From Desemzia incerta (GTDB lineage Bacteria; Bacillota; Bacilli; Lactobacillales; Carnobacteriaceae), in the NCBI RefSeq assembly GCF_900115825.1, contig NZ_FOXW01000004.1, forward strand, positions 1 to 64,000: DNA of 64,000 bases, written 5' to 3'. Positions 1 through 64,000 of this stretch are shown piece after piece; the first letter of the stretch is position 1, and every line of letters begins with the position of its first letter. Made by a program: the position numbers and the translations under genes. The notes under the pieces are model-generated. The model was not told the origin of the DNA, did not search any database, and saw only the letters and a program-made list of their open reading frames with translations.

Positions 1-362
1 GTAACTTCATCGAAGACTTTTTCTTTAAACTGCCGGTAAAGAGTTCGCATAGAACAGCTGATGATCATTTCTTTTCGTCCAATAATCACATCAGGAGTCC
101 AGCCTTGATTTACTTTTTCCTTGATATAGGTCTGTTGTTCTTTTGGTAAGATGATTCTCTGTCTGCCACACCGTTTCTTATTTTCTTTATATTGTTGGTA
201 GTAATCGAGGGCCGTATGGCCTTCTTTCAAGAAATGAATGCCATTATAAATGGTCGTTCGAGATCGTTTCAGGAACTCAGCAATTTTAGCGACTTTAATA
301 TTTTGGTGATAATAAGACTCTATCATCACTAATTCATCCGTGGTAAGATGGGTGTAGGTCAT
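1..362 (-). CDS. IS30-family transposase, N-terminal part
   Basis: About 120 residues are readable before the window edge. They start MTYTHLTTDELVMIESYY and continue with a helix-turn-helix (residues about 20-45, IKVAKIAEFLKRSRTTIY). A basic segment follows, then WTPDVIIGRK, an order typical of the N-terminus of IS30 transposases. The catalytic DDE domain would lie to the left of the window, so intactness cannot be judged. The ATG is at 360-362. Family assignment rests on the start, the HTH and the W-T/S-P-D/E motif. Confidence 0.8.
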   Translation of the reverse strand, partial: MTYTHLTTDELVMIESYYHQNIKVAKIAEFLKRSRTTIYNGIHFLKEGHTALDYYQQYKENKKRCGRQRIILPKEQQTYIKEKVNQGWTPDVIIGRKEMIISCSMRTLYRQFKEKVFDEV

Positions 363-455
363 TCGTGATCACTCCTATGTTTTCTTTGGTCGGAAATACA
401 TTTTGAGTGTACCACGAATGGCTTTTTTATTTGTCTAGCTTAATTTTACAATCGG
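1..455 (-). mobile_element. IS30-family element, one end, running off the left edge
   Basis: The transposase start region lies at 1-362. Upstream of it is about 90 bp of AT-rich non-coding DNA ending near 455 in a sequence that reads, on the minus strand, GATTGTAAAATTAAGCTAG. This is placed where an IS30-type terminal repeat would be. The outer boundary is an estimate because the other end is outside the window and no target duplication can be checked. The element sits about 75 bp from the end of the neighbouring broken membrane-protein gene. Confidence 0.6.
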
Positions 456-595
456 CGGTATTAGAAAAGTTAGGAGCTTTAATGAGTTTTTTTATTAATA
501 CAAATCGTACACCCTTTTGGTTAAATAATCTAGTCTTCCCATCCGCAAAGATCATAATCTTGAGATTGTGCGCTGCTGAGTGACATTTCTACCAC

Positions 596-1573
596 CTAAT
601 TGGCATTATTTAATCCTCTGCAATTCGCACTGTAATGATATTTCGTTCCGCTGTCGGGCGCAACGTATACAACGTTAGAAATTTTTTCCGATTGTTTCGG
701 TTGAGCTTGCGATTTTTGAGCTGCTTTCGACTCTTCAGCTTTTTTAGCTGCTTGTTTTTCTTCTTCTTTCTTCTCAGATGCAATCAGAGCTTGACGTTCT
801 TCTTCTGCTTTTTGAGCAGCGATCTCAGCTTGACGTTCTTCTTCTGCTTTACGCTCCTCTTCAGCAACGCGCTCTTGTTCTTCAACGACAGTTTTTGTTT
901 GTTGCAAACGTGAATTCAATGCGTCATTTTGAACCACTAGTCCAGCTGTTAGAACTTCTGCTTCTTCAACAGCAGCTCTTGTTTCTTCCTGTTCAGCTTT
1001 TTCGAGCGCAGCTTCTACAGCCAGGATTTTTTCTTCTTCAATTTTTACAGTTTCTTCTATTTTAGTTAAACGATCAGCAAACGATTCGTTTTCTTGAGTT
1101 AAGCTGCTGATCAACGTAAAGGCTTTATCGTAATTTTCTCTTGTTGGTTCGCTTTCAGCTAATTCTAGAGCACTTTCAATATCTTTCAGCTGTCGCGCTT
1201 GTTTTTCAGCTTCTTCTTTCTTTTCTTGCTCTTCCTGTTCCTTTTGAAGAGCAAGCTGCTCAGCTTTTTCTTTAGCTTCGATTTCTTGTTCAGCGGCAGA
1301 CGGCTTCACTTCCACGATTGGCGACTCGCTATCAAAATCCCCATATTCATTTGCAAAAGCAAACATGATGACTCCTGCAAACAATATCCCAATAGCTTTT
1401 CGTTTATCTCTACGTCTAATAAGCGTATATACCAAACGTACTAACCCGAAAAGTATCGTGAACACTCCAATGACATACATAGTGTCAAAAAAACCGCCCG
1501 CTGTAATTAATATTAGAACAAATAGTCCCAAAACTATTCCTAAAACCACTTTTTTATTTTTTACCAAATTCAT
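596..1573 (-). CDS. Membrane-anchored coiled-coil protein, C-terminus cut by an in-frame amber stop
   Basis: The start is taken as the ATG at 1573, preceded by a clear AGGAGG. The protein (325 aa) has about three N-terminal membrane segments (residues about 8-75). A long E/A/K/Q-rich coiled coil follows (about 95-290, with several EERQAE-type repeats). It ends with the beginning of a small C-terminal motif, YVAPDSGTKYHYSANCRGL. Reading stops at TAG (596-598). The same frame stays open for another 21 codons (533-595) ending DLCGWED and a second TAG at 530-532. That tail supplies the second cysteine expected for this motif, so the amber codon probably truncates an ancestral 347-residue protein. 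The function is unknown; an envelope stress or cell-surface role would be only a guess. Confidence 0.8.
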   Translation of the reverse strand: MNLVKNKKVVLGIVLGLFVLILITAGGFFDTMYVIGVFTILFGLVRLVYTLIRRRDKRKAIGILFAGVIMFAFANEYGDFDSESPIVEVKPSAAEQEIEAKEKAEQLALQKEQEEQEKKEEAEKQARQLKDIESALELAESEPTRENYDKAFTLISSLTQENESFADRLTKIEETVKIEEEKILAVEAALEKAEQEETRAAVEEAEVLTAGLVVQNDALNSRLQQTKTVVEEQERVAEEERKAEEERQAEIAAQKAEEERQALIASEKKEEEKQAAKKAEESKAAQKSQAQPKQSEKISNVVYVAPDSGTKYHYSANCRGLNNAN

Positions 1574-1689
1574 GCTTTTCCTCCTGTAACTCTTTCCCGA
1601 CCTATGCATCCAACACGATTCTTATGTAAGTATTGTTTCTCTAAATGCCTTCTCCTTTCTTTATAAGTCTGTTATTTAACTTACTATAA

Positions 1690-1722
1690 CAAAAAAACTG
1701 ATGTCTTTAAGCTCAACATCAG
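1690..1722 (-). terminator. Rho-independent terminator of the NERD gene
   Basis: Inverted repeat CTGATGT / ACATCAG (1698-1704 and 1716-1722). On the minus strand it is followed by seven T residues. It lies 145 bp past the end of the leftward NERD gene and before the next leftward gene. Confidence 0.75.
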
Positions 1723-1866
1723 CCTTTCGGGTACGCAAATAAATATTTTTTCGTTTTTGGTTCACAATTGTTTCACACATTTAACTACTTGGGCTTTAAT
1801 TTAGGCCAATTATCTACTTTCAAAGTAGATATCCATATGTATAATGTTCAATATTGTTTACTAGAA

Positions 1867-2559
1867 TCAACTCTTCCGTTGCAGCTTCTCATTGATTTTT
1901 TGGATGTGCACTTCTTGAACTTCTTTGCTGGCTCGTATATATGGTCTAAGTATATGATAATAGTTCTTTATATCTTCAGCAGTTAACTTCGTACTAGATC
2001 TTGCTAAGATTTGTTTAATAGTACTATTCAATCGATTTTTCTTTAATACATGTACATTATCACTAGTTACTGTAATTTTTTTCAACTCACAATCATCGCT
2101 GAAAACGATCAATGATTGGATCAGCGAGTCTTCTGTAACGCCCAGCACTTCTTTCAAAGCCGAAATATGCCCTTTATTTTGCCAAATGGGATTGAAAAAT
2201 TTAAACTTTTTCTTATTTGGAAAAGTCTGGGTCCATTGCCGGTGTTTTTCATCACCGAAAATCCATCCTTGATAGTTTTTGGATTCAACCACAAAAAATC
2301 CATATTTAGTGATTATCAATAAATCGATCTCTGTAGTGCTTCCATCCTTTTTAGGAATATAAAGATTGGTTAAAAGCAATTTCGAGATCTTTAGTTGTTC
2401 TAATCTTCGGTAAATATAATATTCTCCGCTGTTTCCTTTATCAAAAAAGGTTTCCCAATATGTGTGGTTGCTGACTTTTCGATATCTTGACCGGTTAAAT
2501 TCCCTATAATTCATGTAAAAAATGAATAGGGGGATAAATAATAGCATTAAAACAATCAT
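1867..2559 (-). CDS. NERD (nuclease-related) domain protein
   Basis: This 230-residue protein starts with one hydrophobic segment (about residues 1-18, MIVLMLLFIPLFIFY). A NERD domain follows at about 40-150. Its characteristic residues are visible: GEYYIYRRL, then TEIDLLIITKYGFFVVESKN with the acidic D and the ExK pair, and GWIFGD. NERD domains resemble the core of PD-(D/E)xK endonucleases, but the substrate is generally unknown. The open frame could extend 12 codons upstream to a TTG at 2595. The ATG at 2559 is preferred because a GGAGG lies upstream, though at 13 nt the spacing is long. The gene is monocistronic between hairpins. Confidence 0.75.
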   Translation of the reverse strand: MIVLMLLFIPLFIFYMNYREFNRSRYRKVSNHTYWETFFDKGNSGEYYIYRRLEQLKISKLLLTNLYIPKKDGSTTEIDLLIITKYGFFVVESKNYQGWIFGDEKHRQWTQTFPNKKKFKFFNPIWQNKGHISALKEVLGVTEDSLIQSLIVFSDDCELKKITVTSDNVHVLKKNRLNSTIKQILARSSTKLTAEDIKNYYHILRPYIRASKEVQEVHIQKINEKLQRKS

Positions 2560-2964
2560 TTGACTTATAATTCCTCCATTTCTATATTTTTCCAACCCAT
2601 CTATTATATCAAAAAATCATGCTTAAAATTTGATAACTTCACTTACATCACTATTTTGACAAAACAAAGAATGCTAGTTGGAGCAAAAAAAATAAAAGAA
2701 ATACAAAGGATTTTATCTCATGATTGGATACAGGCTAAAAACCTAGATGTTTCCTATTCTAAAATAATTTCACCAGACTTCAAACATACCGATTTTGGCC
2801 ATTAGCTCCTCCAATCGCTTACTCATGGACGACTGCTACACACTAAACAGCCATGACGCATCTTTTGTAGATGCTCATGGCCGTTTCATTTATTCATTTC
2901 GTCCATGAGCTGCATTTCATGCTGACTCATGGCCAATTAAACCATTATTGTATTCCCATACAAT
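2560..2964. other. Intergenic region with no convincing gene
   Basis: This 405-bp stretch lies between uvsE and the NERD gene, both leftward. It holds an AT-rich open frame of about 45 codons at 2671-2805 (plus strand) that has no Shine-Dalgarno site and no recognisable motif. It also contains the nested hairpins annotated at 2822-2909. Nothing else is supported. Confidence 0.6.
2822..2909. repeat. Nested inverted repeats (two concentric stems)
   Basis: The outer arms are CTCATGGACGA (2822-2832) and TCGTCCATGAG (2899-2909), a perfect 11-bp match. Inside lies a 13-bp stem with one bulged C, GCCATGA-C-GCATCT / AGATGC-TCATGGC (about 2850-2881), with a 5-nt loop. Neither stem has a strong T-tract on either strand, so it is not a textbook terminator. 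It could be an RNA stability element after uvsE, or a short mobile hairpin. Confidence 0.6.
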
Positions 2965-4227
2965 CTATAAATCAAAATACAAAGAATGTTTCAAATACGT
3001 TTGGTCGTATTTATCGGTGAATCTTTTCAATTGTCGTTTCAGAGTAGCGAGTGTCGCCGTGTCTTCTTCGAATTTTTTCAAATTGCGTTTAAAAGCTGTC
3101 ACGTCTTTCAATTCTGCTTGGTCTCTAAAGTAACCCCACACATGTTGGGCAGCATTGATAGCATCGCCTTTATCGATTTCTTGTTCCAAGGCTTGTTCGA
3201 TCAGTTGATAAAATTCTTCTGCCGGGTAAGCCTCTTTGTCTTTCAAGAGAGTTCTGATTTGCTGGTATATCGGTTGCGAGCGTTCCAAAATCGTATATTT
3301 GTAGCGCGCCCACTCTTTCTCCAAAGCACCGATCCCTCTTTCAGGCTGCGTCGCATTGATGCATTTCACAGTAGAAATGTTTTTATCTTTCACTTCCAGC
3401 ATAATGTCGATCGTCGGGTCTTCTAATTTGCGGTAAAACTCCATAAACGTGTCTAAGTAAATCGTCTTCGTATGTGCTCCATCACGTTTTCCAGGATCTT
3501 GCTGAGAGTAGTGCATTTTTTGGCGACCATCTTCCGGCTTCCACGTTTTTGACGTTTCATGGATCCAGTAATAGTCGTCTCGAGCTTCTTCTGGCGGATT
3601 GATCGCATGGTGCAGATTATCGTAGACAACCGGACTTCCAGTCTGCCGAGAAATTTCCAATACATCTTCCACCGTATACAACCGGTCATCGTTTTCGATG
3701 ATCAATCGTTTTTGAATCGGTTCATCCAACCGAGCAAAATTTTGTACAAACCGCTCCATAGCCGTCTCTTTATCGCCGTAAACTCCGCCAACATGCAAGA
3801 CCATTTTGTGGCTGTAATCCACCCCAAGGCATTCCATGATCAAATTGTGGTAACGCAGATCCTCGATCGCACGTTCCACCACCCCTTCATCCGGCGAATT
3901 CAATACCGTGTATTGACCTGGATGAAAGGACACGCGCATCCCACTGTTGATGATCTTTTGCCCAATACGCTGGAAGTCCTCTTTATACAAATCCCACCAC
4001 GGCAAGCTGTTTACCGGACTCGAACCAAACGGAATCAAATCTGAACTGATTCGGTACAACATAATGCCTTCTTTGATATTGTAGTCGACCATTTTTTCAA
4101 ATGCCGCTAAATTGTGCTGAATCACTTCCATCAATTTCTCTTCTGTCGCGTTCTTCTTGATCACGCTGCTCATGTTCGTGTCCGGAACTCCCACGACCAG
4201 ACAAGCATACCCAATACTCACTGCCAT
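2965..4227 (-). CDS. uvsE: UV damage endonuclease UvsE/UVDE
   Basis: This enzyme nicks DNA immediately 5' of UV photoproducts and abasic sites, starting an alternative excision-repair route. The 420-residue protein is a TIM barrel, with the family metal ligands recognisable in SFHPGQY (about 100-106), LHVGGVYGDKE (about 144-154), LIIENDD (175-181) and NLHHAINP (204-211). The N-terminal GYACL and the ISSDLIPFGS segment are also typical. The C-terminal 100 residues form an extension seen in many Gram-positive homologues. The start is the ATG at 4227 with AAAGG just upstream. It is transcribed alone, away from the VIT-family gene. No LexA-type box was recognised upstream. Confidence 0.95.
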   Translation of the reverse strand: MAVSIGYACLVVGVPDTNMSSVIKKNATEEKLMEVIQHNLAAFEKMVDYNIKEGIMLYRISSDLIPFGSSPVNSLPWWDLYKEDFQRIGQKIINSGMRVSFHPGQYTVLNSPDEGVVERAIEDLRYHNLIMECLGVDYSHKMVLHVGGVYGDKETAMERFVQNFARLDEPIQKRLIIENDDRLYTVEDVLEISRQTGSPVVYDNLHHAINPPEEARDDYYWIHETSKTWKPEDGRQKMHYSQQDPGKRDGAHTKTIYLDTFMEFYRKLEDPTIDIMLEVKDKNISTVKCINATQPERGIGALEKEWARYKYTILERSQPIYQQIRTLLKDKEAYPAEEFYQLIEQALEQEIDKGDAINAAQHVWGYFRDQAELKDVTAFKRNLKKFEEDTATLATLKRQLKRFTDKYDQTYLKHSLYFDL

Positions 4228-4337
4228 CCATCCTTTTAATTACATATTTCGTTGCTTTTCCATAGTCTCTCTCATTTTGCCACATTTTTCATGAGGAATA
4301 CAGAAAAGTGGACCGCAATTTGGCGTTGCGTGCGGGC

Positions 4338-4434
4338 CTATTAGTCAAGTGACCATTTAGGAAGAACCCACTTGACTAATAGACAGCTTCTATTGATCAA
4401 GTGAACCCCTTTTGAGTCACCACTTGATTAATAG
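4338..4434. repeat. Two tandem hairpins built from the same 14-bp arm
   Basis: Four related 14-mers alternate in orientation: CTATTAGTCAAGTG (4338-4351), CACTTGACTAATAG (4369-4382), CTATTGATCAAGTG (4390-4403) and CACTTGATTAATAG (4421-4434). The first pair is perfectly complementary; the second has one mismatch. The loops are 17 nt each. The cluster lies in the divergent spacer between uvsE and the VIT gene, about 105 bp before the latter's start. Confidence 0.8.
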
Positions 4435-4539
4435 AACATCTCAGTCTGCATATTGCTCAAAATTACACAAATAATCCTTGTATTTTGCATCATTGCGTTT
4501 TATAGTGGAATTGACAAAACAAGGAAAGAGGTGATTCTT

Positions 4540-5238
4540 ATGAAAAGTAAAGCCAAACAATTTCAAGGCGGCGAATACATCAAGAGTATGGTCTACGGCG
4601 GTTTGGACGGGATCATCACTACTTTCGCTGTCGTATCAGGAGTTGCAGGAGCTTCTTTACCCCTCAAAATCGTCATTATTTTAGGTTTTTCAAACCTATT
4701 AGCGGATGGTTTCTCAATGGCAGTTGGAGACTATTTGTCCAGCAAATCGGAAAAAGAATACCAAGAAGGCATCACCCACCAAACGAAATTAGCTATTAAA
4801 AGCAACTATCAAGAAGAAGTCCACAAAATGACACAAGCCTATGAAGTGGAAGGACTCTCAAAAGAAGACGCAGAAACTATTGCTGCGACTTTAGCTAAAT
4901 ACGAGACTCCATTTGTGAATCAGTTATCAAGTCAAGCATACGGAAATAACCACAAAGAAGAAGATCCGATAAAAAATGCTTTAGTAACATTCTTTTCTTT
5001 TTTTGTTTTCGGTTTGGTTCCTTTGCTGGCCTACATTCTTTCAACATTTATCCCCTTCTTGCTGGAGAATGCTTTTTTGCTGGCTTCTATTTTGACCGGT
5101 ACCACGTTATTTACTTTAGGAGCTGTAAAATCTCGCATCACTCAATCCAACTGGATGCGATCCGGCATGGAAATGTTGACGGTCGGGGGTCTAGCAGCAG
5201 TTGTCGCTTATTTAGTCGGATTTGTGTTGGGCGGATAA
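4540..5238 (+). CDS. VIT1/CCC1-family (DUF125) membrane protein, probable iron/manganese transporter
   Basis: This 232-residue membrane protein starts at the ATG at 4540, 8 nt after AAAGAGGTG; an upstream in-frame ATG at 4453 has no such site. The family signature is clear. The first membrane helix region is [20 protein letters not shown], then [21 protein letters not shown] cytoplasmic acidic segment (about 75-125) follows, where the family binds metal, then three C-terminal membrane spans. Yeast and plant relatives carry Fe2+ or Mn2+ into vacuoles; bacterial members are presumed to export these metals. The gene is monocistronic and ends at a strong bidirectional hairpin. Confidence 0.88.
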
Positions 5239-5275
5239 CCATAATCACCTTTAGCAACTTGAAGTATCTGCATGC

Positions 5276-5317
5276 AAAGAAGCTGCCAACATCTAAAAAG
5301 GTGCTGGCAGCTTCTTT
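5276..5317. terminator. Bidirectional terminator between the VIT-family and HAD genes
   Basis: Perfect 13-bp inverted repeat AAAGAAGCTGCCA / TGGCAGCTTCTTT (5276-5288, 5305-5317) between convergent genes. Confidence 0.88.
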
Positions 5318-5348
5318 ACTTTTATGGATTAACCGTACTGCTTCATCA

Positions 5349-6050
5349 TCAAACTAAACTTTTAACGTATTCATAGACTTGCTGATCGCTGGAAAATTGA
5401 ACAACGTTCTCGTCTTCCACCGATTCCTCATTCACATTGTAGTATACAGCTGCCCAATCGTTCTTCATGCAACCTAGTATGTCATTTTCATAGTGGTCCC
5501 CGATGTACAAAATCTCGCTGCCTGCCAACCCAAGGGAGTCTTCTACCACATTAAAAATTTCTCTATTGGGTTTAGCCACACCGATCTCATCTGAAATGAA
5601 ACTCTTTTCAACCGGTATTTGCTTATCTACCCCTAAATACTGCAGCTTACTCGCTTGTGTTGCAGCAGCACCATTCGTTAACACAAACAATTCCATACCG
5701 ATAGATCGAAGGTAATCGATCAGTTTCGCCATCCCGGGTCTCAATTCGATTTGTTTTTTATGGTAAAGATACAACTCATTGAACTTGAGCGCTTGTTCGT
5801 ATTTGAGTGGATGACCCAATCTTTGATACGTCGATAAAACCCGATCGATCTTAAACGTTGTTTCTCCTTTTAATCCTTTAGTAAACTTTTGGAACTCAAT
5901 CTGAGATTCCTCTTGAAAAACTTCATTGAACTCTTGAAAGGAAACCCCCGTTGTAACAACATCTTGTTCCATTGCTTGAAGAGTTCTCTCATATACTTGA
6001 TTCCTGTCATACAATGTATCATCTAAATCCAACCCAACTGCCTTGATCAC
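5349..6050 (-). CDS. HAD-superfamily phosphatase (YjjG/GS1-like)
   Basis: This 233-residue protein has the HAD motifs in order. Motif I is GLDLDDTLYDR with nucleophile D8 and acid D10. Motif II is VLTNGAA (about 121-127), the conserved lysine is in GVAKPNREIF, and motif III is YIGDHYENDI. A helical cap (about 20-95) marks subfamily I, which contains YjjG-type pyrimidine nucleotidases and other small-phosphate hydrolases. The substrate cannot be told from sequence. The start is GTG at 6050 with GCGGGA upstream. Monocistronic. Confidence 0.85.
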   Translation of the reverse strand: MIKAVGLDLDDTLYDRNQVYERTLQAMEQDVVTTGVSFQEFNEVFQEESQIEFQKFTKGLKGETTFKIDRVLSTYQRLGHPLKYEQALKFNELYLYHKKQIELRPGMAKLIDYLRSIGMELFVLTNGAAATQASKLQYLGVDKQIPVEKSFISDEIGVAKPNREIFNVVEDSLGLAGSEILYIGDHYENDILGCMKNDWAAVYYNVNEESVEDENVVQFSSDQQVYEYVKSLV

Positions 6051-6120
6051 TTTATCCCGCCTTATATATTATTCCACTTCGTATTATAGGGAGCCTATCT
6101 ACTATTGCAACCCCAGTTTT

Positions 6121-6275
6121 TGGTGCTAAAGGAACCAAAACTCCATTTGCGTGCCGTTTTACCAAATTTTAACCCTTAACCGGGACGCAAATTGGATTTG
6201 CGTCCCCTTTTTGAGAAAATTTTACCAATAATGAAACGCAACCGAATTTTGCGTTCCGTTTTTTCAAAAAATCAC
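6121..6275. repeat. Array of three related T-tailed hairpins (TTTGCGTNCC core)
   Basis: The core TTTGCGTNCC followed by T residues recurs at about 6146, 6197 and 6250. The middle copy is a perfect hairpin, GGGACGCAAAT (6182-6192) / ATTTGCGTCCC (6196-6206), followed by CTTTTT. The third pairs AACGCAA with TTGCGTT before GTTTTTT. The first is decayed. A fourth half-copy, GGAACGCAAAA, occurs near 6284. The array sits downstream of the leftward purine permease and upstream of the HAD gene. Confidence 0.7.
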
Positions 6276-6291
6276 TGCAAAAAGGAACGCA

Positions 6292-6333
6292 AAAAAGCGA
6301 GAACTGGTCTAGTGAACCATTTGCTCGCTTTTT
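6292..6333. terminator. Terminator of the purine permease gene
   Basis: Perfect 10-bp stem AAAAAGCGAG (6292-6301) / CTCGCTTTTT (6324-6333), starting 7 bp beyond the permease stop codon. The minus strand continues into TTTTTTGCG. Confidence 0.85.
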
Positions 6334-6339
6334 CTACTC

Positions 6340-7650
6340 TTATACGTTCAAGATCCACATGAACCCAACGAACACAAAGAACAATGCGTACATGATTGGT
6401 GAAACTTCTTTTCCACGTTTTGCAGCGATCATTGTGATCGGGTAGAAAATACAGCCCATTGCGATCCCGTCCGCGATACTATACGTCAATGGCATACCGA
6501 TCAGAATCAAGAATGCTGGAATTGCGATTTCCAATTTGCTCCAATCGATTTGGCTCAACGAATGCGTCATCAACACACCGACTAGAATCAAAGCAGGCGC
6601 CGTTACTTGAGGAGTCACTACGGACAACAACGGTGAAAAGAACAATCCAAAGATAAAGAAGATACCAGTTGTCACAGCTGTCAGTCCTGAACGACCTCCA
6701 ACAGCGATCCCTGCTGAAGACTCGACATACGCCCCAACAGGAGATGTCCCCAATAAAGAACCTGCCAGCATAGCTGTTGAGTCAGCCGCTAATGCTCTAC
6801 CGACACGAGGCATCTTGTTGCCTTTCATAAAGCCAGCTTGATTTGCCAATCCGACCAATGTTCCAGCAGTATCAAAGAAAGTAACCAATAAGAACGTCAA
6901 CACAACGACCCACAATTGGATCGAATTGATATCACCGACATGGTCCAACGCTACCAAGAACGTTGATGAAATGCTTGGTGCCGCTGAAACCAATTGATCA
7001 GGAGCTTGAATCAAGTCGGTTGCCAATCCTAAAAGAATGGTAGCGATCATTCCGATAAAAATACCGCCTGGTGTCTTTCTGATCATTAAGATAGCCGTTA
7101 CCACTAAACCAAAAATCGTTAACCAAGTAGAGCCTACCGTCAATGAACCCATCCCAACAAGCGTAGATTCATTTGAAACGATCAGACCGCCTTCGCTTAA
7201 TCCGATAAAGGCAATAAATAATCCAATACCGCCAGAAATCGCGTATTTCAAATCGGCCGGTATGGCTTCAATGATCCGCTCGCGCAATTTGAAAAACGTG
7301 ATCAGCATAAAAATCAACGACGCCACAAATACTGCAGCTAAAGTCGTTTGCCATGGAATGCCCATTCCTACACTCACTGAATAAGAGAAGAATGCGTTGA
7401 TCCCAAGCGCTGGTGCTGTGGCGATCGGGTAGCGTGCCAGAACCCCCATCAAAATACACCCTATAGCACTTGCTAAAGCTGTAGCTGTAAACACAGCCCC
7501 TTCGTCCATACCTGCTGCTCCCAATACACTCGGGTTTACAAATAAGATATACGCCATTGAAATAAAGGTCGTAAATCCGGCTAATATTTCTCGCCTAACG
7601 GTAGTATGTAACTGTTCCAATTCAAAATAAGAAGTGATTTTATTCTTCAT
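6340..7650 (-). CDS. NCS2-family (AzgA/PbuG-like) purine permease
   Basis: This 436-residue membrane protein has 13-14 hydrophobic segments. It begins with the AzgA-subfamily N-terminus (FELEQLHTTVRREILAGFTTF, ISMAYILFVNPSVL). It also has the conserved APALGINAFFSY segment in TM3 and TFFDTAGTLVGLANQ in the central region. COG2252 members take up adenine, guanine or hypoxanthine with protons; which base cannot be decided here. ATG at 7650 is preceded by GGAGG. The leader (7651-7882) shows no purine-riboswitch core, so control is not by that route as far as can be read. Confidence 0.92.
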   Translation of the reverse strand: MKNKITSYFELEQLHTTVRREILAGFTTFISMAYILFVNPSVLGAAGMDEGAVFTATALASAIGCILMGVLARYPIATAPALGINAFFSYSVSVGMGIPWQTTLAAVFVASLIFMLITFFKLRERIIEAIPADLKYAISGGIGLFIAFIGLSEGGLIVSNESTLVGMGSLTVGSTWLTIFGLVVTAILMIRKTPGGIFIGMIATILLGLATDLIQAPDQLVSAAPSISSTFLVALDHVGDINSIQLWVVVLTFLLVTFFDTAGTLVGLANQAGFMKGNKMPRVGRALAADSTAMLAGSLLGTSPVGAYVESSAGIAVGGRSGLTAVTTGIFFIFGLFFSPLLSVVTPQVTAPALILVGVLMTHSLSQIDWSKLEIAIPAFLILIGMPLTYSIADGIAMGCIFYPITMIAAKRGKEVSPIMYALFFVFVGFMWILNV

Positions 7651-7882
7651 GATGTTCCTCCAATAGTTAAGCTGTCATTAGTGCACAAAACAGCTCTTTT
7701 TCCTAAATCAACCTGAACCATCATATATCAAACCGCCCCTCAAGTAAATAAAATTGACGGAATTTATTTGATGAAAGCCTTATCTTACAAGCTTTTGGTC
7801 ACAGAGGACATATCATACTGGATACAGATAGGATAAGTGCTACAATAACGGCAGAAATACCCATCTGAAAGGAGCTGTTCAC

Positions 7883-8806
7883 ATGATTTATACTATTACG
7901 TTGAATCCCACCATTGATCGGTTGTTGTTTCTCGAAGGCACTCTCACCAAAGGAAAAAATAATCGTCTGCGCAAGGTGACTTACGATATTGGCGGCAAAG
8001 GTCATCACGGTTCTAACGCCATGAACCAGCTGGGCGTTAAGAATCAAGCGCTCGGATTTTCAGGAACCACCAATGCCGGCAAATTGGAAAACATTCTATT
8101 GGACAAAGGTATAGACTACGATTTTGTGGAAGTATACGGCAAGGCTACTCGAGAAAGCTACGTCATTCTGGAAGAAGGAATCGGCGGCAGCATCTTGATT
8201 ACTGAAAAAGGCTTCACGGTGACCGATTACGATATCGAATTGCTGTATGAAAAAGTCGAGAAGAAAGTTCAGAAAGAAGATATGGTATTGATTGCCGGCT
8301 CTACCCCTCCCGGATTTGATTTGAACGATTTAGAAGAGTTGTTGGAACGATTAAAAAGAATCGGGTGTTTCATTGCGTGCGATCTTTCGGGGGAAGCTTT
8401 GAAAAAAGCTGTTGAAGTAGGCGTTGATTTCATCAAACCGAATCGATTTGAAGTTCAAGAATTGGTTCCTTCTGACGATAATTTTTTAGACCACATCAAA
8501 GAGCTGTCTGAAAAAGTCGATTACTTGATCGTGTCTCTTGGAAAAGACGGCAGTATTTGCAGCCATGCAGGTGAAGTTTATGAGGTCAGCACTCCTCCGG
8601 TGGAACTGGTCAATGATACAGGTGCCGGCGATTGCTTTGTGGGAACCTTTTTAGGCAGTCTCTCGCTCAACCAGCCGCTGACAGAATGCTTGTCTCTCGC
8701 CAGTGCGTGCGCAGCTGACCATGTACAATACAATGACAGCACAACTTTCGACATCAATAATGCTCGCGAATTACAGAAAGTCGTTACGGTCAAGAAAATC
8801 AGCTAA
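7883..8806 (+). CDS. PfkB-family sugar kinase, 1-phosphofructokinase/tagatose-6-P kinase type
   Basis: This 307-residue protein has the 1-phosphofructokinase subfamily N-terminus MIYTITLNPTIDR. It has a sugar-binding glycine motif (DIGGKG, 35-40), a DLSGEAL segment, the KPNRFEVQEL motif and the C-terminal NDTGAGDCFVG motif with the catalytic aspartate. In FruK and LacC the glycine motif is normally followed by I/L-N-V-S; here it reads GGKGHHGSNA, an unusual pair of histidines at 41-42 in the substrate pocket. The substrate may therefore not be fructose-1-P or tagatose-6-P. No PTS or aldolase gene adjoins it. ATG at 7883 follows AAAGGAG. Confidence 0.88.
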   Translation: MIYTITLNPTIDRLLFLEGTLTKGKNNRLRKVTYDIGGKGHHGSNAMNQLGVKNQALGFSGTTNAGKLENILLDKGIDYDFVEVYGKATRESYVILEEGIGGSILITEKGFTVTDYDIELLYEKVEKKVQKEDMVLIAGSTPPGFDLNDLEELLERLKRIGCFIACDLSGEALKKAVEVGVDFIKPNRFEVQELVPSDDNFLDHIKELSEKVDYLIVSLGKDGSICSHAGEVYEVSTPPVELVNDTGAGDCFVGTFLGSLSLNQPLTECLSLASACAADHVQYNDSTTFDINNARELQKVVTVKKIS

Positions 8807-8904
8807 AGGAACAAAAATTTGATCAAGAAAGCAATCAATATCCATAAAACAATGGAAATCAAAAAGCCGTTTGCAAATCCGATGAAGAATCTTCTCTTTT
8901 CCAT
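8803..8904 (-). CDS. Small membrane peptide, 33 aa
   Basis: The peptide begins MEKRRFFIGFANG and has one hydrophobic helix from about residue 14 to the end, with a lysine at 29. It starts at the ATG at 8904, 6 nt after a perfect AAGGAGG, the strongest ribosome-binding site in this part of the window. The TAG stop (8803-8805) overlaps the TAA of the convergent PfkB gene. The positively charged N-terminus plus a single helix suggests an inner-membrane micropeptide. No known family (for example Fst-type toxins) was recognised. Confidence 0.6.
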   Translation of the reverse strand: MEKRRFFIGFANGFLISIVLWILIAFLIKFLFL

Positions 8905-9165
8905 AGCGCGCCTCCTTTACAGGTGAACCTTTGTAACCTTAGAAAGTGGTTTTATTGCAGCAATGACAGGAATGGTTTAAACGGAGTATCCGATGGAGTA
9001 GCAGAGTTGTTACTAATTGGAATCTTACTAGGTGAGTTTTACAAGTGAATGAAAGTGGATAATGCTTTTAGATGTGTTTTTAATATATCACAAGTCTGTT
9101 TAAGAATAAAAAAGTAACTATTTTGTTCTTTATTTTTTGATTTGGTTCACGATAAAAAAAGGAAA

Positions 9166-9194
9166 AACACCAAGGTTAGTTTTCCCTTGGTGTT
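9166..9194 (-). terminator. Terminator overlapping the 3' end of the glycerate kinase gene
   Basis: 10-bp stem AACACCAAGG (9166-9175) / CCTTGGTGTT (9185-9194). The arm at 9185-9194 lies inside the last codons of the glycerate kinase gene, and its stop codon is in the loop. On the minus strand the stem runs into TTTTTCC. This ends the gntP-glycerate kinase transcript. Confidence 0.85.
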
Positions 9195-10336
9195 GTTTCA
9201 GCAGTTCTGCTTATTTTGATGACACTTGCTACATTAGCCGCTGTTGCTTTCAAGTTTTCATATCCTTTTTCGAGAACCTCATCAAGAGAACTCAATTCTG
9301 TCAGGATACTAAATACCGCATCGATTCCTTCGTCATGAACACTTTCATATCCTTTTGATAACGTCCCGGCTACAGCAATCACAGGAACGCCGTGTTTCTT
9401 AGCGATTCTTGAAACGGCAACCGGCGTTTTCCCGAAAATCGTCTGATGATTGATGCCGCCTTCTCCAGTAATCACCAAGTCAGCCTGCTTGATCTGCTCT
9501 TCCAATCCCAGCATCTCAACCAGCAAATCGCCGCCCCTTTTCAATTCAGCATCCAGAAAAGCCAACAGACCTGCACCTAAACCACCTGCTGCACCTGCTC
9601 CCGGGACTTGATCAATGTCTTTTCCAAGCGTCTTTTTGATCACTTGCGCATAATGAGCTAAATGACTGTCTAACAATTCAATTTGCTCTGATGTTCCACC
9701 TTTTTGCGGTCCATAAATATGAGAAGCGCCATTTTTCCCGGTCAGTGGATTGTCGACGTCGCAAGCCACTTTGATCACAACTTCTTTAAGGCGAGGATGC
9801 AATCTTGTGATATCGATGCTTTTCAATTTGCCAAGGCCCTGACCATCGGCTGAAATCGAGGCGCCAGTTTCGTCTAACAGCTTTCCGCCAAGACTCATCA
9901 CCATTCCGGCACCGCCGTCATTGGTCGCACTTCCTCCGATACCCAATAAAATTTCTTCCACGCCTTCTTCAAGCGCATCACAAATGAGTTCCCCAAAACC
10001 ATAGGTCGTTGTCACTAAAGGATTGCGTTTTTCCATAGGTACTTTATCTAAACCAGAAGCCGCAGCCATTTCAATCACCGCTATTTTTTTATCTCCCGAC
10101 AATCCGTAAAAAGCTTCCACCGGCTCGTACAATGGACCGGTTACCGTTACAGTTTTGATCGAACCGCCAGTCGCATCTACAATAGACTGGACAGTCCCTT
10201 CTCCTCCGTCTGCCATGGGAATTTTATAATAATTTTCATGTGGCAAGACCGAAGCAAAACCTTCTTCAATAGCTCTGGCCGCTTCCATTGCCGTTAAACT
10301 TTCTTTGAATGAATCTGGTGCAATCACAATGTACAT
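9176..10336 (-). CDS. glxK: Glycerate kinase (GlxK/GarK family)
   Basis: This enzyme phosphorylates D-glycerate with ATP, feeding it into lower glycolysis; family members give mostly the 2-phosphate. The 386-residue protein has the family landmarks: IAPDSFKESLTAMEAA at the N-terminus, PMADGGEGTV (about 41-50), LLGIGGSATNDGGAGM (about 125-140), GAAGGLGAGL and VITGEGGINHQT. It is the second gene of a leftward operon after a GntP-type permease, 29 bp downstream. A divergent CdaR-type regulator completes the usual glycerate/sugar-diacid arrangement. The start is the ATG at 10336 with GAGAGGG upstream. Confidence 0.93.
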   Translation of the reverse strand: MYIVIAPDSFKESLTAMEAARAIEEGFASVLPHENYYKIPMADGGEGTVQSIVDATGGSIKTVTVTGPLYEPVEAFYGLSGDKKIAVIEMAAASGLDKVPMEKRNPLVTTTYGFGELICDALEEGVEEILLGIGGSATNDGGAGMVMSLGGKLLDETGASISADGQGLGKLKSIDITRLHPRLKEVVIKVACDVDNPLTGKNGASHIYGPQKGGTSEQIELLDSHLAHYAQVIKKTLGKDIDQVPGAGAAGGLGAGLLAFLDAELKRGGDLLVEMLGLEEQIKQADLVITGEGGINHQTIFGKTPVAVSRIAKKHGVPVIAVAGTLSKGYESVHDEGIDAVFSILTELSSLDEVLEKGYENLKATAANVASVIKISRTAETTPREN

Positions 10337-10365
10337 CTTAAAGCCCTCTCTATCTATTATTTATT

Positions 10366-11637
10366 TTAAGCTATTTTCAGCAATCCAAACAAAATAACGG
10401 ATACTGCTGTAATGACTAGTCCAATCAATGATTCATAAGGAACCAATTTTAAGCGTTCTTTAAAACTCAACGATACGCTTCCGGCTGTCGCATGGAAGAA
10501 ACTTCCGTGCGGCAAATGATCTAAAACAGTTGCGCCGGCATGAATCATAGCCGCTCCACCTAGAGCACTGAAACCTGACTCAATCAACACTTTACTGAAT
10601 ACCGAGCTGGCAACAATCGAACCGGATGTTGTTGAAGCCGTTGCAGCTGACATCACGATTCCTGAAAGTGGTGCAAGTAAGTAAATCGGTAGTCCCAAGC
10701 TACTAATACTTTCAATTAGAATATCTCCTAAAGTCGAATTTGTGATGATTCCAGCAATGGTTCCCGTCCCAATCAACAAGACAGCTACAGATGACATTTT
10801 ACTCAAGCCAAAACTCATTTGATCAACAAGGCGGTTGGCTTGTCCCATAATAAGGGAACCGATAATACCACCTAGAGGTAAAGCCACCATTGGATCGATT
10901 ATGATTCCGGCTAATGGTCGAAGAGACAACAAGATAACGGCTGTAATAGGTCCTGCTATCGCTTTGATGAAGGGAGGAAGCTCTTTACTTGTATTAGCTG
11001 AATCATCTACTTCAACGGCTTCAACAAAAGACCCCTTTTTCGTCAGACGCTTAGCTAAAAAGTACGTCACAAATAAAGCCACAATACCTGGAATCACACC
11101 TGCTAGCATAACTGAAGTCAGCGAAGTCTGAAATGCTTCAGAAACCGCAATCGTGTTCGGATTGGGAGACATGATATTTCCTGCTTTTCCTCCACCAATC
11201 ATAGCCAATAGAATAGCTGATTTGCTGATCCCTGTATCTTTTGCAATCACCAATGCTATTGGAGCTACCGTAATAACTGCAATATCAATAAAAACGCCTA
11301 CTGTAGTGAGCAGCATGGTTGCTAGTGCCAGTGCAAATAAGGATTTCGTTTTCCCTATTTTATGTATGATCGTTTGAGCTATCGATTCTGCAGCTCCCGA
11401 TTCAATCAGCACCCCAGCTAAAACTCCAGCTGCTAATATTCTTAAAATAGCAGTCATCATACCTTGTGCTCCACTCACCATCAATTCTACTGTTTCGACT
11501 AGACTAGCTCCGCCTATAAGTCCTCCAGATAAAGCCCCAACTAATAAACTATAGATCGGTGGTACTTTGATAAAAATCAATCCAATCGAGATCACTAATC
11601 CAATAATTGCTCCAAGTGCGGTAATTTGTACTTCCAT
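10366..11637 (-). CDS. GntP-family permease, probable glycerate transporter
   Basis: This 423-residue protein has about 12 hydrophobic segments and the GntP-family sequence IGGGKAGNIMSPNPNTIAVSE with its conserved N and P residues. Family members are proton symporters for gluconate and related hydroxy-acids. The neighbouring glycerate kinase and CdaR regulator suggest glycerate as substrate. The chosen start is ATG at 11637, 8 nt after GGAGG; the TTG further upstream would place the start inside that site. A near-consensus cre box at 11697-11711 overlaps the likely -35 region, suggesting catabolite repression. Confidence 0.9.
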   Translation of the reverse strand: MEVQITALGAIIGLVISIGLIFIKVPPIYSLLVGALSGGLIGGASLVETVELMVSGAQGMMTAILRILAAGVLAGVLIESGAAESIAQTIIHKIGKTKSLFALALATMLLTTVGVFIDIAVITVAPIALVIAKDTGISKSAILLAMIGGGKAGNIMSPNPNTIAVSEAFQTSLTSVMLAGVIPGIVALFVTYFLAKRLTKKGSFVEAVEVDDSANTSKELPPFIKAIAGPITAVILLSLRPLAGIIIDPMVALPLGGIIGSLIMGQANRLVDQMSFGLSKMSSVAVLLIGTGTIAGIITNSTLGDILIESISSLGLPIYLLAPLSGIVMSAATASTTSGSIVASSVFSKVLIESGFSALGGAAMIHAGATVLDHLPHGSFFHATAGSVSLSFKERLKLVPYESLIGLVITAVSVILFGLLKIA

Positions 11638-11683
11638 TAACATTCCCTCCAAAAATAATGACGTTCATTTTCTACTTGAATAT

Positions 11684-11711
11684 AGTATAATACGTATTGA
11701 ATCCGCTTTCT
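11684..11711 (-). promoter_or_regulatory. Probable promoter and cre box of the gntP-glxK operon
   Basis: On the minus strand a TATACT -10 element lies at 11684-11689. At 11697-11711 is TTGAATCCGCTTTCT (plus strand), which matches the CcpA cre consensus WTGNAANCGNWWNCW at all but one fixed position. The cre would cover the -35 region. The divergent cdaR gene may share this control region. Confidence 0.55.
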
Positions 11712-11806
11712 ATGTAATGCAGAACCTATTAACTAGGGTTTAAGGCTGATTATTTGGTATACAGGACAATCAAGAAGTACTATTAAGTTGTTAAGAGGTG
11801 AATCAT

Positions 11807-12925
11807 ATGATGGAATTAGCTGCTCCATTGGCTCAAGAAATCGTTACGCAAATGAAAGAAATAATCCATCAAGAAATTAATTTCATGAATAAACAAGCCA
11901 TTATCATGGCTAGTACGGATCCTGATAGAATCGGAAAAATGCATGGCGGAGCTAAAGAAGTAATTAAAACGAAACGCCCACTCACTATTGCTACCGATTA
12001 CTCTTACCCAGGGAGTAAAAAAGGCATCAATATCCCTATTTACTTTGAACAGGAAATCATTGGCGTTATTGGGATCACGGGTGACAAAGAAAAAGTACAA
12101 CAACATGGTGAAATCATCAAAAAAATGACAGAGATCTTAATTAAAGAAGATTACTTAAAAGACATCCTCAGCAAACAAAGAGACCGTTCCAGACACATTA
12201 TCAGTGCACTTTTGCATCAGGAAATTTCTAATAAAGCTGCTGACACGCCTGATCCTTTTAGTTATGATTATTCGATTCCTCACGTAGCAGTGATCGGAAA
12301 ATGCACTTCAATTCCTTTAGGTTTAAGGAATGATCTTCACAAAATTATTGAACAATCTGCTATTTTGGATCATAAGCATATTTTCACGATTTTAAGCGAT
12401 CAACTGTACATCTTATTTAGAGAAGAGACTACTTCTAATGTCCAACACATCCTTCGCCAGTTAGTTGACGAAATTCACTCTAAAACAACATTACCATTTC
12501 GCTTTGGAATCGGATTACTTGCTGAATCTCAAAAAGAGGCAAGACAGTCTTTTATTCAAGCAGCTGACGCTTTGAAATGGACCATTCTTTCGAATCATAC
12601 ATTGGAACTGTATCAAGAAATGGATAATGGAATTTTATATGCGGGGTTGTCAGAAGAAAAAGCGACTCATTATTCTCATAAAATACTTTCTGGAATTCCT
12701 AGTGACGAAAAAGAAGAATTAAAGCTTCTCTTTTTCACTTATGGAGAAACAAATAAGAGCGTGGCAAAAAGTGCTGAAAAGTTGTTTTTGCACAAGAACA
12801 CCTTTCAGTACAAATTAAATAAAATCCAGCACTACACCGGTTATGACCCTAAAGTGGTTAACGATTATGTTGTTCTTTATTCCGCGTTTGTTTTAGAAAG
12901 TCTTTCTAGTTCAACAATTGTTTAA
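11807..12925 (+). CDS. cdaR: CdaR-family (sugar diacid) transcriptional regulator
   Basis: The 372-residue protein has an N-terminal diacid-recognition domain (about 1-130; LAAPLAQEIVTQM, then TIATDYSYPG and GVIGITGD). A C-terminal PucR-type HTH follows (about 315-365; TYGETNKSVAKSAEKLFLHK and NTFQYKLNKI). In E. coli CdaR activates glucarate/galactarate/glycerate genes; here it is divergent from a glycerate kinase and permease pair and is the likely activator. The ATG at 11807 has AAGAGGTG 6 nt upstream; an in-frame GTG at 11798 lies inside that site. Confidence 0.9.
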   Translation: MMELAAPLAQEIVTQMKEIIHQEINFMNKQAIIMASTDPDRIGKMHGGAKEVIKTKRPLTIATDYSYPGSKKGINIPIYFEQEIIGVIGITGDKEKVQQHGEIIKKMTEILIKEDYLKDILSKQRDRSRHIISALLHQEISNKAADTPDPFSYDYSIPHVAVIGKCTSIPLGLRNDLHKIIEQSAILDHKHIFTILSDQLYILFREETTSNVQHILRQLVDEIHSKTTLPFRFGIGLLAESQKEARQSFIQAADALKWTILSNHTLELYQEMDNGILYAGLSEEKATHYSHKILSGIPSDEKEELKLLFFTYGETNKSVAKSAEKLFLHKNTFQYKLNKIQHYTGYDPKVVNDYVVLYSAFVLESLSSSTIV

Positions 12926-12934
12926 TCCATTAAA

Positions 12935-12974
12935 AAGAGTGCTCAACACGTTGATCACCGTTTTAAGCACTCTT
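12935..12974. terminator. Bidirectional terminator between cdaR and the SGNH gene
   Basis: AAGAGTGCT (12935-12943) / AGCACTCTT (12966-12974), flanked by A and T tracts, between convergent genes. Confidence 0.82.
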
Positions 12975-12981
12975 CATTTTA

Positions 12982-13704
12982 TTAGTCTTTTGCATACTCC
13001 TCAATCTCACTCAACCAAACCTCGTAGCCTTCTTTGCTCAGATGCAATCCATCAACGGAATACTCTTCAGCCAGTTCGTTGCCAAACAGTTCTGCAACAT
13101 TCAAGAAAGTCACACCTTCTAATTGAACCAACTTTTTGTTCAATTTGGCTACCGTTTCATTGATTGGTTTGCTTCGTTTGAATTGATTGTTCTCATACAA
13201 TTCTCCCGCTACAGGAAAGACGCTTTGCACATAAATCTGCGTTTTAGGATTCGCTTCTTTTATCTTTTGGATGATTTTTTTATAGTTCTTCTCAATCGTT
13301 TCTACAGGAATATCTTGTTGGATATCGTTGATCCCAATCATTAAAAAGACTTTTTGTGGATTCAACTCTGTCACTTGATCGATGCGTTTCAGCAAACCAT
13401 CTGATGTATCGCCGCTGATCCCTCTATTGGCAACTGTTATACCATCAAAATATTCGCCCCATTCGAAGTGATCCGTATGGCTGTCTCCGGCAAATACTAC
13501 CTCTTTCGACTGCTTATCGTTAACTTCAAAACTATCTTTTTTGATTTTAATGACGGAATTTTCTTTGGGCTGATCCGCTGCAACTTTGCTTGGACCATTT
13601 GCTAAATAGACCCAACCTCCTTGTTTCAAAAAAATAACGGCTCCGGCTATAATAGCGGCTGCGTTAAAAAATAGTGACACTCTCAATAAATTCTTCTTCG
13701 ACAC
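12982..13704 (-). CDS. Membrane-anchored SGNH/GDSL hydrolase
   Basis: This 240-residue protein has a single N-terminal hydrophobic helix (about 8-28) that works as a signal anchor. An SGNH esterase domain follows. Block I is VVFAGDSHTDHF with the nucleophilic serine, block II NRGISGDTS, block III MIGINDI with the asparagine, and block V DGLHLSKEGY with the catalytic Asp-His pair. All four catalytic blocks are present, so it is probably active on an extracellular ester such as acetylated glycans or lipids. The GTG at 13704 is 8 nt from GGAGG. The ATG at 13710 is only 2 nt away and so less likely. Confidence 0.85.
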   Translation of the reverse strand: MSKKNLLRVSLFFNAAAIIAGAVIFLKQGGWVYLANGPSKVAADQPKENSVIKIKKDSFEVNDKQSKEVVFAGDSHTDHFEWGEYFDGITVANRGISGDTSDGLLKRIDQVTELNPQKVFLMIGINDIQQDIPVETIEKNYKKIIQKIKEANPKTQIYVQSVFPVAGELYENNQFKRSKPINETVAKLNKKLVQLEGVTFLNVAELFGNELAEEYSVDGLHLSKEGYEVWLSEIEEYAKD

Positions 13705-13860
13705 TCTCATTACCTCCAATTCAACTCTTCATTAGTATCATAACGCAGGAACGTTAATCCTGCTAGGATTTAGCTTGAGTAGAATTTAGTATACCCTAGC
13801 TGGATAACCAACCAGTTCATTCCTTTAATAAAAATTATTCATTTTTCTATTACTTACCGA

Positions 13861-13889
13861 TTGATTAGTACGTGTAAAATACGTATAAT
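13861..13889 (+). promoter_or_regulatory. hicAB promoter with embedded operator-like repeat
   Basis: TTGATT (13861-13866) and TATAAT (13884-13889) are separated by 17 bp, 28 bp before the hicA start. Between and across them lies the inverted repeat TACGT / ACGTA (13869-13873, 13881-13885). This is a good place for HicB to bind and autorepress. Confidence 0.72.
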
Positions 13890-13917
13890 GAATCTGTGAA
13901 AAGGAGTTTAGGAAAAT

Positions 13918-14091
13918 GTGAAGACGCGAGATTTAATCAAGCTTTTCGAGGAAAACGGTTGGTGGTTTGTAAAACATGGTGGTAACCATGATATTTATAC
14001 AAATGGCAAAGCAAAAGAACAAATTGTTCGCCACAAAGAAACCAATGAACGTCTTGCAAAAGCACTCATTAAGAAGCATGGGCTTAAATAG
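13918..14091 (+). CDS. hicA: HicA-family mRNA interferase toxin
   Basis: HicA cleaves mRNA independently of translation. The 57-residue protein, too short for many gene finders, begins at GTG (13918) 7 nt after AGGAG-like sequence. It reads MKTRDLIKLFEENGWW, then VKHGGNHDIYTN with the catalytic histidine region, and ends with basic residues (HKETNERLAKALIKKHGLK). The length and the dsRBD-like fold signature (DLIKLFEENGW..K.GG.H) match HicA; the catalytic block is GGNHD rather than the commoner GSHH. HicB follows 32 bp later in the same direction. Confidence 0.88.
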   Translation: MKTRDLIKLFEENGWWFVKHGGNHDIYTNGKAKEQIVRHKETNERLAKALIKKHGLK

Positions 14092-14123
14092 CCCATCGCT
14101 TCATTGAAAGAAAGGTGAAAAAA

Positions 14124-14528
14124 ATGATAGATAATAAAACATATATTTATCCTATTTATATAACGATTGATAGTGAACAAGAATTCCCCTATTTTGTTGA
14201 AATACCTGATATAGAAGGCTATACGCAGGGCAAAGACTTAGCAGAAGCTATCACAATGGCTCGAGATTATATCGGCTTTGCAGGTGTTGACAAATTAGAA
14301 AATGGAGAACCACTTCCACTACCAGATCAAATTAAATACAATAAAAATGATGCTCAAATAAAAACTCTAGTGGATATAAATTTCAAAAAATATAAAGCAC
14401 AGCATGATAATAAAGTCGTCAAAAAAACTCTCACAATTCCTAACTACCTAAATGAACTCGGTAATGAACAAGGTATCAATTTTTCATTAACTCTTACAGA
14501 AGCGTTAAAAGAAAAACTAGGTGTTTAA
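14124..14528 (+). CDS. hicB: HicB-family antitoxin
   Basis: The 134-residue protein has the HicB partial RNase-H-like fold (about 8-75; FPYFVEIPDIEGYTQGKDLA, EAITMARDYIG). It has a C-terminal DNA-binding segment (about 95-134; LTIPNYLNELGNEQGINFS). It should neutralise HicA and repress the shared promoter. ATG 14124 is 8 nt after GAAAGG. A strong terminator follows, so hicAB is a self-contained two-gene unit. Confidence 0.9.
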   Translation: MIDNKTYIYPIYITIDSEQEFPYFVEIPDIEGYTQGKDLAEAITMARDYIGFAGVDKLENGEPLPLPDQIKYNKNDAQIKTLVDINFKKYKAQHDNKVVKKTLTIPNYLNELGNEQGINFSLTLTEALKEKLGV

Positions 14529-14552
14529 AAACAAATTTTTTATTATATACAA

Positions 14553-14587
14553 AAAACTGTCTTCTGCTCTAGGAGACAGTTTTTTTT
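14553..14587 (+). terminator. hicAB terminator
   Basis: AAAACTGTCT / AGACAGTTTT stem followed by a run of eight T residues (about 14580-14587). Confidence 0.88.
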
Positions 14588-14667
14588 GTAAACTGATGCT
14601 AATCCATTTCAAAAATAAAAAATTGCACCATCCCATCAACATGTAATTCTCCTTCTGCACCAGAAAA

Positions 14668-15252
14668 TTACACATCAATAAAATGATACAATCCCAATAA
14701 ATAGCCCCAATATTTCCAAAATTCTTTCTTAGCGACTGCTTTTAATTCATCGCCTGCTTCATCCCACGGAACAAGTTCACCATCCACAACTTGATAAGCC
14801 GCCACAAAAGTCAGCTCAAAATCATAGTCACGATTGACGCGTTCATAAATCATTTTCGTGCGCAACATGTGATAATCAGAAGACGTAATAATGGCCGAAT
14901 AATACCCATTTTTCTCCATGATTTTCAGCGTATGAACCGCATTTTCATATGTGCTGGTAGCCTCAGTCTCAGGGATAATCTGCTCAAATTCAACACCAAA
15001 TTCTTCATAGATTTCTGCATTAGTGTCTACCATAGGCGAAATAATAATCTTATCAGAACGACTATAGCCTTCATGCAGCAGCTCCGAAGCCTTATTCGCT
15101 CTGATATATTCTTGCCCCTCTGGTACAATGATCACGTCCGATTTAACCGGCTTTTCATCCACAACGAGATGATTCATGATGATTGGATAACTCACACCAA
15201 GACCTAGGCAAATAAACAGAATAATACTTATAAAGATTCTTCTTTTTTTCAT
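14668..15252 (-). CDS. DUF218 (YdcF/SanA/ElyC-like) membrane-anchored protein, paralogue 1
   Basis: The 194-residue protein has an N-terminal signal anchor (KKRRIFISIILFICLGLGV). A DUF218 domain follows, with the conserved strands DVIIVPEGQE, IIISP, PETEATSTYENA (about 95-106) and ITSSDYHMLRTKMIY. DUF218 proteins such as SanA and ElyC act on envelope integrity in E. coli; the biochemical activity is not settled. A close relative lies at 52111-52695 with the same layout, C-terminus (EFWKYWGYLLGLYHF) and upstream motif. The start is the ATG at 15252 after GAGGAG. Confidence 0.85.
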   Translation of the reverse strand: MKKRRIFISIILFICLGLGVSYPIIMNHLVVDEKPVKSDVIIVPEGQEYIRANKASELLHEGYSRSDKIIISPMVDTNAEIYEEFGVEFEQIIPETEATSTYENAVHTLKIMEKNGYYSAIITSSDYHMLRTKMIYERVNRDYDFELTFVAAYQVVDGELVPWDEAGDELKAVAKKEFWKYWGYLLGLYHFIDV

Positions 15253-15280
15253 TCAGTTCTCCTCAAATAAGTATTTTAAG

Positions 15281-15304
15281 TTGAATCTTATATTAAACAA
15301 AAGG
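15281..15304 (-). promoter_or_regulatory. Conserved upstream motif of the DUF218 paralogue 1 gene
   Basis: The 24-bp sequence here matches 52723-52746 upstream of the other DUF218 gene at 22 positions. On the minus strand it contains TTTAATATAA, a likely -10 region, about 28 bp before the ribosome-binding site in both copies. Confidence 0.6.
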
Positions 15305-15608
15305 TTCACATCAAGCAACTGATAGAACAATCAAATAATAAAGGAGGAAAATCAGAGCGTATTGAAATAACTGAAATTATTGGATACATTGTAGATTGAA
15401 TAACTTATAATAGAGTTATCGAATGAATTATTTGTTAAAATATTTGCTGCTCATTCAAAAAACCAGCTCTATATTGATCTAGCAGGGCAATCCCCTTATT
15501 CTTCTAGATAATTGAATGATCACTGTTTAATGCTTATCAGATCCAATTATAGTTAAATTCACACAAGATTATACTTAATAACACTATCTTAAGAAGGAGC
15601 ACTATTTT
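15305..15608. other. Intergenic region upstream of the AI-2E-family gene
   Basis: About 300 bp without a supported gene. A short inverted repeat ATAACT / AGTTAT (15400-15405, 15414-15419) encloses a TATAAT. A TATACT near 15572 is a candidate -10 for the gene at 15609. A 30-codon open frame across 15290-15398 (plus) lacks a start codon and overlaps the opposite-strand promoter motif, so it was not called. Confidence 0.5.
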
Positions 15609-16700
15609 ATGAATACTTTTAAATCTTCAAAATTACTATTTTGGACACTGTGGATTTTAGCCGTTGTTCTAATTGTTTACTACGCAACTCAAATAAGCTT
15701 TGTTTTCCAACCCATATTTGTTTTGTTTTCGACATTGTTTATCCCCGTTTTAAGTGCAGGATTTTTATTTTACTTGTTGAATCCTTTAATCAATCTCATT
15801 GAAAAATTAAAAATCAAACGCAGTTTCGCTATTCTCTTAGTTATGGTTTTATTTCTTAGTGGAGCTGCTATTTTTATCATCAGTATGGTTCCTCTTCTTA
15901 TGAATCAGCTATCCGACCTAATTGATAATATCCCTACTATTATTTCTGATATTGAAGCTCAAACTAAAGACCTTGCCTTTTTATCTTCATTGGACAATGT
16001 TAATGTAGAAGAATCTTTGAATCAATTAAACATTTCTTTGAACGCTCTATCCAAATCATTTTTATTTAATATCACATCCAGCATCAGTTCGATAATTGGA
16101 AAACTGGCTAACCTAACCATTGTCTTGATTACAATTCCAATTATTTTATTTTATATGTTCCATGACGGTAAAAAATTACAACTATCTGTTACCCACCTAT
16201 TTCCTGATAAGTATCAAAAACATGTTTTTGAATTGTTGCATCTGACAAATGATGTGATTACCGCTTATATCAGCGGAAAAGGATTAGCAAGTATTGTTGT
16301 GGCTGTATTACTCTATTTTGGCTTTTTACTCATTGGAGTTCCTTACACGTTATTATTAGCTATTATTAATGGGTTCACCAATCTTATTCCTTATGTTGGT
16401 CCTTTTATCGGTGGTGTGCCTGCAGTCATTGTGGCCTTAACGATTTCTCCGACAGCAGCTATCTTAACAGCCTTACTCATATTTGTTGTTCAACAATTAG
16501 ACGCTAATTTACTGACACCAAAGTTTGTCGGAAAATCTTTAGCCATTCACCCCTTAACGATTATTATCATTTTATTAGTGGCAGGAAAGATGCTGGGAAT
16601 TGTTGGAATCATCTTTGGAGTTCCAGCTTTTGCTATCATTAAAACAGCCATCACTTACCTTAAAAACACGCGAAGCGCTGTAAAACAACAAACCATGTAA
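15609..16700 (+). CDS. AI-2E family (YdiK/TqsA-like) transporter
   Basis: The 363-residue membrane protein has the family pattern: two or three N-terminal helices and a long helical insert (about 85-150; DIEAQTKDLAFLSSLDNVN). The conserved C-terminal helices follow, with NGFTNLIPYVGPFIGGVPA (about 258-276) and the LVAGKMLGIVGIIFGVPAF motif. The family includes the E. coli AI-2 exporter TqsA and sodium/proton antiporters, so the substrate is open. ATG 15609 follows AAGGAG. Monocistronic, with its own terminator. Confidence 0.9.
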   Translation: MNTFKSSKLLFWTLWILAVVLIVYYATQISFVFQPIFVLFSTLFIPVLSAGFLFYLLNPLINLIEKLKIKRSFAILLVMVLFLSGAAIFIISMVPLLMNQLSDLIDNIPTIISDIEAQTKDLAFLSSLDNVNVEESLNQLNISLNALSKSFLFNITSSISSIIGKLANLTIVLITIPIILFYMFHDGKKLQLSVTHLFPDKYQKHVFELLHLTNDVITAYISGKGLASIVVAVLLYFGFLLIGVPYTLLLAIINGFTNLIPYVGPFIGGVPAVIVALTISPTAAILTALLIFVVQQLDANLLTPKFVGKSLAIHPLTIIIILLVAGKMLGIVGIIFGVPAFAIIKTAITYLKNTRSAVKQQTM

Positions 16701-16725
16701 CGTATAAGAATTTAAATTCGAAAGG

Positions 16726-16755
16726 AAGCCTAGTCACCACTGATAGGCTTTTTTT
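16726..16755 (+). terminator. Terminator of the AI-2E-family gene
   Basis: AAGCCTA / TAGGCTT stem (16726-16732, 16744-16750) followed by seven T residues. Confidence 0.85.
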
Positions 16756-16839
16756 GATAGAATATATTTATGATTAAATACCCCATTCACCGATTATGCT
16801 ATACTAAGTAAATAAGTAAAACACTAAAGGAGTTCTAAC

Positions 16840-19017
16840 ATGAAAAGTTTAGTTTTAGCAGAGAAGCCGTCTGTGGGGCGCGATATTGCTCGTGTGCTTG
16901 GCAGTACCAAAAAAGGGAAAGGCTACTTTGAAGGAGATCAATACATTGTGACTTGGGCGCTGGGACATTTAGTGACCTTAGCTGACCCTGAGACCTATGA
17001 CCAAAAGTACAAAACGTGGAATTTAAATGATTTGCCGATGTTGCCGAACGACATGAAGTTGACGGTCATACGCAATTCCGGCAGCCAATTTAATGCGGTC
17101 AAATCGCAATTGAAGCGTAAGGACGTTTCGGAAATCATTATCGCTACAGATGCAGGGCGTGAAGGAGAATTGGTGGCGCGCTGGATCATCGAGAAAACCA
17201 ATGTCAACAAACCGATGAAGCGTTTATGGATTTCGTCTATCACTGATAAAGCAATCAAGGAAGGTTTCAAAAATTTGAAGCCGGCTAAAAATTACGAGAA
17301 CCTTTTCCAAGCAGCTGTGGCTCGTTCAGAAGCCGACTGGTACATCGGATTGAATGCCAGCCGTGCGTTGACCACCAAATACAATGCCCAACTGAATTGC
17401 GGACGCGTACAAACGCCTGTCGTACAAATCATTGCGCAACGCGAAGAAGAGATCAACCAGTTCAAACCAAAGACGTTCTATGGAGCGGAAGCTACTACAG
17501 ACCACTCATTGAAACTCATTTGGCAAGACGCTCAATCTAATGATACAAAAACATTTGATCAACAAAAAATCCAACAAGTTGTGAAGCATACAGAAGGCAA
17601 AAATGCTGTGGTGACCGATGTAGTGAAAAAACCGAAGAAAACTTTTGCCCCTGCCTTGTATGATTTAACGGAATTGCAACGTGATGCGTATCAAGCTTTC
17701 GGGTATTCCGCGAAAGAAACCTTGAATATCATGCAAACTTTATATGAACAATACAAAGTCCTGACTTATCCAAGGACTGATTCGCGTTATTTGACGACTG
17801 ATATCGTTCCTACGTTGAAAGACCGGATCAAAGTCAGCGCGCACGGAGAATACAAAGCGATCGCTAAAACGCTATTGAACCAGCCGATAAAAGCTCAAGG
17901 TTCATTCGTGAACGATCAAAAAGTTTCAGATCACCATGCGATCATCCCGACAGAACAAGTCGTCCCATTGCAAAAATTATCCGCAAAAGAACGCCACATT
18001 TATAATTTGGTCGTGAAACGATTCTTCGCTGTACTGTTGCCTGCTCACGAATACGAGCAATTTACGTTGACCGCGACAATTGGCAAAGAACGCTTCACAG
18101 CAAAAGGGAAAACAGTTACCAAAATGGGTTGGAAAGAAGCTACGATGAGTGCGGACGCTAAAGAAGACAGCTCAGGTGAATCCTTGTCTTCTATTAAAGT
18201 TGGCGACACATTGACCGTTTCTTACGTCAATGAAACCACTGGTCAGACAAAAGCACCAGCTTACTTCAACGAAGCTACTTTGCTGACAGCCATGGAAAAC
18301 CCTGGTCAATACATGAATCATAAAGACAAAGCATTGACTCAGACATTGAAAGCCACAGGCGGACTTGGAACGGTTGCGACTCGAGCAGACATCATCGACA
18401 AATTGTTCAAGTCGTTCTTGATCGAGAAAAAAGGCAACCACATCCACGTCACGTCAAAAGGAAAACAACTCTTGGAGTTGGTTCCAGCCGACTTAAGATC
18501 ACCAGAATTAACGGCTGAGTGGGAACAAAAACTAGAAGCTATTGCCAAAGGAAACTTGAAGAAAGAGCAGTTCGTGGACGACATCAAAACATTTACCAAA
18601 GAACTGGTCACTGAGATCAAACAAACCGACGGAAAATTCAGACACGAAAACTTGTCGACTAAGACTTGCCCTGACTGCGGCAAACCAATGTTGGAAGTCA
18701 ACGGCAAAAAAGGCAAAATGCTGGTCTGTCAAGACCGCGAATGTGGCTACCGCAAAAACGTTTCTAGACAATCGAATGCGCGCTGCCCAAACTGCAAGAA
18801 AAAAATGTCTCTCAGCGGCGAAGGAGACGGTCAAATCTTTACTTGTACGTGTGGTTACCGCGAAAAATTATCCGCGTTCAAAAAACGCCGCGACCAATCT
18901 GGATCTGGTAAAGCTGATAAACGGACCGTTCAGAAATACTTGAAGAAACAAAAACAAGAAGAACCTGAAGACAATGGATTGTTTGATGCATTGAAGGGTT
19001 TGAAGTTTGAGGATTAA
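16840..19017 (+). CDS. topB: DNA topoisomerase III
   Basis: A type IA topoisomerase that relaxes negative supercoils and separates linked DNA. The 725-residue protein has an N-terminal Toprim domain (SLVLAEKPSVGRD; TDAGREGE at 103-110 with the metal-binding acids). The active-site tyrosine is in YPRTDSR (Y310). The C-terminal tail carries two four-cysteine zinc ribbons (CPDCGKPM to CQDRECGYR; CPNCKKKM to CTCGYR). ATG 16840 follows AAGGAG; TATACT near 16799 is a candidate -10. The gene is monocistronic. Its terminator stem has been separated by a 3-kb insertion. Confidence 0.95.
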   Translation: MKSLVLAEKPSVGRDIARVLGSTKKGKGYFEGDQYIVTWALGHLVTLADPETYDQKYKTWNLNDLPMLPNDMKLTVIRNSGSQFNAVKSQLKRKDVSEIIIATDAGREGELVARWIIEKTNVNKPMKRLWISSITDKAIKEGFKNLKPAKNYENLFQAAVARSEADWYIGLNASRALTTKYNAQLNCGRVQTPVVQIIAQREEEINQFKPKTFYGAEATTDHSLKLIWQDAQSNDTKTFDQQKIQQVVKHTEGKNAVVTDVVKKPKKTFAPALYDLTELQRDAYQAFGYSAKETLNIMQTLYEQYKVLTYPRTDSRYLTTDIVPTLKDRIKVSAHGEYKAIAKTLLNQPIKAQGSFVNDQKVSDHHAIIPTEQVVPLQKLSAKERHIYNLVVKRFFAVLLPAHEYEQFTLTATIGKERFTAKGKTVTKMGWKEATMSADAKEDSSGESLSSIKVGDTLTVSYVNETTGQTKAPAYFNEATLLTAMENPGQYMNHKDKALTQTLKATGGLGTVATRADIIDKLFKSFLIEKKGNHIHVTSKGKQLLELVPADLRSPELTAEWEQKLEAIAKGNLKKEQFVDDIKTFTKELVTEIKQTDGKFRHENLSTKTCPDCGKPMLEVNGKKGKMLVCQDRECGYRKNVSRQSNARCPNCKKKMSLSGEGDGQIFTCTCGYREKLSAFKKRRDQSGSGKADKRTVQKYLKKQKQEEPEDNGLFDALKGLKFED

Positions 19018-19031
19018 AGAACTATAAATAA

Positions 19032-19049
19032 CAGAACATCCCTATTTGA
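19032..19049 (+). terminator. Left arm of the topB terminator, separated from its partner
   Basis: CCCTATTTGA at 19040-19049 is exactly complementary to TCAAATAGGG at 22102-22111, next to the end of the convergent ABC permease gene. The simplest reading is one bidirectional hairpin between topB and that gene, with about 3 kb inserted into its loop. Left without its partner, this arm cannot terminate topB transcription. Confidence 0.6.
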
Positions 19050-19111
19050 TGACAACAAGGTAGCGACCCCTAAAAGTTAGAGTAAAATCTAAACTTTTAG
19101 GGGTCGCTGCA
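19050..19111. repeat. Terminal remnant of an IS3-family element (IS-A), acting as a hairpin
   Basis: The segment 19060-19102 matches, in inverted orientation, 22048-22090, the end of the orfA-bearing remnant (shared core AGAGTAAAATCTAAACTT and TAGCGACCCC). In this copy it forms a long palindrome, AGCGACCCCTAAAAGTT / AAACTTTTAGGGGTCGCT. The palindrome follows the leftward 163-residue gene and may now end its transcript. Confidence 0.6.
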
Positions 19112-19128
19112 CGTTAAAGTTCTTGTGC

Positions 19129-19620
19129 TTAATTTATTGATTGTATATGGGTTAATCTTATTTTATTAAATACGTTAATAAAAAAATTAACTATTAAAAA
19201 AATAAAATTAATATCGAGAGGACGCTGTAATTGACCAAAATAATCTGGCGGATACACCTCAAGAATAGTAGCGAAAATGAAAATAAAGTACTTTAGTAAT
19301 AGTAGATAAAAAAAAGTGAAAGTTAAAAAATGGACATTTCTTTTAAGTCCATTTTTAAATAGGAAATATATAATGAAACTGATAAATGTAATAAAAACAA
19401 GATTCTCCAATACAAGCGTTTGAAGAGATAGATATTGTATTTTCATTAACATATCTGCAGTTTGTTCACTACGTTGAGAAAGAAAGTTAGAAAATTCAAG
19501 ATGCCTTGCTCTAACAAAGAAATAAAGTACATTGATAATTGTTAACGTTACAGCAAAACCTTTATAGGTCTTATCTGAGAAGCGGTTTACAAAATTGTAC
19601 ATATTATTGGAAAAAGACAC
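19129..19620 (-). CDS. Hypothetical four-helix membrane protein, 163 aa
   Basis: Four hydrophobic segments are visible (about residues 23-38, 66-90, 97-120, 136-152) with basic loops and a short cytoplasmic start (SFSNNMYNFVNRFSDKTYKG). No family is recognised. It lies 80 bp after a broken secreted-protein gene in the same direction, between IS3-type ends. The pairing of a secreted protein with a small polytopic membrane protein resembles toxin and immunity pairs, but nothing in the sequence proves that. The ATG at 19620 has GGAGGC upstream. Base composition is more AT-rich than topB. Confidence 0.65.
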   Translation of the reverse strand: MSFSNNMYNFVNRFSDKTYKGFAVTLTIINVLYFFVRARHLEFSNFLSQRSEQTADMLMKIQYLSLQTLVLENLVFITFISFIIYFLFKNGLKRNVHFLTFTFFYLLLLKYFIFIFATILEVYPPDYFGQLQRPLDINFIFLIVNFFINVFNKIRLTHIQSIN

Positions 19621-19699
19621 TGCATAGCCTCCTTTGTGATCATAATAATTCTAAAAAAACATACATAAGAATTTAAGTCCTTATGTATGATCAATAAAA

Positions 19700-20440
19700 C
19701 TATTGATTTGCTCCAGTTTGAATAGTGTGTGTGTGTCTTCCAAAATCAGCTGTTTCTCTGACCAATAATGAAGAAACAGTTGATTTCATAGTGTAACTTG
19801 CATCAAATCTAGCTGTTCGCCCGGAATAACTTGAAGAAACATTTAATCTATCAAGATATGGAGAAAACATCGATCCAAATATTGCTGTTTTTATAGTAAC
19901 TCTTGTAGTACCTACTGAAGTAATGTTAAACGTACGAGTATCATATGAGAAGTTACCAGTAACAGTTACAATTCATTCTTTTGTAGGGTATCTTTTGTTG
20001 CGATCTTTTGCAGAGCGATAAAAATCCCTGCTTACTCCACGTCCTTGGATACTTTGTATACTATTTCTTGATTGTACATTGTCTAATGTATCAAATGATA
20101 GTGCAGAATATTCGATTCCATGAGATATTTCCAAATCATTTTCTTGAACGATGTAATGTATACTATCATAATCTTCTTGTATGTATAGCTTTGATGTTCC
20201 ATCTATAAATTTCTTAGTTACATCGTTTCCTTCTGCATCTTTTACTAATAACCCACTTTTATTAGTAAAAGCTTTATCAATAAAACTTTTGAATAAGTCC
20301 GGTGCTTTAGATTCATCTTCAAAAGTAGTGACTTCTGTTGACTGAGAGACTTCATTTGATTCCTCAGAATACGTAGTTAAAGGCTAGGCTAAAGTTGTTG
20401 TAGCTCCTGCTGGACCTTTATTTTTTTGGCTACCCTAGCT
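19700..20440 (-). pseudogene. Broken gene for a secreted protein of unknown family
   Basis: The minus strand is open in one frame for about 240 codons apart from stops at TAG (20384-20386) and TGA (19973-19975). Before the first stop the sequence reads GPAGATTTLA, like the end of a signal peptide, but no in-frame start can be found upstream. After it come PLTTYSEESNEVSQSTEV, a charged region, and QGRGVSRDFYRSAKDRNKR before the TGA. A beta-rich, S/T-rich tail follows (IVTVTGNFSYDTRTFNITS, RETADFGRHTHTIQTG). TGA probably replaced TGG. The gene is almost certainly dead. No homologue is recognised. Confidence 0.65.
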
Positions 20441-20491
20441 AATTGCTTAAGTTCACTAGCAGAGAAGTAAACAAATGCTATAATAATAGAT

Positions 20492-20662
20492 TTTCAATTG
20501 GCCAATTGAAACTTTTTGTAATCGATTACTATATAAACATACCATAAAAGAAATCAGAAACTAAAAACGTGTCATATATGACAAAAATGAAGTATGAAGT
20601 GACCATCCATTATTTCTAGTAAAAATCTTTTCTAAAGGTGACATAACTTAATAGTCTCGAGA
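20492..20662. promoter_or_regulatory. Three perfect palindromes upstream of the broken secreted-protein gene
   Basis: TTTCAATTGGCCAATTGAAA (20492-20511, 20 bp), TGTCATATATGACA (20570-20583, 14 bp) and GTCTCGAGAC (about 20653-20662, 10 bp) lie within 171 bp. The largest is about 50 bp upstream of the likely translation start of the dead gene. They look like operator sites for dimeric regulators, none of which is encoded nearby. The rest of the 20441-20738 spacer holds nothing else that can be supported. Confidence 0.5.
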
Positions 20663-20762
20663 CGACTAATGCTTAGAGTGTCTATTTTGGGTGTGACCAA
20701 ATAATACATTTAATAATGCTATCATTATAGGTTGGTATGTCAACACTTAATTAGACAACTTT

Positions 20763-21587
20763 TTAAAGGTTTGATAATTTGTATTCTTGTGGCGATAAGT
20801 AACCGAGCGACCCGTGAATACGAATCTTATTGTACCAATTAACGTAATCAAACAGTTCAAGGTCCAGTTCTTTCTGATGTTCAAAAACACGGCCATTAAT
20901 CAATTCTGTTTTAATCGTTTTAGAGGTAGCTTCTGCTACAGCGTTGTCGTATGGAGTGCCTTTATTGCTTAAAGAGCGTTTGATACCAAAGGTATCTAGT
21001 GGTTTGTCGATGAGATGATTTTTAAATTCACTTCCCCGGTCTGTGTGGAATAATTTAAGAAGAGTTAAATTGTACGGAACCGTTGAAAAAGCGCGTTGAA
21101 CTAACTCCGCGGTCTTATTTGGACCAGAGCTGTACCCAATAATCTCACGATTATATAAGTCTACCAGAACACAAATATAGTGCCATTTTTGTCTTACGCG
21201 CACATAAGTTAAGTCACTGACAATAACAGTCAATTCTTTCTCTTGATTGAATTTTCGATTCAGTACATTAACTGTTTCAGACTCATTAACGGTCGATTTA
21301 CTTGGTTTGAATTGAGCAATCGTATATTTAGAGAGTAGACCTTGTTCTTTCATGATTCGACTAATTCGACGACGTGAGACTTGCCAGCCCAGCTTTTGGA
21401 GTTCGACTTTTATTTTTCGCTGACCATAAATGTTATGACTAGCTTTAAACACCTGAACAATTAACTGTGTTAGCTCTTCTTCTTGATGATCACGTTGTTT
21501 CGCTTCGTAATAGTAGGTGCTTCTTGAGATTTGCAGGACTTCGCACATTGCTGATACCGAGTATTTGTGAAGGTTATTCCGAATCAC
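20763..21587 (-). CDS. IS3-family transposase OrfB (integrase domain)
   Basis: This 274-residue protein has an HTH_21 region (SRSTYYYEAKQ; NIYGQRKIKVELQKLGWQVS) and an rve integrase core. The DDE residues are visible: D in VIVSDLTYVRV, D in FHTDRGSEF and E in DNAVAEATSKTIKTE. The C-terminus HGSLGYLSPQEYK is typical. It starts at GTG 21587, right after the orfA stop and in a different phase, as expected for a fusion product made by programmed frameshifting near GGACGAAAG. Confidence 0.93.
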   Translation of the reverse strand: MIRNNLHKYSVSAMCEVLQISRSTYYYEAKQRDHQEEELTQLIVQVFKASHNIYGQRKIKVELQKLGWQVSRRRISRIMKEQGLLSKYTIAQFKPSKSTVNESETVNVLNRKFNQEKELTVIVSDLTYVRVRQKWHYICVLVDLYNREIIGYSSGPNKTAELVQRAFSTVPYNLTLLKLFHTDRGSEFKNHLIDKPLDTFGIKRSLSNKGTPYDNAVAEATSKTIKTELINGRVFEHQKELDLELFDYVNWYNKIRIHGSLGYLSPQEYKLSNL

Positions 21588-21589
21588 AT

Positions 21590-21874
21590 CTACTTTCGTC
21601 CCATTATCAGCGCTGCTTGTTTTAAAATATCGTTCTCCATCATAAGACGTTGATTTTCTTTACGGAGCTTTATTAATTCTGTTTCTTCAGGCGTACGATT
21701 ATCTTTTTCTTGAAATGAACCAGATGATTGGTGTTGACGAACCCATCTGTCCAAGGCCGAAGGCGTTAGATCATATTCTCTAACAATATCTGCCCGAGGC
21801 TTTCCAGCTAAATGCAGTTGAACAACTTGTTCTTTAAAGTCTTTAGAAAACGATCTTCTCTCTCTTTTAGTCAT
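21590..21874 (-). CDS. IS3-family transposase OrfA (HTH and leucine zipper)
   Basis: This 94-residue protein has an HTH_Tnp_1 domain (RRSFSKDFKEQVVQLHLAG; PSALDRWVRQH) and a short leucine-zipper helix (about 60-88; LIKLRKENQRLMMENDILKQ) for dimerisation with OrfAB. The ATG at 21874 has GGAGG upstream. Confidence 0.9.
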   Translation of the reverse strand: MTKRERRSFSKDFKEQVVQLHLAGKPRADIVREYDLTPSALDRWVRQHQSSGSFQEKDNRTPEETELIKLRKENQRLMMENDILKQAALIMGRK

Positions 21875-21949
21875 GATGTTTTTCCTCCGTTGTGATTTGA
21901 CTTAAGTGTATAAGACCTTATAATTATTGTCCAACTTAGTGTAGCCTAT

Positions 21950-22099
21950 CCACTTTTTCATTAATAATTTATAGCCCAAAGGACCTTCTAAGTATTCTTG
22001 GACAACTTGTAACTTAAACTCTACACTGTATTTCGCCATAAAAATAACCCCCAGAAGTTTAGATTTTACTCTACCTTTTGGGGGTCGCTACCCAATCTG
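21950..22099 (-). pseudogene. Truncated IS3-family element (IS-A) with 30 codons of orfA
   Basis: From its terminal repeat near 22099 the remnant reads through TAGCGACCCCCAAAAGG to an ATG at 22039. It encodes MAKYSVEFKLQVVQEYLEG and continues to MKKWI before stopping at the IS-B junction. The start is typical of OrfA in IS150-like members of IS3. The rest of the element is missing; sequence on the far side of IS-B does not continue the frame. Confidence 0.75.
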
Positions 22100-22101
22100 T
22101 C

Positions 22102-22118
22102 TCAAATAGGGGTATTTC
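22102..22118 (-). terminator. Right arm of the separated topB/yknZ terminator
   Basis: TCAAATAGGG (22102-22111) followed on the plus strand by GTATTTCTTTT. It is the complement of 19040-19049 beside topB and lies 36 bp past the stop of the leftward permease gene. Confidence 0.6.
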
Positions 22119-22146
22119 TTTTCTAGTGGTTCTACTGTTTTACCAA

Positions 22147-23352
22147 CTAGATAATATCGATGATTTCTTTCTTACTGGCTGCATTAGCGGGTGCATAGCT
22201 GAACACTAATCCGACTAATGAAGAAACGCCTAACGAAATCAATACAGTGGCTAAATCTACTCCAACAGAAAACGGCAATAACGCTGCCGCAATAGAAGAA
22301 AATAACAGACCTAATAAGTAGCCGATCACTCCACCGATACTTGTCATCAATACGCCTTCTAGTACAAACTGAGCCCGGATACTGCTTTGAGAAGCACCTA
22401 AGGCACGTCTGATCCCAATTTCTTTCGTACGTTCAGAAACGGATATGTACATCATATTCATTACACCAATTCCCGCAATAAATAATGAAATTCCCGCTAC
22501 ACTGGCAATGAACAACGTGATTCCGCCTAAGACTTCTGAAATACCGTCATCTAGAGCTGACATATCAAAATACTCATACGTTCCCATAGTCCGCATCGTT
22601 CCTTCTTCTTCAAGCAGCATCATCGTTTCATCAGCTACATCTGAAGGCAGAGCTCCTCTTTCTAACGTGACGACCATAGTATTGTTCATCATCTCTTCAT
22701 TGTGATAACGTTGGTAGCTGTTCGTCGGAAGCTCAATCTCTTCTGAAAGAAAGCCCCCTAACAGTCCTGAAGAATCCAATTCACTCTCGTAAACTCCGAC
22801 GATCGTATACAACTGGCCACTCAACGAAATCCCGCGACCAACAGCATCTGCTTCAGTCTCAAATCGATCTTCTACCAATGAAAATGGGACGACGACTACG
22901 CGACTTTCATTCAAGTTGTCCAGCATATCGATTGATCTGCCCGCAATGACAGATCTGCCGACTTCTTCAGTCAAGGCCACGTCCAAGTAAGTTTCTTCGC
23001 CTTCTACCATCGTCGTTACCGAAACAAAGTCCATGTCGTCTTCTTCGACTTCTGCCTTTTTAACGCCAGGAATATTCTCGACCATTTGCAGATCTATGTC
23101 TGAAAATAAAGGGTCATTCGTTTCGAACATCCATTCCGTATCGTCCGCTGAAAACTGAATATCGACCGTCAATAATTCCCCTTCATCTGGGTTTAAAGAC
23201 TTTACAACATAGTTTTCAAATCCTCGCCCAATAGACATGATGGTACTAACGGCAGCAATCCCAATGATGATCCCGATCATCGTTAAGAAACTTCTTTTTT
23301 TGTTTTTCCATAAGGAGTTCCAAGATCCTTTAAAAAACACTAATGGATTCAT
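22147..23352 (-). CDS. yknZ: MacB/YknZ-like ABC transporter permease
   Basis: This 401-residue protein has one N-terminal transmembrane helix (about 20-42; FLTMIGIIIGIAAVSTIMSIG), a large extracellular MacB_PCD domain (about 45-260) and three C-terminal helices of the FtsX domain. The helices include the conserved RTKEIGIRRALGAS loop (about 310-323). It is the last gene of a four-gene leftward operon (Yip1-like protein, membrane-fusion protein, ATPase, permease) matching B. subtilis yknWXYZ, which protects against the SDP toxin. ATG 23352 follows GAGGTGAG. Confidence 0.9.
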   Translation of the reverse strand: MNPLVFFKGSWNSLWKNKKRSFLTMIGIIIGIAAVSTIMSIGRGFENYVVKSLNPDEGELLTVDIQFSADDTEWMFETNDPLFSDIDLQMVENIPGVKKAEVEEDDMDFVSVTTMVEGEETYLDVALTEEVGRSVIAGRSIDMLDNLNESRVVVVPFSLVEDRFETEADAVGRGISLSGQLYTIVGVYESELDSSGLLGGFLSEEIELPTNSYQRYHNEEMMNNTMVVTLERGALPSDVADETMMLLEEEGTMRTMGTYEYFDMSALDDGISEVLGGITLFIASVAGISLFIAGIGVMNMMYISVSERTKEIGIRRALGASQSSIRAQFVLEGVLMTSIGGVIGYLLGLLFSSIAAALLPFSVGVDLATVLISLGVSSLVGLVFSYAPANAASKKEIIDII

Positions 23353-23356
23353 GTAC

Positions 23357-24031
23357 TCACCTCGCTTTTTCGTTCAATTTGCCATCATGCATATGAACCA
23401 CACGATTACAAAACTGCACTGTTTCCGGATCATGTGTTACCAAAATAATGGTCACACCCTCTTCTTGGTTCAATTGCTTGAAAACGTTCATGATGTCATT
23501 GGACGTTTTGGTATCTAAAGCACCAGTCGGCTCATCAGCAATGATAAAGTCAGGATTGTTGATGATGGCTCTGGCAATGGCTGCTCTTTGCTGCTGGCCG
23601 CCTGATAATTGCTTAGGCAGTTTGTTTCCTTTATCCCCAATGCCCAGCTTCTCTAGTAGTTCATCGACTCTTTTCTTTGTTTGACGGTAATTCCATCCGT
23701 CATAAAGCAGCGGCAACTCAACATTTTCTCGAATCGTCAAGGTTTCAATCAAATTGAACTGCTGAAAAACGAATCCTACACGTTGATTTCTTAGTTTTGA
23801 CAAATCATTATCTGATTTAGACGTAATGATCTCGTTTTCTAAGTAATAGTTACCCAAATATTTGCGGTCCACGAATCCGATTAAGTTCAATAAGGTTGAT
23901 TTTCCGGAACCAGACGGGCCCATTATAGCGAGAAAATCGCCTTTATGGACTTCTAAATCAATATTTTTCAAAACTGGTATCCATTCATTGTCTGCTTTAT
24001 AAGCTTTTCTGATTTTCTCCAACTTAATCAT
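23357..24031 (-). CDS. yknY: ABC transporter ATP-binding protein, MacB/LolD/YknY type
   Basis: This 224-residue ATPase has Walker A GPSGSGKST (about 38-46), Q-loop FVFQQFNLIETLT, signature LSGGQQQRAAIARA, Walker B FIIADEPTGALD and the switch histidine in ILVTHD. It overlaps the membrane-fusion gene by 8 bp and precedes the permease by 4 bp, so the three are translationally linked. MacB-type ATPases drive export by mechanotransmission rather than by moving substrate through the membrane domain. Confidence 0.93.
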   Translation of the reverse strand: MIKLEKIRKAYKADNEWIPVLKNIDLEVHKGDFLAIMGPSGSGKSTLLNLIGFVDRKYLGNYYLENEIITSKSDNDLSKLRNQRVGFVFQQFNLIETLTIRENVELPLLYDGWNYRQTKKRVDELLEKLGIGDKGNKLPKQLSGGQQQRAAIARAIINNPDFIIADEPTGALDTKTSNDIMNVFKQLNQEEGVTIILVTHDPETVQFCNRVVHMHDGKLNEKAR

Positions 24032-25262
24032 ACATCACCATAACTTCGTCACCATCTAAGAGAGCAGGATCAGGGTTTATTAAGACTTCTTCATCTGCTT
24101 CAAGTCCAGATTCTATGACATAGAGTTTGCTTTTCTCTGAAACAACCACTTCTCGTTTCTCAACAATGCCGTCTTTATTTAAGTACACCATTGTTTTGCC
24201 ATCTTCTTCGATTACCGCATTTTGCGGCAGATACATTACGCCTTCACTGTATCCGATTTGCACCGAGAAACCATACTGGATGGATTCTTCTGGAAGAACG
24301 GTAAAATGGTAGCGAGATGAAGTAGATCCTTCTGCTTCAGCTTGCATCGGAAGTGAATCAATTTTCGAGATTTTCCCTTTCAACTCACGATCAGAGTTCA
24401 GTAAATAAATATCTACAGGACTATCTACTGAAAGCTTGTTGTAGTCGTATTCAGAAACGGACGATTCGATCTTCAAGTTGTTTGACATCAAACGTACAAC
24501 AGGTTGTTCGCTCGATTGCAGCTTGTTCGGATCAACTCCGCTCAATTCCACGACACCTTTAAAGTCGGCTTGGATGGTTGTAGAAATCTCTTTTTTTAGT
24601 TTCTCGATTTCATAAGTGATATCTTCCATTTGTATCTCGAATTCATCCATCGTCATTTCTGCCCCTTCAATCGCAGCTTCTGCCTCCGCTTTATCGGATT
24701 CAGCTTCCATCAATTGGTTTTGAGCTTTTTCGGCTTCCGGACCGAGCATCAACTCTTCTTCACTGACCTCGTTGGGAGCTTGAGCTTGACGATTGCTTTC
24801 TTCAATATTCCCGTTTGCTGTAGCCAATGTTTTCTTTGCATTTGCCAATTCTGTTTCTGCTTCAGCATATCTTTGAGCTGAACGATTATACTGATGATTT
24901 TGTTCATCCAGCAGCTGTTGGTTTTCTTCGTTTCGATAAGTAAATAAATCTGTTCCTTCTTCTACTTCTTGACCATTTTCAACAAGAATTTCAGCAATCA
25001 GACCTTTTGAAGCATCGTAATATTCTTCTTGAACTTCAGCAGCTTGAACTTTCCCATCAAATAAAATAGGGTCTTCTTCCCTTACGATATGAATGGAATA
25101 AGAGGGTTCGGATTCGCTTCCATTTTTTGATTGTTGAAAAAATTGAGCTATCAAAATAATCACGGCGATAATGACAATGATGCCTATGGTTAAAAGAGCT
25201 CTTTTATCTCCGATACGCTGTAAAAATGAACGGTTCGTTTTTTCTTTCTTTGTCTTTTTCAC
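24024..25262 (-). CDS. yknX: Membrane-fusion protein of the YknWXYZ-like exporter
   Basis: This 412-residue protein has an N-terminal transmembrane helix (about 20-42). A biotinyl/lipoyl-like half follows (ILVENGQEVEEGTDLFTYRN, about 93-112). A long coiled-coil hairpin (about 113-220, rich in E/A/Q) is next, then the second lipoyl half and beta-barrel (about 230-410). This is the HlyD/RND adaptor layout used with MacB-type permeases. The start is taken at GTG 25262; the upstream GGAG spacing is long, so a slightly different start is possible. Confidence 0.9.
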   Translation of the reverse strand: MKKTKKEKTNRSFLQRIGDKRALLTIGIIVIIAVIILIAQFFQQSKNGSESEPSYSIHIVREEDPILFDGKVQAAEVQEEYYDASKGLIAEILVENGQEVEEGTDLFTYRNEENQQLLDEQNHQYNRSAQRYAEAETELANAKKTLATANGNIEESNRQAQAPNEVSEEELMLGPEAEKAQNQLMEAESDKAEAEAAIEGAEMTMDEFEIQMEDITYEIEKLKKEISTTIQADFKGVVELSGVDPNKLQSSEQPVVRLMSNNLKIESSVSEYDYNKLSVDSPVDIYLLNSDRELKGKISKIDSLPMQAEAEGSTSSRYHFTVLPEESIQYGFSVQIGYSEGVMYLPQNAVIEEDGKTMVYLNKDGIVEKREVVVSEKSKLYVIESGLEADEEVLINPDPALLDGDEVMVMYD

Positions 25263-25283
25263 TGTTATTTATCCCACTTTCTC

Positions 25284-25817
25284 CTAGACTCCTACACTAT
25301 TAACAAAACTTAAAGCAGCAACACTCAAAATGATGTTTAAAATCAAGAACACTATTTGGACAATAATGGCTGCTTTCTTGACAGGCTTGTTTTTTTCTTC
25401 TCCCGAAAAGTAGAAGAATAGGAACAATCCCGCTGTTAAAATGCTTATCAGTATACTGAAGATAAAGTTCCCTTGGAAACCAAATTGTTGCACCAGCAAA
25501 TTCAACCCTACAGTAATGGTATTCGTATAAAAAATAGCAGACCAAATGTCGTATTTATAAACTTCTGTTTCTTTCGAGATCCACTGAATCGGAAACTTTG
25601 TAAATAAGTACTTTAACCCAGCTCCAATAAACGCAAACAGTAAACTTGAAACAACCCCCACAGTACCAGCTATTGCTAGTATTTCTGGATCTGAACCTAA
25701 CTCCTTTTCCAATGCAAGAGTAGTGTAAACTCCTGCCAGTAAAGAAACCACCGCAAAAAGTACAGCAGCTCCAACCGGAAACTTCTTAGGCTGCTTCATT
25801 TCGATATCTTGATTCAT
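25284..25817 (-). CDS. yknW: Yip1-like membrane protein (YknW-like)
   Basis: This 177-residue protein has a charged N-terminus (MNQDIEMKQPKKF) and five hydrophobic segments, a Yip1-type topology. It is the first gene of the operon, 21 bp before the membrane-fusion gene. In B. subtilis the Yip1-family protein YknW is needed to assemble YknXYZ. Sequence similarity alone is weak; the call rests mainly on topology and gene order. ATG 25817 follows GGAGG. Confidence 0.7.
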   Translation of the reverse strand: MNQDIEMKQPKKFPVGAAVLFAVVSLLAGVYTTLALEKELGSDPEILAIAGTVGVVSSLLFAFIGAGLKYLFTKFPIQWISKETEVYKYDIWSAIFYTNTITVGLNLLVQQFGFQGNFIFSILISILTAGLFLFFYFSGEEKNKPVKKAAIIVQIVFLILNIILSVAALSFVNSVGV

Positions 25818-26145
25818 GTTCTATTCCTCCACTTATGTACCTATGTATTTTCATTCTAGATGAATAATTTATGTACTGTCTTTGTTAACTTGCTGCCCCT
25901 TTCTAATTTCTATAGCCCTTTATTTTTTAAACAATCAGACACCATTTCAAATACACTGATTAAAATTGTAACAAACTCGTTATTGAATAACAACGCGAAT
26001 AGTAAGTAGAATTAACAGGTAACTGGTAGAGTATTTTATGATAAAATTAGGATGATCTTATTTAAAAAATAGTCCGCTATTATTAATAGGATAGATAGTT
26101 AAGCTTGTGCTGCTAAAATTCTTTTCGGAATAGGACGGTGTTAAA
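25818..26145. other. Divergent intergenic region
   Basis: This 328-bp AT-rich spacer lies between the divergent yknW operon and the first GNAT gene. It must carry both promoters, but no clear -35/-10 pair, operator or small ORF could be supported. Confidence 0.5.
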
Positions 26146-26691
26146 ATGAACAGTGCAGAAGAAATCATTATTTCTCCATTAAAAGAGGAATTAATTGAGG
26201 ATATCCATAAAACAAATGATTCTTTTAAAGTATTTGGTAAAGTTGTGCCTAGTTTTCAATCAGGAAAGTGGTCTTTTGAAGAAATACTATTTGACGAAGT
26301 GAAAAACATTCGATTCCCAGATGATCAACTTGATTGGATCGAATACATAGACAGTGAAGATAAAGCTTTATTTTTAGCTTATAGAAACGATGATTGCATT
26401 GGGCAAATCAGAATCATTCAAGATTGGAATCGCTTCTGTTATATCGAAAACATCGCTACTAAAGAAGACTTTAGAGGGCATGGCATCGGAAGTTTACTTT
26501 TGACTAAAGCAGAAGAGTGGGCAAAAGAAAGAAACCTTATTGGTATATCTCTAGAGGCCCAAGATGATAATTTAGGGGCCTGCAGATTTTACGTGAAGCA
26601 GGGATTCGTATTGGGCGGAGTTGATACCTTAAAACAATCTTCTAATCCACAAATAGATGCTACTTTATATTGGTACAAACTTTTTAAATAG
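26146..26691 (+). CDS. GNAT-family N-acetyltransferase
   Basis: This 181-residue protein has a GNAT fold. The acetyl-CoA pyrophosphate-binding motif A is RGHGIGSLLLTKAEEWA (about 112-128), preceded by the strand YIENIATKEDF. Motif B is GACRFYVKQGFVLGG. The C-terminal DATLYWYKLF matches streptothricin/aminoglycoside-type or PA4794-like GNATs, but the acceptor is unknown. ATG 26146. A second GNAT gene follows 31 bp downstream in the same direction; the two are probably cotranscribed. Confidence 0.85.
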   Translation: MNSAEEIIISPLKEELIEDIHKTNDSFKVFGKVVPSFQSGKWSFEEILFDEVKNIRFPDDQLDWIEYIDSEDKALFLAYRNDDCIGQIRIIQDWNRFCYIENIATKEDFRGHGIGSLLLTKAEEWAKERNLIGISLEAQDDNLGACRFYVKQGFVLGGVDTLKQSSNPQIDATLYWYKLFK

Positions 26692-26722
26692 TAAATTTAC
26701 CCATAAGAAACGAGGTGCTCCT

Positions 26723-27301
26723 ATGTTAGATAAATCAATTCCTTATGCAGAAATTTGGATGTATCGCGAGCGAGAACTTCCAGTCGTTGAAAAAACTCTG
26801 CCTGAAGGGTTTCGCTTTGAGCTTTACCAAGAAGGTGATGAACTGGAATGGGCAGCTATTGAAACAGCTGTAGCGGAGTTTGATGATGAGACAAAAGCAA
26901 TCGCTTATTTTAATGAAAAGTTCGCGCCATACCCAAAAGAGCTGAAACAGCGGATGTTCTTTGTCACTGATCCTGCGGGAGAAAAAGTGGGAACTTGCTC
27001 CGCTTGGTGGAAGAAAACACCGGATGGAACTCGCTATCCATTGGTTCACTGGGTCGCTGTAAAGCCCGGTTATCAAGGAAAAGGTCTTGCAAAAGCAATG
27101 ATGACTCAGACTCTTAAGCTGCTGCAAAATCTAGAAACTACTTCTCCTATTTATTTGCACACGCAAACTTGGAGCCATCCAGCCATCCGTTTATACCAAA
27201 CATTGGGTTTTGAAATAACAGATAAAAACTTAGATGGCAGTCCAAATCCTGAGTATGATAAAGCAATAGCTATTTTAGCTGAATTAGAAAAGTCAACATA
27301 A
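26723..27301 (+). CDS. GNAT-family N-acetyltransferase
   Basis: This 192-residue protein has motif A VKPGYQGKGLAKAMMTQTL (about 117-135), motif B HPAIRLYQTLGFE and the strand HWVAVKP. The N-terminus MLDKSIPYAEIWMYRERELP is characteristic of a Lactobacillales subgroup. ATG 26723 follows CGAGGTG; the in-frame ATG further upstream lies inside the preceding gene. Function and acceptor are unknown. It ends before a strong terminator. Confidence 0.85.
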   Translation: MLDKSIPYAEIWMYRERELPVVEKTLPEGFRFELYQEGDELEWAAIETAVAEFDDETKAIAYFNEKFAPYPKELKQRMFFVTDPAGEKVGTCSAWWKKTPDGTRYPLVHWVAVKPGYQGKGLAKAMMTQTLKLLQNLETTSPIYLHTQTWSHPAIRLYQTLGFEITDKNLDGSPNPEYDKAIAILAELEKST

Positions 27302-27336
27302 ATTAATGCGTCAAATATTAGCTCATTCTACTCAAA

Positions 27337-27370
27337 AAAGGCTTTAGTCCAAAAAACGACTAAAGCCTTT
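27337..27370. terminator. Terminator after the GNAT pair
   Basis: Perfect 13-bp stem AAAGGCTTTAGTC / GACTAAAGCCTTT (27337-27349, 27358-27370). It serves both the GNAT genes and the convergent bglP-bglA-licT operon. Confidence 0.88.
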
Positions 27371-27461
27371 AGTTAACTTCTTTTAATTAGTAAAATCTTC
27401 TCCGTTTGCTTTCAAATAAAGATTGTTGGTTGAAGGAAAAATATTTATCGTGAGCGTGCCC

Positions 27462-28304
27462 TTACCCATTAGCATATTTCATCAATCGGTTGATATGAAC
27501 GCCTAAATATACTACTTCATCGTTCGGAATTGTTTCATGATAGACCTTCTCAATGTAGTCTTTGATCTTAGCCGCACTTTCCATGGCAGAGGGATATAAG
27601 ATCCACATTTGATTATAGAATTCTTCTTCGCCATCATCCAACAAAGCATCAGAATAGTATCTTTCTACAAAGAAACGCACATGTGTAATGAAGCGGGCAT
27701 AATGGATTGAATTGGTATCAATATCTTTCTGCAACGAATACCGGACCATATTGACAATCCCGCCGATCATTTTTGCGTACTTGAATCCAGCTCCGCTATC
27801 AGGGTCTTCCGATTGCGCATTTATTAAATGGAAAGCAATATTTGAGGCTTCCTCCTTAGGAAGATCAATTCCATATTGCTCATTCAAAAGGGTAAGTGCG
27901 TACTTCCCAATTTGAAACTCTTTGGGATAATAGCTTTTTATTTCCCAGTATAAACGGTTTGCAATATTTACCCCTTTTTGTGCGCGTTCAACAGCAAAAT
28001 GCAGGTGGTCTGTTAGGGTTAAATAGACTCCAGGATTCAGTTTTTTATCTAATCCTTTTTCTGCTTCAGAAACGATAGTACGAGTGATTTCAAAAAATTC
28101 AATAGGTATTTCTTCAACTAACTCTAATATTTGTGAAGATTTCTTTTCTTCAAAAGGCAGAAATATTTTATCTACTCTATCTCCTGATATTTCATCCCCA
28201 GCTTTCTGTCCAAAGCCTATCCCTTTACCTAATGCAATCATTTCTTTGCCATTTTCTTCAACCAGTACCACACTTGAATTCAACACTTTTTTTATCGAAA
28301 TCAC
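27462..28304 (-). CDS. licT: BglG/LicT-family transcriptional antiterminator
   Basis: This 280-residue protein has an N-terminal CAT RNA-binding domain (about 1-56; ISIKKVLNSSVVLVEENG, GKGIGFGQKAGD). Two PRD domains follow, with all four regulatory histidines in place (H100, H159, H208, H270). When the sugar is present and glucose scarce it should bind the RAT hairpin at about 31855-31884 and prevent termination before bglP. It is the last gene of that operon, so it controls its own synthesis. The start is GTG 28304, with only a weak GGGGA upstream. Confidence 0.93.
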   Translation of the reverse strand: MISIKKVLNSSVVLVEENGKEMIALGKGIGFGQKAGDEISGDRVDKIFLPFEEKKSSQILELVEEIPIEFFEITRTIVSEAEKGLDKKLNPGVYLTLTDHLHFAVERAQKGVNIANRLYWEIKSYYPKEFQIGKYALTLLNEQYGIDLPKEEASNIAFHLINAQSEDPDSGAGFKYAKMIGGIVNMVRYSLQKDIDTNSIHYARFITHVRFFVERYYSDALLDDGEEEFYNQMWILYPSAMESAAKIKDYIEKVYHETIPNDEVVYLGVHINRLMKYANG

Positions 28305-28340
28305 TCATTATCCCCCTATCGCTGCTTAAAAAGATCGGGA

Positions 28341-29846
<1,506 letters not shown>

Positions 29847-29866
29847 TTATTTTCACTATCTTGTGT

Positions 29867-31711
29867 TTAAGCTATCGGACTGATGGCTAAGATATCACTG
29901 TCATTGGTGACTAATTTTTCCAGATTAAATGAATTGATCGTGTAGTTATCCTTATTAGTTACGACACAGATAACAATTGGGTCAAATCCTACTTCTTTAA
30001 TCTGATCAATATCAAATGCAATCAGCTTTTGCCCTTTTGCTACTTTTTCGCCAGAATGAACAAATGTTTCAAACCCTTTTCCTTCTAACTGAACAGTATC
30101 TATACCAATATGAAATAGAAGTTCTGCACCATTAGCCGTTTTTAAACCAATAGCATGCTTCGTTTCAAATACCATCGTGATTTCTCCATCTTCAGGAGCT
30201 ACCAATATCCCTTCTTCAGGAATGATCGCTACCCCATCACCTACCATACCACTGGAAAAAACAGCGTCTTTTACTTCTGACAGCGAAATCACTTTTCCAT
30301 TCACTGGACTTGAAAGAACAGCATCTGAAACAGCGGCCTTTTCCATCTTAGTTTCAGTTTCATTGATAGACTCTTTATCTTTATAAAGAATCAATGCTGC
30401 AGCAAAAGCAACTACAAATGAAATTCCCAAAACTGCAAATGCCCAAATTAGATTCATCGGATCAGCTTTGTCAGCGAACATCGTGATACTTGCAATCCCA
30501 GGGCCTACTAGAGCAAAGGCTTGAAGAGCAACGATTCCCGCAAATGCTCCCCCGATCAGGCTAGAAAACATAACTGCATATAAAACTCGTTTGTGCAGAA
30601 TGGTTACCCCGTAAAGAGCTGGTTCAGTAATTCCGAATAATGCGGAGATACCCGCAGAAACAGCCGTAGATTTCAATTTTTTGTCTTTTGTTTTGATGCT
30701 GACAGCAAAGCACGCGCCAGCTTCTGAAATATTGTGGGCCAATGAAGCTGGGAGATAAAGGAGTTCTGCTCCCAATTCACTCATGGATGAAACAGCGTAA
30801 GGAATCATCGCTTTATGCATACCCGTTACAACCATTAATGGCAGTACAGCTGCTAAGACTCCGGTTGCAACCCATCCAAATTGATTATACAAAGATACAA
30901 TGATAGAAGAGAAAGCTGTTCCTACATTATAGCCTAATGGTCCTAGAAGCAATAAAGCGATAGGAACTGTAATCAACAAGCTCATCATAGGTACAAAGAA
31001 AATACGAATTGGTTTTGGTGAAACTTTTGTAAACCATTTTTCAAGTTGAGCATAAAATAAAACAGTTAAAATGGCTGGGAATACTTGAGACGCATATGCT
31101 ATATTGTCCAATCCAAAAGATAAGAACGTAGCGCCTTCAGCCAGCATAGCTGTCATTTCAGGAAGGATCAATGCACCGACAGCAGATACGGCAACCAATT
31201 GATTGACTTTCAACTTATTAGCTGTAGTCATTGCCACCAGAATAGGCAAGAAATAAAGAGGTGCCCCGCCGACCAAATTTAAAATCTGATAGGTTTGAGA
31301 TTGGTCACTAATCAGCCCTAAGATAGAAGCTAGCAGCAACAAAGACTTTAATACTCCTCCACCCGCAATCGCAGGAACTAAAGGTTGAAAAATAGAAATG
31401 ACAAAATCTAATATAACTGAGCCTAACTTTTGCTTTTGTCTTGGTCCTTCTTCAGTATTTGAAACATTATCGCCTAATAACGCTTTCACTTCATCATACA
31501 CTTCAACAACATCATTTCCAATAATCACTTGGCATTGCACATTTTGGCGAACGCCCATAACGCCATCGACTTTTTCTAACTGGCTCATATTTACCTTGCT
31601 ATTGTCTTTTAATGTAAAACGTAAACGAGTTGAGCAATGCTCCAAATGGGAGACGTTTCCTTGCCCACCGATGTACTGCAATACTTCTTCTGCTGTTTGT
31701 TTGTAATTCAT
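29867..31711 (-). CDS. bglP: Beta-glucoside PTS transporter, EIIBCA fusion
   Basis: This 614-residue fusion imports and phosphorylates beta-glucosides. Order: EIIB (about 1-90) with phospho-cysteine C26 in HLEHCSTRLRF; EIIC (about 105-450), 8-10 membrane segments; EIIA (about 480-614) with the phospho-histidine in LLFHIGIDTVQLEG. The start is ATG 31711, after AAAGAGGG. An in-frame extension upstream reads through the leader terminator and is not coding. Expression is controlled by a RAT/terminator switch and probably by CcpA. Confidence 0.94.
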   Translation of the reverse strand: MNYKQTAEEVLQYIGGQGNVSHLEHCSTRLRFTLKDNSKVNMSQLEKVDGVMGVRQNVQCQVIIGNDVVEVYDEVKALLGDNVSNTEEGPRQKQKLGSVILDFVISIFQPLVPAIAGGGVLKSLLLLASILGLISDQSQTYQILNLVGGAPLYFLPILVAMTTANKLKVNQLVAVSAVGALILPEMTAMLAEGATFLSFGLDNIAYASQVFPAILTVLFYAQLEKWFTKVSPKPIRIFFVPMMSLLITVPIALLLLGPLGYNVGTAFSSIIVSLYNQFGWVATGVLAAVLPLMVVTGMHKAMIPYAVSSMSELGAELLYLPASLAHNISEAGACFAVSIKTKDKKLKSTAVSAGISALFGITEPALYGVTILHKRVLYAVMFSSLIGGAFAGIVALQAFALVGPGIASITMFADKADPMNLIWAFAVLGISFVVAFAAALILYKDKESINETETKMEKAAVSDAVLSSPVNGKVISLSEVKDAVFSSGMVGDGVAIIPEEGILVAPEDGEITMVFETKHAIGLKTANGAELLFHIGIDTVQLEGKGFETFVHSGEKVAKGQKLIAFDIDQIKEVGFDPIVICVVTNKDNYTINSFNLEKLVTNDSDILAISPIA

Positions 31712-31774
31712 GGTGTTTCCCTCTTTTCTTTTTTGAGTAATGAACTTTTGAGTCGAAGTGGCCATCCTCAACAC

Positions 31775-31884
31775 AAAAAACAGGCAGAAACTAAATAAAT
31801 TGACAACAAAGCAAACGCGTATTGAAACGCATACATTGTTATTCAACTTATTTAGGTCCTGCCTGCATTACCAGTCACATGCCT
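31775..31884 (-). promoter_or_regulatory. LicT-responsive RAT antiterminator and overlapping terminator
   Basis: On the minus strand the leader first reads GGCATGTGACTGGTAATGCA and continues GGCAGGACC (31856-31884). This closely matches the BglG/LicT ribonucleic antiterminator consensus, including TGACTG and GCAGG. The 3' part of this element, CAGGCAG...TAAATAA, also pairs with TTATTTA...CTGCCTG (about 31781-31797 on plus), followed by six T residues. RAT and terminator are therefore mutually exclusive. Only stabilisation of the RAT by LicT would let transcription reach bglP. Confidence 0.9.
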
Positions 31885-31916
31885 GTTTAAGTTACATTTA
31901 ATTTAACACATCAGAA

Positions 31917-31930
31917 TGTAAACGTAAACA
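31917..31930. promoter_or_regulatory. Probable cre (CcpA) site of the bgl operon
   Basis: TGTAAACGTAAACA differs at one position from the consensus TGWAARCGYTWNCW. It lies about 35 bp upstream of the RAT, near the expected promoter. Confidence 0.55.
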
Positions 31931-32681
31931 ACAAATTGTTTTCCTAATCAATTTCTCATCTTTTTGATTCCACATAACTGCTCTGTTCTAAGAGGCCTCT
32001 CTTCTTTCCAAGGATATCATTCAACATATATTAGTCTTTTTTACCGTGCCATCATCTAGCAGATATGCTGCCTTTCTATGGCAATACATAAAAAGAATCA
32101 CCTTCTTTTTTCTTTCTTGTAGATTTAGTTTTTTCACATAAAGATTTATTCAGCACAAAGAAATGGCATTCAATCTTATGCTATACTACTAAGAAATGAT
32201 ATTACAGTGAGTTAGATTAGTGTTCTATTAAATAATGGAACAGCATACCAATGCTGTTATTTCTTAATTTTTGCTGTTTAGTTAAGGAATAGAAGTGTAT
32301 AGATTCTAGAAAGGACTGTTTATAAGATGAAGAACAATGTAGTAGCTTATGCAAACGAAAAATGCGATGAAATTGGTATCAGTAGCTCATATGCTAAAAA
32401 TACACATTAGCAATAATACTTTTGAAAAACATATAACTGCACAAGTTATGCTAAGATTATTCATTACAATTTACTCAAGTGTATCATTGTATGGAATCCC
32501 AACTAAAGATGACTTTAAAAGCAAATAAAAAATAGGTTTTATATCCCTATTTCTTTGAAATAAATACTTCATTTACATTCTTTTTACTCTGGATTAGTTG
32601 GATCATAAATAAATTTCATCTTTATATTAACGATCAGAGCACAGAAAAAAATCTAAATTCTCTTTTATTTTTTACAGAAAA
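31931..32681. other. Long intergenic region with gene remnants at most
   Basis: This 750-bp AT-rich stretch lies between the bgl and aga operons. It contains a 27-codon frame at 32327-32410 (AAGGA upstream but long spacing) and a 35-codon frame ending at 32528 without a start or ribosome site. A terminator-like hairpin AAATAGG / CCTATTT follows at 32530-32552. These could be the decayed end of one small gene transcribed rightward. No protein family is recognisable. Confidence 0.5.
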
Positions 32682-32713
32682 AAACAGTGAGTACTTTTTA
32701 GTACTCACTGTTT
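32682..32713. terminator. Terminator of the msm-gtfA-aga operon
   Basis: 14-bp perfect stem AAACAGTGAGTACT / AGTACTCACTGTTT (32682-32695, 32700-32713) with a 4-nt loop, 6 bp beyond the aga stop. Confidence 0.88.
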
Positions 32714-32718
32714 TGCTG

Positions 32719-34911
32719 TTACTCTATCGCTTTTAAAATGATTCGTTTACTTTGATAATCTCCATATAAATCTGGATCCAAATAGATGCCGCGATACATC
32801 AATTCATCTCCACCTAAAACTCGGCCATCATCTAATTGATAAACCTTTGACGCATTGAGTCCAACTAATTTAAGACGTTTAACCGGCTTATTTGCTTTAT
32901 CCATAATTTGGAAATAATAAAAGACAGCTTGTTCTTTGTTAGAGTCTACAAATATCCAAGATGTATGATTAGCTCCATCAAATGGGCTTAAGATACGATG
33001 AAAATCTCCGTATTGTATCACTTGTCTATATTGCTTGTAAAACTCAATTTGATTTTGCACTTCTTTTTTCTCTTCAATCGTTAACTGTGTGATATCTAAT
33101 TCATATCCTAGATTTCCAGACATCGCTACATCTCCACGCATTTTCAAGCTAGTTTCTCGGTTAACTTGATGATTAGGCACAGCAGAAACATGTGAGCCCA
33201 TAGAACTAATTGGAAATACCATACTGGTTCCATATTGAATTTCTAATCGTGCTACTGCATCAGTATTATCACTCGTCCATGTTTGAGGCATGTAATAAAG
33301 CATTCCGGGATCATATCTTCCACCGCCTCCAGAACAACTTTCAAAGAGGATATTAGGATAAGCGTTGACTAATTCTTCCAATATTTCATACAACCCTAAG
33401 ATATATCGGTGCGCTACTTCTCCAGGAATAGCATTTAAAGCGCCTGAGCCTAGTTCTGTCATGTTACGATTATAATCCCACTTAATATAGTCAATAGGGA
33501 CTTCATCTAAGATGAGCTTTATTTGATTTAATATATTTTCTCTAACTTCTTTCCGACTGAAATCAAGCACTAACTGACTTCTTCCTCTAGACTTAGGTCG
33601 TCCTGGAGTATGGATACACCAATCAGGATGCTGACGATATAATTCACTATCTTCTGAAATCATTTCTGGCTCAAACCAAAGACCAAACATCATACCTTTT
33701 GCTTGAATAGCTTCGCTCAAAGACTTCAATCCTTTAGGTAATTTTTTATCATGTACAAACCAATCTCCTAAAGAAGAATAATCATCATCTCGTTTACCAA
33801 ACCAGCCATCATCTAGTACAAACAATTCTACGCCTAATTGTGATGCCTGATCAGCAAGGTCTATTATTTTCTCCTCAGTAAAATCGAAATAGGTTCCTTC
33901 CCAATTGTTGATTAAGACAGGTCGTTCACTATATTGATGATTCCCCCTAACAAGGTGATTTTGGTATAATTTATGGAAAGTTTGGGACATTCCATTTAAT
34001 CCCGCTTCACTATAGACCATGACTGCTTCTGGTGTTTGAAATGTTCCTCCTGGATTTAATTCCCAATTAAAATGCGTTGGACTAATTCCCATCTGTAATC
34101 GGGTCTGTGCATAAGAATCGACTTCTATGTTGCTGATAAATTCTCCAGAATATACTAAATGAAAACCGTATGCTTCTCCTAACATTTCAGTGGTCTGTTG
34201 TCTCACCAAGGATACAAACGGTTGATAGGTATGTCCAGTGGTTCCATGTTTACTGTCTAATGTGTGAATACCACGCACTAATGGAGAACGCACTAACTCC
34301 CGCTCTCTTCCCCAAGCACCTGGTAATTGAACTAGTTCATAGTCTGAGTCTGAAAAATCAACTGACATACTAAGAGCACGGTTCAAAATAATTTTACTAT
34401 CTCCGTTATTATAATATTGTACAGACCGTGTAATTACGGGATATTTCTCAAAAATAGTATACGTTAATGTTACTGCCATTCCAGTCAAACTATCCTGTAA
34501 ATACAGTTCTAATGTTTTAGTCTGACTAGATTCGGATGCATATGTATGAGGCAATCCTGGTAGCGAAGGCTTCCCTTCTTTGATAGCGTATCCACTATAT
34601 TCTAAATTATTTGCACGCCACCCAGCTTCATCTGAATAGGTAAAAGCTGGCTCTCGAAAATCTCCAATATCTGATCCTGGATATTCTTGTGGTAATACAG
34701 CTAGTGAAAATTCTCTGTGTGTAATGGCATCTGGATTTGGCGCAAATGAACGATCTCTACGAGGGTAATCAGTAGTAGATCTTATATCTTTCACTCTTTT
34801 TCCCCAGTAATGATGAGCCAAGTATTTCTCTTCTTCTATGGCTATTACATAACTGATAAACTCATTGTATAAATGAAATGTTTGGTTGCTCTTATTGTAA
34901 TGAACTTGCAC
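32719..34911 (-). CDS. aga: GH36 alpha-galactosidase
   Basis: This enzyme releases galactose from raffinose, melibiose and stachyose. The 730-residue size is typical of the GH36 subgroup that works intracellularly. An N-terminal beta-sandwich (about 1-320) is followed by the TIM barrel. Seen motifs: FVLDDGWFGKRDDD, LWFEPEMIS, nucleophile in YIKWDYNRNMTE, SCSGGGGRYDPGMLYY and acid/base in TWTSDNTDA. It is last in the msmEFG-gtfA-aga operon, 28 bp after gtfA. The start is GTG 34911 after GAGGAG. Confidence 0.95.
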   Translation of the reverse strand: MQVHYNKSNQTFHLYNEFISYVIAIEEEKYLAHHYWGKRVKDIRSTTDYPRRDRSFAPNPDAITHREFSLAVLPQEYPGSDIGDFREPAFTYSDEAGWRANNLEYSGYAIKEGKPSLPGLPHTYASESSQTKTLELYLQDSLTGMAVTLTYTIFEKYPVITRSVQYYNNGDSKIILNRALSMSVDFSDSDYELVQLPGAWGRERELVRSPLVRGIHTLDSKHGTTGHTYQPFVSLVRQQTTEMLGEAYGFHLVYSGEFISNIEVDSYAQTRLQMGISPTHFNWELNPGGTFQTPEAVMVYSEAGLNGMSQTFHKLYQNHLVRGNHQYSERPVLINNWEGTYFDFTEEKIIDLADQASQLGVELFVLDDGWFGKRDDDYSSLGDWFVHDKKLPKGLKSLSEAIQAKGMMFGLWFEPEMISEDSELYRQHPDWCIHTPGRPKSRGRSQLVLDFSRKEVRENILNQIKLILDEVPIDYIKWDYNRNMTELGSGALNAIPGEVAHRYILGLYEILEELVNAYPNILFESCSGGGGRYDPGMLYYMPQTWTSDNTDAVARLEIQYGTSMVFPISSMGSHVSAVPNHQVNRETSLKMRGDVAMSGNLGYELDITQLTIEEKKEVQNQIEFYKQYRQVIQYGDFHRILSPFDGANHTSWIFVDSNKEQAVFYYFQIMDKANKPVKRLKLVGLNASKVYQLDDGRVLGGDELMYRGIYLDPDLYGDYQSKRIILKAIE

Positions 34912-34939
34912 GGTATCTCCTCATTTCTAAGATATTTTA

Positions 34940-36382
34940 TCAGAATACAATTGTTTTTTGCTGGTTCTCTTCAGATATAATATGAAATTCTTTAGAGCTA
35001 AGATTTATATTCAAAGTCGCTTTTTCATTTTTATTGCTCCACACTATTTCTAAATGATGAGCATCAGAGGTACGAATATCCATCTCTCCGTTGAATGCAT
35101 TTGATTTATTTCTAAATTCAAATAACTTAAACAACCTTTTTACAATTGGTCGTTCTATTTCTACTTCGATTTCCTCTAAGGAATAATAATGACGATTGAT
35201 ATTACGACCTTCTTTTGTGCTTTCTAACAACTCAATGTCATTTTTCCCAGCCAGCATTCCAACATAATAAACTTGAGGAATTCCAGGAGCAAAACACTGA
35301 ATTGCGCGAGCAAGTAAATAGGCCTGATCGTCATTACCAAGAGCTGAGTAATACGTACAGTTGATTTGATAAATATCTAAGTTGTTATATGCTTCAGAGC
35401 TGTATATTCTCTTTATATTGGCTCCTTTTTCATAAAGTGAATTGACTGTAAAATCAATCTCTTCGTCTGTTAATAAATCTTTGACATCCACTACTCCGAT
35501 TCCATCATGAGTATCCAGTGTAGTAAACTGTTCACGAGGGCATGTACGCAACCAATGTGCTAAGCGATCGGCCTTACCACTGAACAGAGCATGCAATACA
35601 AGCATAGGCAATGCAAAATCGTATACTGGATAGCCTTTACTAGCTATTTTTTGCTGAATACTATAATGTTCATGAATCTCTGGAAGCAATTTCACATTAT
35701 ATTGGTCCAGTATATCTTTACAATAATCTAGAAGTTCCCAAATATCTGGTTCGACAAAGAAACAATTTGTGTCTAATTTTTTTATTGCGTATGCGAAAGC
35801 ATCTAATCTTACAACTGAAACTCCCTGCTCTGCTAAAAAAACAAGCATTTCTTTAATAAATTGACGAGTAGCCTTTTTACGGACATCAAGATCAATTTGT
35901 TCTTCTGAAAATGTGCACCAGACTTGATCTGTACTTCCGTCTTTAAATTCAACATCTAAAAAAGGAGCTTTTGGTTTCCGTTTATAAATTAAATCAATAT
36001 CCTTTTTTGTCGGTTTTTTTTCTGGCCAATATTCTGAATAACGTATGAAGAAATCTGCATACTTTGATTTGTCGTTATTTTCAATAAAATCTTGAAAATA
36101 ATGAGATTGACGCGAAATATGATTGATCATAAACTCATACATGGTATAGAAAGAAGAACTAATTAATTTTAGATCTTCCCAAGTTCCAAATGCTTCATCG
36201 ACCTTAGTATAATCTAATGGCGCAAATCCACGATCCCCAGAAGATGGATAAAAAGGTAAAATATGAACTCCGCCTATGACTTCTTTTAAATGTTTATTCA
36301 GTACCTCATTCAAATCTCTTAAATTATTACCTAGACTATCTGGATAAGTAATTAACATTACTTCATTTTTTATACTTGTCAT
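34940..36382 (-). CDS. gtfA: Sucrose phosphorylase (GH13_18)
   Basis: This enzyme splits sucrose with phosphate into glucose-1-phosphate and fructose. The 480-residue protein matches the family in length and catalytic residues: nucleophile D194 in VVRLDAFAY, acid/base E235 in LPEIHEHY and stabiliser D293 in LDTHDGIGVVD. Loop residues HILPFYPSSGDRGFAPLDY are typical. After Aga has removed galactose from raffinose, GtfA handles the sucrose inside the cell; this is the Msm pathway of streptococci. It follows msmG by 18 bp. Confidence 0.95.
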   Translation of the reverse strand: MTSIKNEVMLITYPDSLGNNLRDLNEVLNKHLKEVIGGVHILPFYPSSGDRGFAPLDYTKVDEAFGTWEDLKLISSSFYTMYEFMINHISRQSHYFQDFIENNDKSKYADFFIRYSEYWPEKKPTKKDIDLIYKRKPKAPFLDVEFKDGSTDQVWCTFSEEQIDLDVRKKATRQFIKEMLVFLAEQGVSVVRLDAFAYAIKKLDTNCFFVEPDIWELLDYCKDILDQYNVKLLPEIHEHYSIQQKIASKGYPVYDFALPMLVLHALFSGKADRLAHWLRTCPREQFTTLDTHDGIGVVDVKDLLTDEEIDFTVNSLYEKGANIKRIYSSEAYNNLDIYQINCTYYSALGNDDQAYLLARAIQCFAPGIPQVYYVGMLAGKNDIELLESTKEGRNINRHYYSLEEIEVEIERPIVKRLFKLFEFRNKSNAFNGEMDIRTSDAHHLEIVWSNKNEKATLNINLSSKEFHIISEENQQKTIVF

Positions 36383-36400
36383 ATGCTGAATTTCCTTTCT

Positions 36401-37228
36401 TTACTTCCCACCAGTAGTAGCAATCCCTTGAATGAATTGCTTTTGAAAGATGATGTATAAAATGATCATTGGAATAATCGAAATAACAGAGCCTGCCATC
36501 AGTTGAGGATAATTTGATGTAAATTGTCCTTGCAGACTAGCTAATCCGGCAGAAAGTGTCATTTTTTCTTGAGAAATATTGACAATTAAAGGCCACATTA
36601 AATCTTTGTAAGCAAACAGTGCAGTAAAAATCGATAAAGATACTAATCCAGATTTTGCTAATGGAAGATATATTCTAGCAAATATCTGCCAAATATTTGC
36701 CCCATCAATCGTAGCTGCTTCCATTAATTCATCCGGTAACTTCATGAAAAATTGACGTAATAAAAATGTCCCGAAAGCAGAAATTATACCTGGGATGATT
36801 AATGCTGTTACTGTATTCAACATTCCAATATTTTGGACTAGAAGGTATTGAGGTGTTAGAAAAATCTGAGCTGGAATCATCATTTGTGTTAAAACCATCC
36901 AAAAAAACAGGTTCTTCCCTGGAAATTCAAGTTTAGCTACAGCAAATGCAGCCATAGCACTGAATAAAGTAGACGTTACTACTCTTACAACAATCATAAT
37001 TCCTGTATTTAAAAAGAAAGCTACAAATGGCAACACATTCCAGACATTTTTATAGTTCTCCCATTGAAAACTCTCCGGTAAAATAGTAGGCGGAATTGAA
37101 GTAGTTTCTGGTATAGTTTTTCCTGAAGTTAAAAACATCCAGACAAAAGGCAAAATCATAATAATAGATCCAATGATTAATACAATATGAATAAATAGTT
37201 TAGATTTTTTAGTTGGTTCGTTATGCAT
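36401..37228 (-). CDS. msmG: Sugar ABC transporter permease, MsmG-like
   Basis: This 275-residue protein has six membrane segments and the MalG-type EAA loop MEAATIDGANIWQIFARIYL (about 189-208) that contacts the ATPase. It is the second permease of the raffinose/melibiose importer; msmF ends 12 bp upstream. ATG 37228 follows AAGGAGG. Confidence 0.93.
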   Translation of the reverse strand: MHNEPTKKSKLFIHIVLIIGSIIMILPFVWMFLTSGKTIPETTSIPPTILPESFQWENYKNVWNVLPFVAFFLNTGIMIVVRVVTSTLFSAMAAFAVAKLEFPGKNLFFWMVLTQMMIPAQIFLTPQYLLVQNIGMLNTVTALIIPGIISAFGTFLLRQFFMKLPDELMEAATIDGANIWQIFARIYLPLAKSGLVSLSIFTALFAYKDLMWPLIVNISQEKMTLSAGLASLQGQFTSNYPQLMAGSVISIIPMIILYIIFQKQFIQGIATTGGK

Positions 37229-37240
37229 TATTTTACCTCC

Positions 37241-38173
37241 TTAATCGTAAGTAACCCATTTTTTCTGAGCAATTAATTGGATTGCTGTGATACACATGAT
37301 AATAACAACTAACACCATAACTACAGCAGATCCATATCCTTTATCATTCAAAACAAATGATTCATTAAAGAACATATACACTAGAGATTGAGCTTTATTT
37401 AATGATGGATTAGTTACATCAAACATGATAAATATAATATCGAATATCTGCAAAGCACTAATCACACTTGTCACTAACACAAAGAATAATTGAGGAGTTA
37501 GTAATGGCACTGTGATTTGAAAGAATTGGCGAATCTTCCCTGCCCCATCAACGGTCGCTGCTTCATAATATTCTTGGGGGATTTCTTGCAGTCCTGCCAA
37601 TAAAAGAATCATATTATATCCGATATTTGACCAAATACCTACAATGATAATTGACCACAATACTACATTAGGATCAGAAAGCCATTGTACATTTTCTAAA
37701 CCAAAGTAACCGAGTATAGTATTAATCAACCCGAATTCAGAATTGTATAGCCATCTCCAGACCATTGCTACCGCTGCCGGAGCAGCAATCATCGGTAAGA
37801 AGTAAATAACACGATAAATTCCTACACCTTTTATTTTAGTATTTACTAGTACAGCTGCTATCGTAGAAAGAATGACTGTCAATGGAACCTGTATTACTGT
37901 ATAAACTAATGTGTTTCTTAAGGATTGCCAAAACTCAGCATCTGAAAACATTTTTACATAGTTATCTAAACCAACAAAAGTAGAGGTTCCAAATGTACTA
38001 ACATTTTGAAAGCTCATTAATAATGTCTGGAATACTGGTATAATATTGAGTACGATTAATCCTATTGCTGTTGGAGCAATAAGTAACCATCCCCACAAGT
38101 ATGTGTTTCTATTTTTTTTAACAGCTTGTTTTTTCATTGTAATTTGTTTTTCTTCTAGTACGTGCTCATTCAT
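37241..38173 (-). CDS. msmF: Sugar ABC transporter permease, MsmF-like
   Basis: This 310-residue protein has six membrane segments after a 30-residue basic N-terminus and the EAA loop YEAATVDGAGKIRQFFQITV (about 216-235). It is the first permease of the importer. The cognate ATPase (MsmK) is not encoded in this operon or window, so a shared multi-sugar ATPase elsewhere must energise it. ATG 38173 follows AAGGAGG. Confidence 0.93.
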   Translation of the reverse strand: MNEHVLEEKQITMKKQAVKKNRNTYLWGWLLIAPTAIGLIVLNIIPVFQTLLMSFQNVSTFGTSTFVGLDNYVKMFSDAEFWQSLRNTLVYTVIQVPLTVILSTIAAVLVNTKIKGVGIYRVIYFLPMIAAPAAVAMVWRWLYNSEFGLINTILGYFGLENVQWLSDPNVVLWSIIIVGIWSNIGYNMILLLAGLQEIPQEYYEAATVDGAGKIRQFFQITVPLLTPQLFFVLVTSVISALQIFDIIFIMFDVTNPSLNKAQSLVYMFFNESFVLNDKGYGSAVVMVLVVIIMCITAIQLIAQKKWVTYD

Positions 38174-38200
38174 AGAGTATTGCCTCCTTCAAAAAAGCGC

Positions 38201-38222
38201 CCACTTATGATTGCATAAGTGG
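38201..38222 (-). terminator. Intercistronic hairpin between msmE and msmF
   Basis: CCACTTATG / CATAAGTGG with a 4-nt loop (38201-38209, 38214-38222), 15 bp after the msmE stop. The T-tract is weak. It probably stabilises the msmE message and lets part of transcription through, giving more binding protein than permease. Confidence 0.7.
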
Positions 38223-38236
38223 CACTCTTTAAAATT

Positions 38237-39508
38237 TTATTCGTCAGCTAATATATCTTCAACTTGATCAGCGATATCCTCTGCGACTTCTTTAGCACTT
38301 TTTTCACCAGCAAAAACTGGAATCAACTGTTCATTTTCAATGTTTTCCCATCTAGTTGTTTGGTTAGTGTAAGGTTTAATGACACCAGATTCCATTTGAT
38401 CAGTAAAAATTTGTGTATTAAATTCTGGATAAGCCTCATTAAAAGTTGTGTCTATCCCTTCTAAAGCAGGTATAGCACTTCCATTTTCTCCTTGAAGCTT
38501 CATTGCTTTTTCTGAAGAAAGAAATTCAACAAATTTTTGTGCTTCTTGTGGATATTTAGTATTTTCAGCAACTGAGTTAGCTAATCCATTAAAAATAGTT
38601 GCTTGTTTTTCTCCTTGAGGTAATGGTGCTACATCTACATTTTCTGCAGTATATTCATTATTAGCCATTTCTGCAGTCATCCAAGAACCAAAGAAAGCCA
38701 TTGCTCCTCTGCCTGATTGGAAAAATGTTAGATTACTATTGTCCGCAAATTGGTTCTGTGTCGGAGAAACACCATGTTTTACACTTAGGTCTGCATACCA
38801 TTGAACAGCATCAACTGTTTCATCTTTTCTAAATCCTGACTCTGTTTTGTCTTCTGATATCACATATCCGTCGTTTTGATAAATAAAGTTATGATAACCT
38901 TCTTGTCGGTTTAAAGGAGCTAAAACTCCATAAACTCCTGCTTCTTCATCCGTCAATTCTTGAGCAGCCACTAATAAATCGTCCCAAGTCCAATCTTCAT
39001 CTGGATATTCTATTCCCGCTTCATCAAACAGTGATTTGTTATACCAAAGGCCTATTGTATCGTAGTCTTTAGGAACACCTAATAACTCTCCATCAGCTGA
39101 GTAAAGTTCAACTAGATCTTCTGGGAATTGATCTAGTTTTACATTTTCTGAGCTTTCGAATGTTTCTGATAAGTCCATCAATACATTACCTTCTGAGTAA
39201 TTAGCAATTTCATTAGAGTGCATCCAAAATACATCCGGCATGCTTCCGCCTTGTGCTGAAGACTCCAACTTAGTCCAATATTGCTCCCAAGGGGTAACTT
39301 CAACATTCACTTTAATCCCAGGGTTTTCCTCTTCAAAAGCATCTGCTATTGCTTGCATACCAGGTTCTTGTATTGCATCCCAGATACTGTAAGTTAAAGT
39401 AACGTCTTCTTCACTTGATGCACTGTCCCCATTTCCACAAGCTGCTAAAAATAATGATAAACCTAATGCTAATGAAAGTGTTCTTTTCATACTCTTTTTT
39501 GTAAACAT
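38237..39508 (-). CDS. msmE: Sugar-binding lipoprotein, MsmE-like
   Basis: This 423-residue extracellular solute-binding protein (family 1) has a lipoprotein signal: MKRTLSLALGLSLFLAAC with the lipobox cysteine at about residue 24. The mature part carries family motifs such as FEEENPGIKVNVEVTPWEQY and GLWYNKSLFDEAGIEYPDE. It should capture raffinose, melibiose or related oligosaccharides. First gene of the operon; ATG 39508 follows AAGGAG. A cre box and a short inverted repeat AGTATA / TATACT (39550-39567) lie upstream. Confidence 0.93.
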   Translation of the reverse strand: MFTKKSMKRTLSLALGLSLFLAACGNGDSASSEEDVTLTYSIWDAIQEPGMQAIADAFEEENPGIKVNVEVTPWEQYWTKLESSAQGGSMPDVFWMHSNEIANYSEGNVLMDLSETFESSENVKLDQFPEDLVELYSADGELLGVPKDYDTIGLWYNKSLFDEAGIEYPDEDWTWDDLLVAAQELTDEEAGVYGVLAPLNRQEGYHNFIYQNDGYVISEDKTESGFRKDETVDAVQWYADLSVKHGVSPTQNQFADNSNLTFFQSGRGAMAFFGSWMTAEMANNEYTAENVDVAPLPQGEKQATIFNGLANSVAENTKYPQEAQKFVEFLSSEKAMKLQGENGSAIPALEGIDTTFNEAYPEFNTQIFTDQMESGVIKPYTNQTTRWENIENEQLIPVFAGEKSAKEVAEDIADQVEDILADE

Positions 39509-39589
39509 ATTCTTATCTCCTTTTATATTTAATGAAAAATCAACAAAATAGTATACATCTCTATACTGTATTAAAAAACAAGCTCTCTT

Positions 39590-39603
39590 TGAAAACGCTT
39601 TAT
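39590..39603. promoter_or_regulatory. cre (CcpA) site of the msm operon
   Basis: TGAAAACGCTTTAT, about 82 bp upstream of msmE, one mismatch to the cre consensus. The identical 14-mer occurs, inverted, at 44894-44907 before the GH4/EIICB operon. Confidence 0.72.
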
Positions 39604-39746
39604 TGTCTTTGTTAGTAATATCTTAACAGACAATTATAAGTATAAAAATATATCTAGTCTTCTTAAAACATACAATTTTATAGATTAATGAGTATAACCA
39701 AAATAAATATTTTTTCCTGATCCCTTACCATTGAGTATAAAAATTC

Positions 39747-39778
39747 AAGGAACTGAGACAGGTTTGTCTTAGTTCCTT
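39747..39778 (-). terminator. msmR terminator
   Basis: Stem of 13-14 bp with one mismatch, AAGGAACTGAGACA / TGTCTTAGTTCCTT (39747-39760, 39765-39778). On the minus strand it is followed by GAATTTTTA. It separates msmR from msmE, both leftward. Confidence 0.75.
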
Positions 39779-39804
39779 ACAGACCCAATATATAAATGTT
39801 TACT

Positions 39805-40641
39805 TTATCTTTTTTTAGTTGTCTTTTTATATTCTGTAGGTGTCATCCCAATTTTCCTCTTAAAGACCCGCGTAAAACTTAATGGATTTTTATATCCTAC
39901 TTTCTCAGCAACTTCTCTTACATTAAAATCGGTTGTCTCAAGATATTCTCTACTTTTTTGTATACGATAATCAATTAGATATTCATGGAGTGTTCTTCCA
40001 GTAACTTGTCGAAAAATAGAAGTTAGGTAAGATTCATTCAATGAAAGTTGTTCCGAAATATCACCAATTAAAAAATCTACATTTTGGTAATTTTGTTTAA
40101 TCAAATCAATAGCATCATGAGTATATACAATTCTTCTATTGATTTTTTCAATTGGCTTTATATTATTATCCCGGGTCTTAGAATCTAAAAGCGAAATTAA
40201 CCAATACAGCATTCCTTGTAATTGTATACGGTTCTCATGCTCAAAGGGTTGCATCCCTACCATATTTTCAACTAATTCTTTCGATTCATTAAAGTTTTTT
40301 ATTGATCCGATTGGTGTTTGTCTATTTATACCCATAGAGGACAATATAGCTTCTGCCACTCTTCCATCAAAGCCAAACCAAATATATTCCCAGGGATTTT
40401 CTTCGTCAGCTTGATAAAATGTTTGTTCATCAGGAAAGATAACAAAAAATTGCCCTTTAGAAAGATTAAACTTAGACGTTTCTGTTTCACAATATCCTTT
40501 ACCCTCTAAAATAATATGTATCAAGTAGTATTCTCTTATATTTGGACCATAGCTATGGTTTGGAGCACACTTTTCTCGTCCTTTTGTAACATAATATAAG
40601 TCTTGATATAATTCACTTTTTTGAAAGAAGTCTTCATCCAT
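39805..40641 (-). CDS. msmR: AraC-family regulator of the raffinose operon, MsmR-like
   Basis: This 278-residue protein has an N-terminal cupin sugar-sensing domain (about 1-160; NIREYYLIHIILEGKGYC, QFFVIFPDEQTFYQAD, WEYIWFGFDG). Two C-terminal AraC HTHs follow (about 185-278; ISEQLSLNESYLTSIFRQVT, VREVAEKVGYKNPLSFTRVF). Its place directly upstream of msmEFG-gtfA-aga and the domain layout fit MsmR/RafR, the activator that responds to melibiose or raffinose. Start ATG 40641, 7 nt after GGAGGG; the upstream GTG (40656) lies at that site. Confidence 0.92.
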   Translation of the reverse strand: MDEDFFQKSELYQDLYYVTKGREKCAPNHSYGPNIREYYLIHIILEGKGYCETETSKFNLSKGQFFVIFPDEQTFYQADEENPWEYIWFGFDGRVAEAILSSMGINRQTPIGSIKNFNESKELVENMVGMQPFEHENRIQLQGMLYWLISLLDSKTRDNNIKPIEKINRRIVYTHDAIDLIKQNYQNVDFLIGDISEQLSLNESYLTSIFRQVTGRTLHEYLIDYRIQKSREYLETTDFNVREVAEKVGYKNPLSFTRVFKRKIGMTPTEYKKTTKKR

Positions 40642-40802
40642 CTTGCTACCCTCCACCTTATTCTGTTTTTATAAAACATCTTTTACATAAATTGGGACTG
40701 AGATTAAACTTATTGCATAAAAAGCGATTTTTAATAAGAATAACCTCCTATTTTATTATAGCTTAAAGATATAATAAAAGAATAATATAGAAGTGATTTA
40801 CG

Positions 40803-40938
40803 ATGTCTGTCATTAAAGATGTTGCGAATATACTGACCTTTCTGTATCTATAGTATTTTCAGTATCCAAGTATCACAATGACCATCTACATGTATTCTGA
40901 AGAAAAAAGAAAATATATAAAAATACTATGGAAGTAAT
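40803..40938 (+). pseudogene. Fossil of a LacI-family regulator N-terminus
   Basis: ATG 40803 begins MSVIKDVAN, the standard LacI HTH start. Shifting frame once gives LSVSIVFSVSKYHNDHLHV (the second HTH helix and hinge; compare SVSTVSRVLNNHPHV). Shifting again gives SEEKRKYIKILWK. Three frame segments in correct order within 136 bp show a decayed LacI/GalR-type gene; the sugar-binding domain is gone. It probably once regulated one of the neighbouring sugar operons. Confidence 0.72.
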
Positions 40939-40952
40939 TAGTTAATTACTTC
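40931..40952. repeat. Perfect 22-nt hairpin GAAGTAATTA-GT-TAATTACTTC
   Basis: Lies at the end of the LacI fossil. It has no T-run and may be an operator or chance. The remaining spacer (40642-40802 and 40953-41096) holds an open frame without a start reading GIATFLLAFILTNLFVIKKE, a possible membrane-protein remnant. Confidence 0.5.
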
Positions 40953-41096
40953 TATAACGGTTGGAATAGCTACTTTCCTTTTAGCTTTTATCTTAACTAA
41001 CTTGTTTGTTATAAAAAAAGAGAATCCCAAAACGGTTAGGTGGGATATAAGCGTGGCAGCAGAATAACTCCACTATAATAAATTATGTAATTGATG

Positions 41097-41131
41097 CATG
41101 CCTGTGAATATACCTCATAGGCATGTTTTAT
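41097..41131 (+). terminator. Terminator downstream of the LacI fossil
   Basis: CATGCCT / AGGCATG (41097-41103, 41119-41125) followed by TTTTATTT. It faces rightward transcription, the direction of the dead regulator gene. Confidence 0.65.
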
Positions 41132-41210
41132 TTCGTTAAATGATATATCTCAAGACAAACCTTCAATAAAAGTTAACACATACTCGCAAAAGTCCACCTC
41201 ATTCAAAAAA

Positions 41211-41252
41211 AAAACACCAAAAGCTAGAACTTACTCTAACTTTTGGTGTTTT
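41211..41252. terminator. Terminator of the GH4-chbG-EIICB operon
   Basis: 13-bp stem AAAACACCAAAAG / CTTTTGGTGTTTT (41211-41223, 41240-41252), 34 bp beyond the EIICB stop, with A and T tracts on both sides. Confidence 0.85.
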
Positions 41253-41285
41253 GATTTGTACACATTACCTTCCATCAGCTCATTT

Positions 41286-42698
41286 TTAATTCCCGATCAA
41301 CTTATTAAACTCACTCATAACATTAGTCACTTCTGGACCGATGACGACTTGGTAATGAGTCGCAGAAGGTTTGATCAATCCGCTGATACCCGTTTGTTTA
41401 ATTCGATCTTCGTTAACTAGTTCTGGGTTTTGAACTGTAACGCGAAGACGAGTAACACAGTTATACGCATCTTCGATATTCGATTCTCCACCGAAAGATT
41501 GCAACAAGCTTTTCGCTAGATGAGCATAATTATTTGTAGCTAAGTTCAATTCTTTCTCTTCCTCTGAAACTTCTTCAGTAAAAGATTTTTCATCTTCTCG
41601 CCCTAACGTTTTCAGGCTCATTTTTTTGATGACAAAGTAGAATGTAAAGTAATAGAGTGCAAAGAATGCTGCTCCAACCGGTAAGATTAACAAAGGATTG
41701 GTAGCAATATTGAAACTGAGTACATAGTCAACCAGTGAAGCTCCAAATGAAAAGCCCATCCGGATATCTAATAAATAAGTTACGATACCCGCTAAGCCAG
41801 CATAAAACGAATGAATAACATACAATATAGGAGCGGTAAACATAAACGTAAATTCTACAGGCTCAGTGATGTTTGTAATAAATGAAGTCGCAGCTCCACT
41901 TCCCATAATTCCTTTGACCCGCGTTTTATTCTCTTTATACGCAGCATTATAAATGGCTAAACAGATACCAGGAACACCGAACATCATTATAACAAAGAAT
42001 CCTGCTAAGAACAGACCAGCGGTTGGATCGCCGTTTAAGAAACGAGGAATTTCTCCGGTTACCACTTCTCCTGCTGCATTAGTGAACTCTCCGAGATCAA
42101 AATAAATGTACGAGTTGATAACGTGATGCAACCCTAAAGGAATCAACAAACGATTCAAGAACATGAACAGTCCGACACCAAGTGCTCCCATTTCAACCCA
42201 ACTTTGAGCAAAAGTATCTAATGCCATCTGAATCGGCGGCCAAATGAAACCGAATACAAAAGCAGCCACTGTCATGAACACCATGATCATGGTTAAAGGG
42301 AATCGTTCTCCTGCAAAAAATGAAAAGATTTGCGGCAATCGCTGTTCTTTAAAGCGATTATAAGTCCAGCTTGCTATTAGTCCAGAGATAATCCCGCCAA
42401 ATATCCCCATACTGATTTCCGGATCCATCACTTCTAAACCAGTTCGTAATGTTAAAATAGCTAATACTGCCGTCAAAGCTGGCATACCTTTATCCTTTGC
42501 CTTGGCAAAACCGAATACGATACCAATAGCAAATAAAATATCTAAATTTCCAAACACAGCATTACCCGCTGCAGAAAGGATCGGTACATTCAACATGTCT
42601 TCTGCTGAGAAACGCAATAAGATCCCAGCAAGCGGCATAGCCGACACAGGTACAAGCATCGACCTTCCCATTTTTTGTATATTCCCTTTTACATCCAT
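41286..42698 (-). CDS. PTS EIICB transporter of the glucose/glucosamine/alpha-glucoside family
   Basis: This 470-residue protein has an EIIC domain (about 1-365; MLVPVSAMPLAGILLRF, LGLHHVINSYIYFD, SFITNITEPVEFTFMF with the sugar-binding glutamate). A C-terminal EIIB domain follows (about 395-470) with the phospho-cysteine in EDAYNCVTRLRVTV. There is no fused EIIA; a partner such as a free or fused EIIA-Glc must act in trans. The subfamily includes NagE, MalX and AglA-type transporters. It is last of a leftward operon after GH4 and ChbG genes, which suggests an N-acetylated or alpha-linked disaccharide. ATG 42698 follows AAGGAGG. Confidence 0.9.
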   Translation of the reverse strand: MDVKGNIQKMGRSMLVPVSAMPLAGILLRFSAEDMLNVPILSAAGNAVFGNLDILFAIGIVFGFAKAKDKGMPALTAVLAILTLRTGLEVMDPEISMGIFGGIISGLIASWTYNRFKEQRLPQIFSFFAGERFPLTMIMVFMTVAAFVFGFIWPPIQMALDTFAQSWVEMGALGVGLFMFLNRLLIPLGLHHVINSYIYFDLGEFTNAAGEVVTGEIPRFLNGDPTAGLFLAGFFVIMMFGVPGICLAIYNAAYKENKTRVKGIMGSGAATSFITNITEPVEFTFMFTAPILYVIHSFYAGLAGIVTYLLDIRMGFSFGASLVDYVLSFNIATNPLLILPVGAAFFALYYFTFYFVIKKMSLKTLGREDEKSFTEEVSEEEKELNLATNNYAHLAKSLLQSFGGESNIEDAYNCVTRLRVTVQNPELVNEDRIKQTGISGLIKPSATHYQVVIGPEVTNVMSEFNKLIGN

Positions 42699-42731
42699 TA
42701 CTACTCCTCCTTTAAGTTCATTAGTTTAATC

Positions 42732-43475
42732 TCAAATATCTCGATAAGTTCCAAATTGAATCTGATTCTTTTCCAATACTTCTTTGTAACTAGTATTCTG
42801 TAACTCTTTTACCGTAAATACCCTGCTATCCAATAAGCTTGAGTTTGCCATTACCACATCATCCAAGTAACCAGGATGACACATCACTTCTACAGTACCA
42901 TATACCTGACAATCCTGAACCAAGTTTTGGATTGTCATTTCCTTCCATATTTCTTTGTTTTGGCTAAGACCATCAAATTCTGTAAAAAAGCGATTCACAG
43001 TTCTAAGTGTTTCTGGAACGTCAAAATTATTGCGTACAGGCAGTTGGTATTTTTGTGCCAGTTCTATAAATACTTCTTTCATTGGCGAAATCCGATTTAC
43101 ATGATGGTGACTATCTAAATGAGTCGGTTGAATCCCTGCAGCAATGATTTTCTTGATTTGTGCTTCCCATTCTCTATAAAGCTCTTCTGGATTAATCGAA
43201 AACTCTTTTTCATAAAATGAAATTTTCCGAAACTTATTGCCTTCCATCAAACTCGTTCCATCACTCAATAGTGGTTCTCCACACGTTAAGGTTAAATGCA
43301 CTCCTATACCCAAGTCTGGGTTTTGTCTTGCCAATTCTACTCCATGATCGAAACCAGGCATGTTAGCCATCATAGTAGTAGATGTCAGTATCCCGTTTTG
43401 ATGAGCTGCCACGATACCTAAATTGATTCCTGGACTATAGCCAAAATCATCTGCATTAACAATGAGTAATCTCAT
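42732..43475 (-). CDS. chbG: ChbG/YdjC-family carbohydrate deacetylase, copy 1
   Basis: ChbG in E. coli removes one N-acetyl group from chitooligosaccharides (chitobiose and its 6-phosphate) so that the GH4 enzyme ChbF can act. This 247-residue protein has the YdjC metal site: D-D in IVNADDFGY (residues about 8-9), histidine in GIGVHLTLTCGEP, and HLDSHHHVN. The nearby catalytic region VMCHPGYLD is also present. It is translated from ATG 43475, after GAGGAG, between the GH4 gene and the EIICB gene. A second copy lies at 45751-46479. Confidence 0.9.
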   Translation of the reverse strand: MRLLIVNADDFGYSPGINLGIVAAHQNGILTSTTMMANMPGFDHGVELARQNPDLGIGVHLTLTCGEPLLSDGTSLMEGNKFRKISFYEKEFSINPEELYREWEAQIKKIIAAGIQPTHLDSHHHVNRISPMKEVFIELAQKYQLPVRNNFDVPETLRTVNRFFTEFDGLSQNKEIWKEMTIQNLVQDCQVYGTVEVMCHPGYLDDVVMANSSLLDSRVFTVKELQNTSYKEVLEKNQIQFGTYRDI

Positions 43476-43496
43476 AACATTCTCCTCACATTTCAT

Positions 43497-44807
43497 TTAA
43501 CTTAATTCCACCCAATACTCTCCATTTGCTTCAATCAATTCGTCTAAAACTTTTTTCGCTACATCTGCATTCGGAACAGATTGATTTAGAGTGAATGCTT
43601 GCAATGCCTTTTGGTATGAACCTTCAAAGAAAGCATCTACTAATAACTTCTCAGAAGCTACTTGTGCTTCCATCAATCCTTTATGAAAATCCGGGATATC
43701 CTGTCTCAATGAGATGGGTTCTACTCCATGTGCATTGACATAACAAGGCACTTCCACTACAGCATCTTGACGCAAATTGGGAATCGCACCTTTGTTCGGC
43801 ATAATCAACATAAATCGTTGATTTTGGTCATTTAATATAGACACCGCGATATCTACAATGTATTGTCCGTGAGAATCACTAGAGTAATCAATGTCCTCTA
43901 TAGAAGAAGCTGAGCGGATTTTTTCAGCCGTCTCTTTAATTTTTTTCAATCTTCCATCCATGATTTCATTTGCTCGAGTGTATGTTGGATTAGAGCTTTC
44001 AACGATACGATTTGGATACAAGTAGTATTCCAAATAATTGTTCGGCAAATGTTCTGGGAAGGTATCTACCATGTGCTCCATCAATTTGAAAGCCTTAGCC
44101 CAGCTTGGATCTAAACCTTCTGTATTGAACCCTTGAGTACGTATCTTTTCAATAATTTCTGGCATAATATCTCTTTTTTCTGCGGTATCATAAATACTTT
44201 GATACCATCCAAAATGGTTCAATCCATAATAGTAACTGATCCAGTTCGTTCGGTCATACCCAAATGAATCAGCAATCAACTCTTCGACCGATATCGTCAT
44301 GTCACATGCATTGATGATTTTAGCTTCCGGGAATTTTCTTCTTACCGCTTCAGAGATGATTGTTTCCGGATTAGTATAGTTCAAGATCCATGCATCTGGT
44401 GCATACTCTTGAATGTGCTGCACCATCTCCAGAAAACCTTTCATGGAGCGCATCCCATAAGAAAAACCTCCTAATCCGCAAGTTTCTTGTCCAACGATTC
44501 CATACTTCAACGGAATCTTTTCATCAATTTCACGCATTTGGATACCGCCAACACGTATTTGAGAGAAAATAAAATTCACTCCTGTGAAGGCTGTTTTTGG
44601 GTCATGAGTAACTGTCAATGTAATGTCAGACTGATTCTTTTTAATCAAATAATCAACAATAACTTCCATGTCTGAATTTCTTTCTCTGTCGGTGTCGTAT
44701 AGACGAATCTCCTTGATTGGAAAGTTTGCTTGGTTCTTTAAAAGAGTCAATACGATTCCGGGAGTATATCCGCTTCCGCCTCCAGCTATAGTAACAATAT
44801 TTTTCAT
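43497..44807 (-). CDS. GH4 NAD-dependent 6-phospho-glycosidase
   Basis: This 436-residue enzyme has the GH4 features: NAD-binding GGGSGYTPG (about 9-17), YTNPE (144-148), metal-binding cysteine C168 in NACDMT and histidine H198 in YYGLNHFGW. GH4 uses NAD and Mn2+ for a redox-elimination mechanism. In the known subgroups CDMP goes with 6-phospho-alpha-glucosidases and CNVP with 6-phospho-beta-glucosidases such as ChbF/CelF; here it is CDMT, closer to the alpha group. The substrate is therefore open. It is the first gene of the operon; a cre box lies about 90 bp upstream. Confidence 0.92.
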   Translation of the reverse strand: MKNIVTIAGGGSGYTPGIVLTLLKNQANFPIKEIRLYDTDRERNSDMEVIVDYLIKKNQSDITLTVTHDPKTAFTGVNFIFSQIRVGGIQMREIDEKIPLKYGIVGQETCGLGGFSYGMRSMKGFLEMVQHIQEYAPDAWILNYTNPETIISEAVRRKFPEAKIINACDMTISVEELIADSFGYDRTNWISYYYGLNHFGWYQSIYDTAEKRDIMPEIIEKIRTQGFNTEGLDPSWAKAFKLMEHMVDTFPEHLPNNYLEYYLYPNRIVESSNPTYTRANEIMDGRLKKIKETAEKIRSASSIEDIDYSSDSHGQYIVDIAVSILNDQNQRFMLIMPNKGAIPNLRQDAVVEVPCYVNAHGVEPISLRQDIPDFHKGLMEAQVASEKLLVDAFFEGSYQKALQAFTLNQSVPNADVAKKVLDELIEANGEYWVELS

Positions 44808-44893
44808 TTGCTCATCCTCTTCCTTTCATTTACTTATTCACTACCTTATTTTTATCACTTCTTTGTGCTATAATAAATATCAATCGCGGATAT

Positions 44894-44907
44894 ATAAAGC
44901 GTTTTCA
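44894..44907. promoter_or_regulatory. cre (CcpA) site between the GH4 and rpiR genes
   Basis: ATAAAGCGTTTTCA, the exact inverse of the cre at 39590-39603. It is in the 156-bp divergent region and could repress both directions. Confidence 0.72.
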
Positions 44908-44963
44908 TAAGTCGTAATTTTTTCCATTTCATGAAATTTTTTCCACCTCTGGAGGGTATGCAT

Positions 44964-45731
44964 ATGAATCTCATCGAAAAACACCTAAGTCATTTCTCAC
45001 ATGAATTGTCAAAAAACGATATTGAAGTAGTGAAGTGTATCAATACACACTATGCAGATATTCCAAAAATGAAAATTAAAGACCTTGCAGCCGTTTGTTA
45101 TACTTCTGTTTCAACACTACATAGAGTGATTAAAAAATTGGGCTTCGAGGGTTTTAGTGACTTTAAATATCGATTAAAAGATGATAAAGAAGAAGCTATT
45201 CCAAAAGAAATGAACGATGAAGAATATATTCAAAAAGTAATGTCCAATTTAAAACTGACAAAGCGATTAAACGAAAAAGAAATCAGTCATGTCGCTCAAG
45301 TCATATTAGAGAAACAAAAACGATATTGTTTTGGAACTGGCTGGAAACAGCAGCAAAGTGTTGACAATTTTTCTACAGATCTTCTCTATTACGGAGAGAG
45401 TTTCACTTTCTTAAGGACAATCGATGATCTTCGTAGTGTGTCAAGCAGTATGGATAAGGATACGCTGCTGTTAGTCGTTTCTCTCAGTGGCAACGCTCAA
45501 GACTATTTAACAGAAATTGAACGCTGCACTTTAAAAAACTGCACCATCATCAGTGTGACCATCGATTCCAACAACACACTCAGCTCATTAGCCGACTATT
45601 CTATTTACTACAGAAACGATACATTAGACAACACAAAAAAACATTGGAACAGCCTGACTTTAAACTTTTTGCTGGATTACTTATTGGAAAATATTGTGAG
45701 TCAGAAGGCTCTTCTGGAAAACTCAAGATAA
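44964..45731 (+). CDS. RpiR-family transcriptional regulator
   Basis: This 255-residue protein has an N-terminal HTH_6 domain (about 10-75; KIKDLAAVCYTSVSTLHRVI, KKLGFEGFSDFKYRL) and a SIS phosphosugar-binding domain (about 105-235; FGTGWKQQQSVDNF, LLVVSLSGNAQDYLTEIERC). It likely senses a phosphosugar made by the GH4 or PTS route and controls the divergent operon and the following chbG copy. The start is ATG 44964, 7 nt after GGAGGG; upstream in-frame ATGs lie too close to or before that site. Confidence 0.9.
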   Translation: MNLIEKHLSHFSHELSKNDIEVVKCINTHYADIPKMKIKDLAAVCYTSVSTLHRVIKKLGFEGFSDFKYRLKDDKEEAIPKEMNDEEYIQKVMSNLKLTKRLNEKEISHVAQVILEKQKRYCFGTGWKQQQSVDNFSTDLLYYGESFTFLRTIDDLRSVSSSMDKDTLLLVVSLSGNAQDYLTEIERCTLKNCTIISVTIDSNNTLSSLADYSIYYRNDTLDNTKKHWNSLTLNFLLDYLLENIVSQKALLENSR

Positions 45732-45750
45732 AAGGAGCAGTAACTTAGTT

Positions 45751-46479
45751 ATGAAAAAACTAATCATCAACGCGGACGACTTCGGATATTGTAAAGGCGT
45801 AAATTACGGGATTATCGAGGCTCATATAGATGGTGTACTGACTTCTACGACCATGATGGCTAATATGCCCGGCTTCGATCACGCAGTAGAGTTGCATCAT
45901 CAGTACCCTAACCTTGGTATCGGCGTTCACTTAAACCTAACTACAGGCTCTCCAGTTTTGAACCACTTGAAAACTATCGTAGATACTGAAGGAAACTTCC
46001 GCAACCAAGCGTATTACAAAGGTTCTTTCATCATTAATCAGAAAGAAATTTATGACGAATGGAAAGCGCAAATTGAAAAAATCTTAGCTGCTGGCATCCA
46101 ACCTACTCATCTCGATGCGCATCATCATGCGAATCTTTTTGGCGACTTCAACAGAATCTATCTAAGACTGGCTGATGAATACAACTTGCCGGTCAGAAAC
46201 AACTTCAAAAACCAAGATCCAACACGGAAAACTACCGAGGGATTCGTGTATACAATGGAAACTGCTCTTCAATCAGAAGATACTTTAAACGAGTTATTTG
46301 AAATGCACGATTCGGTCGAGATCATGTGCCATCCTGCTTTTTTAGATAAGTTTTTATTGGCCAGTTCATCTTATACTTACCCTAGAACAGAAGAACTGGA
46401 TTTGCTGACTCATCCAACTACTAAAGAGCTGTTCCGCAGCCAAAGTCTCTTCGAACTGGCTACCTTTAAGCAGCTATAA
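45751..46479 (+). CDS. chbG: ChbG/YdjC-family carbohydrate deacetylase, copy 2
   Basis: This 242-residue paralogue of the gene at 42732-43475 shares long identical blocks (LTSTTMMANMPGFDHAVEL, AAGIQPTHLD, LPVRNNF, VEIMCHP). It keeps the metal ligands (IINADDFGY, GIGVHLNLT, HLDAHHHAN). It lies 19 bp after rpiR in the same direction, so regulator and second deacetylase form a two-gene unit opposite the GH4-chbG-EIICB operon. ATG 45751 follows AAGGAG. A weak TATCC / GGATA hairpin with a T-run follows (about 46484-46520). Confidence 0.9.
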   Translation: MKKLIINADDFGYCKGVNYGIIEAHIDGVLTSTTMMANMPGFDHAVELHHQYPNLGIGVHLNLTTGSPVLNHLKTIVDTEGNFRNQAYYKGSFIINQKEIYDEWKAQIEKILAAGIQPTHLDAHHHANLFGDFNRIYLRLADEYNLPVRNNFKNQDPTRKTTEGFVYTMETALQSEDTLNELFEMHDSVEIMCHPAFLDKFLLASSSYTYPRTEELDLLTHPTTKELFRSQSLFELATFKQL

Positions 46480-46654
46480 AGATATCCGTTTAATAATTTA
46501 GATGGATACTTCTTTTTTATATCAATTCTCGTACCAAATTAGTCACCAAATTTCCTTATTTTACATTGGTATATCAAAGAAATAATTGTTTTAGCGGGCT
46601 TTTTTTGATACGATTAAAACGCTATATACATAAAAAAAGAGGAAGTGCAATTGA

Positions 46655-47821
46655 ATGAAGATTACAGTAGTAGGATTGGGATATGTTGGTTTATCTAATG
46701 CCGTTCTATTGGCTCAGCACAATCGTGTGCGTGCGTTAGAAATTGTCCCTGAAAAAGTGGACATGATCAACAATAAAAAATCACCAATCGTAGATAAAGA
46801 GATTGAAGAGTACTTAGCAACAAAAGAACTGGATTTGACGGCTACAACCGATAAAGCATTCGCATACGAAGGTACAGAATTAGTCGTCATCGCTGCACCA
46901 ACTAATTACGATGACAAAAAGAACTATTTTGATACTTCTGCCGTAGAAGTTGTCATTGAAGACGTTCTAAAATATGCACCCGATGCTACTATGATCATCA
47001 AATCAACGATTCCAGTTGGGTATACAAAAGAAACCAATGAAAAATACCAAACAGAAAACATCATCTTCTCTCCAGAATTTCTGCGAGAAGGAAATGCGTT
47101 ATATGATAACTTGTATCCTTCAAGAATCATTGTTGGTGCTCAAACGGATAAAGCTAAAGCATTTGCGGACTTGATGGTTCAAGGAGCTCTTAAAGAAGAC
47201 ATTAATGTATTGTTTATGGAGGCAACAGAAGCAGAAGCTGTTAAACTGTTCTCTAATACTTATTTAGCTTTACGTGTAGCTTATATTAATGAACTGGATA
47301 CGTATGCTGAAGTGAGAGGGTTGGACACGAAATCGATTATTGATGGTGTTGGATTGGATCCACGTATTGGTACTCATTACAATAACCCTTCATTCGGATA
47401 CGGCGGCTACTGCTTGCCAAAAGATACGAAACAATTATTGGCTAATTATGAAGAAGTTCCTAACAATATCATTGGCGCTATTGTAGATGCGAACAGAACC
47501 AGAAAAGATTTCTTAGCCTCTCAAGTAATCGCTAAAAATCCTAAAATTGTTGGAATCTATCGTTTGACGATGAAGACTAATTCAGACAACTTTAGAGCTT
47601 CTTCTATTCAAGGCATTATGAAGCGTATCAAAGCTAAAGGAATTGAAGTCGTCGTTTATGAGCCGGTTTTAAAAGAAGACGAGTTTTATCGTTCAAAAGT
47701 TATTCGTGATTTAGAAGAATTCAAGAAAATCTCAGATGTGATTGTGACGAACCGTTTCACAGAAGAATTAGCGGACGTCGAAAATAAAGTGTACACGAGA
47801 GATTTATACAACGATAATTAA
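46655..47821 (+). CDS. ugd: UDP-glucose 6-dehydrogenase
   Basis: This enzyme oxidises UDP-glucose to UDP-glucuronate with 2 NAD+. The 388-residue protein has the N-terminal Rossmann motif [44 protein letters not shown] and the catalytic cysteine C253 in [12 protein letters not shown]. It is monocistronic, with its own terminator, and separated by about 7 kb from the polysaccharide cluster that holds a UDP-glucuronate 4-epimerase. It probably supplies precursor for that cluster. ATG 46655 with GAGGAAG upstream. Confidence 0.95.
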
Positions 47822-47872
47822 GCTCTTGTTATAAGATTTGACCTTTTCAAATAAGATTTCATGCTGCTATTT

Positions 47873-47908
47873 AGAGTATTGGCGAGATTATACGCCAATA
47901 CTCTTTTT
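47873..47908 (+). terminator. ugd terminator
   Basis: 12-bp perfect stem AGAGTATTGGCG / CGCCAATACTCT (47873-47884, 47893-47904) followed by TTTTT. Confidence 0.9.
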
Positions 47909-48009
47909 ATTTGTTAAATAAATAAAAAACTAGTGCTTTTTTATCTGGCAACGCTTACAATAGAGATGTACGGAATGTTGCTAATCTCTAATGGAACGAG
48001 GACGAAAGG

Positions 48010-48078
48010 ATGAAATCAGACTTTGAAAAGAATCAACATTATGGAGCTTTTACTAATTGGAAAAAAATTATGATCATA
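48010..48078 (+). other. Out-of-frame natural start of the ComK-like gene
   Basis: ATG 48010 directly follows GACGAAAGG and opens a 22-codon frame (MKSDFEKNQHYGAFTNWKK) that ends at TAG 48076-48078. An A7 run lies at 48061-48067. One extra A there would join this start to the ComK-like frame, giving TNWKKNYDHIEGP. So the true start, the frame and the A7 tract belong together. Confidence 0.65.
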
Positions 48079-48920
48079 TAGAAGGACCGCTTCAAAATAA
48101 GGTCAGTGACGAAACAGACATTATGTACACCTATGAAATGCAACTACATCCATCCAAAGTAAAATCACTAGTGATTGATGACGAAAATCTGTCATTTTTT
48201 TTATCAATCAGTCAGGAAAAACAACATATTTTAATTGATCATACGACATTTTATGTTAAAGATATCCGCGATCAAAAAAATACCCATTTCAATACAATTG
48301 TTTTTAATTTAAATGAACTGCCTTTAGTGACAACTGAACTCTCTCGAGTCGTCATGGAACGCTATTTCGAACAGAAATTATTATCTTATGCCTTTATTCA
48401 GTACATAGGAAAAAGTTTAGGTTTCCACCAGCGTTGTCCTTTCGTATCTGGTCATGAAATTTTTATCCCTGAAAAGGGTTCTACTAACGATTCTACCAGT
48501 TGGTATGCAGCTCACCATATTTTGGAAGGGGTTCTCGTAAAAAAGACCAATCAAACCGTAGCCCTTGTTCGCAATCATTACGAATTATTGCTCAATATTT
48601 CAATAAAAAGCTTCAATGAACAAATCGAACGTGCAACCATTCTTTCGTATTTCCAACAAATAATTATAAGTAGACTCGTCAGTTGCTATGATGATACAGC
48701 TGCTTATCGTCACGATAATGTATTGAACATTGTAGAAGTTCGTTTAAAACGGCAGTCTTTTATTCAGATGTCTTGTCCTCTAAAAAAATTGTATCATTTT
48801 GTACAAAATTACCGCATCAGTGAAACGTTAGAAAAAATATTCGGTGAAAAAAATCCCTATATAGAAGAAGCTAGAGAAGATTTGCTTAAAGGTTATATAA
48901 AAGATAAGCCTTCTAAATAG
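48057..48920 (+). CDS. comK: ComK-like competence transcription factor, possibly frameshifted at its start
   Basis: The 287-residue frame resembles ComK family proteins. In order it has a strand-rich N-terminal half with FYVKDI, then YIGKSLGFHQRCPFVS. Next comes the block HEIFIPEKGSTNDSTSWYAA preceding HHI (compare the IFLFPT...WISHVHV region of B. subtilis ComK), and then SFNEQIERATILSYF. It is longer than B. subtilis ComK (192 aa) because of a C-terminal extension. The in-frame TTG at 48057 has no ribosome site; the natural start at 48010 is out of phase through an A7 run. ComK activates DNA-uptake genes. A competence-type sigma factor gene faces it. Confidence 0.7.
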   Translation: MEKNYDHIEGPLQNKVSDETDIMYTYEMQLHPSKVKSLVIDDENLSFFLSISQEKQHILIDHTTFYVKDIRDQKNTHFNTIVFNLNELPLVTTELSRVVMERYFEQKLLSYAFIQYIGKSLGFHQRCPFVSGHEIFIPEKGSTNDSTSWYAAHHILEGVLVKKTNQTVALVRNHYELLLNISIKSFNEQIERATILSYFQQIIISRLVSCYDDTAAYRHDNVLNIVEVRLKRQSFIQMSCPLKKLYHFVQNYRISETLEKIFGEKNPYIEEAREDLLKGYIKDKPSK

Positions 48921-48927
48921 CGCTCAA

Positions 48928-48962
48928 AGAAGCTTATACCACTTTTCATGGCATAAGCTTCT
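48928..48962. terminator. Bidirectional terminator between the comK-like and sigma factor genes
   Basis: AGAAGCTTAT / ATAAGCTTCT (48928-48937, 48953-48962) with A and T tracts on either side, between convergent genes. Confidence 0.85.
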
Positions 48963-48969
48963 CTTTATT

Positions 48970-49518
48970 TTATTCCTCTTTCAATACAGATAAAAAGTGT
49001 CCTAACTTTTCTGCCACCTTTTTCTTCCACGCATAAACGGTCTTTCGACTAACGCCCTGCTTCTGTGCAATCTCTGTCATCGTCAACCGATTGACAACTA
49101 CATCGACTAGGTAAGACTGCTCCTTCAAGGTCAATAAAGGCAGCATCTGTGCTAACAGATCCATTTCTTGATATCCTTGCTCGATAGAAGGATGTTGATC
49201 TGGCTGTTGTCCCTCCAACTCTTCTGGCCAAGACATCTCGCTTTCCCATTTACGTCTCTGCTTCCGTAACAAGTCAATCATGTGCCAATAGACTTTTTGA
49301 TACGCATATCCGCCGAATTGCTTTAAATATTCCTCTTGCTCCAAGTCTCTTGGGTATGTTTCATAAGCCTCCACTAATTTTATGAGACCTTGCTGCACAA
49401 AATCCTCGTAATCTGGATGCATGCGCCACATTCCTAATCGTTTCAACGCTCCATGAACCATTCCTGAATACTGATCAAAAAAATCCCGTTCCTTTTCTTC
49501 CGTCAATTTTCTTATCAT
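48970..49518 (-). CDS. Small sigma-70-like factor, competence ComX/SigH type
   Basis: This 182-residue protein has a region-2 part (about 15-85; MVHGALKRLGMWRMHPDYED, then QQGLIKLVEAYETYPR, GYAYQKVYWHMIDLLRKQRR). A C-terminal region-4 HTH follows (about 140-175; LTLKEQSYLVDVVV, MTEIAQKQGVSRKTVYAWKK). Size and pattern fit ComX/SigX/SigH competence factors of Lactobacillales. Its position opposite a ComK-like gene strengthens the competence link, though target promoters were not searched. ATG 49518 is 13 nt from AAGGA; expression may be weak or controlled. Confidence 0.8.
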   Translation of the reverse strand: MIRKLTEEKERDFFDQYSGMVHGALKRLGMWRMHPDYEDFVQQGLIKLVEAYETYPRDLEQEEYLKQFGGYAYQKVYWHMIDLLRKQRRKWESEMSWPEELEGQQPDQHPSIEQGYQEMDLLAQMLPLLTLKEQSYLVDVVVNRLTMTEIAQKQGVSRKTVYAWKKKVAEKLGHFLSVLKEE

Positions 49519-49946
49519 TCATTGTCATATCCTTCAAGTGGTGTTACAAGGCCTTGTACACTTGTAGAATACCGCTCTTATGAAAATACGACAAAGAATC
49601 AAAATAGTAAAAAAACCTTCAAAATTTCCATTTACAGAAAGTTTGGAGGCCAATTGTGTAAGTTTATAAACAGCACTACTACTAGGTTTCTAAACTATTG
49701 AACGTTGTAAATAGACTGCAACTATCATCAATAAAATACTAAAAAATGCATTAAAACAGCTCTCTAATTGTGTCTATCTCCCAAACTTCCCAGTTTTAAA
49801 AGCAAACTAAAGTTTTATAGAATTTCATAGGTAATAAGTCTCTTTTATCAAATAGTATCAAGATGAGCGCCACAAGTAGAAACAGTCATAGAGCATTAAG
49901 TTTTTTCACTTAAATGTTCTATTTACTACTATAGATTACTTTATTT
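49519..49946. other. Intergenic region, no gene seen
   Basis: This 428-bp AT-rich sequence lies between the leftward DUF4301 and sigma factor genes. No ORF with a ribosome site, no strong hairpin and no recognisable box were found. It should contain the sigma factor promoter. Confidence 0.5.
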
Positions 49947-51449
49947 TTATTTCACAGCAAGCGTATCATAGTGCCCTTCTCGCAATAGATCATTGATGGT
50001 TTTCATTGGATTAAAGGTTTCAGCAGGTACTTCCACAAACAATGTATTCCAATTGTGCATCGCACCGTTCCATAGACCAGGATGCTCTAACGCTTTTATT
50101 TCTTTGCCTTGATGCGTTTTTTCACTGATGAAATAGCGATCTTTGTTTGAGTAATCACGTAAATCAAATTTCTCCCCTTTGTAATCTTTTACAAAACAAA
50201 CGATATCAACTGGATTGAAATATTTCGATGAATTAAATATTTCTTGCTTTTCTTCATCTGCTAAATTGATTTCTGCTTTTTCACAAATCTGCAAATCTAA
50301 GTAGTCTCCATTGTCAACAACGAACGGACCGCCACCTGGTTCGCCACTATTTTTGACCATGCCGCATACTCTTAGAGGTCGATCCAAAAGCGCTAATGCT
50401 TTGTCTTTTGTTAGTTCAGCTTTCAAAGTGATATTTAAAACCTCTTTAGTAAACAGACCAATCTCTTCTAAGTTATACTCCTCAGATAAAAGATCGGATA
50501 TATATCCTTTGATTTGTGTTTTTACTTCCAACCCTATAGAAGCAAGTTCTTTTTTCGACTGAATAGTCGCTTCAACCTGACTCTTGTGGCAGACGTTATC
50601 AATATTTTTAATAAACACAATATCCGCATCTAAATCATTTAAGTTTTCCAGTAAAGCCCCATGACCGCCTGGACGATAAAAAACTTCTCCGTTTTCTAAG
50701 TAAAACGGTTGGTTCTCCATATCCACCGCCACAGTATTAGTCACTTTTTTTTGAAAAGAATATGTAATCTCTATATGTTCTTTTCCTTTTAGAGCTTGGT
50801 TTACATACTGATTAAACAGTTCTTCGTGCTCTTCCCCTATGGTAAAGTGCAAATGGACAGAGCCTTCATTTAAATAGTGTTCGCCTTCCAATATATGCTC
50901 ATCAATGGGAGTAGTGACCCCCTCTTCAGACGCGTGTACTTTGAGTAAAGCTTTTGGCAGATTGCCGTAGTCTAATTTGCTTTTCACTACACTATCGGCG
51001 ATTTTCAAACGGCCCTCAGTTGTATTCTTGTCTATTTTGTTAGCTTCTATGTACTCTGCTAGATCTTCATAAAAAGCAAACTGTTCCAAATGAGAAAAAA
51101 AGTGCTCCGTAAAATCAGTCTCTTTTTCGTCTTCCAAAAACGTATATAAATCTTTAAACATTCTAGTCGCTGCACCACTTGCCGGAACAAATTTCACACA
51201 TTTTTGTTCAAGGTAGTCCTCAGTAACAGCCGTGCCCTTCATCAGTTCTTGTTCCGTGACAGCTGACACAATCTCTACGTATTGCGTTCCTTTGCGGAAT
51301 TTTTCGATAAACTTCTCCAACACAATTCTCCTTATACCATTATTAAAAAGCTCTACATCAAATAATGTTGGTAATCTCGTGATAGACTTCTCCAGATTAC
51401 TTTCTGAATAAATCGCGATACCACTTGTAATTGACTCAGCTAAATTCAC
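49947..51449 (-). CDS. DUF4301 family protein
   Basis: This 500-residue protein has the DUF4301 pattern: FVPASGAATRMFKDL (about 88-102), resembling the GxGxxTRM loop of sugar nucleotidyltransferases. Then come FHLYEL-like blocks (LPKALLKVHASEEGVTTPID, VHLHFTIGEEHEELF), YRPGGHGALLENLNDLDADI (about 271-290) and NSGEPGGGPFVVDNGD (about 363-378). The family is common in Bacteroidetes and sparse in Firmicutes; its function is not established. The resemblance to UDP-sugar pyrophosphorylases and the position between ugd and a polysaccharide cluster hint at nucleotide-sugar chemistry. The start is GTG 51449. Confidence 0.8.
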   Translation of the reverse strand: MNLAESITSGIAIYSESNLEKSITRLPTLFDVELFNNGIRRIVLEKFIEKFRKGTQYVEIVSAVTEQELMKGTAVTEDYLEQKCVKFVPASGAATRMFKDLYTFLEDEKETDFTEHFFSHLEQFAFYEDLAEYIEANKIDKNTTEGRLKIADSVVKSKLDYGNLPKALLKVHASEEGVTTPIDEHILEGEHYLNEGSVHLHFTIGEEHEELFNQYVNQALKGKEHIEITYSFQKKVTNTVAVDMENQPFYLENGEVFYRPGGHGALLENLNDLDADIVFIKNIDNVCHKSQVEATIQSKKELASIGLEVKTQIKGYISDLLSEEYNLEEIGLFTKEVLNITLKAELTKDKALALLDRPLRVCGMVKNSGEPGGGPFVVDNGDYLDLQICEKAEINLADEEKQEIFNSSKYFNPVDIVCFVKDYKGEKFDLRDYSNKDRYFISEKTHQGKEIKALEHPGLWNGAMHNWNTLFVEVPAETFNPMKTINDLLREGHYDTLAVK

Positions 51450-51618
51450 TTTAGCAGTAGCCAGCTCTTTTCTTATAAGTCCATTGTACTATAGATTCAC
51501 TCTTTTGTTTCATCAATATAGTAGCTTAGTCTCAACAACCTAACCTTCTAGATCTATTTTTTATCTCTCAGAAACTGAATGATTTTTCTTACAAATTAAA
51601 GATGTAAAAAAAGAACCA

Positions 51619-51649
51619 AAAAACTAATTAGTGTAGATAATTAGTTTTT
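51619..51649. terminator. Hairpin between the 85-aa gene and the DUF4301 gene
   Basis: AAAAACTAATTA / TAATTAGTTTTT (51619-51630, 51638-51649). It lies downstream of the leftward 85-aa gene and upstream of the DUF4301 gene, so it should separate their transcripts. Confidence 0.8.
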
Positions 51650-51718
51650 GCTTCTTTAAAAGTTTAATTATTTCATATTAGCTTAAGATACATGTATCCA
51701 TTTACAATAAATGAACAC

Positions 51719-51976
51719 CTAATCCCCTAACACCAACTCTAATCCTCTTTTATGAGCTGTTTCAATATCTTCGAACTGCTGTGGTTCTTTCTCTAAATAG
51801 TCCATCAGATCCATACAGTATTCATAACTCTTTAATAACTCAGTCTGCGTAGTGAATTCATAAGATACAGCTCTTCCAGGTTCACTTGCATAATAAATAA
51901 CCATTTCGTTTGTATTTAAAATAATTGCTGCAGAATCATACGTTACTTTGTAAATCATCTCTGATTCCATACTCAT
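51719..51976 (-). CDS. Hypothetical small protein, 85 aa
   Basis: Acidic protein, no signal peptide. It begins MSMESEMIYKVTYDSAAIIL, has a tyrosine-rich centre (VIYYASEPGRAVSYEF) and ends FEDIETAHKRGLELVLGD. No family is recognised. ATG 51976 follows GGATGGAG. It lies between terminators, so it is probably a single-gene unit. Confidence 0.65.
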   Translation of the reverse strand: MSMESEMIYKVTYDSAAIILNTNEMVIYYASEPGRAVSYEFTTQTELLKSYEYCMDLMDYLEKEPQQFEDIETAHKRGLELVLGD

Positions 51977-52110
51977 TTCTCCATCCTATTACAATTTTGA
52001 ATACGCTTTGTTTTACCACCTGTAAAGTATTTTGTAACTACTTATTTCATTATAAATCAAAAAAAGATTGAACCATTCACTTAATTTTTAACTACTCTTT
52101 CAACGGATAA

Positions 52111-52695
52111 TTATAAATTAAAGAAATGATACAATCCTAGCAAGTAACCCCAATACTTCCAAAACTCCCGATTAGCAGCGGCTTTTGTCCCAGTTCCTGC
52201 TTCGTACCATGGAACGAATTCATCCTCCACCAAGTGATAGGCCGCTACATACGTCAAGTTATAATTATAATTTTCGTTCACTCGTTCGTAAATCATTTTT
52301 GTCCGCAACATATGGTAATCAGAAGAAACGATAATGGCTGAATCATATTCATAGTCTTCCATCATTTCTAATGAAATTACTGCATTTTCGTAGGTGCTTG
52401 TCGCTTCGGTCTCAGGAATGACTTGTTCTTTGCTAACTCCAAATGTTTGATAGCCTTGAGCATTAGCTTCAGTTATGGGAGAAACGATTATTTGTCCCGA
52501 GTTACTAAAGCCTTCATGTAATAACTCTGAAGCTCGATAAGCCCTTACAATCATTTGTCCTTCTGTCACAATAATGACATCAGATTGTACAGGCTCTTCA
52601 TCTATAATTAGATTGCTAATAATAATTGGATAACTAACCGCAAACACTAGGCATATAAATAAAATTCCACCTATGATGATTCTTCTTTTTCCCAT
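52111..52695 (-). CDS. DUF218 (YdcF/SanA/ElyC-like) membrane-anchored protein, paralogue 2
   Basis: This 194-residue paralogue of the gene at 14668-15252 has a signal anchor (GKRRIIIGGILFICLVFAV) and the same DUF218 blocks (DVIIVTEGQM, VIPETEATSTYENAV, IVSSDYHMLRTKMIYERVNE). The C-terminus is the same, EFWKYWGYLLGLYHF. It lies at the end of the polysaccharide cluster but has its own upstream motif, so it is likely separately transcribed. ATG 52695 follows AAGGAG. Confidence 0.85.
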   Translation of the reverse strand: MGKRRIIIGGILFICLVFAVSYPIIISNLIIDEEPVQSDVIIVTEGQMIVRAYRASELLHEGFSNSGQIIVSPITEANAQGYQTFGVSKEQVIPETEATSTYENAVISLEMMEDYEYDSAIIVSSDYHMLRTKMIYERVNENYNYNLTYVAAYHLVEDEFVPWYEAGTGTKAAANREFWKYWGYLLGLYHFFNL

Positions 52696-52722
52696 CAAAT
52701 TCTCCTTACTAGATATCCTAGA

Positions 52723-52746
52723 TTGAATATTATATTAAACGAAAGG
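52723..52746 (-). promoter_or_regulatory. Conserved upstream motif of the DUF218 paralogue 2 gene
   Basis: 22 of 24 bases match 15281-15304. On the minus strand it contains TTTAATATAAT with a good TATAAT -10. It partly overlaps the terminator of the polysaccharide cluster, so the end of one unit and the start of the next are fused. Confidence 0.6.
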
Positions 52747-52775
52747 ATTAAACCACTCAAGTGATTTAATCCTTT
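52742..52775 (-). terminator. Terminator of the polysaccharide cluster
   Basis: AAAGGATTAAA / TTTAATCCTTT (52742-52752, 52765-52775) with an inner CACT / AGTG pair; it ends 9 bp before the nucleotidyltransferase stop codon. Confidence 0.78.
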
Positions 52776-52784
52776 TATTGGTTC

Positions 52785-53528
52785 TTATTTTGTTTTGTCA
52801 GCGAATATACCTTGGACTCTTTCGTAGCTCTCTAAATTCCCTATGTCATACCGTTTTCCGTCAAATAAGTACGCATGAACTGGTTTATATTTAATCAAGA
52901 AAGGAACAAAGTGCCCAGGTGCGTCTGGGTTGTTGCCTTCTAATAGGTATTGCTTAAACTTTGATAAAGTGTCTTTTTGATACAAGTAAAAAGCAGGTAC
53001 ACAATATGAAGATTTTGGTTGCGCTGGTTTTTCTTCAAAAGAAAGAACTTTTCCATCATTATCCAGTTCTACGATCCCTGCACGTTTAAGTTGATCGTCA
53101 TTTTCCTCGTGATATGCAGTGATACAGTCCGTTCCAACTTCATCAAAGTAGCTTGCGAAATCAGTTAGCTCAAAATCAAATAGGTTATCTCCAGCTAAGA
53201 CCATTAAATCATCTTCTACTTTTAATTGTTCCAATACAAATTGAATGTCTCCGATAGCTCCTAAACGTGTTTCGTTTGTTAGGGTTCCATCATTGACGAC
53301 AGTTAGTTTTTTAGTATAAGAAGCTGACTTTGACCATTCTTCAAAATGAGTGGTAAACTTGTCATTCGTAACAATAATAACCTCGTCAATCTGCGTCACT
53401 TTATCCATTTTTTCTACAATGTAATCTAAAATGGTTTTTCCAGCTACTTCAAGCAATGGTTTTGGACGATCTTTTGTCAATGGATACAAACGTGTTGCAT
53501 ATCCTGCAGCAAGTACAATAGCTTTCAT
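52785..53528 (-). CDS. NTP-transferase family sugar (or choline) nucleotidyltransferase
   Basis: This 247-residue protein has the nucleotidyltransferase start [20 protein letters not shown], then PKPLLEVAGKTILDY, and metal-binding LAGDNLFDFEL. It resembles LicC (phosphocholine cytidylyltransferase) and hexose-1-phosphate nucleotidyltransferases. It starts directly after the stop of the broken GHMP kinase gene, so the two formed a kinase plus nucleotidyltransferase pair that activates a free sugar. The frame is intact. The substrate is unknown and the enzyme may now lack its supplier. Confidence 0.87.
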   Translation of the reverse strand: MKAIVLAAGYATRLYPLTKDRPKPLLEVAGKTILDYIVEKMDKVTQIDEVIIVTNDKFTTHFEEWSKSASYTKKLTVVNDGTLTNETRLGAIGDIQFVLEQLKVEDDLMVLAGDNLFDFELTDFASYFDEVGTDCITAYHEENDDQLKRAGIVELDNDGKVLSFEEKPAQPKSSYCVPAFYLYQKDTLSKFKQYLLEGNNPDAPGHFVPFLIKYKPVHAYLFDGKRYDIGNLESYERVQGIFADKTK

Positions 53529-54731
53529 TTATTTTACCGCCTCCAAATCTTTTACCAAACCTGCTCCATCCGCAGTCTTACAGAAATTCACTTCGTAAGC
53601 ATCTTTATGCTGAGGATGTCTTTGGGGATATTCTTGATCGATTTTAGCTTTAATTTGTTCTTTATAGGCCGGATTAATTAATCCAATAACGGCACCTCGA
53701 TAGCCTGCGCCACTGGACGTGCACCATAAACGCCCTGATATTCGTGCAATAAATCGTAAATATCTTTCATTTCTGGAATACCAGATTCGTATTGATAGAA
53801 CGAACTTTCACCAGACTCAAACATCATTTGACCAAAGGTTTTGATGTCTCCAGCGACCCATGCTTTTGACCCTTGCTCTACACGAGCCTGTTCAGTATAA
53901 AAATGTGCGGCACGTTTACGAAAACGCTCAGGGAGTTGCTCTTTATATTGCAGATAAACTTCCACAGGAATGTCACGTAAATGGACTTTCTCCAACGAAG
54001 GCGTAAACTCTATTCCACTTAACTCTTGTAATAACCAACCTGCAACGCGAAGTTCATCAGTGCGATTATTGAAGTCGGTGCTGATTAGTTGTTTTGAAAT
54101 ACCAGAATACACAACTACGACTTCAAATTCTGGCATATCTGCTCCTTTTTGAATCAACTCATAGTCATTAGTTTTGCAGTCCATTACCATTAAATGGTTG
54201 TCCATGCTCAAAATATTGGCAGATTGATCTAAGATACCATTTTTCAAACCAATGAATTGCGTTTCTACCCAGTGACTGTATTTAATTAAGTCTAACTTAG
54301 ATACTTCAATGTCATTTACATCGCATAAAGCCATCAAATAAGCTGTAGTTACTGCCGCAGAAGAACTTAATCCACCGATTGGCAACTTACCGCTCACAAT
54401 TGCATTCAATCCCTTTTTCAAGACAAAATCTTGTTTTTAAAGCTAATACTGCACCGCGAATATAGTTCCCCCAAAAACCAGGTAGGTATTCTGAATCATG
54501 ATCGATATGAAAATATTCTTTGTCTGGAAAATCTTGACTTTCAACTCAAACATAGCCATCATCTGTAGGTGAATATACCATATCCACACTTGCATCTATC
54601 GTCATCCCCGTCACACGACCGAGCTGATGATCGGAGTGCGCTCCGATAGGACAAATTCTTAAAGGTGAACGCACTGCACGGATATCAGCTTTACCATAAA
54701 TCCTTTGAAATTTCTCAATTAATGCTTTCAA
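53529..54731 (-). pseudogene. GHMP (galactokinase-like) sugar kinase, three lesions
   Basis: The N-terminal part starts at TTG 54731 after GGAGG and carries the substrate motif RSPLRICPIGAHSDHQLG. An in-frame TGA (54546-54548) follows, then VESQDFPDKEYFHIDHDSEY in the same frame. A +1 shift at an A4 run (54425-54428) leads to the ATP loop KLPIGGLSSSAAV. A second shift near 53715-53718 leads to AGYRGAVIGLINPAYKEQ and the proper end at TAA 53529-53531. All three parts together rebuild a full kinase of about 400 residues. Three independent lesions make function very unlikely. Confidence 0.85.
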
Positions 54732-54754
54732 GTTTATACCTCCATACACATAGT

Positions 54755-55771
54755 TTACTTTTTATTATAATATTTCACATACCAATCAGTGAATTTTTGA
54801 AGACCTTCTTGGATAGTCGTTTTAGGCTTAAATCCTATTTCCCTTTGTAACTTATCAGTAGAAGCATAAGTAGCAGGAACATCACCTGGTTTTATTGGTT
54901 CGTAAATCTTTTCAAATTCTACTTCTCGTCCTAAAGAATTACTTAAGGATTGTTCTAAACTAGTAATGAAAACCATTAATTTTTCAGGATTATTGTTTCC
55001 AATATTAAACACAGTATGAGCTGCCTTGTCTTCTGTTTTGATAGGTGCATGTCCGAGTAAACCAATAATACCTTTCACAATATCATCAATATATGTAAAA
55101 TCACGGTATAGATCATTGTCAAAATCACCATTGTTAAAAATTTGGATAAGTTCATTATTAAAGTACTTATCTGTAAATCCAAAATATGCCATATCAGGTC
55201 TTCCCATAGGGCCATATACAGTAAAGAAACGTAATCCTGTCGCTGGTATATTATATAAATGGCTATACGTATGCGCCATTAGTTCATTAGATTTTTTTGT
55301 TGCAGCATATAAAGATACTGGATTATCGACAAAGTCTGTTTCTTCAAATGGAACTTTTTTATTAGATCCATAAACTGAACTTGAGGAAGCATATAGTAAG
55401 TGTTCTACTGGATGATGACGACAAGCCTCTAAAATATTGTAAAATCCAATAATGTTACTTTGAATGTATACATCAGGATTTTCAATAGAATAACGAACCC
55501 CTGCTTGGGCCGCTAAGTTAATAACCAGACTAGGATTGTATTTTTGAAAAACATCTTCTATTTTTTTTTTATTTGAAATATCCATTTCAATAAAAGTAAA
55601 CAATTCTTCGTTTTTTATCTTGTTCAATCGACTGTGTTTTAAGTTCACATCATAATAATCATTAAGATTATCAATTCCGATAATTTCGTAACCTTCATTA
55701 ATTAATTGTTTAGATAAATGATATCCAATAAAACCCGCTGCTCCAGTTACCAACACTTTTTTTGTATTCAT
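54755..55771 (-). CDS. UDP-glucuronate 4-epimerase-type NAD-dependent epimerase
   Basis: This 338-residue short-chain dehydrogenase/reductase has the NAD motif VTGAAGFIGYHLSKQL, the IDNLNDYYD motif typical of UDP-glucuronate epimerases, and INLAAQAGVRYS. Active-site YAATK (SLYAATKKSNELMAHTY) and TVYGPMGRPDMAYFGFT are also visible. It should interconvert UDP-glucuronate (from Ugd at 46655-47821) and UDP-galacturonate. It lies within the polysaccharide cluster after rfbD, with the same orientation. ATG 55771. Confidence 0.92.
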   Translation of the reverse strand: MNTKKVLVTGAAGFIGYHLSKQLINEGYEIIGIDNLNDYYDVNLKHSRLNKIKNEELFTFIEMDISNKKKIEDVFQKYNPSLVINLAAQAGVRYSIENPDVYIQSNIIGFYNILEACRHHPVEHLLYASSSSVYGSNKKVPFEETDFVDNPVSLYAATKKSNELMAHTYSHLYNIPATGLRFFTVYGPMGRPDMAYFGFTDKYFNNELIQIFNNGDFDNDLYRDFTYIDDIVKGIIGLLGHAPIKTEDKAAHTVFNIGNNNPEKLMVFITSLEQSLSNSLGREVEFEKIYEPIKPGDVPATYASTDKLQREIGFKPKTTIQEGLQKFTDWYVKYYNKK

Positions 55772-55818
55772 CTTATTCTCCCAACTAGTTTTTATTTTTC
55801 GAAATTTAAAAATAACTA

Positions 55819-56661
55819 TTATAGTTTATTTATATTATGTTTAAAACTAGATAATGCTTCTTCCCAGCTCGGAATCTTAAATCCTGTATTTTTAGCTCTA
55901 GTCAAATCCATCACAGAATGTCTTGGACGATAAGCTTTTTGAGGGTATTCTTCAGAAGTTACAGGTGCAACTTCCATCTCTTCATCTTTCAAAATCTCTT
56001 GCGCAAATTCATGCCAAGAACACTGCCCATCGTTAGACAAATGATAGATGTCATATGCTTGATGCGCTGAAGTCAAATGGACCATAAACTCGACCAATGT
56101 TCTTGTCCAAGTTGGTCGCCCCACTTGATCACTGACGACTGTTAACCTGTCGTGCGTTTGTGCCAAGCGTTGCATCGTAAAGACAAAGTTTTTGCCGAAC
56201 TCTCCAAACACCCAAGAGGTGCGAACAATGTAGTACTTGCTGCATATTTCTTGCACCGCTTGTTCGCCAGCTAGCTTCGCACGACCATATTCGTTTTTAG
56301 GATTGGTTGGCGCATCTTCACTATATTCGCCTTCTTTTGTCCCATCAAACACATAATCGGTACTGATGTAAACCAGTTCAGCTCCAACTGCTTCGGCAGC
56401 TTGCGCCACATGCTTCGTTCCTTGCACATTCACTAACCAATTGCGCTCTTTGCCTTCGTCTTCAGCCGCGTCTACCGCAGTATAAGCGGCACAATGGTAA
56501 ATAATACTTGGTTTTAAGTCAGCTATAAACTGGTCTACCGCTTTAGCATTGGTAATATCCAATTCTTTAGACCCAACCGCTACGTAATCGACTTTGTTTT
56601 CATCTACTAATTTTCGTAATTCAGATCCCAACTGCCCTGTTCCACCGGTGATTAAAATCAT
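55819..56661 (-). CDS. rfbD: dTDP-4-dehydrorhamnose reductase
   Basis: Final step of dTDP-L-rhamnose synthesis. The 280-residue protein has GGTGQLGSELRKL, HCAAYTAVDAAEDE, YISTDYVFDGTKEGEY and the active-site YGRAKLAGEQAV. ATG 56661 follows AGAGGAGG. It is separated from rfbB by a terminator-like hairpin, unlike the tight rfbA-rfbC-rfbB junctions. Confidence 0.95.
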   Translation of the reverse strand: MILITGGTGQLGSELRKLVDENKVDYVAVGSKELDITNAKAVDQFIADLKPSIIYHCAAYTAVDAAEDEGKERNWLVNVQGTKHVAQAAEAVGAELVYISTDYVFDGTKEGEYSEDAPTNPKNEYGRAKLAGEQAVQEICSKYYIVRTSWVFGEFGKNFVFTMQRLAQTHDRLTVVSDQVGRPTWTRTLVEFMVHLTSAHQAYDIYHLSNDGQCSWHEFAQEILKDEEMEVAPVTSEEYPQKAYRPRHSVMDLTRAKNTGFKIPSWEEALSSFKHNINKL

Positions 56662-56680
56662 CTCTTGACCTCCTCTAAGA

Positions 56681-56710
56681 AAAAAAGATAGGACAAGTCC
56701 TACCTTTTTT
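56681..56710 (-). terminator. Terminator-like hairpin inside the rfb operon
   Basis: AAAAAAGATAGGAC (56681-56694) / GTCCTACCTTTTTT (56697-56710), 12-13 pairs with a 2-nt loop. On the minus strand it is followed by TTTTTTTC. It lies between rfbB and rfbD and should reduce expression of rfbD and of the genes after it. Confidence 0.8.
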
Positions 56711-56731
56711 ATCCTCTGCTCGTTTTATTTT

Positions 56732-58340
<1,609 letters not shown>

Positions 58341-58347
<7 letters not shown>

Positions 58348-59231
58348 TTTAAAGTCTCCTGTCTGTCTATTTCAGCAATTCGTAATAGATATTGTCCATA
58401 TCCATTTTTCTTCAATGGTTGGGCTAATTCAATCAATTGTTCACGCGTGATATACCCCATCCGGAATGCAATTTCTTCTAAACAAGCGACTTTTAAGTTT
58501 TGACGTTTTTCAATCGTTTCAATAAACATACTCGCTTCAAGTAAAGACTCATGTGTCCCCGTATCCAACCATGCATATCCACGTCCGAGAACCTCTACAT
58601 CAAGTTCGCCCATTTCTAAGTAACGTTGGTTGATATCCGTGATTTCTAGTTCCCCTCTATCAGAAGGTTCGATGCTTTTTGCGATGTCCACTACTTTATT
58701 ATCATAAAAATAAAGCCCAGTAACCGCATAATTACTTTTTGGCTGATCCGGTTTTTCCTCAATCGATAAAGCTTTCATGTCATCGTCAAATTCAACGACA
58801 CCGAATCGCTCAGGATCATTGACGTGATAACCAAACACAATGGCTCCCCTTTCTATAGAAGCAGATCGTTGTAACATATTTGAAAGCCCGCCACCATAGT
58901 AGATGTTGTCTCCCAAAATCAGACATACTGAGTCGCCATCAATAAATTCTTCCCCGATTATGAAAGCTTCAGCTAATCCATTTGGTTCTTTCTGAACAGA
59001 ATAAGACAAATTTAATCCTACCTCGGATCCATCCCCAAATAATCGTTCAAATCTTGGCGTATCCTCCGGAGTAGATATAATTAAAATATCCTTAATCCCT
59101 GCCAACATTAAAATGGACATCGGGTAGTAAATCATTGGCTTATCATAAATTGGCATAAGTTGTTTTGAAGTTGATTTTGTTAAAGGGTATAAGCGTGTTC
59201 CACTTCCTCCTGCTAAAATAATACCTTTCAT
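58341..59231 (-). CDS. rfbA: Glucose-1-phosphate thymidylyltransferase
   Basis: First step of dTDP-rhamnose synthesis: dTTP plus glucose-1-P. The 296-residue protein shows [47 protein letters not shown] and [17 protein letters not shown], all hallmark RmlA sequences. ATG 59231. The genes from here leftward use the same order as in streptococcal capsule clusters. Confidence 0.96.
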
Positions 59232-59255
59232 ATGAACAGACTCCCTTTTATTTTT

Positions 59256-60674
59256 TTATTTTACTATTAATGCTTTCATAAATCTAAAAGTATCTCTAAA
59301 ATCATTAAACTTGATACCAATATACAAAATGTATACTGTTAAATATATTAACATTCCAAACCATGCATTAATATTCCAAGCAACGAAAATAAAAATAAAT
59401 GTCATAATTAATTCCAGAACGATATCATACCAGACATCAATACTTAGAATTCCAGATAAGTATTTTTCAGCTATGATACTTTTTAGTGCTAGCAAAATCA
59501 CTATGGAAATCATTGCTAAAACTAGGTTCTCTAGAAGAACAGTCGTTACTATAGTTGAAATAACGCTTAAAATTACAGTTATAACATTTATTTTTAGTAA
59601 TAATTTTTCTTCTCTTAGGGTTTTTAAATAAGTGTTTGTTAATAGTCCGACTTTGCCCTCAAAAATAATTATAGGAAAAACCAAGGCCATGTACTCTAGA
59701 CTTTCAGCGTATTCAGGTAGCCATATAGAAAGAAGAAAATTTATCGGATAATAAAAAGTCAAAGACCCTAATAGTACTAGCATCAGAATATTCCTTATAC
59801 CCATATATATTGATGATAACTGTTCTTTTCTTGCATTTCTTAAAATAGGATAAATGACTAAACTTATTGCTATAATAAATTTCATAAGTAAGTTCGATAC
59901 GCTCAAAGTTAGGGATACTTTTCCAAAAGTTGCCACACTCCAACTTCGTTCTATTCCAAATTTTACTGTACCTAGTATCAGGCTACTCGCAATATTTGCA
60001 AACATTAATTTACTACCACTGCTAATATTTGCAACGATTTCTTTAATATCAATATAGAATTCAGAGATTCTTCTAAAAACTATATCTTTACACATAACCA
60101 TTGTATATATTAATGAAATACATTTTCCTACCAAATCTGCAAAAACAAGTAGATAAAAACTTTTCACCCCCAATAGTATTAATCCTGATATAAGAATAAA
60201 ATATATTATTCGATCTACAATTGTTGTTTTTGAGTAGTCTTTTATCCGACCAGTGGCTTGAAGAATATATATTAAGAATATTCTTGTATTTACAAAAAGC
60301 ACATTCAAAGCGATCATACTAAAAACAAATATTTCATTTTCCGAAGAAAATGCAGAGCTTATTCCGATTATGGCTAATATTGCAATAAATAGTTGAAATA
60401 CTGATAAAGTCCAAAACTGTGAAAAGAGTGGTTTTTTATTTAATTCTTTATATTTCATTCCTCCATATTTTAGGTATACCCCATCATTCCAACCAAAATG
60501 CAAGAAACCTACATATGAAGCGTAAAATAAATATATCTGCCAATAACCATAGTCTTCAACCCCAATAACTTTAGGTACAATTAATGTTACTAAGGCAGAA
60601 ATTAACATTGAAATTAAATTAGAAGATATTGCATAAGAAAAACTCTTCACAATACTGATGAACTTATTATCCAT
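59256..60674 (-). CDS. Polysaccharide flippase, Wzx/RfbX type
   Basis: This 472-residue protein has about 12-14 hydrophobic segments and the N-terminal MATE/polysaccharide-export pattern (SFSYAISSNLISMLISALVT, then LIVPKVIGVEDYG). It should flip lipid-linked repeat units across the membrane. AT content and codon use are more extreme than in rfbABCD, typical of serotype-specific genes. ATG 60674 after GAGGGG; about 25 bp to rfbA. Confidence 0.88.
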   Translation of the reverse strand: MDNKFISIVKSFSYAISSNLISMLISALVTLIVPKVIGVEDYGYWQIYLFYASYVGFLHFGWNDGVYLKYGGMKYKELNKKPLFSQFWTLSVFQLFIAILAIIGISSAFSSENEIFVFSMIALNVLFVNTRIFLIYILQATGRIKDYSKTTIVDRIIYFILISGLILLGVKSFYLLVFADLVGKCISLIYTMVMCKDIVFRRISEFYIDIKEIVANISSGSKLMFANIASSLILGTVKFGIERSWSVATFGKVSLTLSVSNLLMKFIIAISLVIYPILRNARKEQLSSIYMGIRNILMLVLLGSLTFYYPINFLLSIWLPEYAESLEYMALVFPIIIFEGKVGLLTNTYLKTLREEKLLLKINVITVILSVISTIVTTVLLENLVLAMISIVILLALKSIIAEKYLSGILSIDVWYDIVLELIMTFIFIFVAWNINAWFGMLIYLTVYILYIGIKFNDFRDTFRFMKALIVK

Positions 60675-60780
60675 TTTCCACCCCTCTTTCTATTACCATT
60701 TTAATTTATAACTTTTTATACAATCGAAACTAATAAATAGAATACCTATTTTTTGTAATTGCAAACATTAATTTGTAAGC

Positions 60781-61650
60781 TTAATTAGTAATGCTTTCTT
60801 CCATTTCACTAATTAATACGTCTACTGATTTTGCCTTAGTATTTCTTACAAATTTTATTTTTTCATCACTTTTTTTATATACAGCATTTGTAGAAACTCC
60901 CTCTAAATGTCTTATCTTTATACTAGGAAGATATACACTTTTCAACCTATTTTTCTTCAACTGTACAAACAAAATAGCTTCTTCGCGATACATAAACGTT
61001 CTAGGGTCTAAGCCTTTCATTTTTTCGAAAAAAGCAGGGGTGAAAATTATACAACATCCATGTACTATTACGTTTTCTTTTCTTTGATTATTATAATCGC
61101 GATATAGGTGTTTTTTTCTTAAAATAATTATTTTTTCGAAAAAGTTCATATTCATAATTTTATTTTTCAATACATCTTTCATTGAATCTTCTTTTTTTAA
61201 TTTTGCTAATTCTTTGCGGTAGTGCTCTATTCCTCTTAGTTTTTCAGGAAATTTTTGGACTGAACCATCATTTAAAATAATTTCTGGTCCAATTATAGCT
61301 GCGTTTGATTTATTAAATTCTTTTTTTATTAGTTCGTGAAAGTTATTTTGTATCAGTAATGTATCATTATTCAGGCAACACACAAATTCTGCTTTTAAAA
61401 TATCTTTTGCATACTCAATTCCTAAATTGTTCCCCTTAGCAAATCCTAAATTTTCATTTGATAATATAACTATTATTTCATTATTATCTTTATATAATTC
61501 TTGTAGTTTCTCCCCAGTACCATTGGTAGAGCCATTATCTACTATTACAATATAATAGTTATCTCTACTTTTTTTTAAGATTGAGTCAACACAATTTTTT
61601 GTTAGTTCAATTGTTATATAATGTAATACTACATAAGCTAATTTCCCCAT
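60781..61650 (-). CDS. Family 2 glycosyltransferase
   Basis: This 289-residue GT-A protein has YVVLHYITIELTKNCVDSIL at the N-terminus, IVIVDNGSTNGTGEKLQ (nucleotide-binding), NLGFAKGNNLGIEYAKD and CCLNNDTLLIQNNFHEL (the DxD equivalent). A later segment is PRTFMYREEAILFVQLKKN. It resembles rhamnosyltransferase-like WcaA/Rfb family enzymes; donor and acceptor cannot be named. ATG 61650 follows AAGGAG. Confidence 0.88.
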   Translation of the reverse strand: MGKLAYVVLHYITIELTKNCVDSILKKSRDNYYIVIVDNGSTNGTGEKLQELYKDNNEIIVILSNENLGFAKGNNLGIEYAKDILKAEFVCCLNNDTLLIQNNFHELIKKEFNKSNAAIIGPEIILNDGSVQKFPEKLRGIEHYRKELAKLKKEDSMKDVLKNKIMNMNFFEKIIILRKKHLYRDYNNQRKENVIVHGCCIIFTPAFFEKMKGLDPRTFMYREEAILFVQLKKNRLKSVYLPSIKIRHLEGVSTNAVYKKSDEKIKFVRNTKAKSVDVLISEMEESITN

Positions 61651-61968
61651 ATCTTCTCCTTATCTCTCTTTTTTTTCAATTCTGATTTAATAGATTATTC
61701 CTAAAAGAACAATCGTATCTAGTACACAAAAAAGCGATATGCATTTACGCTTAAAAAGTCCTTGAGTGTGTTAATAAGTCATTGAAGAAAAAATTAGAAC
61801 TAATCATGATCAATACGTATCTTCGATTTATATAAAAGTAAAGTAGTTTTTTAAAGTTAAAAACTACTAACTAAAATATCGAACCAATGTATCTGCATAC
61901 AAGTTGAAAGCATACCAAATGATTGATCTTTTCAATTTTAATTATTTCCTTTCAACAGACCAGAAAAA
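61651..61968. other. Intergenic region inside the polysaccharide cluster
   Basis: This 318-bp AT-rich stretch lies between the GT2 gene and a doubtful 79-codon frame. No ribosome site, ORF or terminator was identified. Such a gap in a tightly packed cluster suggests a deleted gene. Confidence 0.5.
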
Positions 61969-62208
61969 TTAATGACTACATTTAAAGATGTAAGAACGCT
62001 TCAATTCACTATTCAAAACATGTCCGGATGCAACTAAATTATTAATAGTATTTTGTCGATTATTTAAAGCTAATATTTGAACTCTCTTAGTTAAATTGAT
62101 GATTTTTCTAAGAGAGTTATATAGTGAAACATTATTAACTATATAACGTACAAAAATTTTATAAATCAAAACAAAAGATAGTTTACAAACATATTTGTTT
62201 TGAGCCAA
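61969..62208 (-). CDS. Doubtful 79-residue ORF, possible gene remnant
   Basis: The frame begins at TTG 62208, 10 bp after the GT4 gene, and reads MAQNKYVCKLSFVLIYKIFV..., basic and with isoleucine-rich segments, ending LKRSYIFKCSH. No ribosome site or family is evident. It may be the decayed end of a membrane or transferase gene. Low confidence that it is translated. Confidence 0.3.
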   Translation of the reverse strand: MAQNKYVCKLSFVLIYKIFVRYIVNNVSLYNSLRKIINLTKRVQILALNNRQNTINNLVASGHVLNSELKRSYIFKCSH

Positions 62209-62218
62209 CTATTTTTTT

Positions 62219-63409
62219 CTATTGAAATAGGTTAGAATACAAATTTTCGTACATTTTTGACACATTCTTTGTTGAAAAGTTTTTTTCGGCAACTTTTAAA
62301 CATTTGGTAGCCATACCGGAATTACCTTTAAGCTGTTTTTCGATAAAGTTGAATACGTTTAAATCAATTTCATCATTAAAACTTACCCCCACACCGTGCT
62401 CGTCTACTACTTCTTTACCACCTATCGCATTCTTATTGCATATAATCGGGACACCAGAGGATAAGTAATCTACTGTTTTAATACCCATTCTAACGTCTGG
62501 TCTTGCCATTATTTGCAATCCACATAAGCATCCAGCAATTTTTTTATGCAGTTTTTCTGGCGATTCATTCTTAACCATGTATCTATCTTTTGGAATTCCA
62601 ATTTTGTTAAACTCTTTTTTTACAGTATTAATATTCTGTGCCATAACATAATATTCGAAATTAATGTCTGGAAATTTTTCTATAATTTTTTTAGTAAACG
62701 CTGCATATACTCTAATGTCATTCCATCCATAACCAATGCTTCCTACATAACATATAGATTTTCTAGATTGAGCGTTGCACAATTTTGTCATTTGACTTTC
62801 ACTTTTCACTTCTGCATTATTTGGTATCACTATAGTATTATTAGAGTTTTTTGCTAAGTAATCTTGAAAGTTGTGTGTGGTAGCAATTGAAACATCAGAT
62901 TTTTTTAGAATGATTTTTTCGATTTCCTCCCATGTTTTATATTTTTTAGAATGTTTTTTTACCTTATAAGTACTATTTATCTCAGTTAGATAAGGCGATC
63001 TTGCATCAAATACAGATTTAACGGAATTCTCTGTTTCACAAATTTTAGCTGCAATATATCCAGCATTATACCCTCTAGCATGTATAATATTAATATTATT
63101 GATTCTTATTATCTTTTTCAATCTATAGATGAGTTGCATTTTAAGGAAATGTATTTGTGTTTTTGATAGTGGGAATTTCAAGACTAAAACAGGTATTCTT
63201 ATTACTTTAATATTATAACTTTCAAGATAGGCAGCAACTTTATTAAATTCTTCTTTCTTTTTAAACATGTAATCTAATCTACATGCCCACAATAGTACTA
63301 TTTCATACTTCTCTCTATTTACAGATTTAAGTATATCTATAACTTGTGTTTTTACAATTGGAGAAAAAATTTCTTCTCGAACAATTAAGTAACCTACTTT
63401 AAGTTTCAT
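62219..63409 (-). CDS. Glycosyltransferase, GT4/GT-B type
   Basis: This 396-residue protein has an N-terminal domain with NIIHARGYNAGYIA and FDARSPYLTEINSTYK. A C-terminal GT1/GT4 domain follows, with VIPNNAEVKSESQMT, CYVGSIGYGWNDIRVYA, NESPEKLHKKIAGC, RMGIKTVDYLSSGVPIICNK and the EVVDEHGVGVSFND pocket. It probably adds a sugar to the repeat unit. It overlaps the polymerase gene by 11 bp; ATG 63409 after GAGAGGTG. Confidence 0.88.
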   Translation of the reverse strand: MKLKVGYLIVREEIFSPIVKTQVIDILKSVNREKYEIVLLWACRLDYMFKKKEEFNKVAAYLESYNIKVIRIPVLVLKFPLSKTQIHFLKMQLIYRLKKIIRINNINIIHARGYNAGYIAAKICETENSVKSVFDARSPYLTEINSTYKVKKHSKKYKTWEEIEKIILKKSDVSIATTHNFQDYLAKNSNNTIVIPNNAEVKSESQMTKLCNAQSRKSICYVGSIGYGWNDIRVYAAFTKKIIEKFPDINFEYYVMAQNINTVKKEFNKIGIPKDRYMVKNESPEKLHKKIAGCLCGLQIMARPDVRMGIKTVDYLSSGVPIICNKNAIGGKEVVDEHGVGVSFNDEIDLNVFNFIEKQLKGNSGMATKCLKVAEKNFSTKNVSKMYENLYSNLFQ

Positions 63410-64000
63410 TGGAGCACCTCTCTTTCGTAATTTTTCTATATAATAATGAGATGAAAATTACAAGTATTTCAAAATATGTTCCTGTAAAAAAATAATTGTT
63501 TTTTATGGACAATCCGAATGTAATTAAAATCATTATGACAATAATTTGATTAATATAATTAATTTCTCTAAAATTATATTTTTGCTTTATGAGCTGATTC
63601 TTAACTCTAAATGTATCTACAAAAACCTTTAAATACCAAATCATACTCAAAGTTAAGCCAATAATTCCAATTGAATAAATAGTTGTTGTGTATCCTGGAT
63701 CTTGGTTAACATTTGCCGCAATTCCAAATATAATATTAGTTAAACTAAGTCCGTCAAAGTTAAAGTGATTTAAAAATGTACTTTCAATATTAGTATCAGC
63801 ATAAGAATCCATAAAACCATTTACAACACTATTAAAATGTGGAAAGTAATTACTTAACGTATTTTGTAGATTCCCCCCAATACTTGTAGTAGCAAGGAAA
63901 AGCAAAAGAACTGGCACTGCTATAATACTTATAAAGATTATACCTAACCTCACTTCAAATTTTTTGTTTTTGTTTTTCCTGTTTTTTATAATAAACAAAA
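63399..64000 (-). CDS. O-antigen/capsule polymerase (Wzy-like), C-terminal part
   Basis: The 199 residues visible run off the right edge. They show several hydrophobic helices and a large loop (about 40-95; NYFPHFNSVVNGFMDSYADT, FLNHFNFDGLSLTNIIFGIA) followed by three more helices and the RCSNET end. Wzy proteins lack strong motifs, so the call rests on topology and on the position next to glycosyltransferases and a flippase. The frame is open to the edge, so the start lies outside. Confidence 0.7.
   Translation of the reverse strand, partial: LFIIKNRKNKNKKFEVRLGIIFISIIAVPVLLLFLATTSIGGNLQNTLSNYFPHFNSVVNGFMDSYADTNIESTFLNHFNFDGLSLTNIIFGIAANVNQDPGYTTTIYSIGIIGLTLSMIWYLKVFVDTFRVKNQLIKQKYNFREINYINQIIVIMILITFGLSIKNNYFFTGTYFEILVIFISLLYRKITKERCSNET

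Follow-up and report, generated by a model that had tools for sequence, protein, structure and literature searches.

In Escherichia coli, diacetylchitobiose is handled by the chbBCARFG operon, in which the GH4 glycosidase ChbF needs prior deacetylation of the non-reducing GlcNAc6P by ChbG (PMC13197890; PMC12791066). The locus described here resembles this system in combining PTS uptake with a ChbG/YdjC protein and a GH4 glycosidase in one operon, and in its proposed deacetylate-then-cleave logic. It also resembles the GlvA/AglB-type 6-phospho-alpha-glucosidase operons, with which it shares an alpha-class GH4, a Glc-family EIICB and an adjacent RpiR regulator.

Organization of the locus

The locus (positions 41286–46479) lies in the window, a stretch of 64,000 nucleotides of Desemzia incerta (Bacillota; Bacilli; Lactobacillales; Carnobacteriaceae in GTDB; assembly GCF_900115825.1, contig NZ_FOXW01000004.1, positions 1–64,000, forward strand). 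A minus-strand operon, GH4 > chbG1 > EIICB, faces a divergent rpiR–chbG2 pair. All five genes, arranged around one divergent control region as the earlier note had described, were located, and their products belong to the expected families:

41211–41252, minus strand: terminator-like hairpin 3' of EIICB, with 19 pairs followed by a T run (consensus scan)
41286–42698, minus strand: NagE-like PTS EIICB without an EIIA domain, final gene of the operon (PF02378 and PF00367)
42732–43475, minus strand: chbG1, YdjC deacetylase (NF002559, 229 bits); start chosen by its ribosome-binding site (RBS), longest reading frame from 43496
43497–44807, minus strand: first gene of the operon, an alpha-class GH4 glycosidase from the type A clade (PF02056 and PF11975)
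44808–44963, no strand: divergent control region separating GH4 from rpiR (sequence reading and motif scans)
44964–45731, plus strand: RpiR-family regulator (HTH_6 and SIS); longest reading frame from 44931
45751–46479, plus strand: chbG2, YdjC deacetylase, orthologue of that of the type B cassette (NF002559, 240 bits)

Transcription is predicted to run from GH4 through chbG1 to EIICB and to stop at the strong terminator-like hairpin (41252–41211). The likelier start of chbG1 is the second ATG, at 43475, which is preceded by GAGGAG and gives a product of 247 residues; that of rpiR, at 44964, is preceded by GGAGGG. The regulator has both domains of its family (PF01418, HTH_6, 49.6 bits; PF01380, SIS, 33.1 bits) and shares 54% identity with its divergently oriented counterpart in L159, the orthologous operon. 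Within the control region, neither a promoter-like site on the minus strand (44898–44870) nor matches to a cre-like 14-mer (44894–44907, two mismatches) rose above chance, and the search for operator palindromes returned short repeats only.

The GH4 glycosidase

A Pfam profile search assigned PF02056 and PF11975 to the glycosidase, which scores 431 bits against the 6-phospho-alpha-glucosidase 1u8x and at most 198 bits against 6-phospho-beta-glucosidases. Its active-site block is C168-D169-M170-T171 (CDMT), with NYTNPE as the second motif; C168-D169 and H198 are invariant across its clade, and the protein aligns to 1u8x. It thus combines the GH4 fold with Cys and His as metal ligands and with the alpha-class acid Asp. 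In the tree, the clade (support 100/100) is sister to the 6-phospho-alpha-glucosidases and distant from ChbF, which agrees with the earlier note in placing the CDMT block nearer to the former than to the latter. Tree and motifs nevertheless separate this NPE/CDMT clade from the canonical NPA/CDMP 6-phospho-alpha-glucosidases, and neither a grouping with ChbF nor a CNxP motif was found in the tree and motif comparison. The pair E148/T171 was considered as a signature of deacetylation dependence and rejected: clade members without YdjC share both residues, and type B enzymes have neither. An AlphaFold model had a mean pLDDT of 72.9 with weak active-site loops, and was for these reasons kept out of the arguments below.

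The transporter and the distribution of the cassette

The permease comprises PTS_EIIC and PTS_EIIB domains. Its best NCBIfam model is that of the GlcNAc EIIBC (TIGR01998), at 458 bits and under the cut-off of 553, so that it is not a true NagE; one is encoded elsewhere in the genome (662 bits), as are nagA and nagB. A Glc-family EIICB rather than a ChbBCA-type transporter had been recognized earlier, correctly, and can now be narrowed to a NagE-like protein.

YdjC/ChbG, a NagE-like EIICB and an alpha-class GH4 also occur together as a cassette in Enterococcus, Vagococcus, Listeria, Anaerococcus and Bacillus. The gene combination for which the earlier note proposed a search is therefore not confined to this genome at the level of families; two ChbGs at one locus were seen nowhere else among the compared loci. 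A literature search found no paper linking YdjC with GH4 and none describing the present cassette.

YdjC lies within 4 kb of 20 of the 33 GH4 genes of the present clade and of none of 59 canonical 6-phospho-alpha-glucosidase genes, and it accompanies 16 of 17 NagE-like permeases and none of 12 alpha-glucoside PTS permeases (TIGR02005 above cut-off for both that were tested); these counts reflect few independent evolutionary changes (two to three contrasts, one to two in favour, none opposed) and are not significant. They yield a simple rule, by which YdjC is present with the NagE-like permease and absent with the alpha-glucoside type. At one locus, L048, the permease is NagE-like and ChbG is absent. 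Amino-sugar genes adjoin GH4 relatives, a NagB-like gene in Listeria and NagA in L048. GH4 relatives in Listeria and Erysipelothrix adjoin cellobiose-type PTS permeases, the usual cargo of which is beta-glycosides.

The latter neighbourhoods would suit ordinary diacetylchitobiose catabolism, in which the GH4 takes the place of ChbF and cuts beta-linked GlcN6P-GlcNAc after deacetylation, as would the scores of both ChbGs above the cut-off of the chitin disaccharide deacetylase model. We regard this explanation as very improbable: the enzyme is of the alpha class and shares CDM with 6-phospho-alpha-glucosidases where ChbF has CNI, its clade also pairs with alpha-glucoside permeases, and the genome holds a separate ChbF-like GH4 beside a ChbC-like permease (C6:171996).

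Two deacetylases of different origin

Both ChbGs belong to the YdjC family (PF04794, 198 and 210 bits, cut-off 29.7) and exceed the cut-off of NF002559 (227 bits); they are the only YdjC genes in the genome. The metal-site residues (the NADDFG Asp, the GxH His and the HHH motif) are invariant in both when they are aligned to E. coli ChbG, and each is predicted to deacetylate a phosphodisaccharide. The premise that ChbG normally occurs as one copy proved weak, as 100 of 295 genomes in this order have at least one YdjC and many of those have two to five.

ChbG1 is 66% identical to the ChbG of L159 (support 100/99) and is, as judged from its sequence, the native deacetylase of the operon. ChbG2 is 80% and 74% identical to the deacetylases of L141 and L142 (support 100/100); the 80% match belongs to a second, related GH4-ChbG-EIICB cassette (type B) in a sister species, and ChbG2 appears to descend from the deacetylase of that sister cassette. 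Local tandem duplication of chbG was ruled out, since the copies share 45% identity and belong to separate supported groups.

The earlier suggestion that the two proteins are specialized within one substrate, each for its own acetyl position or linkage, seems highly improbable. The identity of only 45%, the conserved residues in both and the two transcription units are in keeping with such a specialization, but each orthologue is the sole ChbG of its own complete cassette (ChbG1 in L159, ChbG2 in L141 and L142), so that, by descent, each would carry out a single deacetylation step in a separate pathway. The two may differ in the aglycones they accept. A further explanation, in which ChbG2 is a relic or passenger and ChbG1 alone matters, is somewhat unlikely. 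The type B partners are absent from the genome, where a type B GH4 query matched only the five known GH4 genes (30–47%), and GC3 is 0.43 in chbG2 and 0.31–0.36 in the adjoining genes; the reading frame is nonetheless intact, the conserved residues are kept, and the gene begins 19 bp 3' of rpiR with an RBS in the interval. ChbG2 is probably a second, overlapping deacetylase within the rpiR transcript.

Proposed pathway

The observations concern gene content, protein families, phylogeny and co-occurrence; from them we infer the regulation, the biochemistry at every step, the alpha linkage and the identity of the acetylated sugar as GlcNAc. We consider it rather probable that the locus serves the PTS-dependent catabolism of an alpha-linked disaccharide or glycoside with an N-acetylated non-reducing sugar, in the simplest case GlcNAc-alpha-X, processed by a Chb-like route. 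The NagE-like EIICB would import GlcNAc-alpha-X and phosphorylate the GlcNAc at O6, giving GlcNAc6P-alpha-X, from which ChbG1, ChbG2 or both would remove the N-acetyl group. The NAD/Mn-dependent GH4 would then split GlcN6P-alpha-X into GlcN6P and X, and GlcN6P would enter glycolysis via NagB, with RpiR governing the divergent promoters.

Alternatively, the acetylated sugar may be the aglycone, as in Glc-alpha-GlcNAc, with ChbG acting at the reducing end and the GH4 being an ordinary 6-phospho-alpha-glucosidase. The nearness of the enzyme to that family, and clade members that pair with alpha-glucoside permeases without ChbG, speak for this arrangement. It is nevertheless quite improbable, because the co-occurrence of ChbG with a NagE-like permease suggests GlcNAc at the phosphorylated end, and E. 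coli ChbG targets the non-reducing end (PMC13197890).

The earlier note had proposed uptake of an N-acetylated or otherwise acylated disaccharide; comparative evidence upholds an N-acetylated substrate that is probably alpha-linked and is not chitobiose. Counting against the GlcNAc-alpha-X pathway are the cellobiose-type permeases of the Listeria and Erysipelothrix relatives, E148/T171 in members lacking YdjC, and L048. As for secreted sources of substrate, this genome has no GH89, and a GH95-like surface protein of Listeria used as query had no match in it (a search without a positive control).

On a broader scale, there is a slightly better than even chance that these loci represent a widespread Gram-positive pathway for alpha-N-acetylhexosaminyl disaccharides, with a new ChbG-dependent GH4 specificity, 6-phospho-alpha-glucosaminidase, spread over three or more GH4 lineages (types A, B and C), the deacetylases of two types being present here. 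If so, the public label maltose-6'-phosphate glucosidase for such GH4 genes and the NCBIfam label chitin disaccharide deacetylase for the YdjC genes of the cassette are misleading, and the pathway gives Enterococcus, Listeria, Vagococcus, Anaerococcus and Bacillus access to glycans with alpha-linked amino sugars, perhaps those of host mucin type or of bacterial walls.

Comparison with known systems

The ChbBCA permease, ChbF and ChbR of the E. coli-type chb operon were not found at this locus, which has instead a NagE-like EIICB, an alpha-class GH4 with CDMT (CNIP in ChbF), RpiR and two deacetylases. GlvA/AglB-type operons differ in their canonical enzymes with NPA and CDMP motifs and in having no YdjC nearby (0 of 59). 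The chb genes of Lacticaseibacillus paracasei, also a Gram-positive bacterium, likewise process an N-acetylated disaccharide by way of the PTS, but there GH170 acts on the acetylated phosphodisaccharide, followed by NagA, and GH4 and ChbG play no part (PMC12791066). A megaplasmid cluster of Enterococcus raffinosus (K5P74_RS15055–RS15030), the GH4 of which is annotated as maltose-6'-phosphate glucosidase in the public record, likewise has a carbohydrate deacetylase, an EIIC and a GH4 adjacent to one another; it differs from the present locus in its PRD-domain regulator in place of RpiR, its own EIIA, a GRP transporter and a single deacetylase.

Organization of the locus

The layout claimed in an earlier note is confirmed, with all five genes present at the positions and on the strands it gave. 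Starts marked RBS were judged from the ribosome-binding site.

Features of the locus
41211-41252, minus strand: terminator-like hairpin of 19 pairs (41252-41211), 3' of the GH4-chbG1-EIICB operon
41286-42698, minus strand: EIICB, with PTS_EIIC and PTS_EIIB domains
42732-43475, minus strand: chbG1, YdjC/ChbG-family deacetylase (start 43475, RBS)
43497-44807, minus strand: GH4 glycosidase
44964-45731, plus strand: RpiR-type regulator, with HTH_6 and SIS domains (start 44964, RBS)
45751-46479, plus strand: chbG2, YdjC/ChbG-family deacetylase

The minus-strand operon runs GH4, chbG1, EIICB with short intergenic gaps, and 19 bp separate rpiR and chbG2 on the plus strand. The cre-like 14-mer ATAAAGCGTTTTCA occurs on opposite strands at 39590-39603 and 44894-44907, one site lying upstream of an ABC-transporter operon and the other in the GH4/rpiR control region; across the window, cre-like matches are no more frequent than expected by chance. 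The two deacetylase genes are the only YdjC genes in the 2.33-Mb assembly. Because YdjC is widespread in the order, being present in 100 of 295 genomes and often in at least two copies per genome, two copies in one genome are ordinary, and the unusual part is their presence at one locus.

The GH4 clade

Among solved structures, the window GH4 is most similar to the 6-phospho-alpha-glucosidases 1u8x (431 bits) and 6dux (427 bits), with at most 198 bits to 6-phospho-beta-glucosidases. ChbF-like enzymes are distant from its clade in a tree of 49 GH4s. Among the matches listed from the relatives and species genomes searched, homologues at 57-77% identity occur in Helcococcus, Anaerococcus, Enterococcus, Tissierella, Vagococcus, Tetragenococcus, Bacillus, Listeria, Companilactobacillus, Erysipelothrix and other genera. 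The window clade (type A; support 100/100) is sister to the canonical 6-phospho-alpha-glucosidases with NPA and CDMP motifs, the junction having support of only 88/72. Within the NP active-site motif, E148 (NYTNPE) is present in 33/33 type A rows, against alanine in 59/59 canonical rows; within the CDM active-site motif, T171 (CDMT) is present in 31/33 (alanine in the other two), against proline in 59/59. Both residues are also found in type A members that lack YdjC, and are therefore clade markers and no proof of a new substrate. A congeneric genome (G001) has five 6-phospho-alpha-glucosidase-type GH4 genes in approximately 80 kb of contig C21 (about 88-167 kb).

Neighbourhoods of type A genes

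Three arrangements recur around type A GH4 genes.

Arrangements around type A GH4 genes
1, ChbG with a NagE-like EIICB 58-70% identical to that of the window: window, L159 (another family of the order), Enterococcus, Vagococcus, Bacillus chungangensis, Listeria (loci L028, L152), Anaerococcus (broken copy)
2, ChbG with another PTS: MalX-like in Helcococcus and Tissierella; cellobiose-type in Listeria cossartiae, Listeria marthii and Erysipelothrix
3, alpha-glucoside EIICB without ChbG: Tetragenococcus, Companilactobacillus, several relatives

Two arrangement-3 EIICBs, at 760-788 bits, exceed the TIGR02005 cut-off of 607, and the remainder were typed by BLAST identity, weakly for L046 and L053 (31-33%). 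No YdjC gene was found anywhere in three arrangement-3 genomes (G005, G016, G026). ChbG lies within 4 kb of GH4 in 20/33 type A and 0/59 canonical rows (Fisher p 7e-12, the rows being related sequences with a few duplicates). By transporter, in counts that take in two further GH4 lineages of ChbG-EIICB-GH4 cassettes (types B and C), ChbG accompanies 16/17 NagE-like, 3/3 MalX-like, 5/5 cellobiose-type and 0/12 alpha-glucoside-type permeases. Tree-corrected contrasts number two or three, too few for a test; one or two are favourable and none opposed.

A NagB-like deaminase is encoded nearby in the Listeria clusters. At L048, where ChbG is absent, a NagA deacetylase gene (10787-11971, plus strand) lies directly 3' of GH4 and a NagE-like EIICB, and is possibly an alternative means of handling the acetyl group. 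At two Listeria-family loci, the gene directly downstream of the cassette encodes a GH95-like surface protein, which may release the natural substrate of the cassette and is a lead towards the natural glycan.

GH95-like protein genes
L028:9897-14672, plus strand: 1591 aa, F5/8C domains, LPXTG-type C-terminus
L152:11190 onward, plus strand

In Tetragenococcus, a NanE-type ManNAc-6-phosphate epimerase gene (L039:12212-12967, plus strand) near a type A GH4 and alpha-glucoside EIICB may be a further amino-sugar link. In the broken Anaerococcus cassette (L030:6589-9311), GH4 and EIICB are each in two frames.

Origins of the two deacetylases

The two DEACETYLASES of the window, ChbG1 and ChbG2, share 45% identity. 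L159 is the window operon with a single ChbG (GH4 77%, ChbG 66% to ChbG1, EIICB 70%, divergent RpiR 54%). In the type B cassette, present in L141 (same genus) and L142 (same family), a GntR/UTRA regulator faces GH4', ChbG and a NagE-like EIICB', in that order; its ChbG is 80% and 74% identical to ChbG2, its EIICB' 53% and 52% to that of the window, and its GH4', with a CDMP motif, 46-47%. ChbG1 groups with L159 (support 100/99) and ChbG2 with L141 and L142 (100/100), which indicates a type B cassette as the source from which ChbG2 descends. A search of this genome for a type B GH4 found none. The GC3 of chbG2 is 0.43, against 0.31-0.36 for adjoining genes. In comparison with E. coli ChbG, both proteins retain the conserved residues. 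The suggestion that they act on different acetyl positions is not supported. In the type C set (L143-L145), an RpiR-type regulator accompanies ChbG, EIICB and an alpha-class GH4; in L145 (10229-11554) the GH4 is broken by a TAG stop.

Proposed pathway

The genes present, the families to which they belong, their phylogeny and their co-occurrence are observed and give reasonable support to a route for an N-acetylated disaccharide, every biochemical step of which we infer. The argument that carries most weight comes from a single GH4 clade, in which ChbG is absent with an alpha-glucoside permease and present with a NagE-like one. The alpha linkage is suggested by GH4 class and clade, and the amino-sugar part by ChbG, the NagE-like permease and genes nearby; the acetylated sugar could be GalNAc instead of GlcNAc. 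Because a true NagE is encoded elsewhere in this genome, along with a nagA-nagB pair, the pathway products would be usable and the window EIICB free for another substrate.

GlcNAc6P-alpha-X, where X is the aglycone, would be deacetylated to GlcN6P-alpha-X, which GH4 would cleave to GlcN6P and X; this reading is directly testable. GH4 catalysis proceeds by C3 oxidation and C2 deprotonation, a mechanism that would explain the importance of the C2 substituent. In E. coli, according to PMC13197890 and PMC12791066 (both citing Walter et al. 2021), ChbF has no activity on GlcNAc6P-GlcNAc, and ChbG must first deacetylate the non-reducing, phosphorylated sugar before ChbF can act. The simplest reading, by analogy, is that the window would encode an alpha-linked counterpart of this ChbG-then-ChbF route.
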